Shown here piece after piece: positions 1 through 40,436 of a DNA stretch of 40,436 bases (the first letter of the stretch is position 1; each line of letters starts with the position of its first letter). Both the position numbers and the translations under genes were made by a program. The stretch comes from Desulfobacterales bacterium. GTDB taxonomy: Bacteria > Desulfobacterota > Desulfobacteria > Desulfobacterales > JARGFK01. The stretch is from assembly GCA_029211065.1 (NCBI GenBank), contig JARGFK010000035.1, positions 1 through 40,436 on the forward strand. The letters run 5' to 3'. The notes beneath the pieces are model-generated. The model was given only the letters and a program-made list of their open reading frames with translations. It searched no databases and was not told where the DNA came from.

Positions 1-177
1 TTGCCAAAAACCCTTTTAAAGGAAAAGCGCCCTTTTTTATACCATTTTAAAATTTACACAAAAGATTATACACTACCGAAAATCGAAATAGATAGAAACT
101 TTTTGCTTGATAGCAGATTTTATGCGCTAGTATTCGGCAGTTGGAAGGCGTTTGAGAAAATCGTTGATGAAGACTAA
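1..177 (+). CDS. C-terminal part of an unknown protein, cut by the window edge
   Basis: An open frame runs from base 1 to a TAA at 175-177 (58 codons visible) and ends in a mixed acidic/hydrophobic tail (FGSWKAFEKIVDED). The first codon is TTG, but nothing shows that it is a start, so this is probably the 3' end of a longer gene lying to the left. No family was recognised. Composition is AT-rich, like the accessory sequence that follows. It could also be a chance frame. Confidence 0.3.
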   Translation: MPKTLLKEKRPFLYHFKIYTKDYTLPKIEIDRNFLLDSRFYALVFGSWKAFEKIVDED

Positions 178-282
178 CAGTGCAGCCAACCATTTTCTTC
201 AGCAAACTCGATTCCCTCGCCGCTGAGAAACACGTTATAAGGATAGAAAATTTAGATTTTATAGGATGGCGGTATTGGGAGG

Positions 283-471
283 TTAAAATTTTGGTTCTAA
301 ACCAGCCTGCTTGCAGATTTCATTAGCTGTTATTCGATCGAATTGTTTATGTCTTTTGACAGGGATTACCTTGGTATCATTCGTGTATATGGCATGATTA
401 CCGCCTTCCCTCAAAAGGTAAAAGCCGTTCTTTTCCAAGTAGCGGATTAAGTCACGTCGCTTGACAGACAT
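283..471 (-). CDS. hicA: HicA-type mRNA interferase toxin
   Basis: A 62-residue protein of the HicA/YcfA family, small dsRBD-fold toxins that cleave mRNA on the ribosome. The visible hallmarks are the N-terminal RRDLIRYLEKNGF helix, the G-G-N-H segment (REGGNHAIY) carrying the catalytic His, the basic VIPVKRHK strand and a C-terminal EICKQAGL helix. I chose the ATG at 471 over the upstream codon at 483 because a GAGG lies about 6 nt before it. It overlaps the end of hicB by 20 bp, so the two genes are co-translated in the order hicB-hicA. Confidence 0.85.
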   Translation of the reverse strand: MSVKRRDLIRYLEKNGFYLLREGGNHAIYTNDTKVIPVKRHKQFDRITANEICKQAGLEPKF

Positions 472-691
472 TTTCGACCTCAACCGGAAGCTGCTCTATC
501 AGCGCATTTCCTAAAGGAACTTCCTTTTTGAGCTGGCTGTATGTGAGGATCATTTCATTGAGAGCATCTCTTAACATTTCGCGGCACTCTTCGAGGTCCT
601 TACCTTCAGTGACAACTTCCGGCCATTCGACAAGCTGGCCCATATATCCGGATTTAATTTTCGTATACTTTGCGGTATAATTGATCATCAT
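452..691 (-). CDS. hicB: HicB-type antitoxin
   Basis: A 79-residue HicB-family antitoxin. The N-terminal half (YTAKYTKIKSGYMGQLVEW and PEVVTEGKDLEECREML) is the partial RNase-H-like fold that covers the HicA active site. The protein is short for the family and shows no clear C-terminal HTH or ribbon-helix-helix domain, so DNA binding may rest on the HicAB complex. The ATG is preceded by AGGAGG 4 nt upstream on the minus strand. A promoter and a palindrome lie directly upstream (709-740). The antitoxin comes first in the operon and its end overlaps hicA. Confidence 0.85.
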   Translation of the reverse strand: MMINYTAKYTKIKSGYMGQLVEWPEVVTEGKDLEECREMLRDALNEMILTYSQLKKEVPLGNALIEQLPVEVENVCQAT

Positions 692-708
692 TAACCTCCT
701 GGACTGTA

Positions 709-740
709 TGTAATTTACACATTCTCGCTGATGATGTCAA
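709..740 (-). promoter_or_regulatory. hicBA promoter with palindrome over the -10
   Basis: On the minus strand a -35 TTGACA (740-735) is followed after 17 nt by a -10 TAAATT (717-712). The 11-bp palindrome TGTAA-T-TTACA (709-719) covers the -10 box, the expected place for an autorepressor site. It lies 18 nt before the hicB start codon. The assignment of HicAB as the binding factor is inference. Confidence 0.6.
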
Positions 741-854
741 ATAACAATTTTACAAATTGAATAGCTTTAATGCCTTGAAAAATTTACTTTTTCTTATAAA
801 ATCTACATTCACAAGGACGCTCGTAAACTCGCGCCTGTGATGCAGAGCGTTCGC

Positions 855-993
855 GCCGCCTGCGGCGGCGCTCACCGGCATGGGGTTTTGGCAACATAAT
901 ATGAAACGCGAGGGGCGGTAGCTATAAAGCCATGCAGTCGGCGCGAACGGCCGCGGGATGATCGATCCTGCGGTCCTCGCCGCCGCAGGCGGC
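855..993. repeat. GC-rich inverted repeat
   Basis: GCCGCCTGCGGCGGCG at 855-870 has its exact reverse complement at 978-993. Each arm can also fold on itself (GCCGC/GCGGC). A further partial match, GGCGCGAAC against GTTCGCGCC, lies inside. The GC-rich block contrasts sharply with the AT-rich hicBA sequence to its left. It resembles a REP/BIME-like or cassette-recombination-type fold-back sequence. The rest of the 692-1019 gap holds only the hicBA promoter. Confidence 0.6.
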
Positions 994-1019
994 TCCGCTT
1001 ACGCTCCGGCCCCATCTCT

Positions 1020-1394
1020 TTGGCCGGTGCAGCGGATGTGATTCTTTGCCGTTTAGTATCAAATCACGATAAAAAGAATTTCACTAAATTTCTGATGAAA
1101 GAGGAAAATGCCAAAGGTGAACCGGTAGGAACTCTGGAATTGTATGGCAGAGCAATAAATGACACGCTATTCATTAACGACCTCAAGCATATGGATGAGG
1201 GTGAGGATGGTTACATCGACATTGATGCAGAGGAGTGCGCTTTAGCGGCAATTCTGAAAGCATTGGCCAACTATGTAATCCTCGCGGGAAGAGATAAAAA
1301 TTTTGTTCAGGCATTTTTAGCGTGGGTGCAACTCAATCTCTACCCAAAGAAATATAATATTTATTCCGATCCCAATTGGAAGGCAACCACATAA
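1020..1394 (+). CDS. Hypothetical protein, orphan
   Basis: A 124-codon frame starting at TTG 1020, with no convincing Shine-Dalgarno; an ATG at 1095 would give about 100 residues, so the start is uncertain. The product is acidic in the middle (HMDEGEDGYIDIDAEE), followed by a probable helix (CALAAILKALANYVILAG) and an aromatic C-terminus. I recognise no domain. The stop codon is the first part of TAACAAGGC, a string common at the start of integron attC sites, so the gene may be a cassette remnant. Its sequence looks coding (varied residues, no low complexity). Confidence 0.5.
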   Translation: MAGAADVILCRLVSNHDKKNFTKFLMKEENAKGEPVGTLELYGRAINDTLFINDLKHMDEGEDGYIDIDAEECALAAILKALANYVILAGRDKNFVQAFLAWVQLNLYPKKYNIYSDPNWKATT

Positions 1395-1793
1395 CAAGGC
1401 TAATTCAGCTGGCGCAAGAAAGGCGTTGGGGTCTCCCATTAAAGGGCGTGTCAAACAAAAAACACCTCTCCTGAAGGAAAAATATGGCCGTTTTCCCTTT
1501 GACAACATTTATGACTCATTTACAACAACCCTGTTTCTTTTTCGATCCGCACCCGCCACATCAAACAATGATTCGCGTGGTCATTGACCCGCATCAGTCA
1601 CCCATCAGGTTCAAGGCGTGGGCGCCAAAACATCCGGCGCTGCCCCTGGTCCATTCGGGACAACCGGGACATTCTTAAATAATTAAATAATTAAATAATA
1701 TGACAGAAGGGCCACAACGAACACTTTAGGATCTTACAATATTGCTCGTCCCGGAATTTATCAAGTGGTTTTCGGCGTCAGGGAAGGATATGA
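1395..1793. other. Gene-free accessory stretch
   Basis: No gene is convincing here. From the left it holds the possible degenerate cassette end (1392-1431), about 230 bp without recognisable coding signal (short frames on both strands show no family features or ribosome site), the TAAATAAT tandem repeat, and then unremarkable sequence up to the VapBC promoter at 1794. The 1500-1670 part could be a mobile-element remnant, but nothing in it can be named. Confidence 0.4.
1676..1699. repeat. 8-bp tandem repeat, three copies
   Basis: Three perfect head-to-tail copies of TAAATAAT (1676-1683, 1684-1691, 1692-1699). It lies in the gene-free stretch between the orphan gene and the VapBC module. A role is not evident. 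Slippage-prone AT repeats of this kind are common at accessory junctions. Confidence 0.85.
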
Positions 1794-1852
1794 TTGACAA
1801 ATGGTATACCGTTTATTAATATTTTATTACAAAATGTCAGGAGGTATACCAT
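1794..1852 (+). promoter_or_regulatory. vapBC promoter with two GGTATACC operator half-sites
   Basis: TTGACA (1794-1799), a 17-nt spacer and TAATAT (1817-1822) form a good sigma-70 promoter. The 8-bp palindrome GGTATACC occurs twice: at 1803-1810 between -35 and -10, and at 1843-1850 abutting the antitoxin ATG. The larger ATGGTATACC / GGTATACCAT pair is an inverted repeat. AGGAGG at 1839-1844 is the ribosome site and partly overlaps the second palindrome. This is the layout of an autoregulated toxin-antitoxin operon. Confidence 0.75.
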
Positions 1853-2087
1853 GATCATAGCGAAGACTACTGAAAAGGGACATGTTATAATCCCTGCAGC
1901 CCTTAGAAAAAAGCACAACATCAAAAAGGGAACCAGAGTAGCCATATCAGAAGGGGAAGGGAACGTGATCCTGATAAAGCCGATTCCCGACGACCCCATC
2001 GAGGCATCACGAGGCATGCTGAAAGGGAAAACTTCTCTGGTTAAAGCGCTTCTGAGGGACCGGGGAGAGGAGGCGAAACGTGGATAG
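1851..2087 (+). CDS. vapB: AbrB/MazE-fold antitoxin (VapB-type)
   Basis: A 78-residue antitoxin. The N-terminal AbrB/SpoVT swapped-hairpin domain (IIAKTTEKGHVIIPAALRKK, then IKKGTRVAISEGEG) binds DNA. The C-terminal tail (EASRGMLKGKTSLVKALLRD) is the usual toxin-wrapping segment. I chose ATG 1851 because AGGAGG lies 6 nt upstream; the frame is open further left but has no ribosome site there. Its last codons overlap the toxin start by 8 nt. The name vapB rests on the fold and on the PIN partner. Confidence 0.85.
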   Translation: MIIAKTTEKGHVIIPAALRKKHNIKKGTRVAISEGEGNVILIKPIPDDPIEASRGMLKGKTSLVKALLRDRGEEAKRG

Positions 2088-2481
2088 CGCTTACGTTCTC
2101 GACAGCTACGCACTGATCGCTCATTTTGAGGATGAAGCCGGCGGAGAACAAGTCAGAAAGGTGTTGAAAGCAGCACATGCCGGAAAGACAAAGCTTTATA
2201 TGTCCGTAATAAACCTCGGTGAAATTTACTACAATACCTATCGGGAGCGTGGGCGGGAAAAAGCGGACGAGGCCGTTTTTATGATGGAGCAATTGCCGGT
2301 CACTATCGTAAATGCGGATATGGAAATCACGATGGAAGCAGCCGGTCTGAAGAGTACGCATTCCGTGGCATATGCGGATTGTTTTGCCGCAGCGCTGGGA
2401 ATCAGAAAGAAGGCAAAGGTGATCACCGGCGATCCCGAGTTTAAGCGATTTGGGGAAAAGGTAATGGTTGAATGGCTCTAA
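2080..2481 (+). CDS. vapC: PIN-domain ribonuclease toxin VapC
   Basis: A 133-residue PIN-domain protein starting at GTG 2080, preceded by AGGAGG about 7 nt upstream. The four acidic positions of the Mg-dependent active site are visible: D8 (YVLDSYALIAHFE), E48 (VINLGEIYYN), D100 (AYADCFAAALG) and D118 (ITGDPEF). VapC toxins cleave tRNA or rRNA; the target cannot be read from sequence. It overlaps the antitoxin gene, so translation is coupled. Confidence 0.9.
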   Translation: MDSAYVLDSYALIAHFEDEAGGEQVRKVLKAAHAGKTKLYMSVINLGEIYYNTYRERGREKADEAVFMMEQLPVTIVNADMEITMEAAGLKSTHSVAYADCFAAALGIRKKAKVITGDPEFKRFGEKVMVEWL

Positions 2482-2513
2482 ACCCCAACATTGCAACGTT
2501 ATGGTAAGGTAAG

Positions 2514-3215
2514 CTATAGGTTTTGAAGCAGCTCTTCTTTTTCCCGCTCACTGAGATAGCGCCAGGCGCCTTCGGCCAGATTGCCCAGCCGGATGTTGGC
2601 CACGCGGATGCGTTTGAGGTCCGTTACCTGGTGTCCCACCTTCCTGAGCATGCGGCGGATCTGGCGGTTTTTGCCTTCCTGCAACACCATGCGAAACCGC
2701 CGTGGGGAAAGCCGCTTGATCCGGGCCGGCCGGGTTTTGGTTCCCATCATGGGCAGGCCCTTCTCCATATGTTTCAGCGCGCCGTCCGGTATGGGGTCGG
2801 CCACGGCGACCTCGTATTCTTTTTCATGGTCAAAGGAGGGGTGAGACAGCCGGTGGTGCAGGCGGCCGTCATTGGTCAGGAGCAGGAGTCCGCAGGAATC
2901 CTTGTCCAGCCGCCCCACCGGATAAACCCGCTCGGGGATATCGATCAGGTCTAAAACGATGCGGTCGTTTTTCTGCTCGCAACTGGCGACGACCCCCTTG
3001 GGTTTGTTGATGGCAATGTAGATCAGGGGCTGCTCAATCGTAACCGGTTTGCCGTCCACCGCCACGCGGTCCGATTGGGGGTCGATCTTACTGCCCAGTG
3101 CCGTAATCACGACGCCGTTTACACTGACGCGGCCTTCCAGGATAAAAGTCTCGGCCTTGCGGCGGGAGCTGAATCCGGCAGTGGAAAGAAATTTTTGGAG
3201 GCGCATCAATTCCAT
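2514..3215 (-). CDS. RsuA/RluB/RluF-family pseudouridine synthase
   Basis: A 233-residue enzyme that isomerises a uridine in rRNA. An N-terminal S4 RNA-binding domain (MRLQKFLSTAGFSSRRKAE, about 4-60) precedes the catalytic domain with INKPKG and the catalytic Asp in PVGRLDKDSCGLLLLTNDG. The C-terminal EGKNRQIRRMLRKVGH motif is typical. The KDS-GL form of the active-site loop is closer to RluF than to RluB, so the exact target base is not assigned. The start may be 3215 or the ATG three codons later. It stands alone, facing the VapC gene convergently. Confidence 0.9.
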   Translation of the reverse strand: MELMRLQKFLSTAGFSSRRKAETFILEGRVSVNGVVITALGSKIDPQSDRVAVDGKPVTIEQPLIYIAINKPKGVVASCEQKNDRIVLDLIDIPERVYPVGRLDKDSCGLLLLTNDGRLHHRLSHPSFDHEKEYEVAVADPIPDGALKHMEKGLPMMGTKTRPARIKRLSPRRFRMVLQEGKNRQIRRMLRKVGHQVTDLKRIRVANIRLGNLAEGAWRYLSEREKEELLQNL

Positions 3216-3290
3216 AATATTATCCCAGCTTAGAAAACATGTTCCTTAGGGCCGGGTCAGAGTATACCGGGTTTGCCTTGGATTTTTTTA

Positions 3291-3440
3291 AAAATACAAA
3301 TTCCAAATTACAAAAAAATCTCAAATATCAATGTTCAATGACCAAAACCTTTAAGGACGAAACGTTGTTTAAATCTTCGAATTTTTGTCATTGGAATTTG
3401 TTTGTTATTTGGAATTTGACATTTGTAATTTACACAAGTG
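3291..3440. repeat. AT-rich intergenic inverted repeat
   Basis: The left part reads AAATTCCAAATTACAAA and CAATGTTCAATGACCAAAAC; the right part carries the complementary GTCATTGGAATTTG, ATTTGGAATTTG and ATTTGTAATTTAC. The two halves form an imperfect inverted repeat filling the gap between the pseudouridine synthase and argJ. Elements of this style (translating to runs such as FVIWNLTFVI) are scattered between genes in some environmental genomes. The plus-strand frame through it is spurious. Confidence 0.55.
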
Positions 3441-3496
3441 GCTGAAAATCAAACCATGTAAAGTACCCCTATGATCGAATATTTACTCGGAACGAT

Positions 3497-4684
3497 TCAG
3501 GATCGATAATCCGCATTAATCCGCACATAGTCGAGTGAAAAGTCGCAGGTATAGACAGAATCGGATTCGCTCCCGAGATGCAGATCGATTGTGACGGTAA
3601 ATTCCGGGGTCTTGAGAACCCGGGTGGCTTCAGCTTCAACAGATTTGCCGCAGCCCATGCCGGCTTTGACCATCTGGACGTCGTTGAAAAACACATCGAT
3701 CCTGTCGGGATCTATGGGAACATCGGCGCGGCCGGCTGCGCCCAGAATTCTCCCCCAGTTGGCGTCTTCCCCGAAAAAGGCGGTTTTAACCAGATTCGAG
3801 CCGGCGATGGTATTGGCGATGCGATGGGCATCCAGTGCGCTGCGCGCACCTTTGACCCGGATTTCCACAAGTTTAGTGGCGCCTTCGCCGTCTTTTACCA
3901 GCATTTTGGCCAGCTCTAGACAAGCGTCATTCAGCAGGGGCTGAAAATGTTGAAGTGCTTCCGAATCAGATATCCGCACCCCGGACAGGCCGTTGGCCAG
4001 GACCAGGGCGGTGTCGTTGGTGCTGGTGTCGCCGTCGATGGTGATGCGGTTAAACGTATGCCGGACGGCGCTGTTCAAGGCCTCTTGTAGCATTTCGGCG
4101 GAAATTTCAACGTCGGTGCAGATGAAGGACAGCATGGTGGCCATATCGGGGTGGATCATGCCGGCCCCCTTGGCAACCCCCAAAATGGTGAAAGGTTTGT
4201 CGCGGATGCGGCCTTCTTTAAAGACGATTTTGGGAACGGTGTCTGTGGTCATGATAGCTTCGGCAAGCTTGAAAACACCGTCCGGTTGCAGGGATTTTAC
4301 CAGTTCCGGCGCGGCTGCGTCTATTTTTTCAATGGGCAGGGGTTCGCCGATAACGCCGGTGGATGCCACCAGCACCAGGTCTTCGGCGATGCCGAGCTGG
4401 GCGGCCGTGACCTGCGCCATTCTGGCGGCATGCGCCATGCCTTTTTGGCCGGTGCAGCAGTTGGCGTTGCCGCTGTTGACGATAACGGCCTGACAGCGGC
4501 CGGATTGAATGCGCTGCCGGTCGTAGCGAACCGGCGCGGCCTGGACCTTGTTTCGGGTAAATACGCCGGCAACGGTTGCCGGAACTTCCGAAAAAATCAG
4601 GGCCAGGTCGGGCTTTCCGTTTTTTTTAAGGCCGGCGACGACGCCGGCAGCTTTAAATCCGCGGCAGACAGGTTGGATAGCCAT
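3497..4684 (-). CDS. argJ: Glutamate N-acetyltransferase / ornithine acetyltransferase
   Basis: A 395-residue ArgJ, the enzyme that recycles the acetyl group from N-acetylornithine to glutamate in arginine synthesis and often also makes N-acetylglutamate from acetyl-CoA. The self-cleavage site is clear: AKGAGMIHPDMATMLSF, with T183 as the nucleophile that becomes the N-terminus of the beta chain. Other landmarks are VFTRNKVQAAPV, NSGNANCCTG, ASTGVIGEPLP and ITIDGDTSTNDT. Full length. An AAAGGA precedes the ATG. No other arg genes are in the window. Confidence 0.95.
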   Translation of the reverse strand: MAIQPVCRGFKAAGVVAGLKKNGKPDLALIFSEVPATVAGVFTRNKVQAAPVRYDRQRIQSGRCQAVIVNSGNANCCTGQKGMAHAARMAQVTAAQLGIAEDLVLVASTGVIGEPLPIEKIDAAAPELVKSLQPDGVFKLAEAIMTTDTVPKIVFKEGRIRDKPFTILGVAKGAGMIHPDMATMLSFICTDVEISAEMLQEALNSAVRHTFNRITIDGDTSTNDTALVLANGLSGVRISDSEALQHFQPLLNDACLELAKMLVKDGEGATKLVEIRVKGARSALDAHRIANTIAGSNLVKTAFFGEDANWGRILGAAGRADVPIDPDRIDVFFNDVQMVKAGMGCGKSVEAEATRVLKTPEFTVTIDLHLGSESDSVYTCDFSLDYVRINADYRS

Positions 4685-4997
4685 CGTTTATCCTTTAAAT
4701 GGTTTTGTAGATTTTCAAATAATAACTTGATCGCGTCAGCATGCAATTCGTCAAATGTTTGTTGTCCTTTGTCAGTGGTGAATCTACCATTTGACAGAAT
4801 CAGCAGTTAAAGTCAACGGCATCATGGCATCCCGGAGACCTCGATGCTTCCAAAGATCCAAAACCGTAAACTTCATTTGACAGCCGTGCTTGTTTTAAAT
4901 TAAGTATTGTGGAAACGATCGGGTTAATTTCCTCTAAACAGTTTTTTGCTGCCGGCCCATTTCTGAAAATAGCGGGCTGCTGCACGTTATTCAAAAG
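4685..4997. other. Gene-free gap before the dual-CxxC gene
   Basis: This 313-bp gap separates the divergently oriented argJ and the dual-CxxC gene. I see no gene, no convincing promoter and no repeat in it. The reverse-strand frame at 4800-4994 lacks any family feature. The promoter for the downstream plus-strand genes should lie here, but no box could be assigned with confidence. Confidence 0.5.
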
Positions 4998-5180
4998 ATG
5001 AAAGAAACGATTGCGACATGCCCGTCCTGTAAGGGGGATCTTGTTATTCTAAGGACGTGACGGCAGGTGCTGTTACGCTGCCGGTCCTGCAGCGCTTTTT
5101 ATCCCCTGGAAATGTTTCTGGATGAGATGGATGACGGGTTTGAACAAAAACTTGGCAATATACCCGTTGACCGGATATAA
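4998..5180 (+). CDS. Small dual-CxxC protein with in-frame TGA, probable selenoprotein
   Basis: The frame from ATG 4998 to TAA 5178-5180 has 60 codons and one internal TGA (codon 21, 5058-5060). Before it is MKETIATCPSCKGDLVILRT (first CxxC at residues 8-11). After it comes RQVLLRCRSCSAFYPLEMFL (second CxxC at 28-31) and an acidic tail. A frame that stays protein-like on both sides, with paired CxxC motifs 20 residues apart, is best explained by readthrough as selenocysteine. A SECIS-like hairpin follows (5076-5094). I recall a small dual-CxxC (seleno)protein family in Desulfobacterota that looks like this; membership is from memory. The alternative is a CGA-to-TGA mutation in a zinc-ribbon gene. 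The ribosome site is weak. An AEC transporter gene starts 35 nt downstream. Confidence 0.7.
5076..5094 (+). promoter_or_regulatory. SECIS-like hairpin downstream of in-frame TGA
   Basis: CGCTGC (5076-5081) and GCAGCG (5089-5094) form a perfect 6-bp stem with the 7-nt loop CGGTCCT. The loop begins 22 nt after the TGA (5058-5060), has G at its second position and contains GGUC, as in the E. coli fdhF SECIS loop. Unpaired U residues lie just 5' of the stem (5073-5074). These features match the known bacterial SECIS geometry. A second, mutually exclusive hairpin (CGGCAG 5061-5066 with CTGCCG 5078-5083) overlaps it. Confidence 0.6.
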
Positions 5181-5215
5181 TACCGCCACAGCGTGCAAAC
5201 GCCAGGTAATGCCTG

Positions 5216-6124
5216 ATGGTTTTACAAAGTCTCTTTCCTGTTTTCGCCCTCATCGCACTGGGTGTGCTGCTGAAGCACTTCAGCCTGACCAATGACGCCT
5301 TCCTGAAGACTTCGGACAAACTTATTTATTTTATTTTTTTCCCGATGATGCTGTTCTGGAAAATCGGGGGCGCCGCCGCAACGTCTGCGATCGACTGGAA
5401 ATTCTGTGCGGCGGCCATCTGCGCCGTCCTGGGTGTATATATTTTGAGCACCGCTTTTATAAACTTTAAAGTGACGCCTTTTCAGGCCGGTTCATTTTCC
5501 CAGAGCTGCTATCGATTCAACACCTATATCGGCATGGCCATTGTGATGAACGCTCTGGGAGAAGAGGGGGTCCGTCGCTTCGGGGTTTTAATCGGGTTTC
5601 TCATTCCCATCATTAACCTGATGGCGGTGTCCACCCTGATCTGGTTTTCGGCCGGGCAGTTTACAAAACGCCAACGGGTCCGGTTCACTCTGAAAGCGCT
5701 GGTATCAAATCCCCTGATTCTGGCCTGTTTTGCCGGGATCGCGTTTTCCCAGGCCGGGTTGTCCTTTCCGGTTTTTCTGAATAACACCTTCAATCTGACT
5801 TCCATGGTGACCCTGCCCCTGGCACTGCTTTCCATCGGCGGCGTTCTGAATTTGAAAAGTCTGCAGGGTAACTTTAAGTTGTCCCTGACGGCTGCGCTTT
5901 TCAAACTGCTGGTCCTGCCGGGGGTCGGTTATTTTTTTATGAAGCTTTTTGGCGTTACGGACCTGTCGTTCCGGGTGGGGATGGTATATTTCGCTCTGCC
6001 GACTTCTACCGCCCTGTATGTGCTTTCCGCCCAGCTCCACAGTGATACGGAACTGGCTTCGGCCGCCATTGTACTTTCAACGATCTTGTCGTTTGTTTCG
6101 CTGACAGTCGCGTTATTGATATGA
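5216..6124 (+). CDS. AEC-family (auxin efflux carrier-like) transporter
   Basis: A 302-residue integral membrane protein of the AEC/BART superfamily, with about ten hydrophobic helices in two repeats. It opens with LFPVFALIALGVLLKHF, and the second half has SNPLILACFAGIAFS and the family-like LALLSIGGVLNLKSL segment. Members export or import small organic anions such as malate or malonate; the substrate cannot be inferred here. The gene follows the dual-CxxC gene by 35 nt and precedes truA by 21 nt, so the three may be co-transcribed. Confidence 0.85.
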   Translation: MVLQSLFPVFALIALGVLLKHFSLTNDAFLKTSDKLIYFIFFPMMLFWKIGGAAATSAIDWKFCAAAICAVLGVYILSTAFINFKVTPFQAGSFSQSCYRFNTYIGMAIVMNALGEEGVRRFGVLIGFLIPIINLMAVSTLIWFSAGQFTKRQRVRFTLKALVSNPLILACFAGIAFSQAGLSFPVFLNNTFNLTSMVTLPLALLSIGGVLNLKSLQGNFKLSLTAALFKLLVLPGVGYFFMKLFGVTDLSFRVGMVYFALPTSTALYVLSAQLHSDTELASAAIVLSTILSFVSLTVALLI

Positions 6125-6145
6125 AGATGGGGATCAATCGAAGCC

Positions 6146-6886
6146 ATGCGGAAAAATTTTAAACTGACAATCGAGTACGATGGCAGCGGATTTTACGGCT
6201 GGCAGCGTCAAAAGAACGACCGGACGGTTCAGGGAGTGATTGAGGCAGCGATTGCGACCATGACCGGCGAGACGGTTACCCTGATCGGTTCGGGCCGCAC
6301 CGATGCCGGCGTCCATGCCCGGGGACAGGTGGCAAACTTTCTGTGTGAAACCGAGCTGACGGCACCGATATTTGAACGGGGGCTCAACAGCCTGCTGTCG
6401 GAGGATGTGGTTGTCCGGTACTGCCACCAGGTGGACGAATCCTTTCATGCCCGCTATAGCGTCAAAAGCAAGATCTATCAGTACCGTATATTGAACCGGG
6501 TTATTCCGGTGGCTGTGGGCCGTCAGTATTGCTGGTTTATTCGCAGAAACATAGACGTAGAGACCATGCGCGCCGCCGCGGGTTATATCGTCGGCAGTCA
6601 CGATTTTAAAGCGTTTGAGGGCGCCGGCAGTCCCAGGTCCAGTACCATTCGGCAGGTTATACGGGCCGAATGGCAGATGCCGAAACCCGACCAACATGTT
6701 TTTGAAATCGAGGCCGATGGGTTTTTGCGGTATATGGTGCGCAATCTGGTGGGCACCCTGGTGCAGGTGGGTTTGGGGAAACTAACGCCGGAGGATTTCA
6801 AGGGGATTCTGTTTTCCACCGATCGAAACCAGGCCGGCGCCACCGCTCCGCCCCAGGGGTTGTTCTTAATGGAAGTCAAGTATTAA
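6146..6886 (+). CDS. truA: tRNA pseudouridine(38-40) synthase TruA
   Basis: A 246-residue TruA, which makes pseudouridine at positions 38-40 of the tRNA anticodon arm. The catalytic Asp is D53 in GSGRTDAGVHARGQ. Family landmarks are TIEYDGSGFYGWQRQ at the N-terminus, SFHARYSVKSKIYQYRI mid-protein and the RYMVRNLVGTLVQVG segment near the end. Length is typical. It sits 21 nt after the AEC transporter gene and ends convergently with tatC. Confidence 0.95.
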   Translation: MRKNFKLTIEYDGSGFYGWQRQKNDRTVQGVIEAAIATMTGETVTLIGSGRTDAGVHARGQVANFLCETELTAPIFERGLNSLLSEDVVVRYCHQVDESFHARYSVKSKIYQYRILNRVIPVAVGRQYCWFIRRNIDVETMRAAAGYIVGSHDFKAFEGAGSPRSSTIRQVIRAEWQMPKPDQHVFEIEADGFLRYMVRNLVGTLVQVGLGKLTPEDFKGILFSTDRNQAGATAPPQGLFLMEVKY

Positions 6887-6921
6887 AAACCCATGGTCGT
6901 TCGCTTTAACCCCTACATCCC

Positions 6922-7638
6922 TCATTTTTTTCCCAAGCGCATTCCGATGAGTCCGATTTCAAAAAGCAGGTAGAGCGGGATACCCATTAAAGACATGTTA
7001 AAGACATCGGGGGTCGGGGTCAGCAGGGCGGCGATGATCGCAACAGCCAGAATGGCATAGCGCCGGTGGGCGGCCAGGGTTTGTACGTTAACGATGCCGA
7101 TTTTACCCAGCAGCACCATCGCTAGGGGCAATTCAAAAATGATGCCGAAGCCGAATATGAACAGCAGGCAAAATGAAACGAACTTTTTGACGGATATCAG
7201 TGCTTCGATATGGGCGTTTTCATAACTGAGCAAAAACTGCGCACCGTAGGGAAGCGAGATGGTCAGGCAAAAGAGCGCTCCTATGTAGAAAAGCACGATG
7301 GATGACAGCCAGAAGCCGATCATCATTTTGCGGGTAAAAGAAGGGAAAAGCGGCGGCAACCCGGCCAGCACCGCATAGAGAAAGTACGGTATGCTGACAA
7401 AAATGCCGACGCCCAGGGCCAGGAGCAGAAGCGCGAAAAACGATTCCGGAATGCCGAAGGCCACCAGCTTTACGCCGGTGATTCGCTGGACATATTTCAG
7501 GATCGGTTCGCTGACATAGTAGCCGCAGATCGAAAAAGCCAGAACCACGATGCCGATCCGAACCAGGGAATTCCGGAAGGATTCAAAGAAGGCCAGAATC
7601 CGCTCCGGATTTCGACTGATTTTTTCCGAAAGGGTCAT
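6922..7638 (-). CDS. tatC: TatC-like twin-arginine translocase subunit
   Basis: A 238-residue membrane protein with about six helices. TatC is the receptor for twin-arginine signal peptides and exports folded, often cofactor-bearing proteins. The C-terminal signature LLTPTPDVFNMSLMGIPLYL is the TatC TPPD motif, and FESFRNSLVRI corresponds to the N-terminal H-E-L-R segment, although the usual Glu-Leu-Arg there is altered. No tatA/B gene is nearby. The divergence of the N-terminus suggests a second or lineage-specific TatC copy. Confidence 0.8.
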   Translation of the reverse strand: MTLSEKISRNPERILAFFESFRNSLVRIGIVVLAFSICGYYVSEPILKYVQRITGVKLVAFGIPESFFALLLLALGVGIFVSIPYFLYAVLAGLPPLFPSFTRKMMIGFWLSSIVLFYIGALFCLTISLPYGAQFLLSYENAHIEALISVKKFVSFCLLFIFGFGIIFELPLAMVLLGKIGIVNVQTLAAHRRYAILAVAIIAALLTPTPDVFNMSLMGIPLYLLFEIGLIGMRLGKK

Positions 7639-7703
7639 ACCGTCACCCCATAGATATCAATTGCGCAGGTCCATTTAAAGGCGACTGCTGTGACAAGAGC
7701 TGC

Positions 7704-9539
7704 CTATTGGTCATTTGCTGCCTGCTGTTTCATTTCAGCGATGCGCTGATTGTAAAAGGAAATGACTTCTCGGCGGTTCAGCATGCCGATCAGATGCCCG
7801 GGGTCGTCTTCTTTTACCACCGGCAGGCTGTCGATATTTCGGGTTGTAAACTTTTGCAGGACCGAGTTCAAGTCGTCCGATGGGGTGGTGACGATGATAT
7901 TCTTGGTGGCGATATCCTCCATGACAACGAGGTGTTCGATTTCCTGTGAAAAAAGAACACCGCGCACGTCGTTGACGGAGAAGATGCCGATGAGTTTTCC
8001 GCTGCTGTCCATCACCGGGAAATAATGCTGGGTCGTTTCGGAAAAATACTTTTTAAACTCCAGAAAGGGCATGTTGCGCGGAATCAGGTCCACCTTTTTA
8101 ACCAGGGGTATGAGGTCATGTACCCGGATGGCCTGGAGAATATCCACGAAAAAATCGCCTGCATGGGCAGGGGAGTCCACTTTGCTTTTGACCTGTTTTT
8201 CGTAAATGGTCCATCTGCGGGCGGCCAGATAGGAAACAGAACAGACCAGCAGGCTGGGCAGCAGCAGGTGATACGAGTTGGTCATCTCGCTGACAAAGAT
8301 GATGGTTGAGATCGGCGTGTTGGAGACCGCCGTAAAAAAACCCGCCATTCCCACCACCACAAAGGCCCCGGGTTCAGTGACCACCGTGGGCATGATCAGA
8401 TTGAAAATTTTTCCGATGACACCCCCCATGGCCCCGCCGATTACCACCGACGGGCCGAATACGCCGCCGCTTCCACCGGAGCCGATGGAAAAGGAGGTGG
8501 TGAGAATTTTGCCGATGGCCAACAGCAGCAGAAAAGAAATGGTGAGTTCGTTTTTCAGTGCCATCTGGGCAAAGCCGTAGCCGAATGCCAGTGTTTGCGG
8601 CAGAAAGAATCCGATGATGCCGGTGCAGAGTCCGCCAAGGGCGGGTTTGATGTGATTCGGCAGTTTTAAAGACTTGAACAGGCGGGTGATGCCGTAAAAA
8701 GACTTGATGTAAAATACGCCGGTGGCCACCAGCACCAGGGATAGAACCAGGTAAGGTCCCAACGCCAGAGGATTGCGAAAATGAAAGTAGGGGGTTTCAA
8801 AGAGAGATCCCCAGCCGAATACCAGGCAGAAAATGCAGTAGGCCACCACCGAGGAGATGCCCGCAGGGATAATGACTTCGGATTCAAAGTCGGGGTCCCG
8901 GTACAGCACTTCAGCGGCAAACAGGGCGCCGGCCAGGGGCGCCCGGAAAATGCTGCCGACTCCGGCGCTGATGCCGGCCGCCACCATGATTCTGCGTTCG
9001 CGGTTTGACAATTTGAGTTTGGTCGCCAGAAAGGAACCGAACCCGGCGCCGATCTGGGCGATGGGTCCTTCGCGGCCGCCGGAACCGCCGGTTGTCAGGG
9101 TAATGGCCGAGGCAATGGTTTTGATGATGGGGACGCGGCCGCGGATGAATCCGCCTTTGCGGTGATAAGCATCAATGGCGGCGTCGGTGCCGTGGCCTTC
9201 GGCTTCGGGTGCGTAGGTGTATACCAGCCAGCCGCTCACCAAGCCCCCCAGGGCCGGGAGAAAAAGCAGGATCCAGCGGTTGAACGGCGTTTGGGTAGGG
9301 GTCAGCAGCCGATGTTCTCCGGCCGGGTTCGGCGGCCGGTAGCCGGCCATTAAATCCAGAAAGTAGTGAACCCCCAGTTCGCAGAGATAATGAAAAACAA
9401 TTGAACCCAGTCCGGCAATCACGCCGATCAGGATAAAGTAAATCGTCCACTTGCCGGCATGGGCGATGTCAAATGACAGGAGTTTTTCGGCCAAGCTGCT
9501 GAACGCTTTTTTAAGAGACGTGGCAATGACGGACATCAT
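7704..9539 (-). CDS. ClC-type chloride channel/transporter with CBS pair
   Basis: A 611-residue ClC protein. The membrane part (about 1-445) carries the anion-binding loops GGSGGREGPIAQIGAG and GSGGSGGVFGPSVVIGG. In GREGP the Glu is the gating glutamate of ClC proteins. The C-terminal 150 residues form two CBS domains (HYFPVMDSSGKLIGIFSVND; IDSLPVVKEDDPGHLIGMLN), which in this family sense adenosine nucleotides. Whether it is a channel or a Cl-/H+ antiporter is not decided. The start overlaps the stop of the aminotransferase gene by 4 nt, so the two are probably translationally coupled. Confidence 0.93.
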   Translation of the reverse strand: MMSVIATSLKKAFSSLAEKLLSFDIAHAGKWTIYFILIGVIAGLGSIVFHYLCELGVHYFLDLMAGYRPPNPAGEHRLLTPTQTPFNRWILLFLPALGGLVSGWLVYTYAPEAEGHGTDAAIDAYHRKGGFIRGRVPIIKTIASAITLTTGGSGGREGPIAQIGAGFGSFLATKLKLSNRERRIMVAAGISAGVGSIFRAPLAGALFAAEVLYRDPDFESEVIIPAGISSVVAYCIFCLVFGWGSLFETPYFHFRNPLALGPYLVLSLVLVATGVFYIKSFYGITRLFKSLKLPNHIKPALGGLCTGIIGFFLPQTLAFGYGFAQMALKNELTISFLLLLAIGKILTTSFSIGSGGSGGVFGPSVVIGGAMGGVIGKIFNLIMPTVVTEPGAFVVVGMAGFFTAVSNTPISTIIFVSEMTNSYHLLLPSLLVCSVSYLAARRWTIYEKQVKSKVDSPAHAGDFFVDILQAIRVHDLIPLVKKVDLIPRNMPFLEFKKYFSETTQHYFPVMDSSGKLIGIFSVNDVRGVLFSQEIEHLVVMEDIATKNIIVTTPSDDLNSVLQKFTTRNIDSLPVVKEDDPGHLIGMLNRREVISFYNQRIAEMKQQAANDQ

Positions 9540-10855
9540 TTCCCCGGCGTCTTCAAATCTTCTAACCCCTTGAGGACCAGGTCAAACAATTCCGGGATCT
9601 GTTTTTCTTCCATAGATGAAAACGCCACCCTGAGATTGTTTTTGCCCAGGGCGATGAGGCCGACGCCGTATTTGTCCAGCAGATGCAGCCGCAGGGTTTC
9701 AGCGTCCACATCTTTTAGGCGAATACACATGAAATAGCCGGAATTAAAGGGATAAACATCCCAGGCGGTCCGGTATTTCGGATCGGCCAGCACTTCCTTG
9801 ACCCGTTTGGCCCGGCGCTGCAGGACATTGAATTTTTCTTCCTTTTCACGCGCATAACGGGGATCCTGCATGGACTTTAGGACAATCGACTGGCTCAGGA
9901 GGGCGGCATTGGATATATTGCTGCGGATGCAGCCGCCGGTTTTTTTGGCAAGGGCCTCGTAAACCAATTCCGGATTCTTTTCGATTTTGCTGCCGTAAGT
10001 GATGAATCCGACCCGCAACCCCCAGACAAAACTTTCCTTGGTGGCGCCGTCGAGTTTTACCGCAAGCAGCCGCGGGTGCCGGTCGCACAGGCGTGCGAAA
10101 AGGGATTCCTTTAACGTATCGGCTTCATAAAAAAGGCCGAAATAGGCATCATCCGCTACGGCAAGGACGTTGGTGCCTTCCCGGGCGATTGCGGTGAGGA
10201 TTTCGACAATGCGGTCGCCTTCGGCTGCCGTGATGGAATAGCCCGAGGGGTTTTGGGGAAAGTTCATCAGGACGGTAATTTTGCTGTTTCGTTGGGCTTC
10301 GGCCCGGACCGTTTCCTCAAAGGCCTTTAGGTTAAAGCCGCCGTTTTCGGAAAAGAGGGTATGCTGGCTGACGCGGGCGCCCCTTCTGAGTTTAAAAATC
10401 AGATTATAATTTCCCCAGATCATGTCCGGGAGGATGATGACATCATCTTTGTCGATAAACAGATCCGCAAACACGCTAAGGGAATGGGTGATGCCGTTGG
10501 CAACCACGGGCAGGCTGACCGTTTTCCCCTTCAACGAAGGATTTTTGGCAACCATGGCCTCCAGCCAGGCTTTTCTCAGGGCGGGAATGCCGAAAGAAGG
10601 GGCATAGTTTACGGATGTTTCCGGCGGCAGACCGCAGATGGTGTCCATGACCGAGGGAAGAAACATGGTGCCGCCGCCTTCGGTGGCGATTCCGATGGTG
10701 GCATTGATGCGATGGGCCTTCTCCTTGGCTTCGGCACTCTGGCTTAAAATTCCTTTCGGAAAAAAAAGGGTCTTGCCGATCGGGGAGAGCATTTCCATGA
10801 TATGGGGATTGCCCGTTTCAATGATATGGTTAAGTTCCAATGCAATGGGATCCAT
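9536..10855 (-). CDS. Class I/II PLP-dependent aminotransferase
   Basis: A 439-residue fold-type I PLP enzyme. Visible landmarks are MNFPQNPSGYSIT (substrate/PLP loop), AVADDAYFGLFYE with the Asp that contacts the pyridine nitrogen, and LDGATKESFVWGLRVGF with the Schiff-base Lys. I chose the ATG at 10855, not the TTG at 10864, because GGAGGG lies 9 nt before it. The substrate is not clear; the N-terminal region differs from AspC or HisC. It leads a two-gene unit with the ClC gene. Confidence 0.88.
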   Translation of the reverse strand: MDPIALELNHIIETGNPHIMEMLSPIGKTLFFPKGILSQSAEAKEKAHRINATIGIATEGGGTMFLPSVMDTICGLPPETSVNYAPSFGIPALRKAWLEAMVAKNPSLKGKTVSLPVVANGITHSLSVFADLFIDKDDVIILPDMIWGNYNLIFKLRRGARVSQHTLFSENGGFNLKAFEETVRAEAQRNSKITVLMNFPQNPSGYSITAAEGDRIVEILTAIAREGTNVLAVADDAYFGLFYEADTLKESLFARLCDRHPRLLAVKLDGATKESFVWGLRVGFITYGSKIEKNPELVYEALAKKTGGCIRSNISNAALLSQSIVLKSMQDPRYAREKEEKFNVLQRRAKRVKEVLADPKYRTAWDVYPFNSGYFMCIRLKDVDAETLRLHLLDKYGVGLIALGKNNLRVAFSSMEEKQIPELFDLVLKGLEDLKTPGK

Positions 10856-11040
10856 CAATCTCAACCCTCCTATGATTAGGTGTCTGTAATCTTAATGTCT
10901 TATAAAACCTTAACGGTAAATATTACGAATAGCTTATCACTAATACTGCGCCTGATGTAAAACTGTGTTTACCGCTGTGAGGAAAAAAATGTCAAGGGAA
11001 AAGATGCTGAAAAAACAGATAAATGTCGTCGCGTGGACAA

Positions 11041-11071
11041 AAAAACCCCGTCCCTTTTAGGGGCGGGGTTT
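11041..11071 (-). terminator. Rho-independent terminator of the PxxKW gene
   Basis: On the minus strand AACCCCGCCCC (11070-11060) pairs with GGGACGGGGTT (11054-11044) around a 5-nt loop, all paired apart from one G-U wobble, and is followed by a run of T. It ends the gene at 11097-11378 and lies before the aminotransferase promoter region. Confidence 0.85.
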
Positions 11072-11096
11072 ACCGTCGGATTGCGGTTATATTTTT

Positions 11097-11378
11097 CTAT
11101 TTGTTTCCGCGTTTGGAAGCCTTGATCGGATTGACTTTCTTCTGGGTTGTCGGCGCTGCAGTTGAAACAACATGAGAAGCCAGGTTGCACCGGCCGGATT
11201 TCCATTTGATAGTCGGATCCGGACACGCCATACAATACCAGGCGGAATTAAACTGGATATTGCGGTTGCAACCATTGCATTGATCCACTACTTCATGGCA
11301 AATTCCGCCATTGAATGAACACCCTTTGGACGTCATAAAAGGACATTCCTTACCTTGTTTTACCGTTGCACAATTCAT
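11097..11378 (-). CDS. PxxKW-family cysteine-rich protein
   Basis: A 93-residue protein with ten cysteines in the first 65 positions (MNCATVKQGKECPFM, KGCSFNGGICHEVVDQC, WYCMACPDP), then PTIKW-KSGRC, the Pro-x-x-Lys-Trp signature seen in a small family known mostly from Desulfobacterota. The cysteines probably bind zinc or an iron-sulfur cluster; function is unknown. The tail is basic. The ATG at 11378 is 8 nt after a GGGGGG ribosome site; the GTG three codons upstream lies inside that site. It has its own strong promoter and terminator, so it is monocistronic. Confidence 0.8.
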   Translation of the reverse strand: MNCATVKQGKECPFMTSKGCSFNGGICHEVVDQCNGCNRNIQFNSAWYCMACPDPTIKWKSGRCNLASHVVSTAAPTTQKKVNPIKASKRGNK

Positions 11379-11464
11379 TGGAATCACCCCCCTTTTTCAT
11401 TTTCTGGAAAATAAAAAGCCAGGCAATAAATCCCGGCTTCAATAGTCTGGGAAAAAACTGACGA

Positions 11465-11493
11465 AATATAATTAGTATATTCAGACTTGTCAA
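11465..11493 (-). promoter_or_regulatory. Strong promoter of the PxxKW gene
   Basis: On the minus strand TTGACA (11493-11488), a 17-nt spacer and TATATT (11470-11465) match the sigma-70 consensus in 11 of 12 positions. It lies about 90 nt before the start codon, leaving a long leader. Confidence 0.75.
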
Positions 11494-11707
11494 CTAATTT
11501 TTTTGCAATGCTTATCACGATTTTACAGAAGCCGCTCTCTTTTTCCGGGCGGCCTTGATCCATCCCCAAACCAAGGTTGTTGTTTTCAGCAGGATGACGA
11601 TGATCAGGTGGCATATGCAATACCATACCACGATGTATTGTATTACGCGAAAAGGGTGCATTCTAAAAATACTGTTTTCCACAGGTTTTCCTTAAACCAG
11701 GATCGTT

Positions 11708-11766
11708 ATAGCGGTTGTCAAAAAAACGTTCCGTTACCCCCAACGTTTTTTTTCTACAACCGCTTA
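11708..11766. terminator. Long inverted repeat, possible bidirectional terminator
   Basis: ATAGCGGTTGT-C-AAAAAAACGTT (11708-11730) mirrors AACGTTTTTTTT-CT-ACAACCGCTTAT (11742-11766). The A-tract / AACGTT stem / T-tract layout would work as a terminator on either strand. It lies downstream of the minus-strand gene at 11821. A second perfect inverted repeat, TATACCGC (11765-11772) with GCGGTATA (11804-11811), overlaps its edge. Confidence 0.5.
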
Positions 11767-11820
11767 TACCGCAATTCATTGTATCGGAACTTTATTATGG
11801 AAAGCGGTATACTGTCGTTT

Positions 11821-12291
11821 TTAGGCCCGGGGGTGCATGCCTTTAGGCAAATTGTCAAAATACATTCCTTGCCAGGGGATAATGATTAAATATTCCTTAT
11901 GTCTTTTCAATTCGATTTTTGCGTATTCTGATGATGAAAATAGTTTTGTCGTTTTCGAGTCCGACTTTCCTTCAAGGTTGGTTACGATGGAAACATGTTC
12001 GATCTCACCCCAGGGGATAAAAATAGGCGGCATCAGGTAAGAGAACGGAAAAGGCTTTTTAATAACCACCCCGGCTTTCATTATCCCGGAAATAACTTTA
12101 TTTCTGGCATAATGTCCGCAAATGTTCGCTTTTCCGTAATTCAGGAGAATATTTTCATATTTAGAATCTGCCTCATTCAGCGGAAAGGCCTTTCTGATCG
12201 GATACCATTTCATCACACGAAACATATAAACAAAATTAGCCGCCAGGATAACGGCAAGCACCGATAAGGTGAAGATGGGAGAACTGGTCAT
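11821..12291 (-). CDS. Hypothetical membrane-anchored protein
   Basis: A 156-residue protein of unknown family. Residues about 7-25 (FTLSVLAVILAANFVYMF) form one transmembrane helix. The remainder is soluble and beta-rich, with a PPIFIPWGEIEHVSIV segment that resembles the PxxIPWxxI strand of small PH-like membrane proteins. Topology and role are not known. It is flanked by gene-free DNA and does not share an operon with either neighbour. Confidence 0.6.
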   Translation of the reverse strand: MTSSPIFTLSVLAVILAANFVYMFRVMKWYPIRKAFPLNEADSKYENILLNYGKANICGHYARNKVISGIMKAGVVIKKPFPFSYLMPPIFIPWGEIEHVSIVTNLEGKSDSKTTKLFSSSEYAKIELKRHKEYLIIIPWQGMYFDNLPKGMHPRA

Positions 12292-12657
12292 ATTTGTGCC
12301 CTTTTAAATATAGGCAAACCTCCGGTTTGCGGTCTGCATCATGAATATTTGCCTTGAGGAATAATCTAAAGTGGCTGTAACCGCAAGACTTTTCTATGAT
12401 ACCAAAGCAACGCTAAAGGCAGCCGGCTTTTCAGGTTTAAATTATTTCGTTTGAATGTAAAAATCCCTATAGAAAAATCATGTAAAGATTTGGGCCTGGT
12501 CCGGATGTAAAGTGCGGATTTACCATGCAGCCCAGGGGTGATTAAGAGTGGAATCAGCGCTGTTTCCAAAAGAGCTCTTGATTTTTAGACCAAAAAGCGG
12601 CATTTATGTCTCTAAACAACAGTCTCAGTGATTATTTAACGGGAAAAAATCTGATTC
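12292..12657. other. Gene-free gap upstream of kdsD
   Basis: This 366-bp gap separates the divergent genes at 11821-12291 and 12658. A 67-codon reverse frame (12366-12569) has no family features or ribosome site and was not accepted. The promoters of both neighbours must lie here, but no clear -35/-10 pair was found. Confidence 0.45.
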
Positions 12658-13644
12658 ATGATTATAGATGAAGCCATTGAAGTCCTGAAAATTGAAGCCG
12701 AGGGGATCCTGAAATTAGCAGACCGCATCGGGAGTGATTTCGCCGAGATGGTCGACTTGATTTATCATTCCACCGGCAGAGTGATCGTTGCCGGCATCGG
12801 CAAGTCCGGCATTGTCGGCCGCAAGATCGTGGCGACCCTGAACAGCACCGGGACCCGGTCTTTGTTTTTGCATCCGGTTGAAGCCATGCACGGCGATCTG
12901 GGCATCGTCAGCCGGGATGACATCTTCCTGGCCTTGTCCAACAGCGGCGAAACCGATGAGATCAATATCCTGGTCCCCAGTATCCGCAATATCGGATGCA
13001 AGGTGATCACGTTTACCGGCAACAAAGCGTCAAGCCTTGCAAAATTGAGCGATATCGTCATTGACACGCACGTGGCTCGCGAAGCTTGCCCCATGGGTCT
13101 GGCCCCCACCGCCAGCACCACGGCCCAGCTTGCCATGGGGGATGCCCTGGCCGTCGTGCTTATTAATATGCGACATTTCAAATCCAGTGATTTTAGAAAA
13201 ATCCATCCGGGCGGGAATCTCGGCCAGCGGCTTTCCAACAGTGTGGCGGATATTATGCTCACGGGAAACGCGATCCCCCTGGTTTTTGAATCGGCCGCCA
13301 TGACGGCCGCCATTGGTGAAATGAACCGGCTGGAATTGGGTGCGGTCCTGATTGTTGATAAAAACCAAACCCTGACCGGGATTATTACAGATGGCGACTT
13401 GCGGCGTGCGATCGTGACCCGCAAAGATATTTTCAGCCTGCCGCTGGATGCGGTGATGACAAAGAATCCCAGAACCCTTGGCCCGGATTCACCCGCTTAT
13501 GATGCCTTGAACATAATGGAAAAATACCAGATTACCATACTACCCATAACGGATGGGGAGGGAAAGGTGGCGGGCATCCTGCATCTGCATGACATTCTGG
13601 GAAAAGGTGCGTTTAAATTTAACGGGTTGAGCGCTGCCTGCTGA
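12658..13644 (+). CDS. kdsD: D-arabinose-5-phosphate isomerase (KdsD/KpsF type)
   Basis: A 328-residue KpsF/GutQ-family isomerase that converts ribulose-5-phosphate to arabinose-5-phosphate, the first step of Kdo synthesis. The SIS domain (about 30-180) shows GIGKSGIVGRKIVATLNSTG and the HPVEAMHGDLG segment with the active-site His. Two CBS domains follow (about 205-325; GAVLIVDKNQTLTGIITDGD, ITILPITDGEGKVAGILHLHD). Length is typical. waaA, a later enzyme of Kdo use, lies 4.5 kb away on the other strand. Confidence 0.93.
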   Translation: MIIDEAIEVLKIEAEGILKLADRIGSDFAEMVDLIYHSTGRVIVAGIGKSGIVGRKIVATLNSTGTRSLFLHPVEAMHGDLGIVSRDDIFLALSNSGETDEINILVPSIRNIGCKVITFTGNKASSLAKLSDIVIDTHVAREACPMGLAPTASTTAQLAMGDALAVVLINMRHFKSSDFRKIHPGGNLGQRLSNSVADIMLTGNAIPLVFESAAMTAAIGEMNRLELGAVLIVDKNQTLTGIITDGDLRRAIVTRKDIFSLPLDAVMTKNPRTLGPDSPAYDALNIMEKYQITILPITDGEGKVAGILHLHDILGKGAFKFNGLSAAC

Positions 13645-13713
13645 AGACCGTCGTCCGGTTTGGCCATTCGCGCTATTAAGACCTGCCGTTAACCTGAAGG
13701 TAAAAGGTGTGCC

Positions 13714-15039
13714 ATGGATTATCGTACCATTGAAACCGCCATTCCGGTCCTGGGCGAAGCCAAGATTCCGTCGCCGCTGCAGCGGGAAGAGCGCGGTTCG
13801 GCTGAACGGTATTTTGTGGAGGATACCGACAGGATCAGCATCGATGTCAATGTCGGCAACCTGCAGCAAATGCTCACAGACGGAGCAACGCTGCCTTCCT
13901 TTGAGTTGGCCGGCCCCCGCCGGAAAGTCTATTTCGATTCCAGCAAGCTGCGCTGCGCGCTGGTTACCTGCGGCGGGCTTTGCCCCGGCCTGAACGACAT
14001 TGTCCGCTCTGTTGTTCTGGAGCTTTATTTCGGCTACGGGGTGCGGCATGTCTACGGCATCAAGTACGGACTGCAGGGGTTTATTCCGTCTTACGGGCAT
14101 GAAGTATTGGAGCTTGATCCGTCTGCGGTTGCCAGCATCCATGAGATGGGCGGGACCATCCTGGGTTCATCCCGGGGGCCGCAGGACATAGAAGGCATCA
14201 TCGACAGCCTGGAGCGCATGAACATCGGCATCCTGTTTGTGATCGGCGGCGACGGCACCATGATGGCCGCCAATAAAATCGCCGATGCTATTTTTAGCAG
14301 AAAATTGAAAATCAGCGTTGTCGGCATCCCCAAAACCATTGACAATGATATCCACCTGGTCTCGCGTTCCTTTGGTTTTGATACGGCCGTGGATGTCGCC
14401 ACCCGGGCGATCCGGGGCGCCCATGCCGAGGCCGAAGGGTATCCCAACGGCATCGGACTCATCAAGCTGATGGGCCGTCATTCCGGATTTATAGCGACAA
14501 CCGCTGCGCTGGCTCAGCAGGACGTCAACTTCGTCCTGATCCCGGAAGTTGATTTTGACCTGGAAGGGCCCAAGGGTCTGTTCGCTTCAATAGAAGAACG
14601 ACTGCGCTTGCGGTGCCATGCCGTGATTGTGGTGGCCGAGGGCGCCGGTCAGAAGTTTTTTGAGGACAAAAACCGTGCGCGGGACGAATCCGGCAACATC
14701 CGCCTGAATGATATCGGGCTGTATCTGAAGGATGCGATTGCGTCCTATTTTACATCCAGAAAGATCGATGTTTCCATCAAGTATATCGATCCAAGCTACA
14801 TGATCCGGAGTCTGCCGGCAAATGCCAATGACCGTGTTTTCTGCAATTTTCTGGGGCGCGATGCCGTCCACGCCGGGATGGCCGGCAAGACCAAGCTCCT
14901 GATCGGGCGCTGGAACAACCATTTCGTGCATCTTTCAATGAATGAGTGCGCCGGCAAGCGCAAGCAGATCAATCCCAAGGAAAAGTTGTGGCTGAGCGTC
15001 CTGGACGCCACCGGCCAGGGGCCGTTGAAGAACGATTGA
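13714..15039 (+). CDS. ATP-dependent 6-phosphofructokinase (long clade)
   Basis: A 441-residue phosphofructokinase that phosphorylates fructose-6-phosphate. The nucleotide site GGDGTMMAANK has Gly after GGD, as in ATP-using enzymes; pyrophosphate-using ones have Asp. The catalytic loop is GIPKTIDNDIHL and the substrate motif is LIKLMGRHSGFIA. The N-terminal 75 residues before LRCALVTCGGLCPGLNDIV are an extension shared with plant/spirochaete-type PFKs. AAGGTG precedes the ATG. It lies 69 nt after kdsD. Confidence 0.9.
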   Translation: MDYRTIETAIPVLGEAKIPSPLQREERGSAERYFVEDTDRISIDVNVGNLQQMLTDGATLPSFELAGPRRKVYFDSSKLRCALVTCGGLCPGLNDIVRSVVLELYFGYGVRHVYGIKYGLQGFIPSYGHEVLELDPSAVASIHEMGGTILGSSRGPQDIEGIIDSLERMNIGILFVIGGDGTMMAANKIADAIFSRKLKISVVGIPKTIDNDIHLVSRSFGFDTAVDVATRAIRGAHAEAEGYPNGIGLIKLMGRHSGFIATTAALAQQDVNFVLIPEVDFDLEGPKGLFASIEERLRLRCHAVIVVAEGAGQKFFEDKNRARDESGNIRLNDIGLYLKDAIASYFTSRKIDVSIKYIDPSYMIRSLPANANDRVFCNFLGRDAVHAGMAGKTKLLIGRWNNHFVHLSMNECAGKRKQINPKEKLWLSVLDATGQGPLKND

Positions 15040-15224
15040 ATAATTAAGGAGCTATAATCCAAATTAACCTTTAACCGGGTCTTTTCTCAGTTCCCACTTG
15101 ATATTTTCAGCATTTATGCTGAATAATCCATACCATAAATAATAACATTTATCCTCAACACCGGACCGAGATAATCGGTTCTCACCTGGTTCCAGTGAAA
15201 GAGCATAGAAATTAGGAAAAGCAA

Positions 15225-15665
15225 ATGACTAAAAATCATGATCTTAAAGGAACACAGGTAGTAGAGAAAGAGGTTCTTGAAGAACCCCTTAAAAAGAAAC
15301 TAATAAAAAATATACTTGTTGTTGATGATGAGGAACCTATTTGCAAATTATTAAAAAGAGCTTTGGAAAAATTTGGATATAAGGTCATGATTGCATCTGA
15401 TGGCAATGAAGGTATGACCCTATTCCGTGAAAACCCTGCTGGCTTGATTATCACAGATATATTTATGCCTGAAAAAGATGGGCATGCTTTCATTCTTGAA
15501 ATGATGCAGGAATTTCCTGGGACAAAAATTTTTGCAATAACCGGTAAAAATACGATGATGGGCATTGAAACTGAATTAGATATAGCTCAAACTCTGGGGG
15601 CCATAAAGGGATTCACCAAACCTATTATGCTGAATGAACTTTTAGAGGCTATTAAAGAACTTTAG
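15225..15665 (+). CDS. Single-domain response regulator (REC)
   Basis: A 146-residue protein with a 28-residue charged N-terminal extension followed by one receiver domain. The acidic pocket is D34/D35, the phospho-acceptor is D78 (IITDIFMP), and the switch residues are T106 (AITG) and K132 (FTKP). There is no output domain, so it would signal by protein contact or phosphotransfer. No histidine kinase is adjacent. It resembles the second regulator at 16008 (GYKV-IAS-G-EG in both), suggesting an old duplication. Confidence 0.88.
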   Translation: MTKNHDLKGTQVVEKEVLEEPLKKKLIKNILVVDDEEPICKLLKRALEKFGYKVMIASDGNEGMTLFRENPAGLIITDIFMPEKDGHAFILEMMQEFPGTKIFAITGKNTMMGIETELDIAQTLGAIKGFTKPIMLNELLEAIKEL

Positions 15666-16007
15666 TATAGAGACATGCGCAGGAGATGAGGATGATTCAT
15701 CTGAATTGGCTTGCAGAAGCTGGCATTAAGCCCCCTTGCGCAACATCGAAGCATACAGCATTACTCCATTTCCAGACACCGCTATTTTGAGGATTGTCTG
15801 AACTATGCTTAAATATTTCCGCTGAAACGCACTTTTATATTTTCTGGCAAGGAGTGCGCTCCGAAATATTTTTAAATAAGCGTTTCCATTGTTTGACTTT
15901 AATATTTCAATAGGTGTAATGTTTTTCATAAATGAATTTCGCTTGATAGTACCACATAATGTTTGATTATTTGCTTCAAAAATGTGTTTTGAGGATTGTT
16001 TAAAAAT
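15666..16007. other. Gap between the two response regulators
   Basis: This 342-bp AT-rich stretch has no plus-strand gene. A reverse frame (15726-16016, up to 96 codons, with an inner ATG giving a shorter protein starting MKNITPIEILK) is open but begins inside the next gene's leader, has no ribosome site and matches nothing I know. I treat it as unproven. Confidence 0.4.
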
Positions 16008-16364
16008 ATGGATCACCTTCTTGTTGTTGATGATGATAAATCCGTTAGAGATGTATTAAAAGATGCCTTGGAGTACTATGGGTATAAAGTTACGATTGCA
16101 TCCAATGGGCAAGAAGGGCTTGAATATTTTAACAACTCACACAATTTTAAATTGGTAATTACTGATATAAAAATGCCCATAATGGATGGCATTGAATTAG
16201 CCAGATCCATTAGAAATTCGACCAAGCCTGACATACCCATCATAGCGATCACAGGATTTTTTGTAGATAAAAATATAGAGAGAGATTTGTTTAATTCAAT
16301 AATAGGCAAACCTTTTGATTTGGCATCCTTAGCAAAAGTTATCAGTCAGCTTTTAGAATCTTAG
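16008..16364 (+). CDS. Single-domain response regulator (REC)
   Basis: A 118-residue stand-alone receiver domain. D8/D9 form the metal pocket, D53 (VITDIKMPIMDG) is the phosphorylation site, T82 (AITG) and K101 (IIGKPFD) complete the switch. I chose ATG 16008, 12 nt after GAGGA; a TTG at 15996 would add four residues but sits too close to that site. No kinase partner is in view. It belongs with the paralogue at 15225. Confidence 0.85.
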   Translation: MDHLLVVDDDKSVRDVLKDALEYYGYKVTIASNGQEGLEYFNNSHNFKLVITDIKMPIMDGIELARSIRNSTKPDIPIIAITGFFVDKNIERDLFNSIIGKPFDLASLAKVISQLLES

Positions 16365-16487
16365 ATTAACAATGTGGCTGTTTGTCATGTCAAACTGAAT
16401 ACTCCGGCTTTTATTCCTCGGTTTTGCAAGTGACAACAAAATGCGGATAATGGCAAGCAGTGTTCAAATAATAATAGTTAACCCTAT

Positions 16488-17033
16488 ATGAATACATATA
16501 CAATCAGTGGCAAATGGCTTAACGATCTTATGGAGGATCTTTCCGGGAATGACCGTGCGTGCGTTATCCTTGCGGGAGCGGTCTTAGATGATCGAGTTAA
16601 GACTCTGTTACAAAAATATTTGCTTCCTCCGCGCGGCGAGAAAGAGGACAAACTTCTTGGTCCATCAAGACCGCTGGAGTCCTTTGCGTCGCGAGTTGAA
16701 ATCGCACGCCGCTTGAATCTGATTTCCGAAGACGCTCGCAAGTCATTAGATGATATCCGGCATATTCGGAATAGAGCAGCACACAAAATCGATTTTTCGT
16801 TCGGTGCCAACTCTGTCATGGATCGTGTCAATAATGTTCTACAGACCATGCAATTGCAGATACGCGCACCCAGCCTCCTAACGCCACCATACAATTCGCC
16901 CAAAGGTAAATTTGTTGCAGCCGTAGTTATTCTGGTTTTATGCCTTGACATTGAAATAGGGGAGACCGGAACGACAGTTCACTCACCGACTAACGCGCTC
17001 GCCAATTTTTCTTTTTCCAATGGTCAGAGTTAA
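16488..17033 (+). CDS. MltR-like protein
   Basis: A 181-residue protein whose first 120 residues match the MltR (mannitol-operon repressor-like) family in style: LMEDLSGNDRACVILAGAVL, DDRVKTLLQKYLL and the DDIRHIRNRAAHKIDFSF helix. In this family such all-helical domains act as regulators or toxin-like partners, and most members have no known ligand. There is no DNA-binding domain. AGTTAACC occurs both 4 nt before the ATG and across the stop codon, and an attC-like sequence covers the 3' end, so the gene may have arrived as a cassette. No mannitol genes are nearby. Confidence 0.65.
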   Translation: MNTYTISGKWLNDLMEDLSGNDRACVILAGAVLDDRVKTLLQKYLLPPRGEKEDKLLGPSRPLESFASRVEIARRLNLISEDARKSLDDIRHIRNRAAHKIDFSFGANSVMDRVNNVLQTMQLQIRAPSLLTPPYNSPKGKFVAAVVILVLCLDIEIGETGTTVHSPTNALANFSFSNGQS

Positions 17034-17080
17034 CCTTTCGCTTTGGTGGAGCGCAAGAAAAGTGTGGTTGTGCGTTAGAT
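16989..17080 (+). other. attC-like recombination site (tentative)
   Basis: CTAACGC (16990-16996) and GCGTTAG (17072-17078) are perfect inverted copies, and the right side reads GTTAGAT, which fits the integron consensus GTTRRRY. Inside, GCGCTC-G-CCAA (16994-17004) pairs with TTGG-TG-GAGCGC (17043-17054). Total length is about 92 bp, within the attC range, and the site overlaps the gene's last codons as in cassettes. The left consensus RYYYAAC is imperfect (GACTAAC). No integrase gene is in the window. Confidence 0.35.
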
Positions 17081-17294
17081 TTATTGGTTTTCCAGGTTCA
17101 TAACGGCGTCAACCCAGCTTTCCGTATTGAATAGCGGCTATTAGTGCTTTGAAATAATGACAGTTATAGTTATCTGCTCAGAAATATCAGAAGGAAAGTA
17201 CAATAATCCTATGTTTTATGAATGGAAAAAAACGGTTAATGGTTTTTCCAAAAGGTGTCCTTCTTGCCTTGGAAATCAGGAGGGAGTTTCAGCG

Positions 17295-17480
17295 TTAAGC
17301 CAGCAGGCCGCGGATGGCGTCCGCATGTTTGCGGGCGGCCCCTTTGTGAAACAGGACCGCCTGTCGGGCCAACCCACCGACCCGTTGAGCTTCCCCGGGC
17401 CGGGGTGTCTGAAAAGGTAGTCGATCTTTTCCGCAAGGTCCGGCCCGTCAGCCTCCGATGATGCCTGATGCTGGTTTGAA
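17295..17480 (-). pseudogene. Decayed copy of the waaA 3' end
   Basis: This segment repeats the 3' end of waaA (18190-18360). A 49-nt run at its centre is identical in both copies, and the next 45 nt differ by one base. A 5-nt CCGGG duplication after the RHPG codons, and a second indel further upstream, break the frame. Past the first indel the original frame ends GAARKHADAIRGLLA-stop, closer to a normal WaaA end than the intact gene's GAARKHADCICRLLARR. It looks like the displaced old gene end left when mazEF was inserted. Confidence 0.8.
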
Positions 17481-17488
17481 AATTGTTC

Positions 17489-17527
17489 TTGACCGCTATA
17501 CACCCATTGGCTATACTTCGGCTATAC
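17489..17527 (+). promoter_or_regulatory. mazEF promoter with three GCTATAC repeats
   Basis: TTGACC (17489-17494), a 17-nt spacer and TATACT (17512-17517) make a good sigma-70 promoter. GCTATAC occurs at 17495-17501, 17510-17516 and 17521-17527: right after the -35, across the -10 and at the likely transcription start. Repeats in these positions fit autorepression by the MazE-MazF complex (inference). Confidence 0.75.
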
Positions 17528-17543
17528 ATTAGGAGGTGGCCAC

Positions 17544-17792
17544 ATGCTTGCAAAAATTCAAAAATGGGGAAATAGCCAGGGGCTTCGGCTTGCTAAAAAG
17601 CTACTCGAAAATGTGCAACTCGACGTCGGCGATGAGGTGGATATCAGCGTAAAAGACGGCATTATGATCGTCACGCCTGCAAAAAGGATACGCGGGCGTC
17701 ACAATCTTAAGGATATAGTGGCACGTATTCCTGAAAACTACCAAACCGGAGAAATTGACTGGGGAAAGCCGGTGGGCAAGGAGGCTTGGTAG
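17544..17792 (+). CDS. mazE: MazE-type antitoxin
   Basis: An 82-residue antitoxin with an N-terminal AbrB-fold DNA-binding domain (MLAKIQKWGNSQGLRLAKKL, then DVGDEVDISVKDG) and an acidic, Trp-containing C-terminal tail (TGEIDWGKPVGKEAW) of the kind that lies along MazF. AGGAGG is 8 nt before the ATG. The stop TAG is directly followed by the toxin ATG. Confidence 0.93.
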   Translation: MLAKIQKWGNSQGLRLAKKLLENVQLDVGDEVDISVKDGIMIVTPAKRIRGRHNLKDIVARIPENYQTGEIDWGKPVGKEAW

Positions 17793-18128
17793 ATGGCCGC
17801 TTATATCCCCAAACAAGGGGACATCATTGCAATCACATTTGATCCGCAATCCGGTCATGAGCAAAAGGGGCGACGCCCAGCTTTTGTTGTCAGCAAGGAC
17901 TTGTTTAACCAAAGCACAGGTTTGGCCATGGTGTGCCCGGTCACAAACACAGCGCGCAATTTTCCCTTTCACGTACCTATCCCGGAAGACAGTAAGCTGA
18001 CGGGCTTCATCATGGTTGAGCAAGTAAAATCTGTCGATTTCCGTGCCCGCCGCGCTAAACGTATTGAACACGGCACTGATGAGTTGCTGTCAGACGTGCT
18101 TTCCATTTTAGACGCCTGCATTTACTAA
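17793..18128 (+). CDS. mazF: MazF-type mRNA interferase toxin
   Basis: A 111-residue PemK/MazF endoribonuclease. The family hallmarks are PKQGDIIAITFDPQSGHEQK, the GRRPAFVVSKDLFN strand-loop with the conserved Arg-Pro, MVCPVTNTARNFPFHV with the catalytic Thr, and the GFIMVEQVKSVDFRAR strand. The toxin cleaves single-stranded RNA at a short motif that cannot be predicted. TAG-ATG spacing means tight coupling to mazE. It ends 61 nt before the convergent waaA stop. Confidence 0.95.
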   Translation: MAAYIPKQGDIIAITFDPQSGHEQKGRRPAFVVSKDLFNQSTGLAMVCPVTNTARNFPFHVPIPEDSKLTGFIMVEQVKSVDFRARRAKRIEHGTDELLSDVLSILDACIY

Positions 18129-18189
18129 TAAGTTTTTTAAGGGTGAAAAGACGAAGCTTACGGCAAGAGCAGTTAACGTCTCGAAGCGT

Positions 18190-19494
18190 TCAGCGCCGGG
18201 CAAGCAGACGGCAGATGCAGTCCGCATGTTTGCGTGCGGCTCCTTTATGAAACAGGACCGCCTGTCGGGCCAACCCACCGACCCGTTGAGCTTCCCCGGG
18301 GTGTCTGAAAAGGTGGTCGATCTTTTCCGCAAGGTCCGGCCCGTCCGCCACCAGGATGCCGCCGCCGGTTTTGTCCAGCAGGTCTTTGGCGTCCTGAAAA
18401 TCTTCCATGGACGGGCCGTACAGAACCGGCTTTCCCCAGACAGCCGCTTCCAGAATATTCTGTCCCCCCAGGGGCACCAGGCTTCCCCCGCAAAAAACTA
18501 CGGTGGCAATGCTGTAGAGGGACTGCAGTTCTCCGATGGTGTCCAGAACGAGCACCGGTGCGGTCCGGGTGCTGCCCGGTTTGTCCAGATCGGTACGGTA
18601 CTGGCAGTTGAATCCTTTTTCGCCGGCCAGCGCTGCAACTTCGCGGGCGCGCTCAATGTGGCGGGGGGCAATAATTAAAAGGGCGTCCGGGAAATTCCGG
18701 CGGATTTTCTCGTAAACATCCAGAACAATCTGCTGCTCGCTGCCGCGCGTGCTGCCTGCCACAAAGACCGGTTCATTTCCCGTTAGGTTAAATCGTCCCG
18801 CTAATTTCAGTCTTTGATCGTCGTCCACCTGCAGCAGCAGGCAGTCGTATTTGGCATTGCCGGACGTAATAACGTTATCCCGGGCAGCGCCGATGGATTG
18901 AATCCTTTGCGCGTCCGCCGGGCTGATCATGCTGAACATTTCAATATGCGCCAAAACCGTTTGCATCAGCGGCCTGATTTTTAAGTAGCGACGGATGGAA
19001 CGGACGGAAATCCGGCCGTTGACCAGGGCCGTATGAACCCCCCGGCGGCGGGATTCTGCAAGCCAGTTCGGCCAGATTTCGGTTTCCAAAAGCACCAGTA
19101 TGTCCGGCCGGATGGCCGACAGGGCGCTGCGAACCGAGGGGACGAAATCGAATGGGGCATAGATACGGGTTACATTTGCAGGCAGTTTTTCGCGTGCAAA
19201 ATTCTGTCCGGAAGTTGTGGTTGTGGAAAGTACGATGGCGCAATCGGGCATTGTGGCAATGAGGGCTTCAATAATGGCGGCGGCGGCGCCGACCTCGCCC
19301 ACAGATACGGCATGCATCCAAATCCGCGGGGTTCCCCTAATCCCGGCGGATACCGACGGTGGGTATAATCCTAAACGCTGCCGCGTTTTTTGACCGAACC
19401 GGCCGGTGATGATGGCATAGAGGATATAGAGGGGTAGGAAAAACAGAAAAAGAATGTTGCTGCAAAAATGATATGCAAAATAGGCAAGCTGCAT
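18190..19494 (-). CDS. waaA: Kdo transferase WaaA
   Basis: A 434-residue GT-B glycosyltransferase that attaches 3-deoxy-D-manno-octulosonate to lipid A at the inner membrane. An N-terminal hydrophobic anchor (NILFLFFLPLYILYAIITG) precedes IWMHAVSVGEVGAA with the catalytic Glu, VLLETEIWPN, the donor-site VFVAGSTRGSEQQI, APRHIERAREV and GGSLVPLGGQNILEAA. The C-terminus (CICRLLARR) differs from the decayed copy at 17295, and the last 50 codons are probably a rebuilt end. An essential step of LPS synthesis in most Gram-negatives. Confidence 0.95.
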   Translation of the reverse strand: MQLAYFAYHFCSNILFLFFLPLYILYAIITGRFGQKTRQRLGLYPPSVSAGIRGTPRIWMHAVSVGEVGAAAAIIEALIATMPDCAIVLSTTTTSGQNFAREKLPANVTRIYAPFDFVPSVRSALSAIRPDILVLLETEIWPNWLAESRRRGVHTALVNGRISVRSIRRYLKIRPLMQTVLAHIEMFSMISPADAQRIQSIGAARDNVITSGNAKYDCLLLQVDDDQRLKLAGRFNLTGNEPVFVAGSTRGSEQQIVLDVYEKIRRNFPDALLIIAPRHIERAREVAALAGEKGFNCQYRTDLDKPGSTRTAPVLVLDTIGELQSLYSIATVVFCGGSLVPLGGQNILEAAVWGKPVLYGPSMEDFQDAKDLLDKTGGGILVADGPDLAEKIDHLFRHPGEAQRVGGLARQAVLFHKGAARKHADCICRLLARR

Positions 19495-19526
19495 CTTTTT
19501 GAAAACCTGTGGGGTGTTGACCCTGA

Positions 19527-21647
19527 TCAGGGTTGGTCCGGGTTTGGCCGGCGCCGCTTCAACTCAATAAACTGGCTGCCCCGGACGCGTATAAGGTCGA
19601 GTTTTTTGCGCACATCCCCATTGGGTTCAAACGATGTCAGGCCGGTGACGCCGGGGTAATCCTTCAGTTCAACGAGTGCGTTTCTCAGGGCGGTTCTGGA
19701 AAGAATATTCTTCCGGCCCGTCAAGTCAAAAAGAATCGAGGCCGTGTCATAGGAAATCGCTTCAATAAAACCCGGTGTTTCGCCAAAGATTTCCCGGAAA
19801 CCCTTTACGAACGAACGAACCTTTTCAGATTCACTGTCTGCGAAGAAGCCGGCCGGTATAATGGCGCGTTGCATATACTCACGGGCCATCTGAATCAATT
19901 CGTTTGAATTCCAAAGGTTGGTGCCCATCAGATACACGTTGGTGACATCATAAAACGCCAGCTGCGGGATAACGAGGCCGGCCTTTTTAGGTGAATCCGG
20001 AATAAAGACCGCTTCAAAATCGACAATGGCCGGACGCTCCTCCTCGGTCGTACGCTTTCTGCGCAAAGACTCTTCCGGGTTTTCAGGGACATCGGATCGA
20101 ATGAACTTTTCCGCTATAAGATCGATTTGTTTTTCCAGATCATCGGGAACTTTATAGTAGCGGCCGACGAGTTTTTTTATGGGATCGGCAAAATCGGTCT
20201 GGGTCGGTCGGTAGGTTTCAACACCCATCACAGTGCCCTTGTGGGCGATGACTTCGTCCCAGAATAAATTCATAAAGGTATTGCCGTAAGGTTCATCGGG
20301 ATAAAGGATTGCAAAACGGCTTATGTTCAACTCCTGGACGGCAAAAGAGACCAGGGCCTGGACCTGCATCCTAGGGGTGAAAAAGTTCCTGAATACAAAA
20401 TCCCCGATATCGGGGATATAATCTTTCTGGGTCAGGGTGATGATGGGAATCCCCTTGTCCTGAGCTTCCAGGGCTGCCGGTTCGATGATCGTAAGCGGGC
20501 CGACAATCGCCGCAACATTTTCCCCGGCAAGCTCGCGTACGGCCGCTACGGTCGCGTCCGGATCAGACATGGTGTCTTTGATGACCAGGCGGATATCTTT
20601 ATTTTGGGTTTGCCGGGTATGTTGGATCAAGGCAAACTGAATGGCGGAAAGCGCCCGCTGGCCATAAAGCTTGTAGGGACCGCTGAGGGGCAGCAAACAG
20701 CCGATGGTGTGGCGGTTAAACTCATAGTTCTTAATCAGTTCTTCCAGCTGTGTTTTGGCCTGGGCGTTGTATTCATGGTTCGGAAAATTGTCGATAAATG
20801 CCGAAAATACGGCGATGGCAGCGTCGAAATTTTGCTCCGCGATCTTGTTTAGCCCCAACTGATACATGAGATAGTCGGCCGGCAGTTTGCCGTCAAGGCG
20901 GCCAAGCAGGCTCAGAATTGCGGGGGTGTCCAGCTGCTGGATGGCAGTCTTGATAATCGGTAAGAGTCGCTCCCTTTCCGGAGGTTCCGAAAAGTGGTAA
21001 GCCAGGGTGTAGAAACTGATTGCTTCAACCGGAACCTTTATGGCCATGTAGGAGTTGCCCACCAGTTGACTGATTTCGGCCGCCAGTTTCGGCGTCAGGG
21101 TTTCCGCTTTAACGCCGGCGGCCTGGTCGATAGCTTCCTGGTATTTGCCTTCATGGTAATAGGCAAATATCAGTTCAATGCCGGCGGCGGCCGCAAGCGG
21201 GCTTTGGGGGTACTCGTTTAGCAGGCGCAGATAGGCCAAACGGGCCTTCTCATATGATTCCATCGCCATATAGATGCCGGCCGACCGCATCAGGGCTTTG
21301 TCCGCGAAAGGCCCGGACGGAAATTTGGAAAGGTATTCATTATAGGCATCCAGGGCATTGGGATACCATTTTTCGTTAAAAAGAGTTTCGGCCTGTTTAA
21401 ATAACGCGTTTCCGGTTTCCTTCGGCGGCGCCGCGGGCGGCCGGGCCGGGGCGATCGGCGCGGGGCTCGGCGTCGGAACCGGGGTCGGTACCGGCGGGGG
21501 CTTCACCGGTTTGGGGGCGCAGGCGATCAGCCACAACAGAACGATCAGGCCCACGCCGCAGCAGCGCCAAAAATACCGGCGGGCCGGCGTTTTCCAAAGC
21601 AGAACAGGCGTCATAACGATATTCAGGACCGTTTGGGTTATTCTCAT
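19527..21647 (-). CDS. Penicillin-binding protein activator-type lipoprotein (LpoA-like)
   Basis: A 706-residue lipoprotein: signal peptide with lipobox L-I-A-C (C43), a Pro-rich linker (about 45-75), TPR-like repeats (about 78-300; AETLFNEKWYPNALDAYNEY, SAGIYMAMESYEKARLAYL), and a periplasmic-binding-protein fold from about 310 (GCLLPLSGPYKLYGQRAL). This layout is that of LpoA/YraM proteins, which activate penicillin-binding proteins, and it also resembles branched-chain amino-acid receptors. I took ATG 21647; an upstream start at 21686 would add 13 residues before the signal peptide. It precedes waaA by 32 nt and is probably co-transcribed with it. Confidence 0.85.
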   Translation of the reverse strand: MRITQTVLNIVMTPVLLWKTPARRYFWRCCGVGLIVLLWLIACAPKPVKPPPVPTPVPTPSPAPIAPARPPAAPPKETGNALFKQAETLFNEKWYPNALDAYNEYLSKFPSGPFADKALMRSAGIYMAMESYEKARLAYLRLLNEYPQSPLAAAAGIELIFAYYHEGKYQEAIDQAAGVKAETLTPKLAAEISQLVGNSYMAIKVPVEAISFYTLAYHFSEPPERERLLPIIKTAIQQLDTPAILSLLGRLDGKLPADYLMYQLGLNKIAEQNFDAAIAVFSAFIDNFPNHEYNAQAKTQLEELIKNYEFNRHTIGCLLPLSGPYKLYGQRALSAIQFALIQHTRQTQNKDIRLVIKDTMSDPDATVAAVRELAGENVAAIVGPLTIIEPAALEAQDKGIPIITLTQKDYIPDIGDFVFRNFFTPRMQVQALVSFAVQELNISRFAILYPDEPYGNTFMNLFWDEVIAHKGTVMGVETYRPTQTDFADPIKKLVGRYYKVPDDLEKQIDLIAEKFIRSDVPENPEESLRRKRTTEEERPAIVDFEAVFIPDSPKKAGLVIPQLAFYDVTNVYLMGTNLWNSNELIQMAREYMQRAIIPAGFFADSESEKVRSFVKGFREIFGETPGFIEAISYDTASILFDLTGRKNILSRTALRNALVELKDYPGVTGLTSFEPNGDVRKKLDLIRVRGSQFIELKRRRPNPDQP

Positions 21648-21833
21648 GGCCTTTTTTTGAAGAAAAGCGGTAAAGACCAACAGCAATCACATATATGTAG
21701 CAAAAAAAACAGGTTCAATCTATACCAGATTTTCAGTTTGTCAAACAATTGTTGCCGCCGGCTGTAATCACTCCCGTAGAGACACGGCCCTCTGGCGGCC
21801 GATTTGAACTTATTGTGATTTATATAGATCAGG

Positions 21834-22149
21834 GGTCGGGGAGTTTCGTTACAAACGCCCGTGGGGAGAGCCCTTGTCACTTCAGCATTTGTCGACGGTC
21901 AGCCCGGAGACAGACCCCGTGGGAGCCGTAACCAAAGGTTACTGTGCTCCGAACACGCCCCCCAGCCTTTGCGCTGAGCGGCAACAGGCAGAGACGATCA
22001 TCGTCGCCGTGGGAATCAGCCTTTTGGGGCTGGTTCAATGGAACTTGAGCGGGACCGCTGCCGTGCGGTAATGCCTCGATAAGATGGTTATGGATCCCAC
22101 GGGGGCTGTCTCCGGGCTGACAGGACAACGCTTGAAAAATTCCCCGACC
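21834..22149. repeat. 316-bp fold-back element with nested inverted repeats
   Basis: The outer arms are GGTCGGGGAGTTT (21834-21846) and AAATTCCCCGACC (22137-22149), complementary but for one G-U pair. Inside, a 36-nt arm at 21898-21933 pairs with 22086-22121 at 33 of 36 positions. About 150 nt of GC-rich sequence lie between the inner arms. No frame inside looks coding. Either a MITE-like element or a structured RNA locus; no target-site duplication is obvious. Confidence 0.75.
21898..22121 (+). ncRNA. Candidate structured RNA (6S-like architecture)
   Basis: A long closing stem (36 nt, three imperfect positions, one of them a wobble) encloses about 150 nt, as in 6S RNA, which mimics an open promoter and sequesters RNA polymerase. 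Inside are local hairpins such as GTAACC-AAA-GGTTAC (21928-21942), which competes with the end of the closing stem, and CAGCC-TTTTG-GGGCTG. The strand is not certain because the element is nearly symmetric. No 6S-associated neighbour gene is present. The assignment rests on fold shape alone. Confidence 0.3.
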
Positions 22150-22248
22150 TTCAATCCCTTAACATTTTTTATTGACAATTAAGACTATGATGATATGTGA
22201 CATTCTAATATATGTTAAACTCTTAAATTTCTGCTGCCGGGAGGGCTT

Positions 22249-22755
22249 ATGCGGATCAGAATATCGATTAATGGAACACCGGAGGAACTGGCGGAGTTTT
22301 GTGAAAAGAGGGGCATTGATCTTCAACTGACGGCAAACAACTTGCCGGCTGCATTAAAACCGACCGGGCAGGATAAAACCGACGATCCCCAAAAAAACAA
22401 TAAGGCGTTTCGAAAAATGTCATGGGAGACGATATATTTAGCCCATCTGATACTTTTAAACGCCGGCCCCGGGCAGAAAGATGAAATGGGTTGTTATCTT
22501 ACGCTTGATCAAATCGAAAAGTTTGAAATTTCAGAAAGGCAGGTGGCTTCCCGTTTCGGAGGCGCCAAAAGGATCTGTAAGCGGCTGAACTTAAATTACA
22601 TCCTTTTTTCCAGGAAACGGCCGGAGGGGGCGGGGAAAAATTATTATGTATCAACGAGATTTATATCAGACATCCAAAGCTACCTGAAAAAATGGGACTT
22701 TGAATATCGTGAATTTCTGGATGATAGCGGCCTGGAATACCCCGGACAAACGTAA
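22249..22755 (+). CDS. Hypothetical protein
   Basis: A 168-residue soluble protein of unknown family. It opens with a short beta segment and helix (RIRISINGTPEELAEFCEKR), has a disordered linker (about 40-60, rich in Lys, Asp and Gln), then a helical C-terminal part with LTLDQIEKFEISERQVASR, resembling a winged-helix or HTH region. A GGGAGGG ribosome site lies just before the ATG, and a TTGACA box is at 22172-22177 without a clear -10. It starts 100 bp after the fold-back element. Codon use is slightly more AT-rich than its neighbours. Confidence 0.65.
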   Translation: MRIRISINGTPEELAEFCEKRGIDLQLTANNLPAALKPTGQDKTDDPQKNNKAFRKMSWETIYLAHLILLNAGPGQKDEMGCYLTLDQIEKFEISERQVASRFGGAKRICKRLNLNYILFSRKRPEGAGKNYYVSTRFISDIQSYLKKWDFEYREFLDDSGLEYPGQT

Positions 22756-22855
22756 GCGCTCGGTTTCGTAAATGTTAATATGGTTTTTTAAACTAATATC
22801 ATTAATTGAAAGATTAAACTTATATAAACCCTTATTCAGAAAGGAGATTCGTGCA

Positions 22856-23842
22856 ATGGATATGACCCGAATGGCCTATGGGGCCAACATGATGATCAAT
22901 CAGGTGCTTCAGGTTCGCAAGGGGGAGACGGTACTAATCGTTACCGATACGGACCGGCCGCGCACCATTACCCAGGCGCTGGCTTACAGTGCCATCTCTG
23001 CGGGGGCTGTGGTAACCATCGTGACCATGGAACCCCAAGACATCGGCGGAGAGGAACCGCCGGCGCCGGTAGCCGCTGCCATGGCGGCCGCGAAGGTGGT
23101 CATCAACCAATCCACTTTCAGCCTTACCCATACGGCTGCGACCCGTGCGGCCATCAAACAAGGGGTCCGTATCGCCAACCTGCGCAATGTCACCGAGGAC
23201 ATGATGGTGAGCGGCGGCATTCGGGCAGACTATCAGCAGGTTAAACGGATCTCAGAGACCCTGGCGCGGCGGCTGAGCGAAGCCGATGTCATCCGGATGA
23301 CAACGCCTGAGGGAACCGACATCAGCATGCAGGCCCGGGGCCGCCAGGCCATTGCCCAAACCGGATTTATCACAAAACCCGGGGAGCTTTCAGGTCTCCC
23401 GGACGGTGAATCCACACTGGCGCCGTTAGAGGGTACGACCGAAGGGGTGGTGGTTTCTCCGTATATTGCCGACACCCTTGGGCTTATTACCGAGCCTTTA
23501 CGAATGGAAATTGTCAAAGGGCGGATTACCAACGTAACAGGGGGAAAACAAGCCCAGGAGTTGATTCGTCTCTTGAAGCAGCACGATGAATCCGGCTACA
23601 ATGCCGCCTCTCAGTTTGCCCTGGGGACCAATCCGGCCTGTAAAGTAATGGCCAACACCCGGGAGGTTTCCAAAAAATTAGGAACCGCCCACTTTGCCAT
23701 CGGTGACAATATCAGCCTGGGCGGCAAAAGCAAAAGTACCTTTCACATCGATTTCGTTTTCCTGAACCCATCAGTCTTCCTGGATGGTGTCTGCATCCTT
23801 AAGGATAGCGAGTACGGGATTGAACTGGAAGCGCCCAAGTGA
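22856..23842 (+). CDS. M29-like aminopeptidase family protein
   Basis: A 328-residue protein related to the metallo-aminopeptidase T (M29) / NicX dioxygenase group. The C-terminal metal-site region is visible: ASQFALGTNPACK, KKLGTAHFAIGDN and GKSKSTFHIDFVF. MTTPEGTDISMQARGR corresponds to the family's EGTDL segment. I chose ATG 22856, 8 nt after AGGAG; the longer frame from 22772 has no ribosome site. Whether it is a peptidase or a ring-cleaving enzyme cannot be told from sequence. Confidence 0.8.
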   Translation: MDMTRMAYGANMMINQVLQVRKGETVLIVTDTDRPRTITQALAYSAISAGAVVTIVTMEPQDIGGEEPPAPVAAAMAAAKVVINQSTFSLTHTAATRAAIKQGVRIANLRNVTEDMMVSGGIRADYQQVKRISETLARRLSEADVIRMTTPEGTDISMQARGRQAIAQTGFITKPGELSGLPDGESTLAPLEGTTEGVVVSPYIADTLGLITEPLRMEIVKGRITNVTGGKQAQELIRLLKQHDESGYNAASQFALGTNPACKVMANTREVSKKLGTAHFAIGDNISLGGKSKSTFHIDFVFLNPSVFLDGVCILKDSEYGIELEAPK

Positions 23843-23990
23843 GCGAAACGGCCCGGGTGATTCGTTTTTTTTCTTGACAGCGTACTCCCGGCGGGTTAGT
23901 TGTTTTACTGGTCTTACTTGTCTGACCAATTTTTAAAAAAAATTGTAATTATAATGAGTTAAAAATTATACATATAAGGAGGAGGAAAAG

Positions 23991-24797
23991 ATGAAATTAT
24001 GCTTCAATGCCGGACCGGATCCTTTGGAGGAATACTTTCCGTTTGCCCATGAGAATGGATTCCCCTGGATGGAACTGAGCTGTAACAACCCCAAAAACTT
24101 TCTGGATAAGTTTACGCCCCAACGGATCGACGGCATCAAGAAACTGAGAGACAAGTATGGGCTGCGCTACGGCCTGCATTCGGCTTCATTTGTGAATTCA
24201 GGAGAAATTGAGCCGACCGTCCGCAAAGCGGTTCAGCAGCATCTCATCGACTATATGGAGCTGGCCCGGCAACTGGAGGCCGAATATATCGTCCTTCATT
24301 TCGGCTACCATTTCAGCCTGTTCCCGGATGAAGTCTTCCGCTGCCTGAAGACGACCTATACACCGGTGGTGGAACTGGCGGAGAAATACAAACTGCCCAT
24401 CGGAATTGAGAACATGAACAAGCTTCACAAAGACTGCGAAATTGTTTATCTGGGTGTGTATGTTGAAGAATTTCAGCAAATGTTCGAGGCCTTGCCGTCC
24501 AAGTATTTCGGTTTGACCCTGGATGTCGCCCATGCCAGCCTGCTGCCGGGGGGGCCGGAATCCTTTATCAAGGCGTTCCCGGATAAAATTATCAGCACCC
24601 ATATCAGCGACAATGACAAGGTCCTTGACCACCACCTGCCGGTGGGCGCCGGAAAGATAGACTTTAAAAAAGTCTTTGAGCAGTTGATCGGAATCAACTT
24701 CCAAGGGACCCTCAACATCGAATTGAAAAAAAATGATGAGCGCCTGCTGAGCAAACAACGCATGGAGCCGATGTTAAAAGAATTGGGTGTGCTGTAA
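23991..24797 (+). CDS. Sugar phosphate isomerase/epimerase family TIM barrel
   Basis: A 268-residue xylose-isomerase-like (AP endonuclease 2 superfamily) barrel. The metal-binding positions appear in order: the Glu of PIGIENMNKL, the Asp and His of LTLDVAHASL, the His of STHISDND and the Glu of LNIELKKNDE. Members isomerise sugars or inositols; the substrate is unknown. GGAGGAGG lies a few bases before the ATG. A T8-C-TTGACA motif sits at 23865-23879. A strong terminator follows the gene (24833-24875), so it is its own unit. Confidence 0.85.
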   Translation: MKLCFNAGPDPLEEYFPFAHENGFPWMELSCNNPKNFLDKFTPQRIDGIKKLRDKYGLRYGLHSASFVNSGEIEPTVRKAVQQHLIDYMELARQLEAEYIVLHFGYHFSLFPDEVFRCLKTTYTPVVELAEKYKLPIGIENMNKLHKDCEIVYLGVYVEEFQQMFEALPSKYFGLTLDVAHASLLPGGPESFIKAFPDKIISTHISDNDKVLDHHLPVGAGKIDFKKVFEQLIGINFQGTLNIELKKNDERLLSKQRMEPMLKELGVL

Positions 24798-24832
24798 GAT
24801 AGGCACGCGGACATTATACCTGAAAGCGAATA

Positions 24833-24875
24833 CAACAGCTCCCGGCAGCCGGACGGCCGGGAGCTGTTGTTTTTT
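24833..24875 (+). terminator. Rho-independent terminator
   Basis: CAACAGCTCCCGGC (24833-24846) and GCCGGGAGCTGTTG (24856-24869) form a perfect 14-bp stem with a 9-nt loop, followed by six T (24870-24875). It ends the TIM-barrel gene. Confidence 0.95.
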
Positions 24876-24945
24876 ATACCCACACCGGCTTTGACGACAG
24901 CGGATATCTGCGCCCGAAAGACGGAATGACCCTTCCCCTTTTTCC

Positions 24946-24973
24946 TTGACAGCCTGCCTGTATTTCCAATAAT
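24946..24973 (+). promoter_or_regulatory. Promoter of the class II aldolase gene
   Basis: TTGACA (24946-24951), a 16-nt spacer and AATAAT (24968-24973) give a good sigma-70 promoter 47 nt before the start codon and 70 nt past the preceding terminator. Confidence 0.65.
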
Positions 24974-25020
24974 CTATGACAGTTTTCAAAATAATGATCC
25001 GTTATAAAAGGAGGTTTGCC

Positions 25021-26316
25021 ATGACCATAACAAAAGCAGTTAATCCCAAAGAATTTGAAAAAGCGCTGCAGACGGGCCGTCCCCCAAACGTGGTGAGCCT
25101 GTTCCCGAATTCAAGGGCCCTGATTGTCAGCGGCAAGGTGATCGACCGGGCACTGATGGCGAAAGGCAAAGCCATTACAATGGCGGCCAACGGGCGCAAT
25201 TATTTTGTGATACGCGGGGCGCTGCTGGCTGCCCAAAAGGCCAACGCCGCCATTATCATTGAAATCGCCAGGTCGGAGGGCGGGGCCAAAGCCTATTGCG
25301 CCGTCAATTACTGGAACATCGCCCGTTCAGTGGATGCATTGTGTAATGAACTGGGGATTACCATCCCGGTGGCGATCCATGCGGACCACTATGGCATCAA
25401 GAGCGAGGCGGATGTTGAATTCGCAAAGATTGAAATCCCCACCCTGTTTGAAGCCGGCATCACATCCATTGCCATCGATGCCTCGCATATGCCGGACGAC
25501 AAAAACCTGCTGGCCAATCTTGCGTTAAATCCGGTGGTGCCCGCCTGGGCCGGGCTGGAAACCGAAGTGGGGGAAATCAAAGGGAAACAGGGCCTTTCAA
25601 CCGTTCCCGAAGCACGGTTTTTGATTCAGGGGCTCAATGCCCATGGTATTTTCCCGGATTGGATTGCGCTGAACAACGGGACCACACACGGCATCGAGGC
25701 CAGCGATCAGGGCATCCAGGTCGAGCTGACGGCCGAGATTCATAAAGCCATCGAAAAGTATAAGGTTTCCGGCGCCCAGCACGGCACTTCCGGGAACAGC
25801 TCCGACCGGTTGCGTGAAATCGCGGCCAAAACCCGGACCACCAAGGCAAACGTGGCCACGGCGCTGCAGATGATTTCCTGGGGGCTGGAGGTAAACGACT
25901 ACGGCAATGCCATTCTGGACGATGACGGCAATTTTATCAAGGTGAAGGACCAGGGCGTGACCGAATCGATGTGGTCTGAAATAGTGGCGTATGCACAGTC
26001 AAAAGGACTCAAGAAAGGCGACTACAAGAATCTGAATATTGTTTTTGAGAACAAGCTGCTGGGACAACCCCAAAAAGTCAGGGACCGGATGACCCAGCGG
26101 GTTGCGGACTTCGTCTATAACATGCTTGTAAAAGTGCTCAATGCGGGAGACACCGCACCGCTGGCCATGGAAGCAATTCTTAAGACCGGATCTTATGACG
26201 TGGGACCGAAAGTCGGGCGTATTGAAAATCCGGATGACTGGACGCCTGCAAAAATTGCCGAGCGGGCTGCTGCCATAGACAGCGACAAAGGGCCCAAGGG
26301 TAACTTTGACGATTAA
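25021..26316 (+). CDS. Class II (metal-dependent) aldolase family protein
   Basis: A 431-residue member of the FbaA/GatY/KbaY superfamily, zinc aldolases that cleave ketose bisphosphates to dihydroxyacetone phosphate. The visible site elements are IPVAIHADHYG with two metal-ligand-type His, AIDASHMPDD, GLETEVGEIKGKQG, ALNNGTTHG and GAQHGTSGNSSD. It is longer than typical FBP aldolase (about 340-360) and QHGTSG replaces the usual HGGSG, so it is a divergent subgroup and may use another sugar. I chose ATG 25021 because AAAGGAGG lies 7 nt upstream. Confidence 0.85.
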   Translation: MTITKAVNPKEFEKALQTGRPPNVVSLFPNSRALIVSGKVIDRALMAKGKAITMAANGRNYFVIRGALLAAQKANAAIIIEIARSEGGAKAYCAVNYWNIARSVDALCNELGITIPVAIHADHYGIKSEADVEFAKIEIPTLFEAGITSIAIDASHMPDDKNLLANLALNPVVPAWAGLETEVGEIKGKQGLSTVPEARFLIQGLNAHGIFPDWIALNNGTTHGIEASDQGIQVELTAEIHKAIEKYKVSGAQHGTSGNSSDRLREIAAKTRTTKANVATALQMISWGLEVNDYGNAILDDDGNFIKVKDQGVTESMWSEIVAYAQSKGLKKGDYKNLNIVFENKLLGQPQKVRDRMTQRVADFVYNMLVKVLNAGDTAPLAMEAILKTGSYDVGPKVGRIENPDDWTPAKIAERAAAIDSDKGPKGNFDD

Positions 26317-26405
26317 CGCCTAAATCATGCATGCTAAATTCAGGCGTTATTGACGGCTTCGCGCTTAAATGAATACACGCGATCCGGCGCTTTAAGGGTT
26401 TTCAT

Positions 26406-26912
26406 ATGCGACCAAAGACCCATTGTTATTACTGCGGGAGCCGCCTGACCCGAAAATACGTGGAGGGGGGCAACCGGCTTTTTTGTGAAACCTGTCAGGC
26501 CCCTATTTATGAAAACCCCGTGCCGGCCACTAGCCTGGTGGTTGCCGATGCTGAAAAAAATGTGGTTCTGGTAAAACGGGATGTGGAGCCTAAAAAGGGA
26601 TACTGGTGCCTGCCCGGCGGCTTCGTCGAGTTGGGTGAAACCCCCGATCAAGCGGCTTTAAGGGAGCTGCGGGAAGAGACCGGACTGAACGGTGAGATCG
26701 ACAAACTTCTGGGGGTGACCGCCGACAAAAGTGATCGGTATGGAAACGTCCTGATGATCGGTTATCTGGTGAAACGCTTTAGCGGCCGCCTGACGCCCGG
26801 TGATGATGCTGCTGCCGTTGCGTACTTTCAGCCGGAAAAGCTGCCGGAAATCGCTTTCAGCAGTCATCGCCATTTTTTAGAGATCTATTATGCATCTGTT
26901 TTCAGACCCTGA
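26406..26912 (+). CDS. Nudix hydrolase with N-terminal zinc ribbon
   Basis: A 168-residue NUDIX hydrolase. A zinc ribbon (C7, C10, C27, C30) precedes the Nudix fold. The Nudix box runs from G72 to L94 ([20 protein letters not shown] then TGL) and fits GX5EX7REUXEEXGU. Zinc-ribbon Nudix enzymes often cleave NADH or ADP-ribose-type diphosphates, but the substrate is not fixed by sequence. It starts 89 nt after the aldolase stop. Confidence 0.9.
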
Positions 26913-26947
26913 GGTTTCAATAACGGGTAAACAGGGAGGCTGTAATT

Positions 26948-27316
26948 TTGCGGATACCGACCTATCAGATTTATAATGTACTTCAGCAATATACCGATAA
27001 GTTGACCGGCGTCGGCAGCGAAGGGGATGAGAACGGCGATGGCCGGGCAAATCCGGTGGATGACGCCGGTTTTTTTGCCTCCGGCAAGCGCCGGGAAATA
27101 TTTGAAACCATAACTCAGACAATCAAAGAGAAGGTCAGCCGGGTAAAGTTAAGCGGCCGCCAGGAGGGGAAAAACGGAACCCAGCCATCGGCAGACGTAA
27201 ATGGGAGCGCTATCGTTAAGAACGGAGAGTTCACACCGTTTGTTTACAATGTGATTGATAAGGATCATCGCAAGGTTAAACGGACGATTTCGGTTACCAG
27301 GTTTTCCGAACCTTGA
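26948..27316 (+). CDS. DVU0524-like small protein
   Basis: A 122-residue protein starting at TTG 26948, preceded by GGGAGG. The N-terminus [19 protein letters not shown] resembles a small family I know as DVU0524, linked with FlgM in Desulfovibrio; this is from memory. The middle is polar and disordered ([17 protein letters not shown]), followed by a helix ([20 protein letters not shown]). No flagellar gene is near. Its last 23 bp overlap the 3' end of hisF on the other strand. Confidence 0.55.
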
Positions 27317-28073
27317 TGGCGCGGGAATCCAGAAATTTTTTAATCTCTGAAATGGTGTGGGTGCCGTAGTGAACCATCGAGGCGATCAGGGCCGCATCTG
27401 CTTTGCCGGTTGTCAGGACGTCCCTCAGATGTTCCGGTTTTCCGGCCCCGCCGGAAGCGATGACCGGTATGTCGACGTTTTCTGAAATTAGGGCCGTCAA
27501 GGTCAGCTCATATCCGTCTTTGGTCCCGTCGGCATCAATGGAATTGAGGCAGATTTCGCCGGCGCCGAGACGCTGCGCTTTAACGGCCCACTGCAGTGCA
27601 TCGATGCCCATAAAGGTCCTACCGCCGTTGATAACAATCTCATAGCCGGAAGGGATCTTTTTGCTTTTTTCCACCCGCTTTACATCCATTCCCAGGACCA
27701 CGCACTGATTGCCGAAGGCTTTGGCGCACTGGGAGATGATATCCGGATTTCTCACCGCAGCAGAATTGACGCTGATTTTTTCAGCCCCGGCCAGCAGGAC
27801 CGCGCGCATATCGTCGACCGTTCGGATTCCGCCGCCCACCGAAAAAGGGATAAAGATGGTTTCGGCCACACGCCGGACAACATCGATCATGATCCCTCTT
27901 TTTTCATGGGAAGCGGTGATGTCGTAAAACACGATTTCATCTGCGCCGGCTTCATAGTAAAATCGCGCCATTTCAATGGGATCACCGATTTCCACGTTGT
28001 TTTTAAATTTGATCCCCTTGGTGGTTTTGCCTTCATGCACATCCAGGCAGGGAATGATGCGTTTGCTTAGCAT
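27294..28073 (-). CDS. hisF: Imidazole glycerol phosphate synthase subunit HisF
   Basis: A 259-residue cyclase subunit of IGP synthase in histidine biosynthesis. The two catalytic Asp sit at their canonical numbers, D11 (RIIPCLDV) and D130 (VVLGMDVKR), with phosphate loops [11 protein letters not shown] and [14 protein letters not shown] chose the ATG at 28073, which overlaps hisH by 7 nt; upstream ATGs at 28085 and 28091 would only lengthen the overlap. With hisH it forms the ammonia-channelling complex. Confidence 0.95.
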
Positions 28074-28699
28074 GATGGATTCCATCGACAAAAATTTTTT
28101 AAAATGGCCAGTCCGGGCTGGCCGCTTTTTTCCGGATGAAACTGGGTCGCAACCAGATTTTTAATTCCCATGACCGATGCAAATGAAATGCCATATTGGG
28201 TGGTCGCGATAATGTCGGCCGGGTCGGCCGGCTCCGGATAATAACTGTGCACGAAATAAAATTCAGCATCAGGGTCGACCCCATCCAACAGGGGGTGACG
28301 GTTCTGGACATGGATGCGGTTCCATCCCATGTGCGGTATTTTTAAACGGCCGCCCCCTTTGGACTGAATGTTTGACGAAAACACCCGCACCGATCCGTCC
28401 ATCAACCCGAGACAGGCAACCTGGTTCTCATCACTGTGGCCCATAATGATTTGTGTACCCAGACAGATCCCTAGAACCGGTTTGCCCTTGTGAAATTGAG
28501 ATGCAATGATGTTGTCAAGCCCCAACCGTTTCAGGCTCTGCATCGCCGATCCGGCGGCGCCGACCCCGGGGAAGATAATTCGCTCTGAACGTTCAATCTC
28601 AGCCTTGTCGCTGGTGACCATGCAGGGAAAGCCCAGGTAAGTCACCGCCCGGGCGACACTGGTCAGATTGCCGGCATCATAGTCGATAATCGCGATCAT
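28067..28699 (-). CDS. hisH: Imidazole glycerol phosphate synthase glutaminase subunit HisH
   Basis: A 210-residue class I glutamine amidotransferase that feeds ammonia to HisF. The triad is C79 (VLGICLGTQ), H188 and E190 (TQFHPEKSG), with the oxyanion-type [12 protein letters not shown] loop near residue 45. Length is typical. It is the upstream member of a two-gene unit with hisF; the other his genes are elsewhere. Confidence 0.95.
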
Positions 28700-28891
28700 A
28701 AAACGTTCCCAAAATCAGAATTGCTGCAATTGTCAATTGGTTAAAAAAACGCAACGCCTGCATCGTCTGGAGTGTTGGAATATTGGGTAATAAAATGAAT
28801 TGATCAGTTTTAGGATAAAATGGACGTTCTTGATCATCCATCATTCCATTATTCCATCACTCCGGTTCCCCATTTTTCCTCCCGACGCAGG

Positions 28892-29713
28892 TCACCGGTC
28901 GGCGGCTGATTTGGCTGTTTCCCAAAACAGGTCCATTTCCTTTGGGGTAAGGGACGCCAGGGTTTTGCCTGCCGCAGCAAGGTGTATCTCCATTTCTCTG
29001 AAGCGGGCTTCAAATTTTTTGGTTGCATCGGCCAGGGCCGTTTCCGGGTGAATATGGGCGAAGCGGGCCACATTGACCAGCGTGAAAAGAAGGTCGCCTA
29101 ATTCGAGCAACACGTTGCCTTGATTTAAACCGGTGCCGCCATCGGCCTGGATGGCGGATTTCAACTCGCGCCATTCCTCTTCCACCTTTGATAAAACGCC
29201 GTGCATGTCGTTCCAGTCAAACCCGGCCTTGGCCACCCGTTCTGAAATCCGGTAAGCGCGCATGAGGGCCGGCAGCCTGGAAGGCAGCGAATCCAGCAGC
29301 GATCCGTCAGGAGCCGACTTCTTTTCACTCGTTTTAATGGTATGCCACTGTTGTTTGACTTCCTCGGCACTTTCCAGGGGGGTGGATCCGAAAACATGCG
29401 GATGCCGGCGGGTCATCTTTTCGATATTCCGGGCGACGACATCCTCGATATTAAATTTTCCCGCTTCCTCAAAAAGTCGTGCAATAAAAAAAATGTGAAA
29501 TAAAACATCTCCCAGTTCTTCGCAGACGTTGTCCGGATCGTCTTTTTCAATGGCGTCGAGCAACTCATATAATTCTTCCACCAGATAGAGCGCCATGGAG
29601 CGGGAGGTCTGTTTTTTGTCCCAGGGGCAACCGTTTTTTCCCCTTAACGTTTCGATCAGTTGGATTAGGGCTTCGATTGAACAGGGGGTGCGGGTTTTCG
29701 GGGTTTTTTCCAA
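28892..29713 (-). CDS. mazG: Nucleoside triphosphate pyrophosphohydrolase MazG
   Basis: A 273-residue MazG with two helical MazG domains. The first has NGCPWDKKQTSRSMALYLVE and the EELYELLDAIE, EELGDVLFH metal-binding motifs; the second has the weaker EEEWRELKSAI and LELGDLLFTLVNVAR set. It hydrolyses non-canonical or excess NTPs, and in some bacteria ppGpp. It starts at TTG 29713 inside the cvpA gene (49-nt overlap), which implies coupled translation. It is unrelated to the MazEF toxin system at 17544. Confidence 0.93.
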   Translation of the reverse strand: MEKTPKTRTPCSIEALIQLIETLRGKNGCPWDKKQTSRSMALYLVEELYELLDAIEKDDPDNVCEELGDVLFHIFFIARLFEEAGKFNIEDVVARNIEKMTRRHPHVFGSTPLESAEEVKQQWHTIKTSEKKSAPDGSLLDSLPSRLPALMRAYRISERVAKAGFDWNDMHGVLSKVEEEWRELKSAIQADGGTGLNQGNVLLELGDLLFTLVNVARFAHIHPETALADATKKFEARFREMEIHLAAAGKTLASLTPKEMDLFWETAKSAADR

Positions 29714-30222
29714 ACGTCTTTGTATTCCTTTATTTTTGAGCTGTATTTGTCTTTCATGTCTTTGGAAATGACTTTGGCCATATTTTCTGAAACCATGCTG
29801 ACATGCGGCGCCAGCATTGAATCCTTTATGATTGCGGAATGTTTTGAAAGAAATGTTGTAAGCGCTATTAATAAAACGGATACAATCAGGATGCCCTTAA
29901 TCATGCCGAAACCAGCGCCGCAGATACGGTCCACCCAGCCTAAAAAAGCGATACTGAGGAGGTACTTGATGATTATACCCAGGATACTGATTAAAAAGAA
30001 AATAACGCAGAAAATGATCATAAAGCTCAGTATGTTCAAGTACGGTGTGCTGGATATCCAGCGTGCCAGGGGTTTGGCAAGGAGCGGATAATAGGAATAG
30101 GCGGCATAAAACCCGGCCAGGACCCCGATAATGGAAGATATTTCCTTTACCAGGCCTCTGAATATACCCCTGATCAGGCAGTAACTCAGTATGACGATGA
30201 TGACCATATCCAGTGGATTCAT
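29665..30222 (-). CDS. cvpA: CvpA family membrane protein
   Basis: A 185-residue protein with four hydrophobic helices (DMVIIVILSYCLIRGIFRGL at the start, then LNILSFMIIFCVIFFLIS, GMIKGILIVSVLLIALTTF) and a charged C-terminal tail. The RGIFRGLVKEISSIIGV segment is typical of CvpA, first named for colicin V production and now linked with envelope stress and bile resistance. GAGG precedes the ATG. It overlaps mazG. Confidence 0.85.
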   Translation of the reverse strand: MNPLDMVIIVILSYCLIRGIFRGLVKEISSIIGVLAGFYAAYSYYPLLAKPLARWISSTPYLNILSFMIIFCVIFFLISILGIIIKYLLSIAFLGWVDRICGAGFGMIKGILIVSVLLIALTTFLSKHSAIIKDSMLAPHVSMVSENMAKVISKDMKDKYSSKIKEYKDVWKKPRKPAPPVQSKP

Positions 30223-30447
30223 GATGCCTCAATACGAAACGGCACGAAAAAATCGTGCCCCGGTGCAACCGTCGATCAAAATAAACAAAAACAACGCTTT
30301 AAAATTTTTAGCGGTATCAAACAGTTAAACTAACAAAGCCGTTCCGGAGAGTCAAGGTGTTTTTCTGCTTGTGGCGCTCAACCATAAAATGGTGTTTGCA
30401 ATCATTGAAAAAGGTGTGGTAAGTGACCAGCGAGAGGTTTATGCACG

Positions 30448-31449
30448 ATGACAACACCCCAAACAAATATGGATGAAAACACCAATGAACCGCCGGTCAA
30501 GCTGGCTTTTCCAGATGTGGATCTGTTGCAGCAGCTTTTCGGGGAACACAGCCGCAATCTGCAGAAAATTGCTGCGGACGTGGATGTCAAGATCCATGCC
30601 AGGGGCAATGCGGTTTTTATCCAGGGGGATCGGGAGGCTGCCCAACTTGCGAAAAACATACTCGACCAGCTCTACGGCCTGCTCCAGGCGGGCTATCCGG
30701 TTTATCCCAATGATGTGGATTATGCGGTCCGGGCATTAAGTGAAAATGATCGGGTCCGCTTAAAAGATATTTTCCTCGACAAAATCTATATCACGTCAAC
30801 AAAGCGCTCCATTACGCCCAAAAGCACCGCCCAGAAGGACTATATTGACGCCATCCGGAATTATGATATTGTCTTCGGCATCGGCCCGGCCGGTACCGGT
30901 AAGACCTATCTGGCCATGGCCATGGCGGTTGCAGCCCTTTCTGAAAAAAAGGTGAATCGCATCATTCTCACCCGCCCTGCGGTGGAAGCCGGGGAAGCCC
31001 TGGGATTTTTACCCGGCGATCTGGCGGAGAAGGTTGATCCCTATTTGCGGCCGCTGTATGATGCGCTTCACGATATGATGCGCTTTGAAAAAGTTTCGAA
31101 CCTGCTGCTGAAGGGCATTATTGAAGTTGCGCCCCTTGCCTTTATGCGCGGCAGAACGCTGAATGACTCTTTTGTCATTTTAGATGAAGCCCAGAACACC
31201 ACGTCGGAACAGATGAAAATGTTCCTGACCCGGATCGGGTTCAGTTCCAAAGCAGTGATTACCGGGGACATCACCCAGATCGATCTGCCGGTGGGCCGGC
31301 CATCGGGCCTCATTGAAGCAAAGAATATTTTGCAGGATATCAAGGGGATACAGATGGTGTTTTTTTCAAAAAAGGATGTTGTCCGGCATAAACTGGTGCA
31401 GGAAATCATCAATGCCTATGAGCAGCTGGAAGCGGACCGAACAAAGTAA
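30448..31449 (+). CDS. phoH: PhoH family ATPase (YbeZ-like)
   Basis: A 333-residue P-loop ATPase. A KH-like N-terminal region ([20 protein letters not shown]) is followed by Walker A GPAGTGKT at about 148-155 and Walker [10 protein letters not shown]. PhoH/YbeZ proteins work with YbeY in RNA processing and ribosome quality control. The gene leads the phoH-HD-ybeY cluster and lies divergent from cvpA across a 225-bp gap. Confidence 0.92.
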
Positions 31450-31520
31450 TCCGCGCGGTTAATGAACAAAGCGCTGCAGAGGACGGCAGCAAAATTTAAA
31501 CAATATCACGATTGCAATAT

Positions 31521-33941
31521 ATGGACATCGACAAAAGTAAAAAAACAGTGAGTGAATGGTTTGTTTCCAGCCAGTGGGTCCCATGGGGATTGTTGGTTGT
31601 CGTTACCCTCATATTTACCGGTATTTTTACACCGAGCATGGTTGCCATCAATTACTCTTACCAGATCGGCGATGTCGCCGATCGGGACATCAAAGCGCCG
31701 GCCGATTTTTTTATCGAGGACACCCAGGCGACCCTGGCAAACCGCCGTCAGGCGGCGGAAATCACCCTGACGGTTTACGACCATGATGTTTCACTGCTGA
31801 AAAAAACATCCCTGCGGATCCGTAAAGCCTTTGCCAAAATCCATTCCGTTTTTGAAGCGGAGTCGGAAGCCTCGATTGTTCAAACTGCCGAGTCCGCCAC
31901 CGGATCGGAAACGGCCGCAGCCGCCCCGAAAGAAGAAAAGAAATCCACCGAGGAACAGGTCTGGCAAATGAAGCCGGCCTTTGAAAAGGAAATCGGTTTC
32001 AGCATCAGTAAAGGCGCTTATCGGATATTGATCAAAGAAAAATTTTCCGAGGAGATCACCGATTATACGGTTAAAATATTGTCCCAGATTCTGGAAAACG
32101 GCGTAGTGACCAACAAAGATCTGCTGTTGAAAGAAATGGACAGGGGCATCACCCTGAGGGAAGTCGAGTCTAAAAACGAGCACGTGGAACAGAACTTGAA
32201 ATCGTATTACGGTCATGACCAGGCCAAAACCATGGTGCGGGTCATCGGCCAACCGCTGCTCAAGGATCACCACTATACGGTGCGGGACCTCATTGTGGAT
32301 TTCGTTCAGGAATTGGTGCAGCCGAATATCACCCTGAACAAGAGCGAGACCGAAGAGCGAAAAAAACGGGCGGCGTCTGAAGTTAAACCGGTCTTATATC
32401 AGATCAAAGCCGGCGAAATGTTGCTGCGCGAAGGCGAAAGGGTTACCGACTTTCAGCTGCTGAAGCTGAAAGCAATCCAGGGCCAGATAAAAAATGAACG
32501 CCTGCTGGCCGTCAGCAGCAGTGTCGCGGTATTGGTTTTATGCCTGTTCATGTCCACCTATCTGCTGTATTTGCGTCGCAATCAGCAGGTGGAAACAACC
32601 CACAACAAAAACCTTCTGTTTATCGCCAGCGTCCTGGTGACATTTTTTGTTTTGGCCAGGGTTTCGGCATCCTTGTCGGATTCCATTAATGTAACCATGC
32701 CCTTTTCAATCACAGCCAATTCATTGTGGTACGCTATTCCCATTGCATCCGCCGCCATGATCGTGTGTCTGTTTATGGGCCTGGATGTCGCCATTCCGGT
32801 TGCCCTGGTGCTGGCGGTCTGCAGCGCCGTTATATTTAAGAACCGGTTAGAGGTATTTATTTATTTCCTGATTAACGGCTTTATGGCGGCCTACTGGATT
32901 CAGAGTTGCCGGGAGCGCAAGGTATTTATCAAGGCCGGCGTCAAACTCGGCGGCCTGAATGTGGTCCTGGCGACAGCCATTGATATTTATGTGGCGGAGC
33001 TCACCGGGTTTGAGATCGTATCGGTTTGGGTCTTCGCGTTTTTAGGCGGTATGGGCGCGGGCATCATTACCGCCGGCATTGCGCCCATCGTGGAAATCGC
33101 CTTCGGCTACCCCAGCGACATCACCCTGCTGGAACTGGCCAATCTGGATCGACCGATTCTCAGAAGGCTGATGATTGAAGCGCCCGGAACCTATCATCAT
33201 TCCGTCATCGTCGGGTCCATGGTAGAGGCGGCTGCTTCCGAGATAAGGGCCAATCCGCTTCTGGCAAAAGTCTGCGGATACTATCACGATATCGGAAAAA
33301 TTCGAAAGCCGCTCTATTTTATCGAAAACCAGGCAAACGGGAAAAATAAGCACGACAAACTGGCGCCTTCCATGTCGAGCCTGATATTGATCGCCCATGT
33401 GAAGAACGGGGTTGAAATTGCCCGGGAGAACAAGCTGCCCCAGATCATCATCGACAACATCCGGCAACACCACGGCACCAGCCTGATCAGCTACTTTTAC
33501 GATAAAGCCAAGCAGTTAAAGGGAGAAGATGCGGTAAAAATAGACAACTTCCGGTATCCGGGCCCCAAGCCCCAGACCCGTGAAGCCGCCCTGGTGATGC
33601 TGGGCGATGTGGTCGAAGCTGCTTCGCGAACCCTGGAAAACCCGACACCTGCTCGGCTGCAGGGTCTGGTACAGCACCTGATCAATAAAATTTTTTCCGA
33701 CGGCCAGCTCGATCATTGTGAGCTGACGCTCAAAGACCTGGATAATATCGCCAAGAGCTACAACAAAATATTAAACGGGGTCCATCACCACCGCATCGAG
33801 TACAGCGAAAGCAGTGCAGCAACCAGGGGGAAAGCAAAAAATGGGGGTTCTGATCAGCAACCGGCAAGGCAAAATCAGGATAACGCAAAAGAAAATGGTT
33901 CAAAAGGCCCAGGCCATCTTAAACGCCTTGGACTCTCCTGA
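31521..33941 (+). CDS. Membrane HD-domain phosphohydrolase (7TMR-HD, PgpH-like)
   Basis: An 806-residue protein. After one N-terminal helix come an extracellular region of about 300 residues (7TMR-HDED type), about seven membrane helices (roughly 335-530), and a cytosolic HD domain with TYHHSVIVGSMVEAA (about 557) and YYHDIGK (about 587). Related proteins hydrolyse cyclic di-AMP. I took ATG 31521 rather than TTG 31512; neither has a clear ribosome site. The charged tail (from about 770) is coded by sequence that also encodes the start of ybeY. Confidence 0.9.
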   Translation: MDIDKSKKTVSEWFVSSQWVPWGLLVVVTLIFTGIFTPSMVAINYSYQIGDVADRDIKAPADFFIEDTQATLANRRQAAEITLTVYDHDVSLLKKTSLRIRKAFAKIHSVFEAESEASIVQTAESATGSETAAAAPKEEKKSTEEQVWQMKPAFEKEIGFSISKGAYRILIKEKFSEEITDYTVKILSQILENGVVTNKDLLLKEMDRGITLREVESKNEHVEQNLKSYYGHDQAKTMVRVIGQPLLKDHHYTVRDLIVDFVQELVQPNITLNKSETEERKKRAASEVKPVLYQIKAGEMLLREGERVTDFQLLKLKAIQGQIKNERLLAVSSSVAVLVLCLFMSTYLLYLRRNQQVETTHNKNLLFIASVLVTFFVLARVSASLSDSINVTMPFSITANSLWYAIPIASAAMIVCLFMGLDVAIPVALVLAVCSAVIFKNRLEVFIYFLINGFMAAYWIQSCRERKVFIKAGVKLGGLNVVLATAIDIYVAELTGFEIVSVWVFAFLGGMGAGIITAGIAPIVEIAFGYPSDITLLELANLDRPILRRLMIEAPGTYHHSVIVGSMVEAAASEIRANPLLAKVCGYYHDIGKIRKPLYFIENQANGKNKHDKLAPSMSSLILIAHVKNGVEIARENKLPQIIIDNIRQHHGTSLISYFYDKAKQLKGEDAVKIDNFRYPGPKPQTREAALVMLGDVVEAASRTLENPTPARLQGLVQHLINKIFSDGQLDHCELTLKDLDNIAKSYNKILNGVHHHRIEYSESSAATRGKAKNGGSDQQPARQNQDNAKENGSKGPGHLKRLGLS

Positions 33942-34296
33942 TGCCGAACTTTCCATAGTGATTGTCGACGATGTTTATATCGCTGCGTTGAATAAGCAAT
34001 ACCTGAATCGAAGCGGTCCCACCAACGTGATTGCCTTCCCCATGCGGGCGGGCGATTATTCCGATATCATGCCGCACTTGTTGGGTGATGTGGTTATTTC
34101 TGCGGAAACCGCCCGGCAGGAAGCCAACGCGTCGGGGATTCGGTTTAACCTGCGCCTTTCAGAATTGATGGTTCATGGGGTGCTGCATTTGTTCGGTTAT
34201 GATCATGAGAAATCGGACAAGGAATCCCATCGCATGCAGCTAAAGAGTGATGAGTTGCTGGGGATTATCGAAGGTCTTGATTATGGGGAATCATAA
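33841..34296 (+). CDS. ybeY: Endoribonuclease YbeY
   Basis: A 151-residue metal-dependent RNase needed for 16S rRNA 3' maturation and 70S quality control. The zinc signature is H-G-V-L-H-L-F-G-Y-D-H, and the TNVIAFPMR segment is conserved. I chose ATG 33841, just after GGGGG; a GTG at 33814 is also possible. It overlaps the HD gene by about 100 nt in another frame, so it is translated from the same transcript. Confidence 0.93.
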   Translation: MGVLISNRQGKIRITQKKMVQKAQAILNALDSPDAELSIVIVDDVYIAALNKQYLNRSGPTNVIAFPMRAGDYSDIMPHLLGDVVISAETARQEANASGIRFNLRLSELMVHGVLHLFGYDHEKSDKESHRMQLKSDELLGIIEGLDYGES

Positions 34297-34430
34297 CGGC
34301 TGTTTTTTTTCTTGACAAGCTGTTATAAAAAAACGGAATTATAAACCACAAAAAAAGGCAATCGGCGTTTCAACGGATTATTCACGCAAAGGGCATAATT
34401 CACCCAGGCCGAATATTAAGTGGAGCAACC

Positions 34431-34640
34431 ATGGCAAAGCCTAAACTGAAAGCGCATGTCATCAACCGGGAGTGGTGCAAGGGGTGCGGCATCTGCGTCC
34501 ATTTCTGTCCCAAAAACGTACTGGAAATGGATCACGCAGAAAAGGTGATTGCACCGCGCCCGCAGGATTGCATCTGCTGCGAACTGTGCGAGCTCAGGTG
34601 CCCGGACCTTGCCATCGCGATCATCAAGGAAACAGAATAG
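34431..34640 (+). CDS. korD: 2-oxoacid:ferredoxin oxidoreductase, delta (2x4Fe-4S) subunit
   Basis: A 69-residue ferredoxin-type subunit with two [4Fe-4S] motifs: CKGCGICVHFCP and CICCELCELRCP. It hands electrons from the catalytic heterodimer to ferredoxin. It is the first gene of korDABC, 11 nt before korA. T8-C-TTGACA at 34303-34317 may be part of the promoter region, about 110 nt upstream; the -10 is unclear. Confidence 0.9.
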   Translation: MAKPKLKAHVINREWCKGCGICVHFCPKNVLEMDHAEKVIAPRPQDCICCELCELRCPDLAIAIIKETE

Positions 34641-34651
34641 GCGGCGATATC

Positions 34652-35800
34652 ATGAGCACGAACATCAAATTTCTTCAGGGAAACGAGGCCTGCGTCGAGG
34701 GCGCGCTGTATGCCGGTCTTGATTTTTTTGCCGGTTATCCCATTACGCCTTCCACTGAGGTGGCCGAGCAGCTCTCGAGCCGCTTGCCGCAGAAAGGCGG
34801 CAAATTTATCCAGATGGAAGACGAAATCGCATCCATGGGCGCCATCATCGGGGCGTCCCTGACCGGGCACAAGGTCATGACCGCCACCAGCGGCCCGGGT
34901 TTTTCCCTGATGCAGGAGGCGCTGGGGTATGCCATCATGGCGGAGATCCCCTGCGTCATCGTCAATGTCCAGCGGGGCGGGCCCTCCACCGGCAATCCGA
35001 CCCATGTCAGCCAGGGGGATGTCAATCAGGCCCGCTGGGGAACGCACGGAGACCATGCGATTGTCACGATGACGGCTTCCAACAATCAGGACGTCTTTGC
35101 CGTCACCGTGGACGCCTTCAATATTGCCGAAACCTACCGGACTCCGGTGATCCTCCTTTTCGACGAAGTGGTGGGACACATGCGTGAGCGGCTCATCATG
35201 CCGGAACCGGGTGAAATCCCGCTGGTGGAAAGGCTGAGAACCTCGGTCAAGGGGGGTGTGGACTATCATCCCTATCTGCCGCGGGAGGACGGCCGGCTGC
35301 CGATGTCGGACTTCGGCGGGGTCCACCGTTATAATGTCACCGGTTTGTTTCATGACATGTGGGGGTTTCCGTCCAACAACCCCCAGGTGGTTCACGGGCT
35401 ATTGCGCCATCTGGTGGACAAGATCGAGAACAACGTCAACCAGATCGCCCGCTACAAGGAATTTTATCTTGAGGATGCCGAATGTGTTCTCATCTCCTAT
35501 GGCTCAGCAGCCCGGGCGGCCCGGCATGTGGTGGAAAGCCGCAGGCCCCGGGGCGAACGCTTCGGACTGCTGGAACTCCAGACGCTGTGGCCGTTTCCTA
35601 ACAACATCGTGCAGGAGAAGTGTGCGGACGCAAAATTCGTGGTGGTGGTTGAAATGAACATGGGGCAGGTGCTTCATTCGGTTAAGGCGGTGGTCGATGA
35701 GCCTGAAAAAGTATTTCTGGCCAACCGCATCGACGGGGTCTTTATTACCGATGCGGACATCCGCAATATCCTGCGACTCATCCGGGGAAAAGGAGTGTAA
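34652..35800 (+). CDS. korA: 2-oxoacid:ferredoxin oxidoreductase alpha subunit
   Basis: A 382-residue alpha subunit (pyrimidine-binding side of TPP). Landmarks are GNEACVEGALYAGLDFFAGY, PITPSTEV, QMEDEIASMGAIIGASLTG and TATSGPGFSLMQEALGYA. The layout with a separate delta ferredoxin and gamma subunit fits 2-oxoglutarate oxidoreductase (Kor), but pyruvate or branched-chain 2-oxoacid use cannot be excluded. I took ATG 34652; the frame is open further left but overlaps korD. Confidence 0.92.
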   Translation: MSTNIKFLQGNEACVEGALYAGLDFFAGYPITPSTEVAEQLSSRLPQKGGKFIQMEDEIASMGAIIGASLTGHKVMTATSGPGFSLMQEALGYAIMAEIPCVIVNVQRGGPSTGNPTHVSQGDVNQARWGTHGDHAIVTMTASNNQDVFAVTVDAFNIAETYRTPVILLFDEVVGHMRERLIMPEPGEIPLVERLRTSVKGGVDYHPYLPREDGRLPMSDFGGVHRYNVTGLFHDMWGFPSNNPQVVHGLLRHLVDKIENNVNQIARYKEFYLEDAECVLISYGSAARAARHVVESRRPRGERFGLLELQTLWPFPNNIVQEKCADAKFVVVVEMNMGQVLHSVKAVVDEPEKVFLANRIDGVFITDADIRNILRLIRGKGV

Positions 35801-35803
35801 GGC

Positions 35804-36607
35804 ATGGCGGTAAAGAATTACATCAGAGAACGGTTTTTTCCACACCTGTGGTGCCCGGGCTGCGGTCACGGGACCGTGCTCAACGGCCTGCTGCGCGCGG
35901 TGGAAAAACTCGGTATGAGCAAGAGCGAAATCGTGATGGTGTCCGGCATCGGCTGCTCTTCCCGAATTTCCGGTTATGTTGATTTTCACACCCTGCACAC
36001 CCTGCATGGCCGGGCGCTGGCATTTGCCACCGGCGTTAAATTAAGCCGCCCGGAACTGAACCTGATCGTCCCCATGGGGGACGGAGATGCCCTGGCCATC
36101 GGTGGCAATCATTTTATTCATGCCGCCCGCCGCAATATCGATATTACCGCCATCGTGATGAATAACCGCACCTACGGCATGACCGGGGGGCAGTATTCGC
36201 CCCTGTCGGGCTACGGCACCAGCGCTACGACAGCACCCTATACCAATATCGACCACGACTTTGATATTGTCCAGCTGGCAATCGCCGCCGGTGCGACCTT
36301 TGTGGCCCGCACCACCACCTATCATGTGAACCAGATAGCGGATATGATCCAGCGGGCCATTTTGCATGAAGGCTTTTCAGTGGTTGAAATCATGTCCCAG
36401 TGCCCCACCTATTTCGGCCGGAAAAACAGGGCCGGCAGCGCCGTGGACATGATGGAACAATATAAAACCGATACCACGCCGATCGGATCGAAAGCCAAAA
36501 AGGAAAATCCCGGCCTGATCGAACGAGGGGTTTTTGTGGAGAAAGAACTGCCGGAATACTGTAACGAATACAACCGCATCATCGAACGGGCGATGAAAGG
36601 GCGTTAA
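35804..36607 (+). CDS. korB: 2-oxoacid:ferredoxin oxidoreductase beta subunit
   Basis: A 267-residue TPP-binding beta subunit. HLWCPGCGHGTVL and VSGIGCSSRISGYVDFHTLH mark the cluster/TPP region, and MGDGDALAIGGNHFIHAAR plus VMNNRTYGMTGGQYSP form the diphosphate-Mg site (GDG...NN). It follows korA by 3 nt. Confidence 0.94.
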   Translation: MAVKNYIRERFFPHLWCPGCGHGTVLNGLLRAVEKLGMSKSEIVMVSGIGCSSRISGYVDFHTLHTLHGRALAFATGVKLSRPELNLIVPMGDGDALAIGGNHFIHAARRNIDITAIVMNNRTYGMTGGQYSPLSGYGTSATTAPYTNIDHDFDIVQLAIAAGATFVARTTTYHVNQIADMIQRAILHEGFSVVEIMSQCPTYFGRKNRAGSAVDMMEQYKTDTTPIGSKAKKENPGLIERGVFVEKELPEYCNEYNRIIERAMKGR

Positions 36608-36609
36608 TC

Positions 36610-37155
36610 ATGGAAAGATGCAGAATGGTGTTTTCTGGATCGGGCGGCCAGGGGGTCATTACGGCAGCGATTATTTTGGCCGAAGCAGCCGTACTTTACG
36701 ACAACCTGGTGGCGGTGCAGTCGCAGTCCTATGGTCCTGAAGCCAGGGGAGGGGCGACCCGCAGCGATATCATTATTGCCGATACGGAGATACACTTTCC
36801 CAAGGTTATTCAGCCCAATGTGCTGGTGTGCCTGACGCAGCAGGCCTATAATAAATTCAGCCCGATTATCCGGCCGGGCGGATTTCTTATTACGGACACC
36901 CGTTTTGTTACTACGGAACGAAAGATCGACGCCCGCCAGGTTTCCCTGCCCATGTACCAGTCAGTGATGGACAAGATCGGCAAACCGATCGTATTTAACA
37001 TTTGCATGCTGGGCGCGGTGATCGGACTCACCGGGATCGTCAAATCCGAGGCCGTTGTCAAAGTTCTGCAAAGCCGTATACCCACCGGATTCTTAAAGAT
37101 AAACCAGGAGGCCCTGCAGTTGGGAATGGCGCTGGGGGCAGGGTTCAGCAATTGA
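36610..37155 (+). CDS. korC: 2-oxoacid:ferredoxin oxidoreductase gamma subunit
   Basis: A 181-residue gamma subunit. MVFSGSGGQGVITAAIILAE and QSYGPEARGGATRSDIIIAD are the family signature (SGxGGQG, GxExRGG). It follows korB directly and completes the DABC set. hemW starts 1 nt after its stop. Confidence 0.93.
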   Translation: MERCRMVFSGSGGQGVITAAIILAEAAVLYDNLVAVQSQSYGPEARGGATRSDIIIADTEIHFPKVIQPNVLVCLTQQAYNKFSPIIRPGGFLITDTRFVTTERKIDARQVSLPMYQSVMDKIGKPIVFNICMLGAVIGLTGIVKSEAVVKVLQSRIPTGFLKINQEALQLGMALGAGFSN

Positions 37156-37156
37156 C

Positions 37157-38356
37157 TTGGCGATTGACTTTTTAGACAAACCCGCCTGGCCGGCCGAACC
37201 GGCCGGTTTATACATCCATATTCCGTTTTGCATCCGCAAATGCCCCTACTGTGATTTTTACTCGGTGACGGACCTGTCGCTAAAAAAAAGCTTCATAAAA
37301 GCGCTGGCGCAGGAGATGCGGTTTTACGCAGGACATGCCGTCCGCGTCGACACCCTTTATATCGGTGGCGGCACCCCGTCTGTACTGAACACGGGCGAGA
37401 TCGAACGCATTGTAACCGAAGCCCGCCGCTGCTTTAACGTACTCCCCGAGGCCGAGCTGACTTTAGAGGTAAACCCCGGCACCGTCACTGCCCGCAGCCT
37501 GTCCGATTACCGCCGCTGCGGCGTCAACCGGATCAACATCGGGGTGCAATCATTCCAAAACCGCATTCTTGGTTTTCTGCAGCGGATCCATACGGCCGAG
37601 GATGCGTCAAACAGCATCCGCTGGGCCCGCCGGGCTGGATTCAACAACATCGGTCTGGACTTGATTTACGGCGTTTCCGGCCAGACGGATGCATCCTGGC
37701 GGGCAGACCTTAGAGCGGCCGTTTCATTCAAGCCGGAGCATCTTTCCTGTTACATGCTGACCTATGAAAAAGGCACGCCGCTGGCGTTAAGCCTGGGACA
37801 AGGCCTTATTAAACCAATGCCGGAGCGACGGGTAGCGAAGCTGTTTATAGAGACTGTCGAGTGGCTGGCGCAAAACGGATATGTCCAGTATGAAATTTCC
37901 AACTTTACCCGAGCCGGAGCGAACGGAACCGGATTATACCCCTCCGGGCATAATCAAAAATACTGGAACTTTTCACCCTATCTGGGATTGGGGCCGTCGG
38001 CGCATTCATTTCTGGAACCCGTCCGTTTCTGGAATTTGCGCAGCGTAAGAAGATATATCGAACGGCTGAATGCCGGCAAGCCTGCGATGGAAGACAAAGA
38101 GACGCTGACCATCGGGCAGCAGATGATGGAAACGGTCTTCCTGGGGCTCCGAACGGTTGAAGGCATCCCCATGGACCGGTTCAATGAAAAATTCAAGCTG
38201 AACTTTTTAGAGATGTTCACTGCTGTTCTGTCTGAACTTGAAGAAGAGGGACTTCTCAGGGCAGATAAAAATCGATGCGTTCTGACCCGCGACGGAATGC
38301 TGCTGCTGGACAGTATTGTCGACCGGATGGTGCGTTTCGTCCAGGAACAGAACTGA
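37157..38356 (+). CDS. hemW: Radical SAM heme chaperone HemW
   Basis: A 399-residue HemN-like radical SAM protein. YIHIPFCIRKCPYCDF carries the [4Fe-4S] ligands C25, C29, C32 (CxxxCxxC). Other landmarks are YIGGGTPSVL, LEVNPGTV and INIGVQSF. The missing Cys after CxxC that CPO-type HemN has, and the C-terminal HemW domain (LGLRTVEGIPMDRF), favour HemW, which delivers heme to proteins, over coproporphyrinogen oxidase. It starts at TTG 37157, tied to korC. Confidence 0.88.
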   Translation: MAIDFLDKPAWPAEPAGLYIHIPFCIRKCPYCDFYSVTDLSLKKSFIKALAQEMRFYAGHAVRVDTLYIGGGTPSVLNTGEIERIVTEARRCFNVLPEAELTLEVNPGTVTARSLSDYRRCGVNRINIGVQSFQNRILGFLQRIHTAEDASNSIRWARRAGFNNIGLDLIYGVSGQTDASWRADLRAAVSFKPEHLSCYMLTYEKGTPLALSLGQGLIKPMPERRVAKLFIETVEWLAQNGYVQYEISNFTRAGANGTGLYPSGHNQKYWNFSPYLGLGPSAHSFLEPVRFWNLRSVRRYIERLNAGKPAMEDKETLTIGQQMMETVFLGLRTVEGIPMDRFNEKFKLNFLEMFTAVLSELEEEGLLRADKNRCVLTRDGMLLLDSIVDRMVRFVQEQN

Positions 38357-39439
38357 TCGCGGTTGTTGTGCTTGTGGGGGGTGACGCCTATTCAGAAGCT
38401 TTTCCGAGCCGGCTAAATCCGCTTGTTTTGCCCGCATAAGCCCGACAACGTAATGCAGCCAGCTTTTTTCAACTTGGCTGTATCCGCCTGCGAGGGCGGC
38501 TGCCTCCTGGATCCCTCCTTCAAGAATATTTACCAGGTGTCCCCAAAATTCGCTCACTGATCGCCAATCCGAGGCCAGTAACTCCCGGCGGTAAGTATTT
38601 TCGTGGGATTTGCCGCTGAGCCAATCAATAATGAAAAGCATCAATTTGGCCCTGTCATTCTCACTATCCATAGATAATGTTTGCGCGAAGAGTGTGCGGG
38701 CCCCTTGACGGTCTCCGTCGCAAAAGTGCATCATTCCGGCAGCGGTTACCAGGGCAGGATCATTCCGATGTCAGACAACGGGGTGGCTATCGGAACCGGT
38801 GCGGCTGTCCATCCGATGGCCACACCGGAGTCAATACCGATGACCTTGCCGCGAACGTCAATGACCGGTCCGCCGCTGTTGCCGCTATGGATAGAGGTGT
38901 TAACCTGGAGCATATTTTCAAAGGTGCGACGCACATGGCCTTGGGTGACACTCACATTGACCGTGGTCTCCTGCGTCTGGCCGCCTCAATATCATCATCC
39001 TTGACACGGGACAGGGTCTTTGCCACCTCTGCCATTGAGCGCGGTCGCAGGTCCGGGTCTTCGGCCAGCATGATTTTAAACAACACGGCAACCTCCTGGG
39101 GCAACGGCAGGTTGTCGATCTCGGACTGAAAGTCGGTGGTTTCGAAGTCGACGGACAGCACTTCAACGAAAGTCTTTCCCAGCGACCAGATATCGCTTCT
39201 GAAATCGAGGGGCCGCTGGTTGATGATATCGGGATGACAGGTCAGAAGTTTCTTGAGCGTGGGGCCGGGCCGATTCATTTTCGGATCCTGCAAAGGATGC
39301 TTGAATAGCCCTCGTGGAGAACTTTTTCGATCCGGTACCCATCAATATACCATCTGCCTTCGGCAACCTCGTTTCCGCAGGAGGGGCAGGTGCTGATTTC
39401 TTCTGCCAGTAGTTGACCACAGTTTTGACAGAGTTTCAT
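38357..39439 (-). pseudogene. Wrecked Ser/Thr kinase - trypsin-like protease - TPR protein
   Basis: Four pieces in three frames line up in order. First a zinc-ribbon and kinase start (39439-39275: MKLCQNCGQLL, CPSCGNEV). Then a kinase C-lobe without the ATP and catalytic loops (39293-38952: RSDIWSLGKTFVEVL). Next a protease half with the catalytic Ser motif HSGNSGGPVID but no His/Asp part (38955-38746). Last a helical TPR-like C-terminus (38734 down to about 38360: FCDGDRQGARTLF). At least three frameshifts or deletions separate them, so no working enzyme is possible. The natural 3' end merges into hemW antisense. Confidence 0.75.
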
Positions 39440-39827
39440 GGTATCAATATGGATAAATGGGACTTTTGTGTCCATTAAAAAAAAAGATCCATTTCCTTGC
39501 GGGGGAAGATTCCCTGTCAACAGGGTGAAAATACCCATATAGTCCATTTTCTCAGATAAAATGAAGCCTTTCATTTATAGACAAAATCAGCGCGGGTGTT
39601 CATACATAATATTGAAGAACCCCGCAGCCCACCATGGCGGGACGGGAAATGCGCTCGCTGCTGCGATTCAAATTAATTGACATCAACCCGTCAATATCAG
39701 ATAATTTTATATCGCATGCAGCCCTGGTTGTGATTTCTCAATAAAGCCGCTCTGATTTTCCAACAGAGCCGACTCAGATCCGATAGGATGTATGGTTTTT
39801 AACCGAGACAACCGCAACCCTTAATCA
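39440..39827. other. Gap between the pseudogene and the PAS gene
   Basis: No gene was accepted in this 388-bp stretch between divergent units. A small hairpin (CCCGC...GCGGG at about 39620) is the only structure seen. The promoters of the dead gene and of the PAS protein should lie here. Confidence 0.4.
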
Positions 39828-40436
39828 ATGAGCAATAATCTAAATGCCTCACAGGAACAGATACAAACGCCGCAACTACGAACGGTGATTCGCATGCCCG
39901 CCAAAAAAATAACGCTTTCAGCCAAACTGAAAATCAGGGAAGATAGTCTGCGGGAAAGTGAAAATCGCTACCGCCATCTTTTTGAAAAAGGATCGGATGC
40001 GGTCCTGGTTTTCGATGCTGCAACCCAGCGCATCGAAGCCGCAAACAAGGCGGCGCTGGATCTTTACGGGTATTATCAGGAGGAATTGTTGTCTTTGACG
40101 TTTGCCGAGATCTGCGCAGCGGAAGCTGCGCCGGCGGCTTATATGCCGGAGGGTAAGACCGCCGGACCGGCTGACGTCGATAGCGCCTTACGCTATTTTA
40201 AAAAGAAAGACAGTTCCGTTTTTCCGGGTGAATTACGCCCAGCCAGGTTCATTTCAGGGGGGCGGCAAAAGATCATCGCCTTGGTGCGCGACACCAGCGA
40301 ACGCGAACTGGTTTCAAAAAAGTTGAGAGAATCCGAAGAACAGTACAGGAGTCTTGTGGACTACATTGCCATCGGTGTGGCGCTCATCAGCCCGGCCATG
40401 GAAATTTTGACCTTAAATAATCAGATGAAAAAATGG
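39828..40436 (+). CDS. PAS-domain sensor protein, 3' end beyond the window
   Basis: The frame from ATG 39828 stays open to the last base (203 codons). After a basic N-terminus come a short helix and a PAS domain beginning ESENRYRHLFEKGSDAVLVF (about 48-160; TQRIEAANKAALDLYGYYQE, GRQKIIALVRDTSERE). A second PAS starts at about 170 (ESEEQYRSLVDYIAIGVALI). PAS tandems of this style lead into a histidine kinase or diguanylate cyclase, which would be outside. No ribosome site is visible, so the start could be the ATG at 39894. Confidence 0.8.
   Translation, partial: MSNNLNASQEQIQTPQLRTVIRMPAKKITLSAKLKIREDSLRESENRYRHLFEKGSDAVLVFDAATQRIEAANKAALDLYGYYQEELLSLTFAEICAAEAAPAAYMPEGKTAGPADVDSALRYFKKKDSSVFPGELRPARFISGGRQKIIALVRDTSERELVSKKLRESEEQYRSLVDYIAIGVALISPAMEILTLNNQMKKW

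Follow-up and report, generated by a model that had tools for sequence, protein, structure and literature searches.

A probable selenocysteine-decoded gene of the dual-CxxC family NF041197 (OS_HP3) in a Desulfobacterales genome

On the plus strand of the window (the whole stretch analysed, 40,436 nucleotides of a Desulfobacterales contig), a 60-codon frame is crossed by one TGA. Does this TGA end a short peptide, or is it decoded as selenocysteine (Sec), and if so what could the selenol do in so small a protein? The earlier note on this DNA had described a frame with Cys pairs at residues 8/11 and 28/31 and a sole TGA at codon 21, and the frame is built in this way. Judged by comparison with its relatives, it is very probably (about 0.95) a Sec-decoded gene of the NF041197 (OS_HP3) family. 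The proposal that it encodes a selenoprotein is thus borne out by the codons of relatives, selection, hairpins and Sec machinery described below.

The frame and its family

The features of the gene are as follows.
4998-5180, plus strand: coding sequence of the probable selenoprotein, 60 aa and stop TAA, NF041197 / OS_HP3 family (translation and NCBIfam match)
5019-5030, plus strand: first CxxC (C8, C11), putative first zinc knuckle (translation and alignment)
5058-5060, plus strand: in-frame TGA, codon 21, probable Sec21 (TGA or Cys codons in relatives; selection persisting beyond)
5076-5094, plus strand: bacterial SECIS-type hairpin of 6 bp with loop CGGUCCU, its stem including the C28 codon (folding and family comparison)
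5079-5090, plus strand: second CxxC (C28, C31), putative second zinc knuckle, overlapping the SECIS hairpin (translation and alignment)
5169-5177, plus strand: C-terminal DRI (alignment)

With the TGA translated as Sec, positions 4998-5180 (+) read MKETIATCPSCKGDLVILRT-U-RQVLLRCRSCSAFYPLEMFLDEMDDGFEQKLGNIPVDRI, followed by the stop TAA, and the start aligns with that of a paralogue in the same genome (L107). All 20 family members aligned at the first CxxC have it unchanged; in three further members (L123, L127, L134) CxC takes its place. The C-terminal D-R is shared by at least 90% of the 20 aligned members. The window copy differs from most NF041197 members with a DR[LI]-type end in that Val, instead of Cys, precedes the ending. 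Its Sec is flanked as LRT-U-RQV, with Thr and Arg as direct neighbours, and the CxxU or UxxC motif used as a criterion for thioredoxin-type selenoproteins is absent there; the window copy has no Cys within three residues of Sec and is therefore not a CxxU site.

When Sec is read as Cys, the protein matches NCBIfam NF041197 over residues 8-60 at 75.2 bits (E 3.3e-21; cut-off 40), and a search in which the stop is read through likewise exceeds the cut-off at 64.4 bits. The model is named "dual CXXC motif small (seleno)protein" (CxxC_Se_CxxC). The window protein has its two CxxC motifs, its length of about 60 residues and its spacing, in which the Sec or Cys site lies 10 residues beyond the first CxxC and 7 ahead of the second. 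The gene had been put forward as new; this part of the proposal does not stand, as the family is already NCBIfam NF041197 and has been published as OS_HP3. On this sequence comparison, the window frame is a member of the described family. The consulted parts of a 2026 review (PMC13188914) give NF041197 as hypothetical protein OS_HP3 with the motif RxU, and both this review and PMC9312934, in the parts seen, credit OS_HP3 to Zhang and Gladyshev 2007 (Nucleic Acids Res, gkm514), a work on the Olavius algarvensis symbiont according to PMC9312934. It had also been claimed that automatic annotation would miss the gene. This is true of the plain open reading frame list of the window, which has no entry at 4998-5180, and not of the NCBI family model, which catches it. 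The lesson for annotation is that a plain frame list loses such a gene, and a dedicated program can do so too: the portion of PMC12013277 consulted reports that deep-Sep missed the OS_HP3 of Desulfosarcina widdelii PP31.

The same paper (2025) names a new "hypothetical protein DW", which PMC13188914, in the part consulted, also places under NF041197, with the motif GxU; one example accession is OS_HP3 in PMC9312934 and DW in PMC13188914. DW resembles the window protein in its dual CxxC layout with Sec between. Among the relatives we found a second group (group B), which first came to notice through matches below the cut-off. It forms a branch of its own (SH-aLRT 100), bears the signature CGGxAxIxGRU and lacks the DR[LI] end; the window protein lies on the other, RxU, branch. 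With Sec as Cys, five scanned members of group B scored 30-46 bits against NF041197, straddling the cut-off of 40. We had considered group B as an undescribed paralogue family and rejected this, given those scores and a motif that fits DW. Group B matches DW, the two being equated from the GxU motif and the family model, with DW compared by its partial published description only. In two loci of group B (L139, L151) the frames extend well beyond the usual end without a stop, as if fused to another domain.

Decoding of the TGA

Of 395 sampled genomes from the window's phylum, 112 gave family matches with E of 0.001 or below, 88 of them above the cut-off. The earlier note had looked to homologues with Sec or Cys at the site for support and to homologues with Arg (CGA) for refutation. 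The 131 loci read, out of 145 match loci listed, contain 102 with TGA at the site, 28 with Cys and none with Arg; the remaining one (L109) lacks the region and was left out of the Sec/Cys count. The other 14 loci were tabulated, 13 with one TGA and one with two, and every stop tabulated inside a match region is TGA. When the Sec/Cys residue is masked, a tree of 129 rows splits into the two branches above (SH-aLRT 100) and needs four Sec/Cys changes; it has 67 columns only, and its inner forks are uncertain. The comparison shows a TGA that is evidently translated and whose residue, among the relatives read, is replaced by Cys and nothing else.

L109 (G370:C39) appears to be a family remnant without the first CxxC and the Sec region, and the missing half is absent from the three forward frames nearby. 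Additional sequences came from a pattern scan that yielded at least 120 stretches; the pattern demanded four Cys, TGA and a D-R end, and these sequences are uninformative on Sec versus Cys and on conservation of the demanded residues, as are the invariant columns of alignments that include them. Among the 80 titled loci of the pattern-scan matches listed, most bear names of Deltaproteobacteria or Desulfo- taxa; four are MAGs of Nitrospirae or Thermodesulfovibrionales, and one is a Myxococcota MAG. One stretch titled Bacteroidetes (L175) was dropped as a chance pattern match with a stop inside.

If the TGA were a true stop, the product would be a 20-residue peptide or the remains of a decayed gene, and the hairpin at 5076-5094 would be an intrinsic terminator. 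The hairpin is followed by CTTTTTATCC and scored as terminator-like, which speaks for this reading. Against it, 102 loci have preserved the TGA at this codon, with Cys encoded there in 28 more, and selection does not relax beyond it. We drew 49 non-overlapping pairs from 203 distinct TGA-bearing sequences. Their pN/pS is 0.25 upstream of the TGA and 0.22 downstream, where pN is below pS in 47 of the 49; with duplicate genomes still in the set, the two ratios were 0.24 and 0.22. Purifying selection has the same strength on both sides of the TGA, and the codons beyond it are therefore translated in the family. Selection beyond the TGA, together with a hairpin register shared across the family (below), led us to reject the terminator, and a true stop is very improbable. 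That the TGA is read as Trp (code 4) or Arg is a negligible prospect: no supporting point was found, the relatives read without TGA have Cys and never Trp or Arg, and the genome has Sec machinery.

The hairpin with loop GGUC that the earlier note placed 22 nt beyond the TGA is present. Its arms lie at 5076-5081 and 5089-5094 and its loop of 7 at 5082-5088; the loop begins 22 nt past the TGA, leaving a spacer of 21 nt. A figure legend in the part of PMC13188914 consulted gives the bSECIS constraints as a loop of 3-9 nt whose first two bases include G, an upper stem of 4-16 bp and a spacing of 16-37 nt; the window hairpin lies within all of these. The RNAfold check suggested for it gave a mixed answer: the fold is there, and it is not significant alone (z -0.4 over the 47 nt that follow the TGA). 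When this one gene is recoded synonymously, about 12% of the variants equal it (p 0.12; for L107, p 0.025), and on the same score 7 of 131 single-TGA frames of the window that pass length filters surpass it; this frame would therefore not have stood out by its hairpin. Inspected by eye, none of the best 30 of those 131 frames by hairpin score resembled a CxxC-type selenoprotein.

Across the family the signal is clearer. Hairpins of at most -4 kcal/mol with a G at one of the first two loop positions occur in 96% of 221 TGA loci (a set that includes pattern-found sequences and some duplicates) versus 29% of 28 Cys loci. Against recodings drawn from the family's own codon use, TGA loci average -9.25 versus -4.23 for the recodings and Cys loci -3.00 versus -2.10, and the share of loci whose hairpin outdoes 95% of the recodings is just 44% for TGA loci and 14% for Cys loci. 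The register of the window hairpin, in which the stem is formed partly by both Cys codons of the second CxxC, is used by 144 of 203 distinct sequences, and 40 of the 203 have a hairpin nearer the TGA (registers 34-37); the family thus seems to have two SECIS positions in one small protein. In the common register five tested pairs are standard in 71% of cases versus 23-57% in 12 other registers; at pair 16-32, GC, TA, GT and AT all occur and 20% are not standard. The hairpin is weak evidence alone and convincing only across the family.

A genome search for selA, selB, selC (tRNA-Sec) and selD had been proposed, with absence of selB or selC as a refutation; all four are present. The genome (100% complete, 4.29% contamination) has selA at 610.3 bits, selB at 391.6 bits, tRNA-Sec at 77.2 bits and three selD genes (on contigs C7, C26 and C37), each with an in-frame TGA. 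SelB was found in 110 of the 112 family genomes versus 243 of the 283 others (lists compared by eye); since it is so common (353 of 395 genomes), its co-occurrence adds little. The two family genomes in which selB was not found (G042, G113) are 67% and 76% complete. From this machinery and the hairpin, we infer that the hairpin at 5076-5094 would direct SelB and its Sec-tRNA(Sec) to insert Sec at codon 21.

The second copy in the same genome, L107 (G000:C28:7655-7780, minus strand), has its TGA at the same codon and is the nearest neighbour of the window copy in the 129-row tree. Its C-terminus has diverged and the DR[LI] end is lost. After the TGA, the two copies differ by 25.0 nonsynonymous changes on 88.5 sites and 14.0 synonymous changes on 25.5 sites. 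Overall, the predicted family OS_HP3 gains support from selection on both sides of the TGA, the common hairpin register (144/203) and the four Sec/Cys changes, three lines of evidence that we did not meet in the consulted parts of its published descriptions.

The zinc-ribbon model and the selenol

The role of the selenol can now be put as a concrete question, namely what it does at the turn of a zinc-ribbon hairpin. An AlphaFold2 model built from 58 sequences has strands at residues 14-19 and 24-28 with residue 21 in the turn between them, followed by two short helices (mean pLDDT 73.1, pTM 0.49; pLDDT 55-56 after residue 40). This modest-confidence model agrees with the earlier claim of Sec at a turn between two CxxC pairs and, with the motif, makes the claimed metal binding (zinc ribbon) likely; the claimed redox role is a possibility. 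The structural neighbours listed are mostly zinc ribbons, such as Rpb9, RPC10, aIF2-beta and ZifS. Foldseek returned nothing at E 0.001 or below (best E 0.17), no VIA-align Z reached 5 (best 3.7), and Pfam ribbons stayed below cut-off (best PF02150, 17.0 bits versus 25.2). The best matches of a PDB profile search were HypA (3a43, E 2.4e-4) and 2jrp (E 2.6e-4). The likeness to Rpb9, RPC10 (C11), aIF2-beta, ZifS and the HypA zinc domain is weak; it consists of CxxC, beta-hairpin and CxxC and is one of fold only, with no shared function implied. LysW, an amino-group carrier protein, is also a very small zinc ribbon (PDB 3wwl, E 0.032), and an argJ gene adjoins the window selenoprotein gene. LysW carries its load on a C-terminal Glu; the window protein ends in DRI, and a LysW-like carrier role was rejected for want of a Glu end.

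On the motif and the model, the four Cys of the ribbon would coordinate a single zinc, and Sec21, with Thr on one side and Arg on the other, would lie where the two-stranded hairpin between the knuckles turns. That the selenol is presented at the turn of a zinc-ribbon finger in this way is a tentative reading to which we give somewhat less than even odds. The least certain step is the next one, in which the selenol would act as an exposed nucleophile or redox residue on the finger and react with a partner molecule; in members with a Cys close to the C-terminus or three positions ahead of Sec, it could react with that Cys instead. The window copy has neither Cys. Counting Sec and Cys forms together, 134 of 228 distinct sequences have Arg as the next residue after the site.

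The thiol-redox alternative, in which Sec forms a selenylsulfide with a Cys close to the C-terminus or the CxxU Cys and is recycled by a thiol reductant, is possible, if on the unlikely side. It draws on three counts among distinct Sec forms: of the 163 with a terminal D-R, a class whose share is inflated by pattern-found sequences, 106 have Cys just before it; 32 of the 38 lacking this ending carry a tail Cys; and 19 of 201 have CxxU. L109, L123, L127 and L134, which have no CxxC start, were left out of the tail-Cys and CxxU counts. The alternative is opposed by the 57 of the 163 without Cys before D-R, including the window copy with its Val, and by the lack of CxxU in that copy. A selenylsulfide is thus open to many members, and not to the window copy by these Cys. 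The CxxU forms (L058, L062, L065, L067, L071, L072, L087, L088, L095, L097, L098, L104, L108, L136, L154, L163, L198, L243 and L271) also defeat "no Cys near Sec" as a family rule. Several of them lie downstream of a FabD-like gene.

Returning to a selenol presented at the ribbon turn, outside a CxxU-type pair, we consider it rather doubtful that it probes a partner; RNA or a translation factor comes to mind as the partner because co-directional truA-like genes lie downstream in one lineage. The CxxU relatives make partner probing slightly less likely. If it were true, they would be a derived or parallel solution, and the family would have a mode of Sec use for which we met no described mechanism in the parts of the literature consulted. 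It is improbable that Sec serves as a fifth metal ligand or redox switch, with zinc released on oxidation. In sequence Sec does lie between both knuckles, but the model places it at the hairpin turn, and in zinc ribbons this turn is usually the end far from the zinc.

Genes around the selenoprotein gene

Profile scans of the window's own genes identified these neighbours.
3497-4684, minus strand: argJ, divergent neighbour
5216-6124, plus strand: AEC-type membrane transporter (PF03547), 35 nt downstream, possibly in the same operon
6146-6886, plus strand: truA-like tRNA pseudouridine synthase (PF01416)

The order argJ (divergent), selenoprotein, AEC transporter and truA recurs elsewhere, for example in Desulfosarcina widdelii (L183) and D. 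alkanivorans (L224). This recurrence points to a desulfobacterium as the source of the window. Among 250 loci, in which some genomes occur twice under two ids and which are thus not independent, a truA-like gene is found at +1 or +2 in 46, an argJ-like gene in 38 (in 34 of these at -1 and divergent) and an AEC-like transporter at +1 in 22; neighbour names outside the window were assigned by reading the sequences. In other lineages the neighbours are different genes of housekeeping type (FabD-, PyrE-, AlaS-, Asd/RecN- or TopA/DnaX-like). A function deduced from neighbours was rejected, there being no common pathway across the 250 loci, and we take the gene order as vertical descent at a stable locus and not as a functional link. 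Elsewhere in the window, 283-691 (-) encodes a HicA toxin (PF07927) and, next to it, a UPF0150-like partner that is probably HicB; at 1794-2481 (+) a MazE-type antitoxin (PF04014) precedes a PIN-domain protein (PF01850), the two forming a VapBC-like pair.
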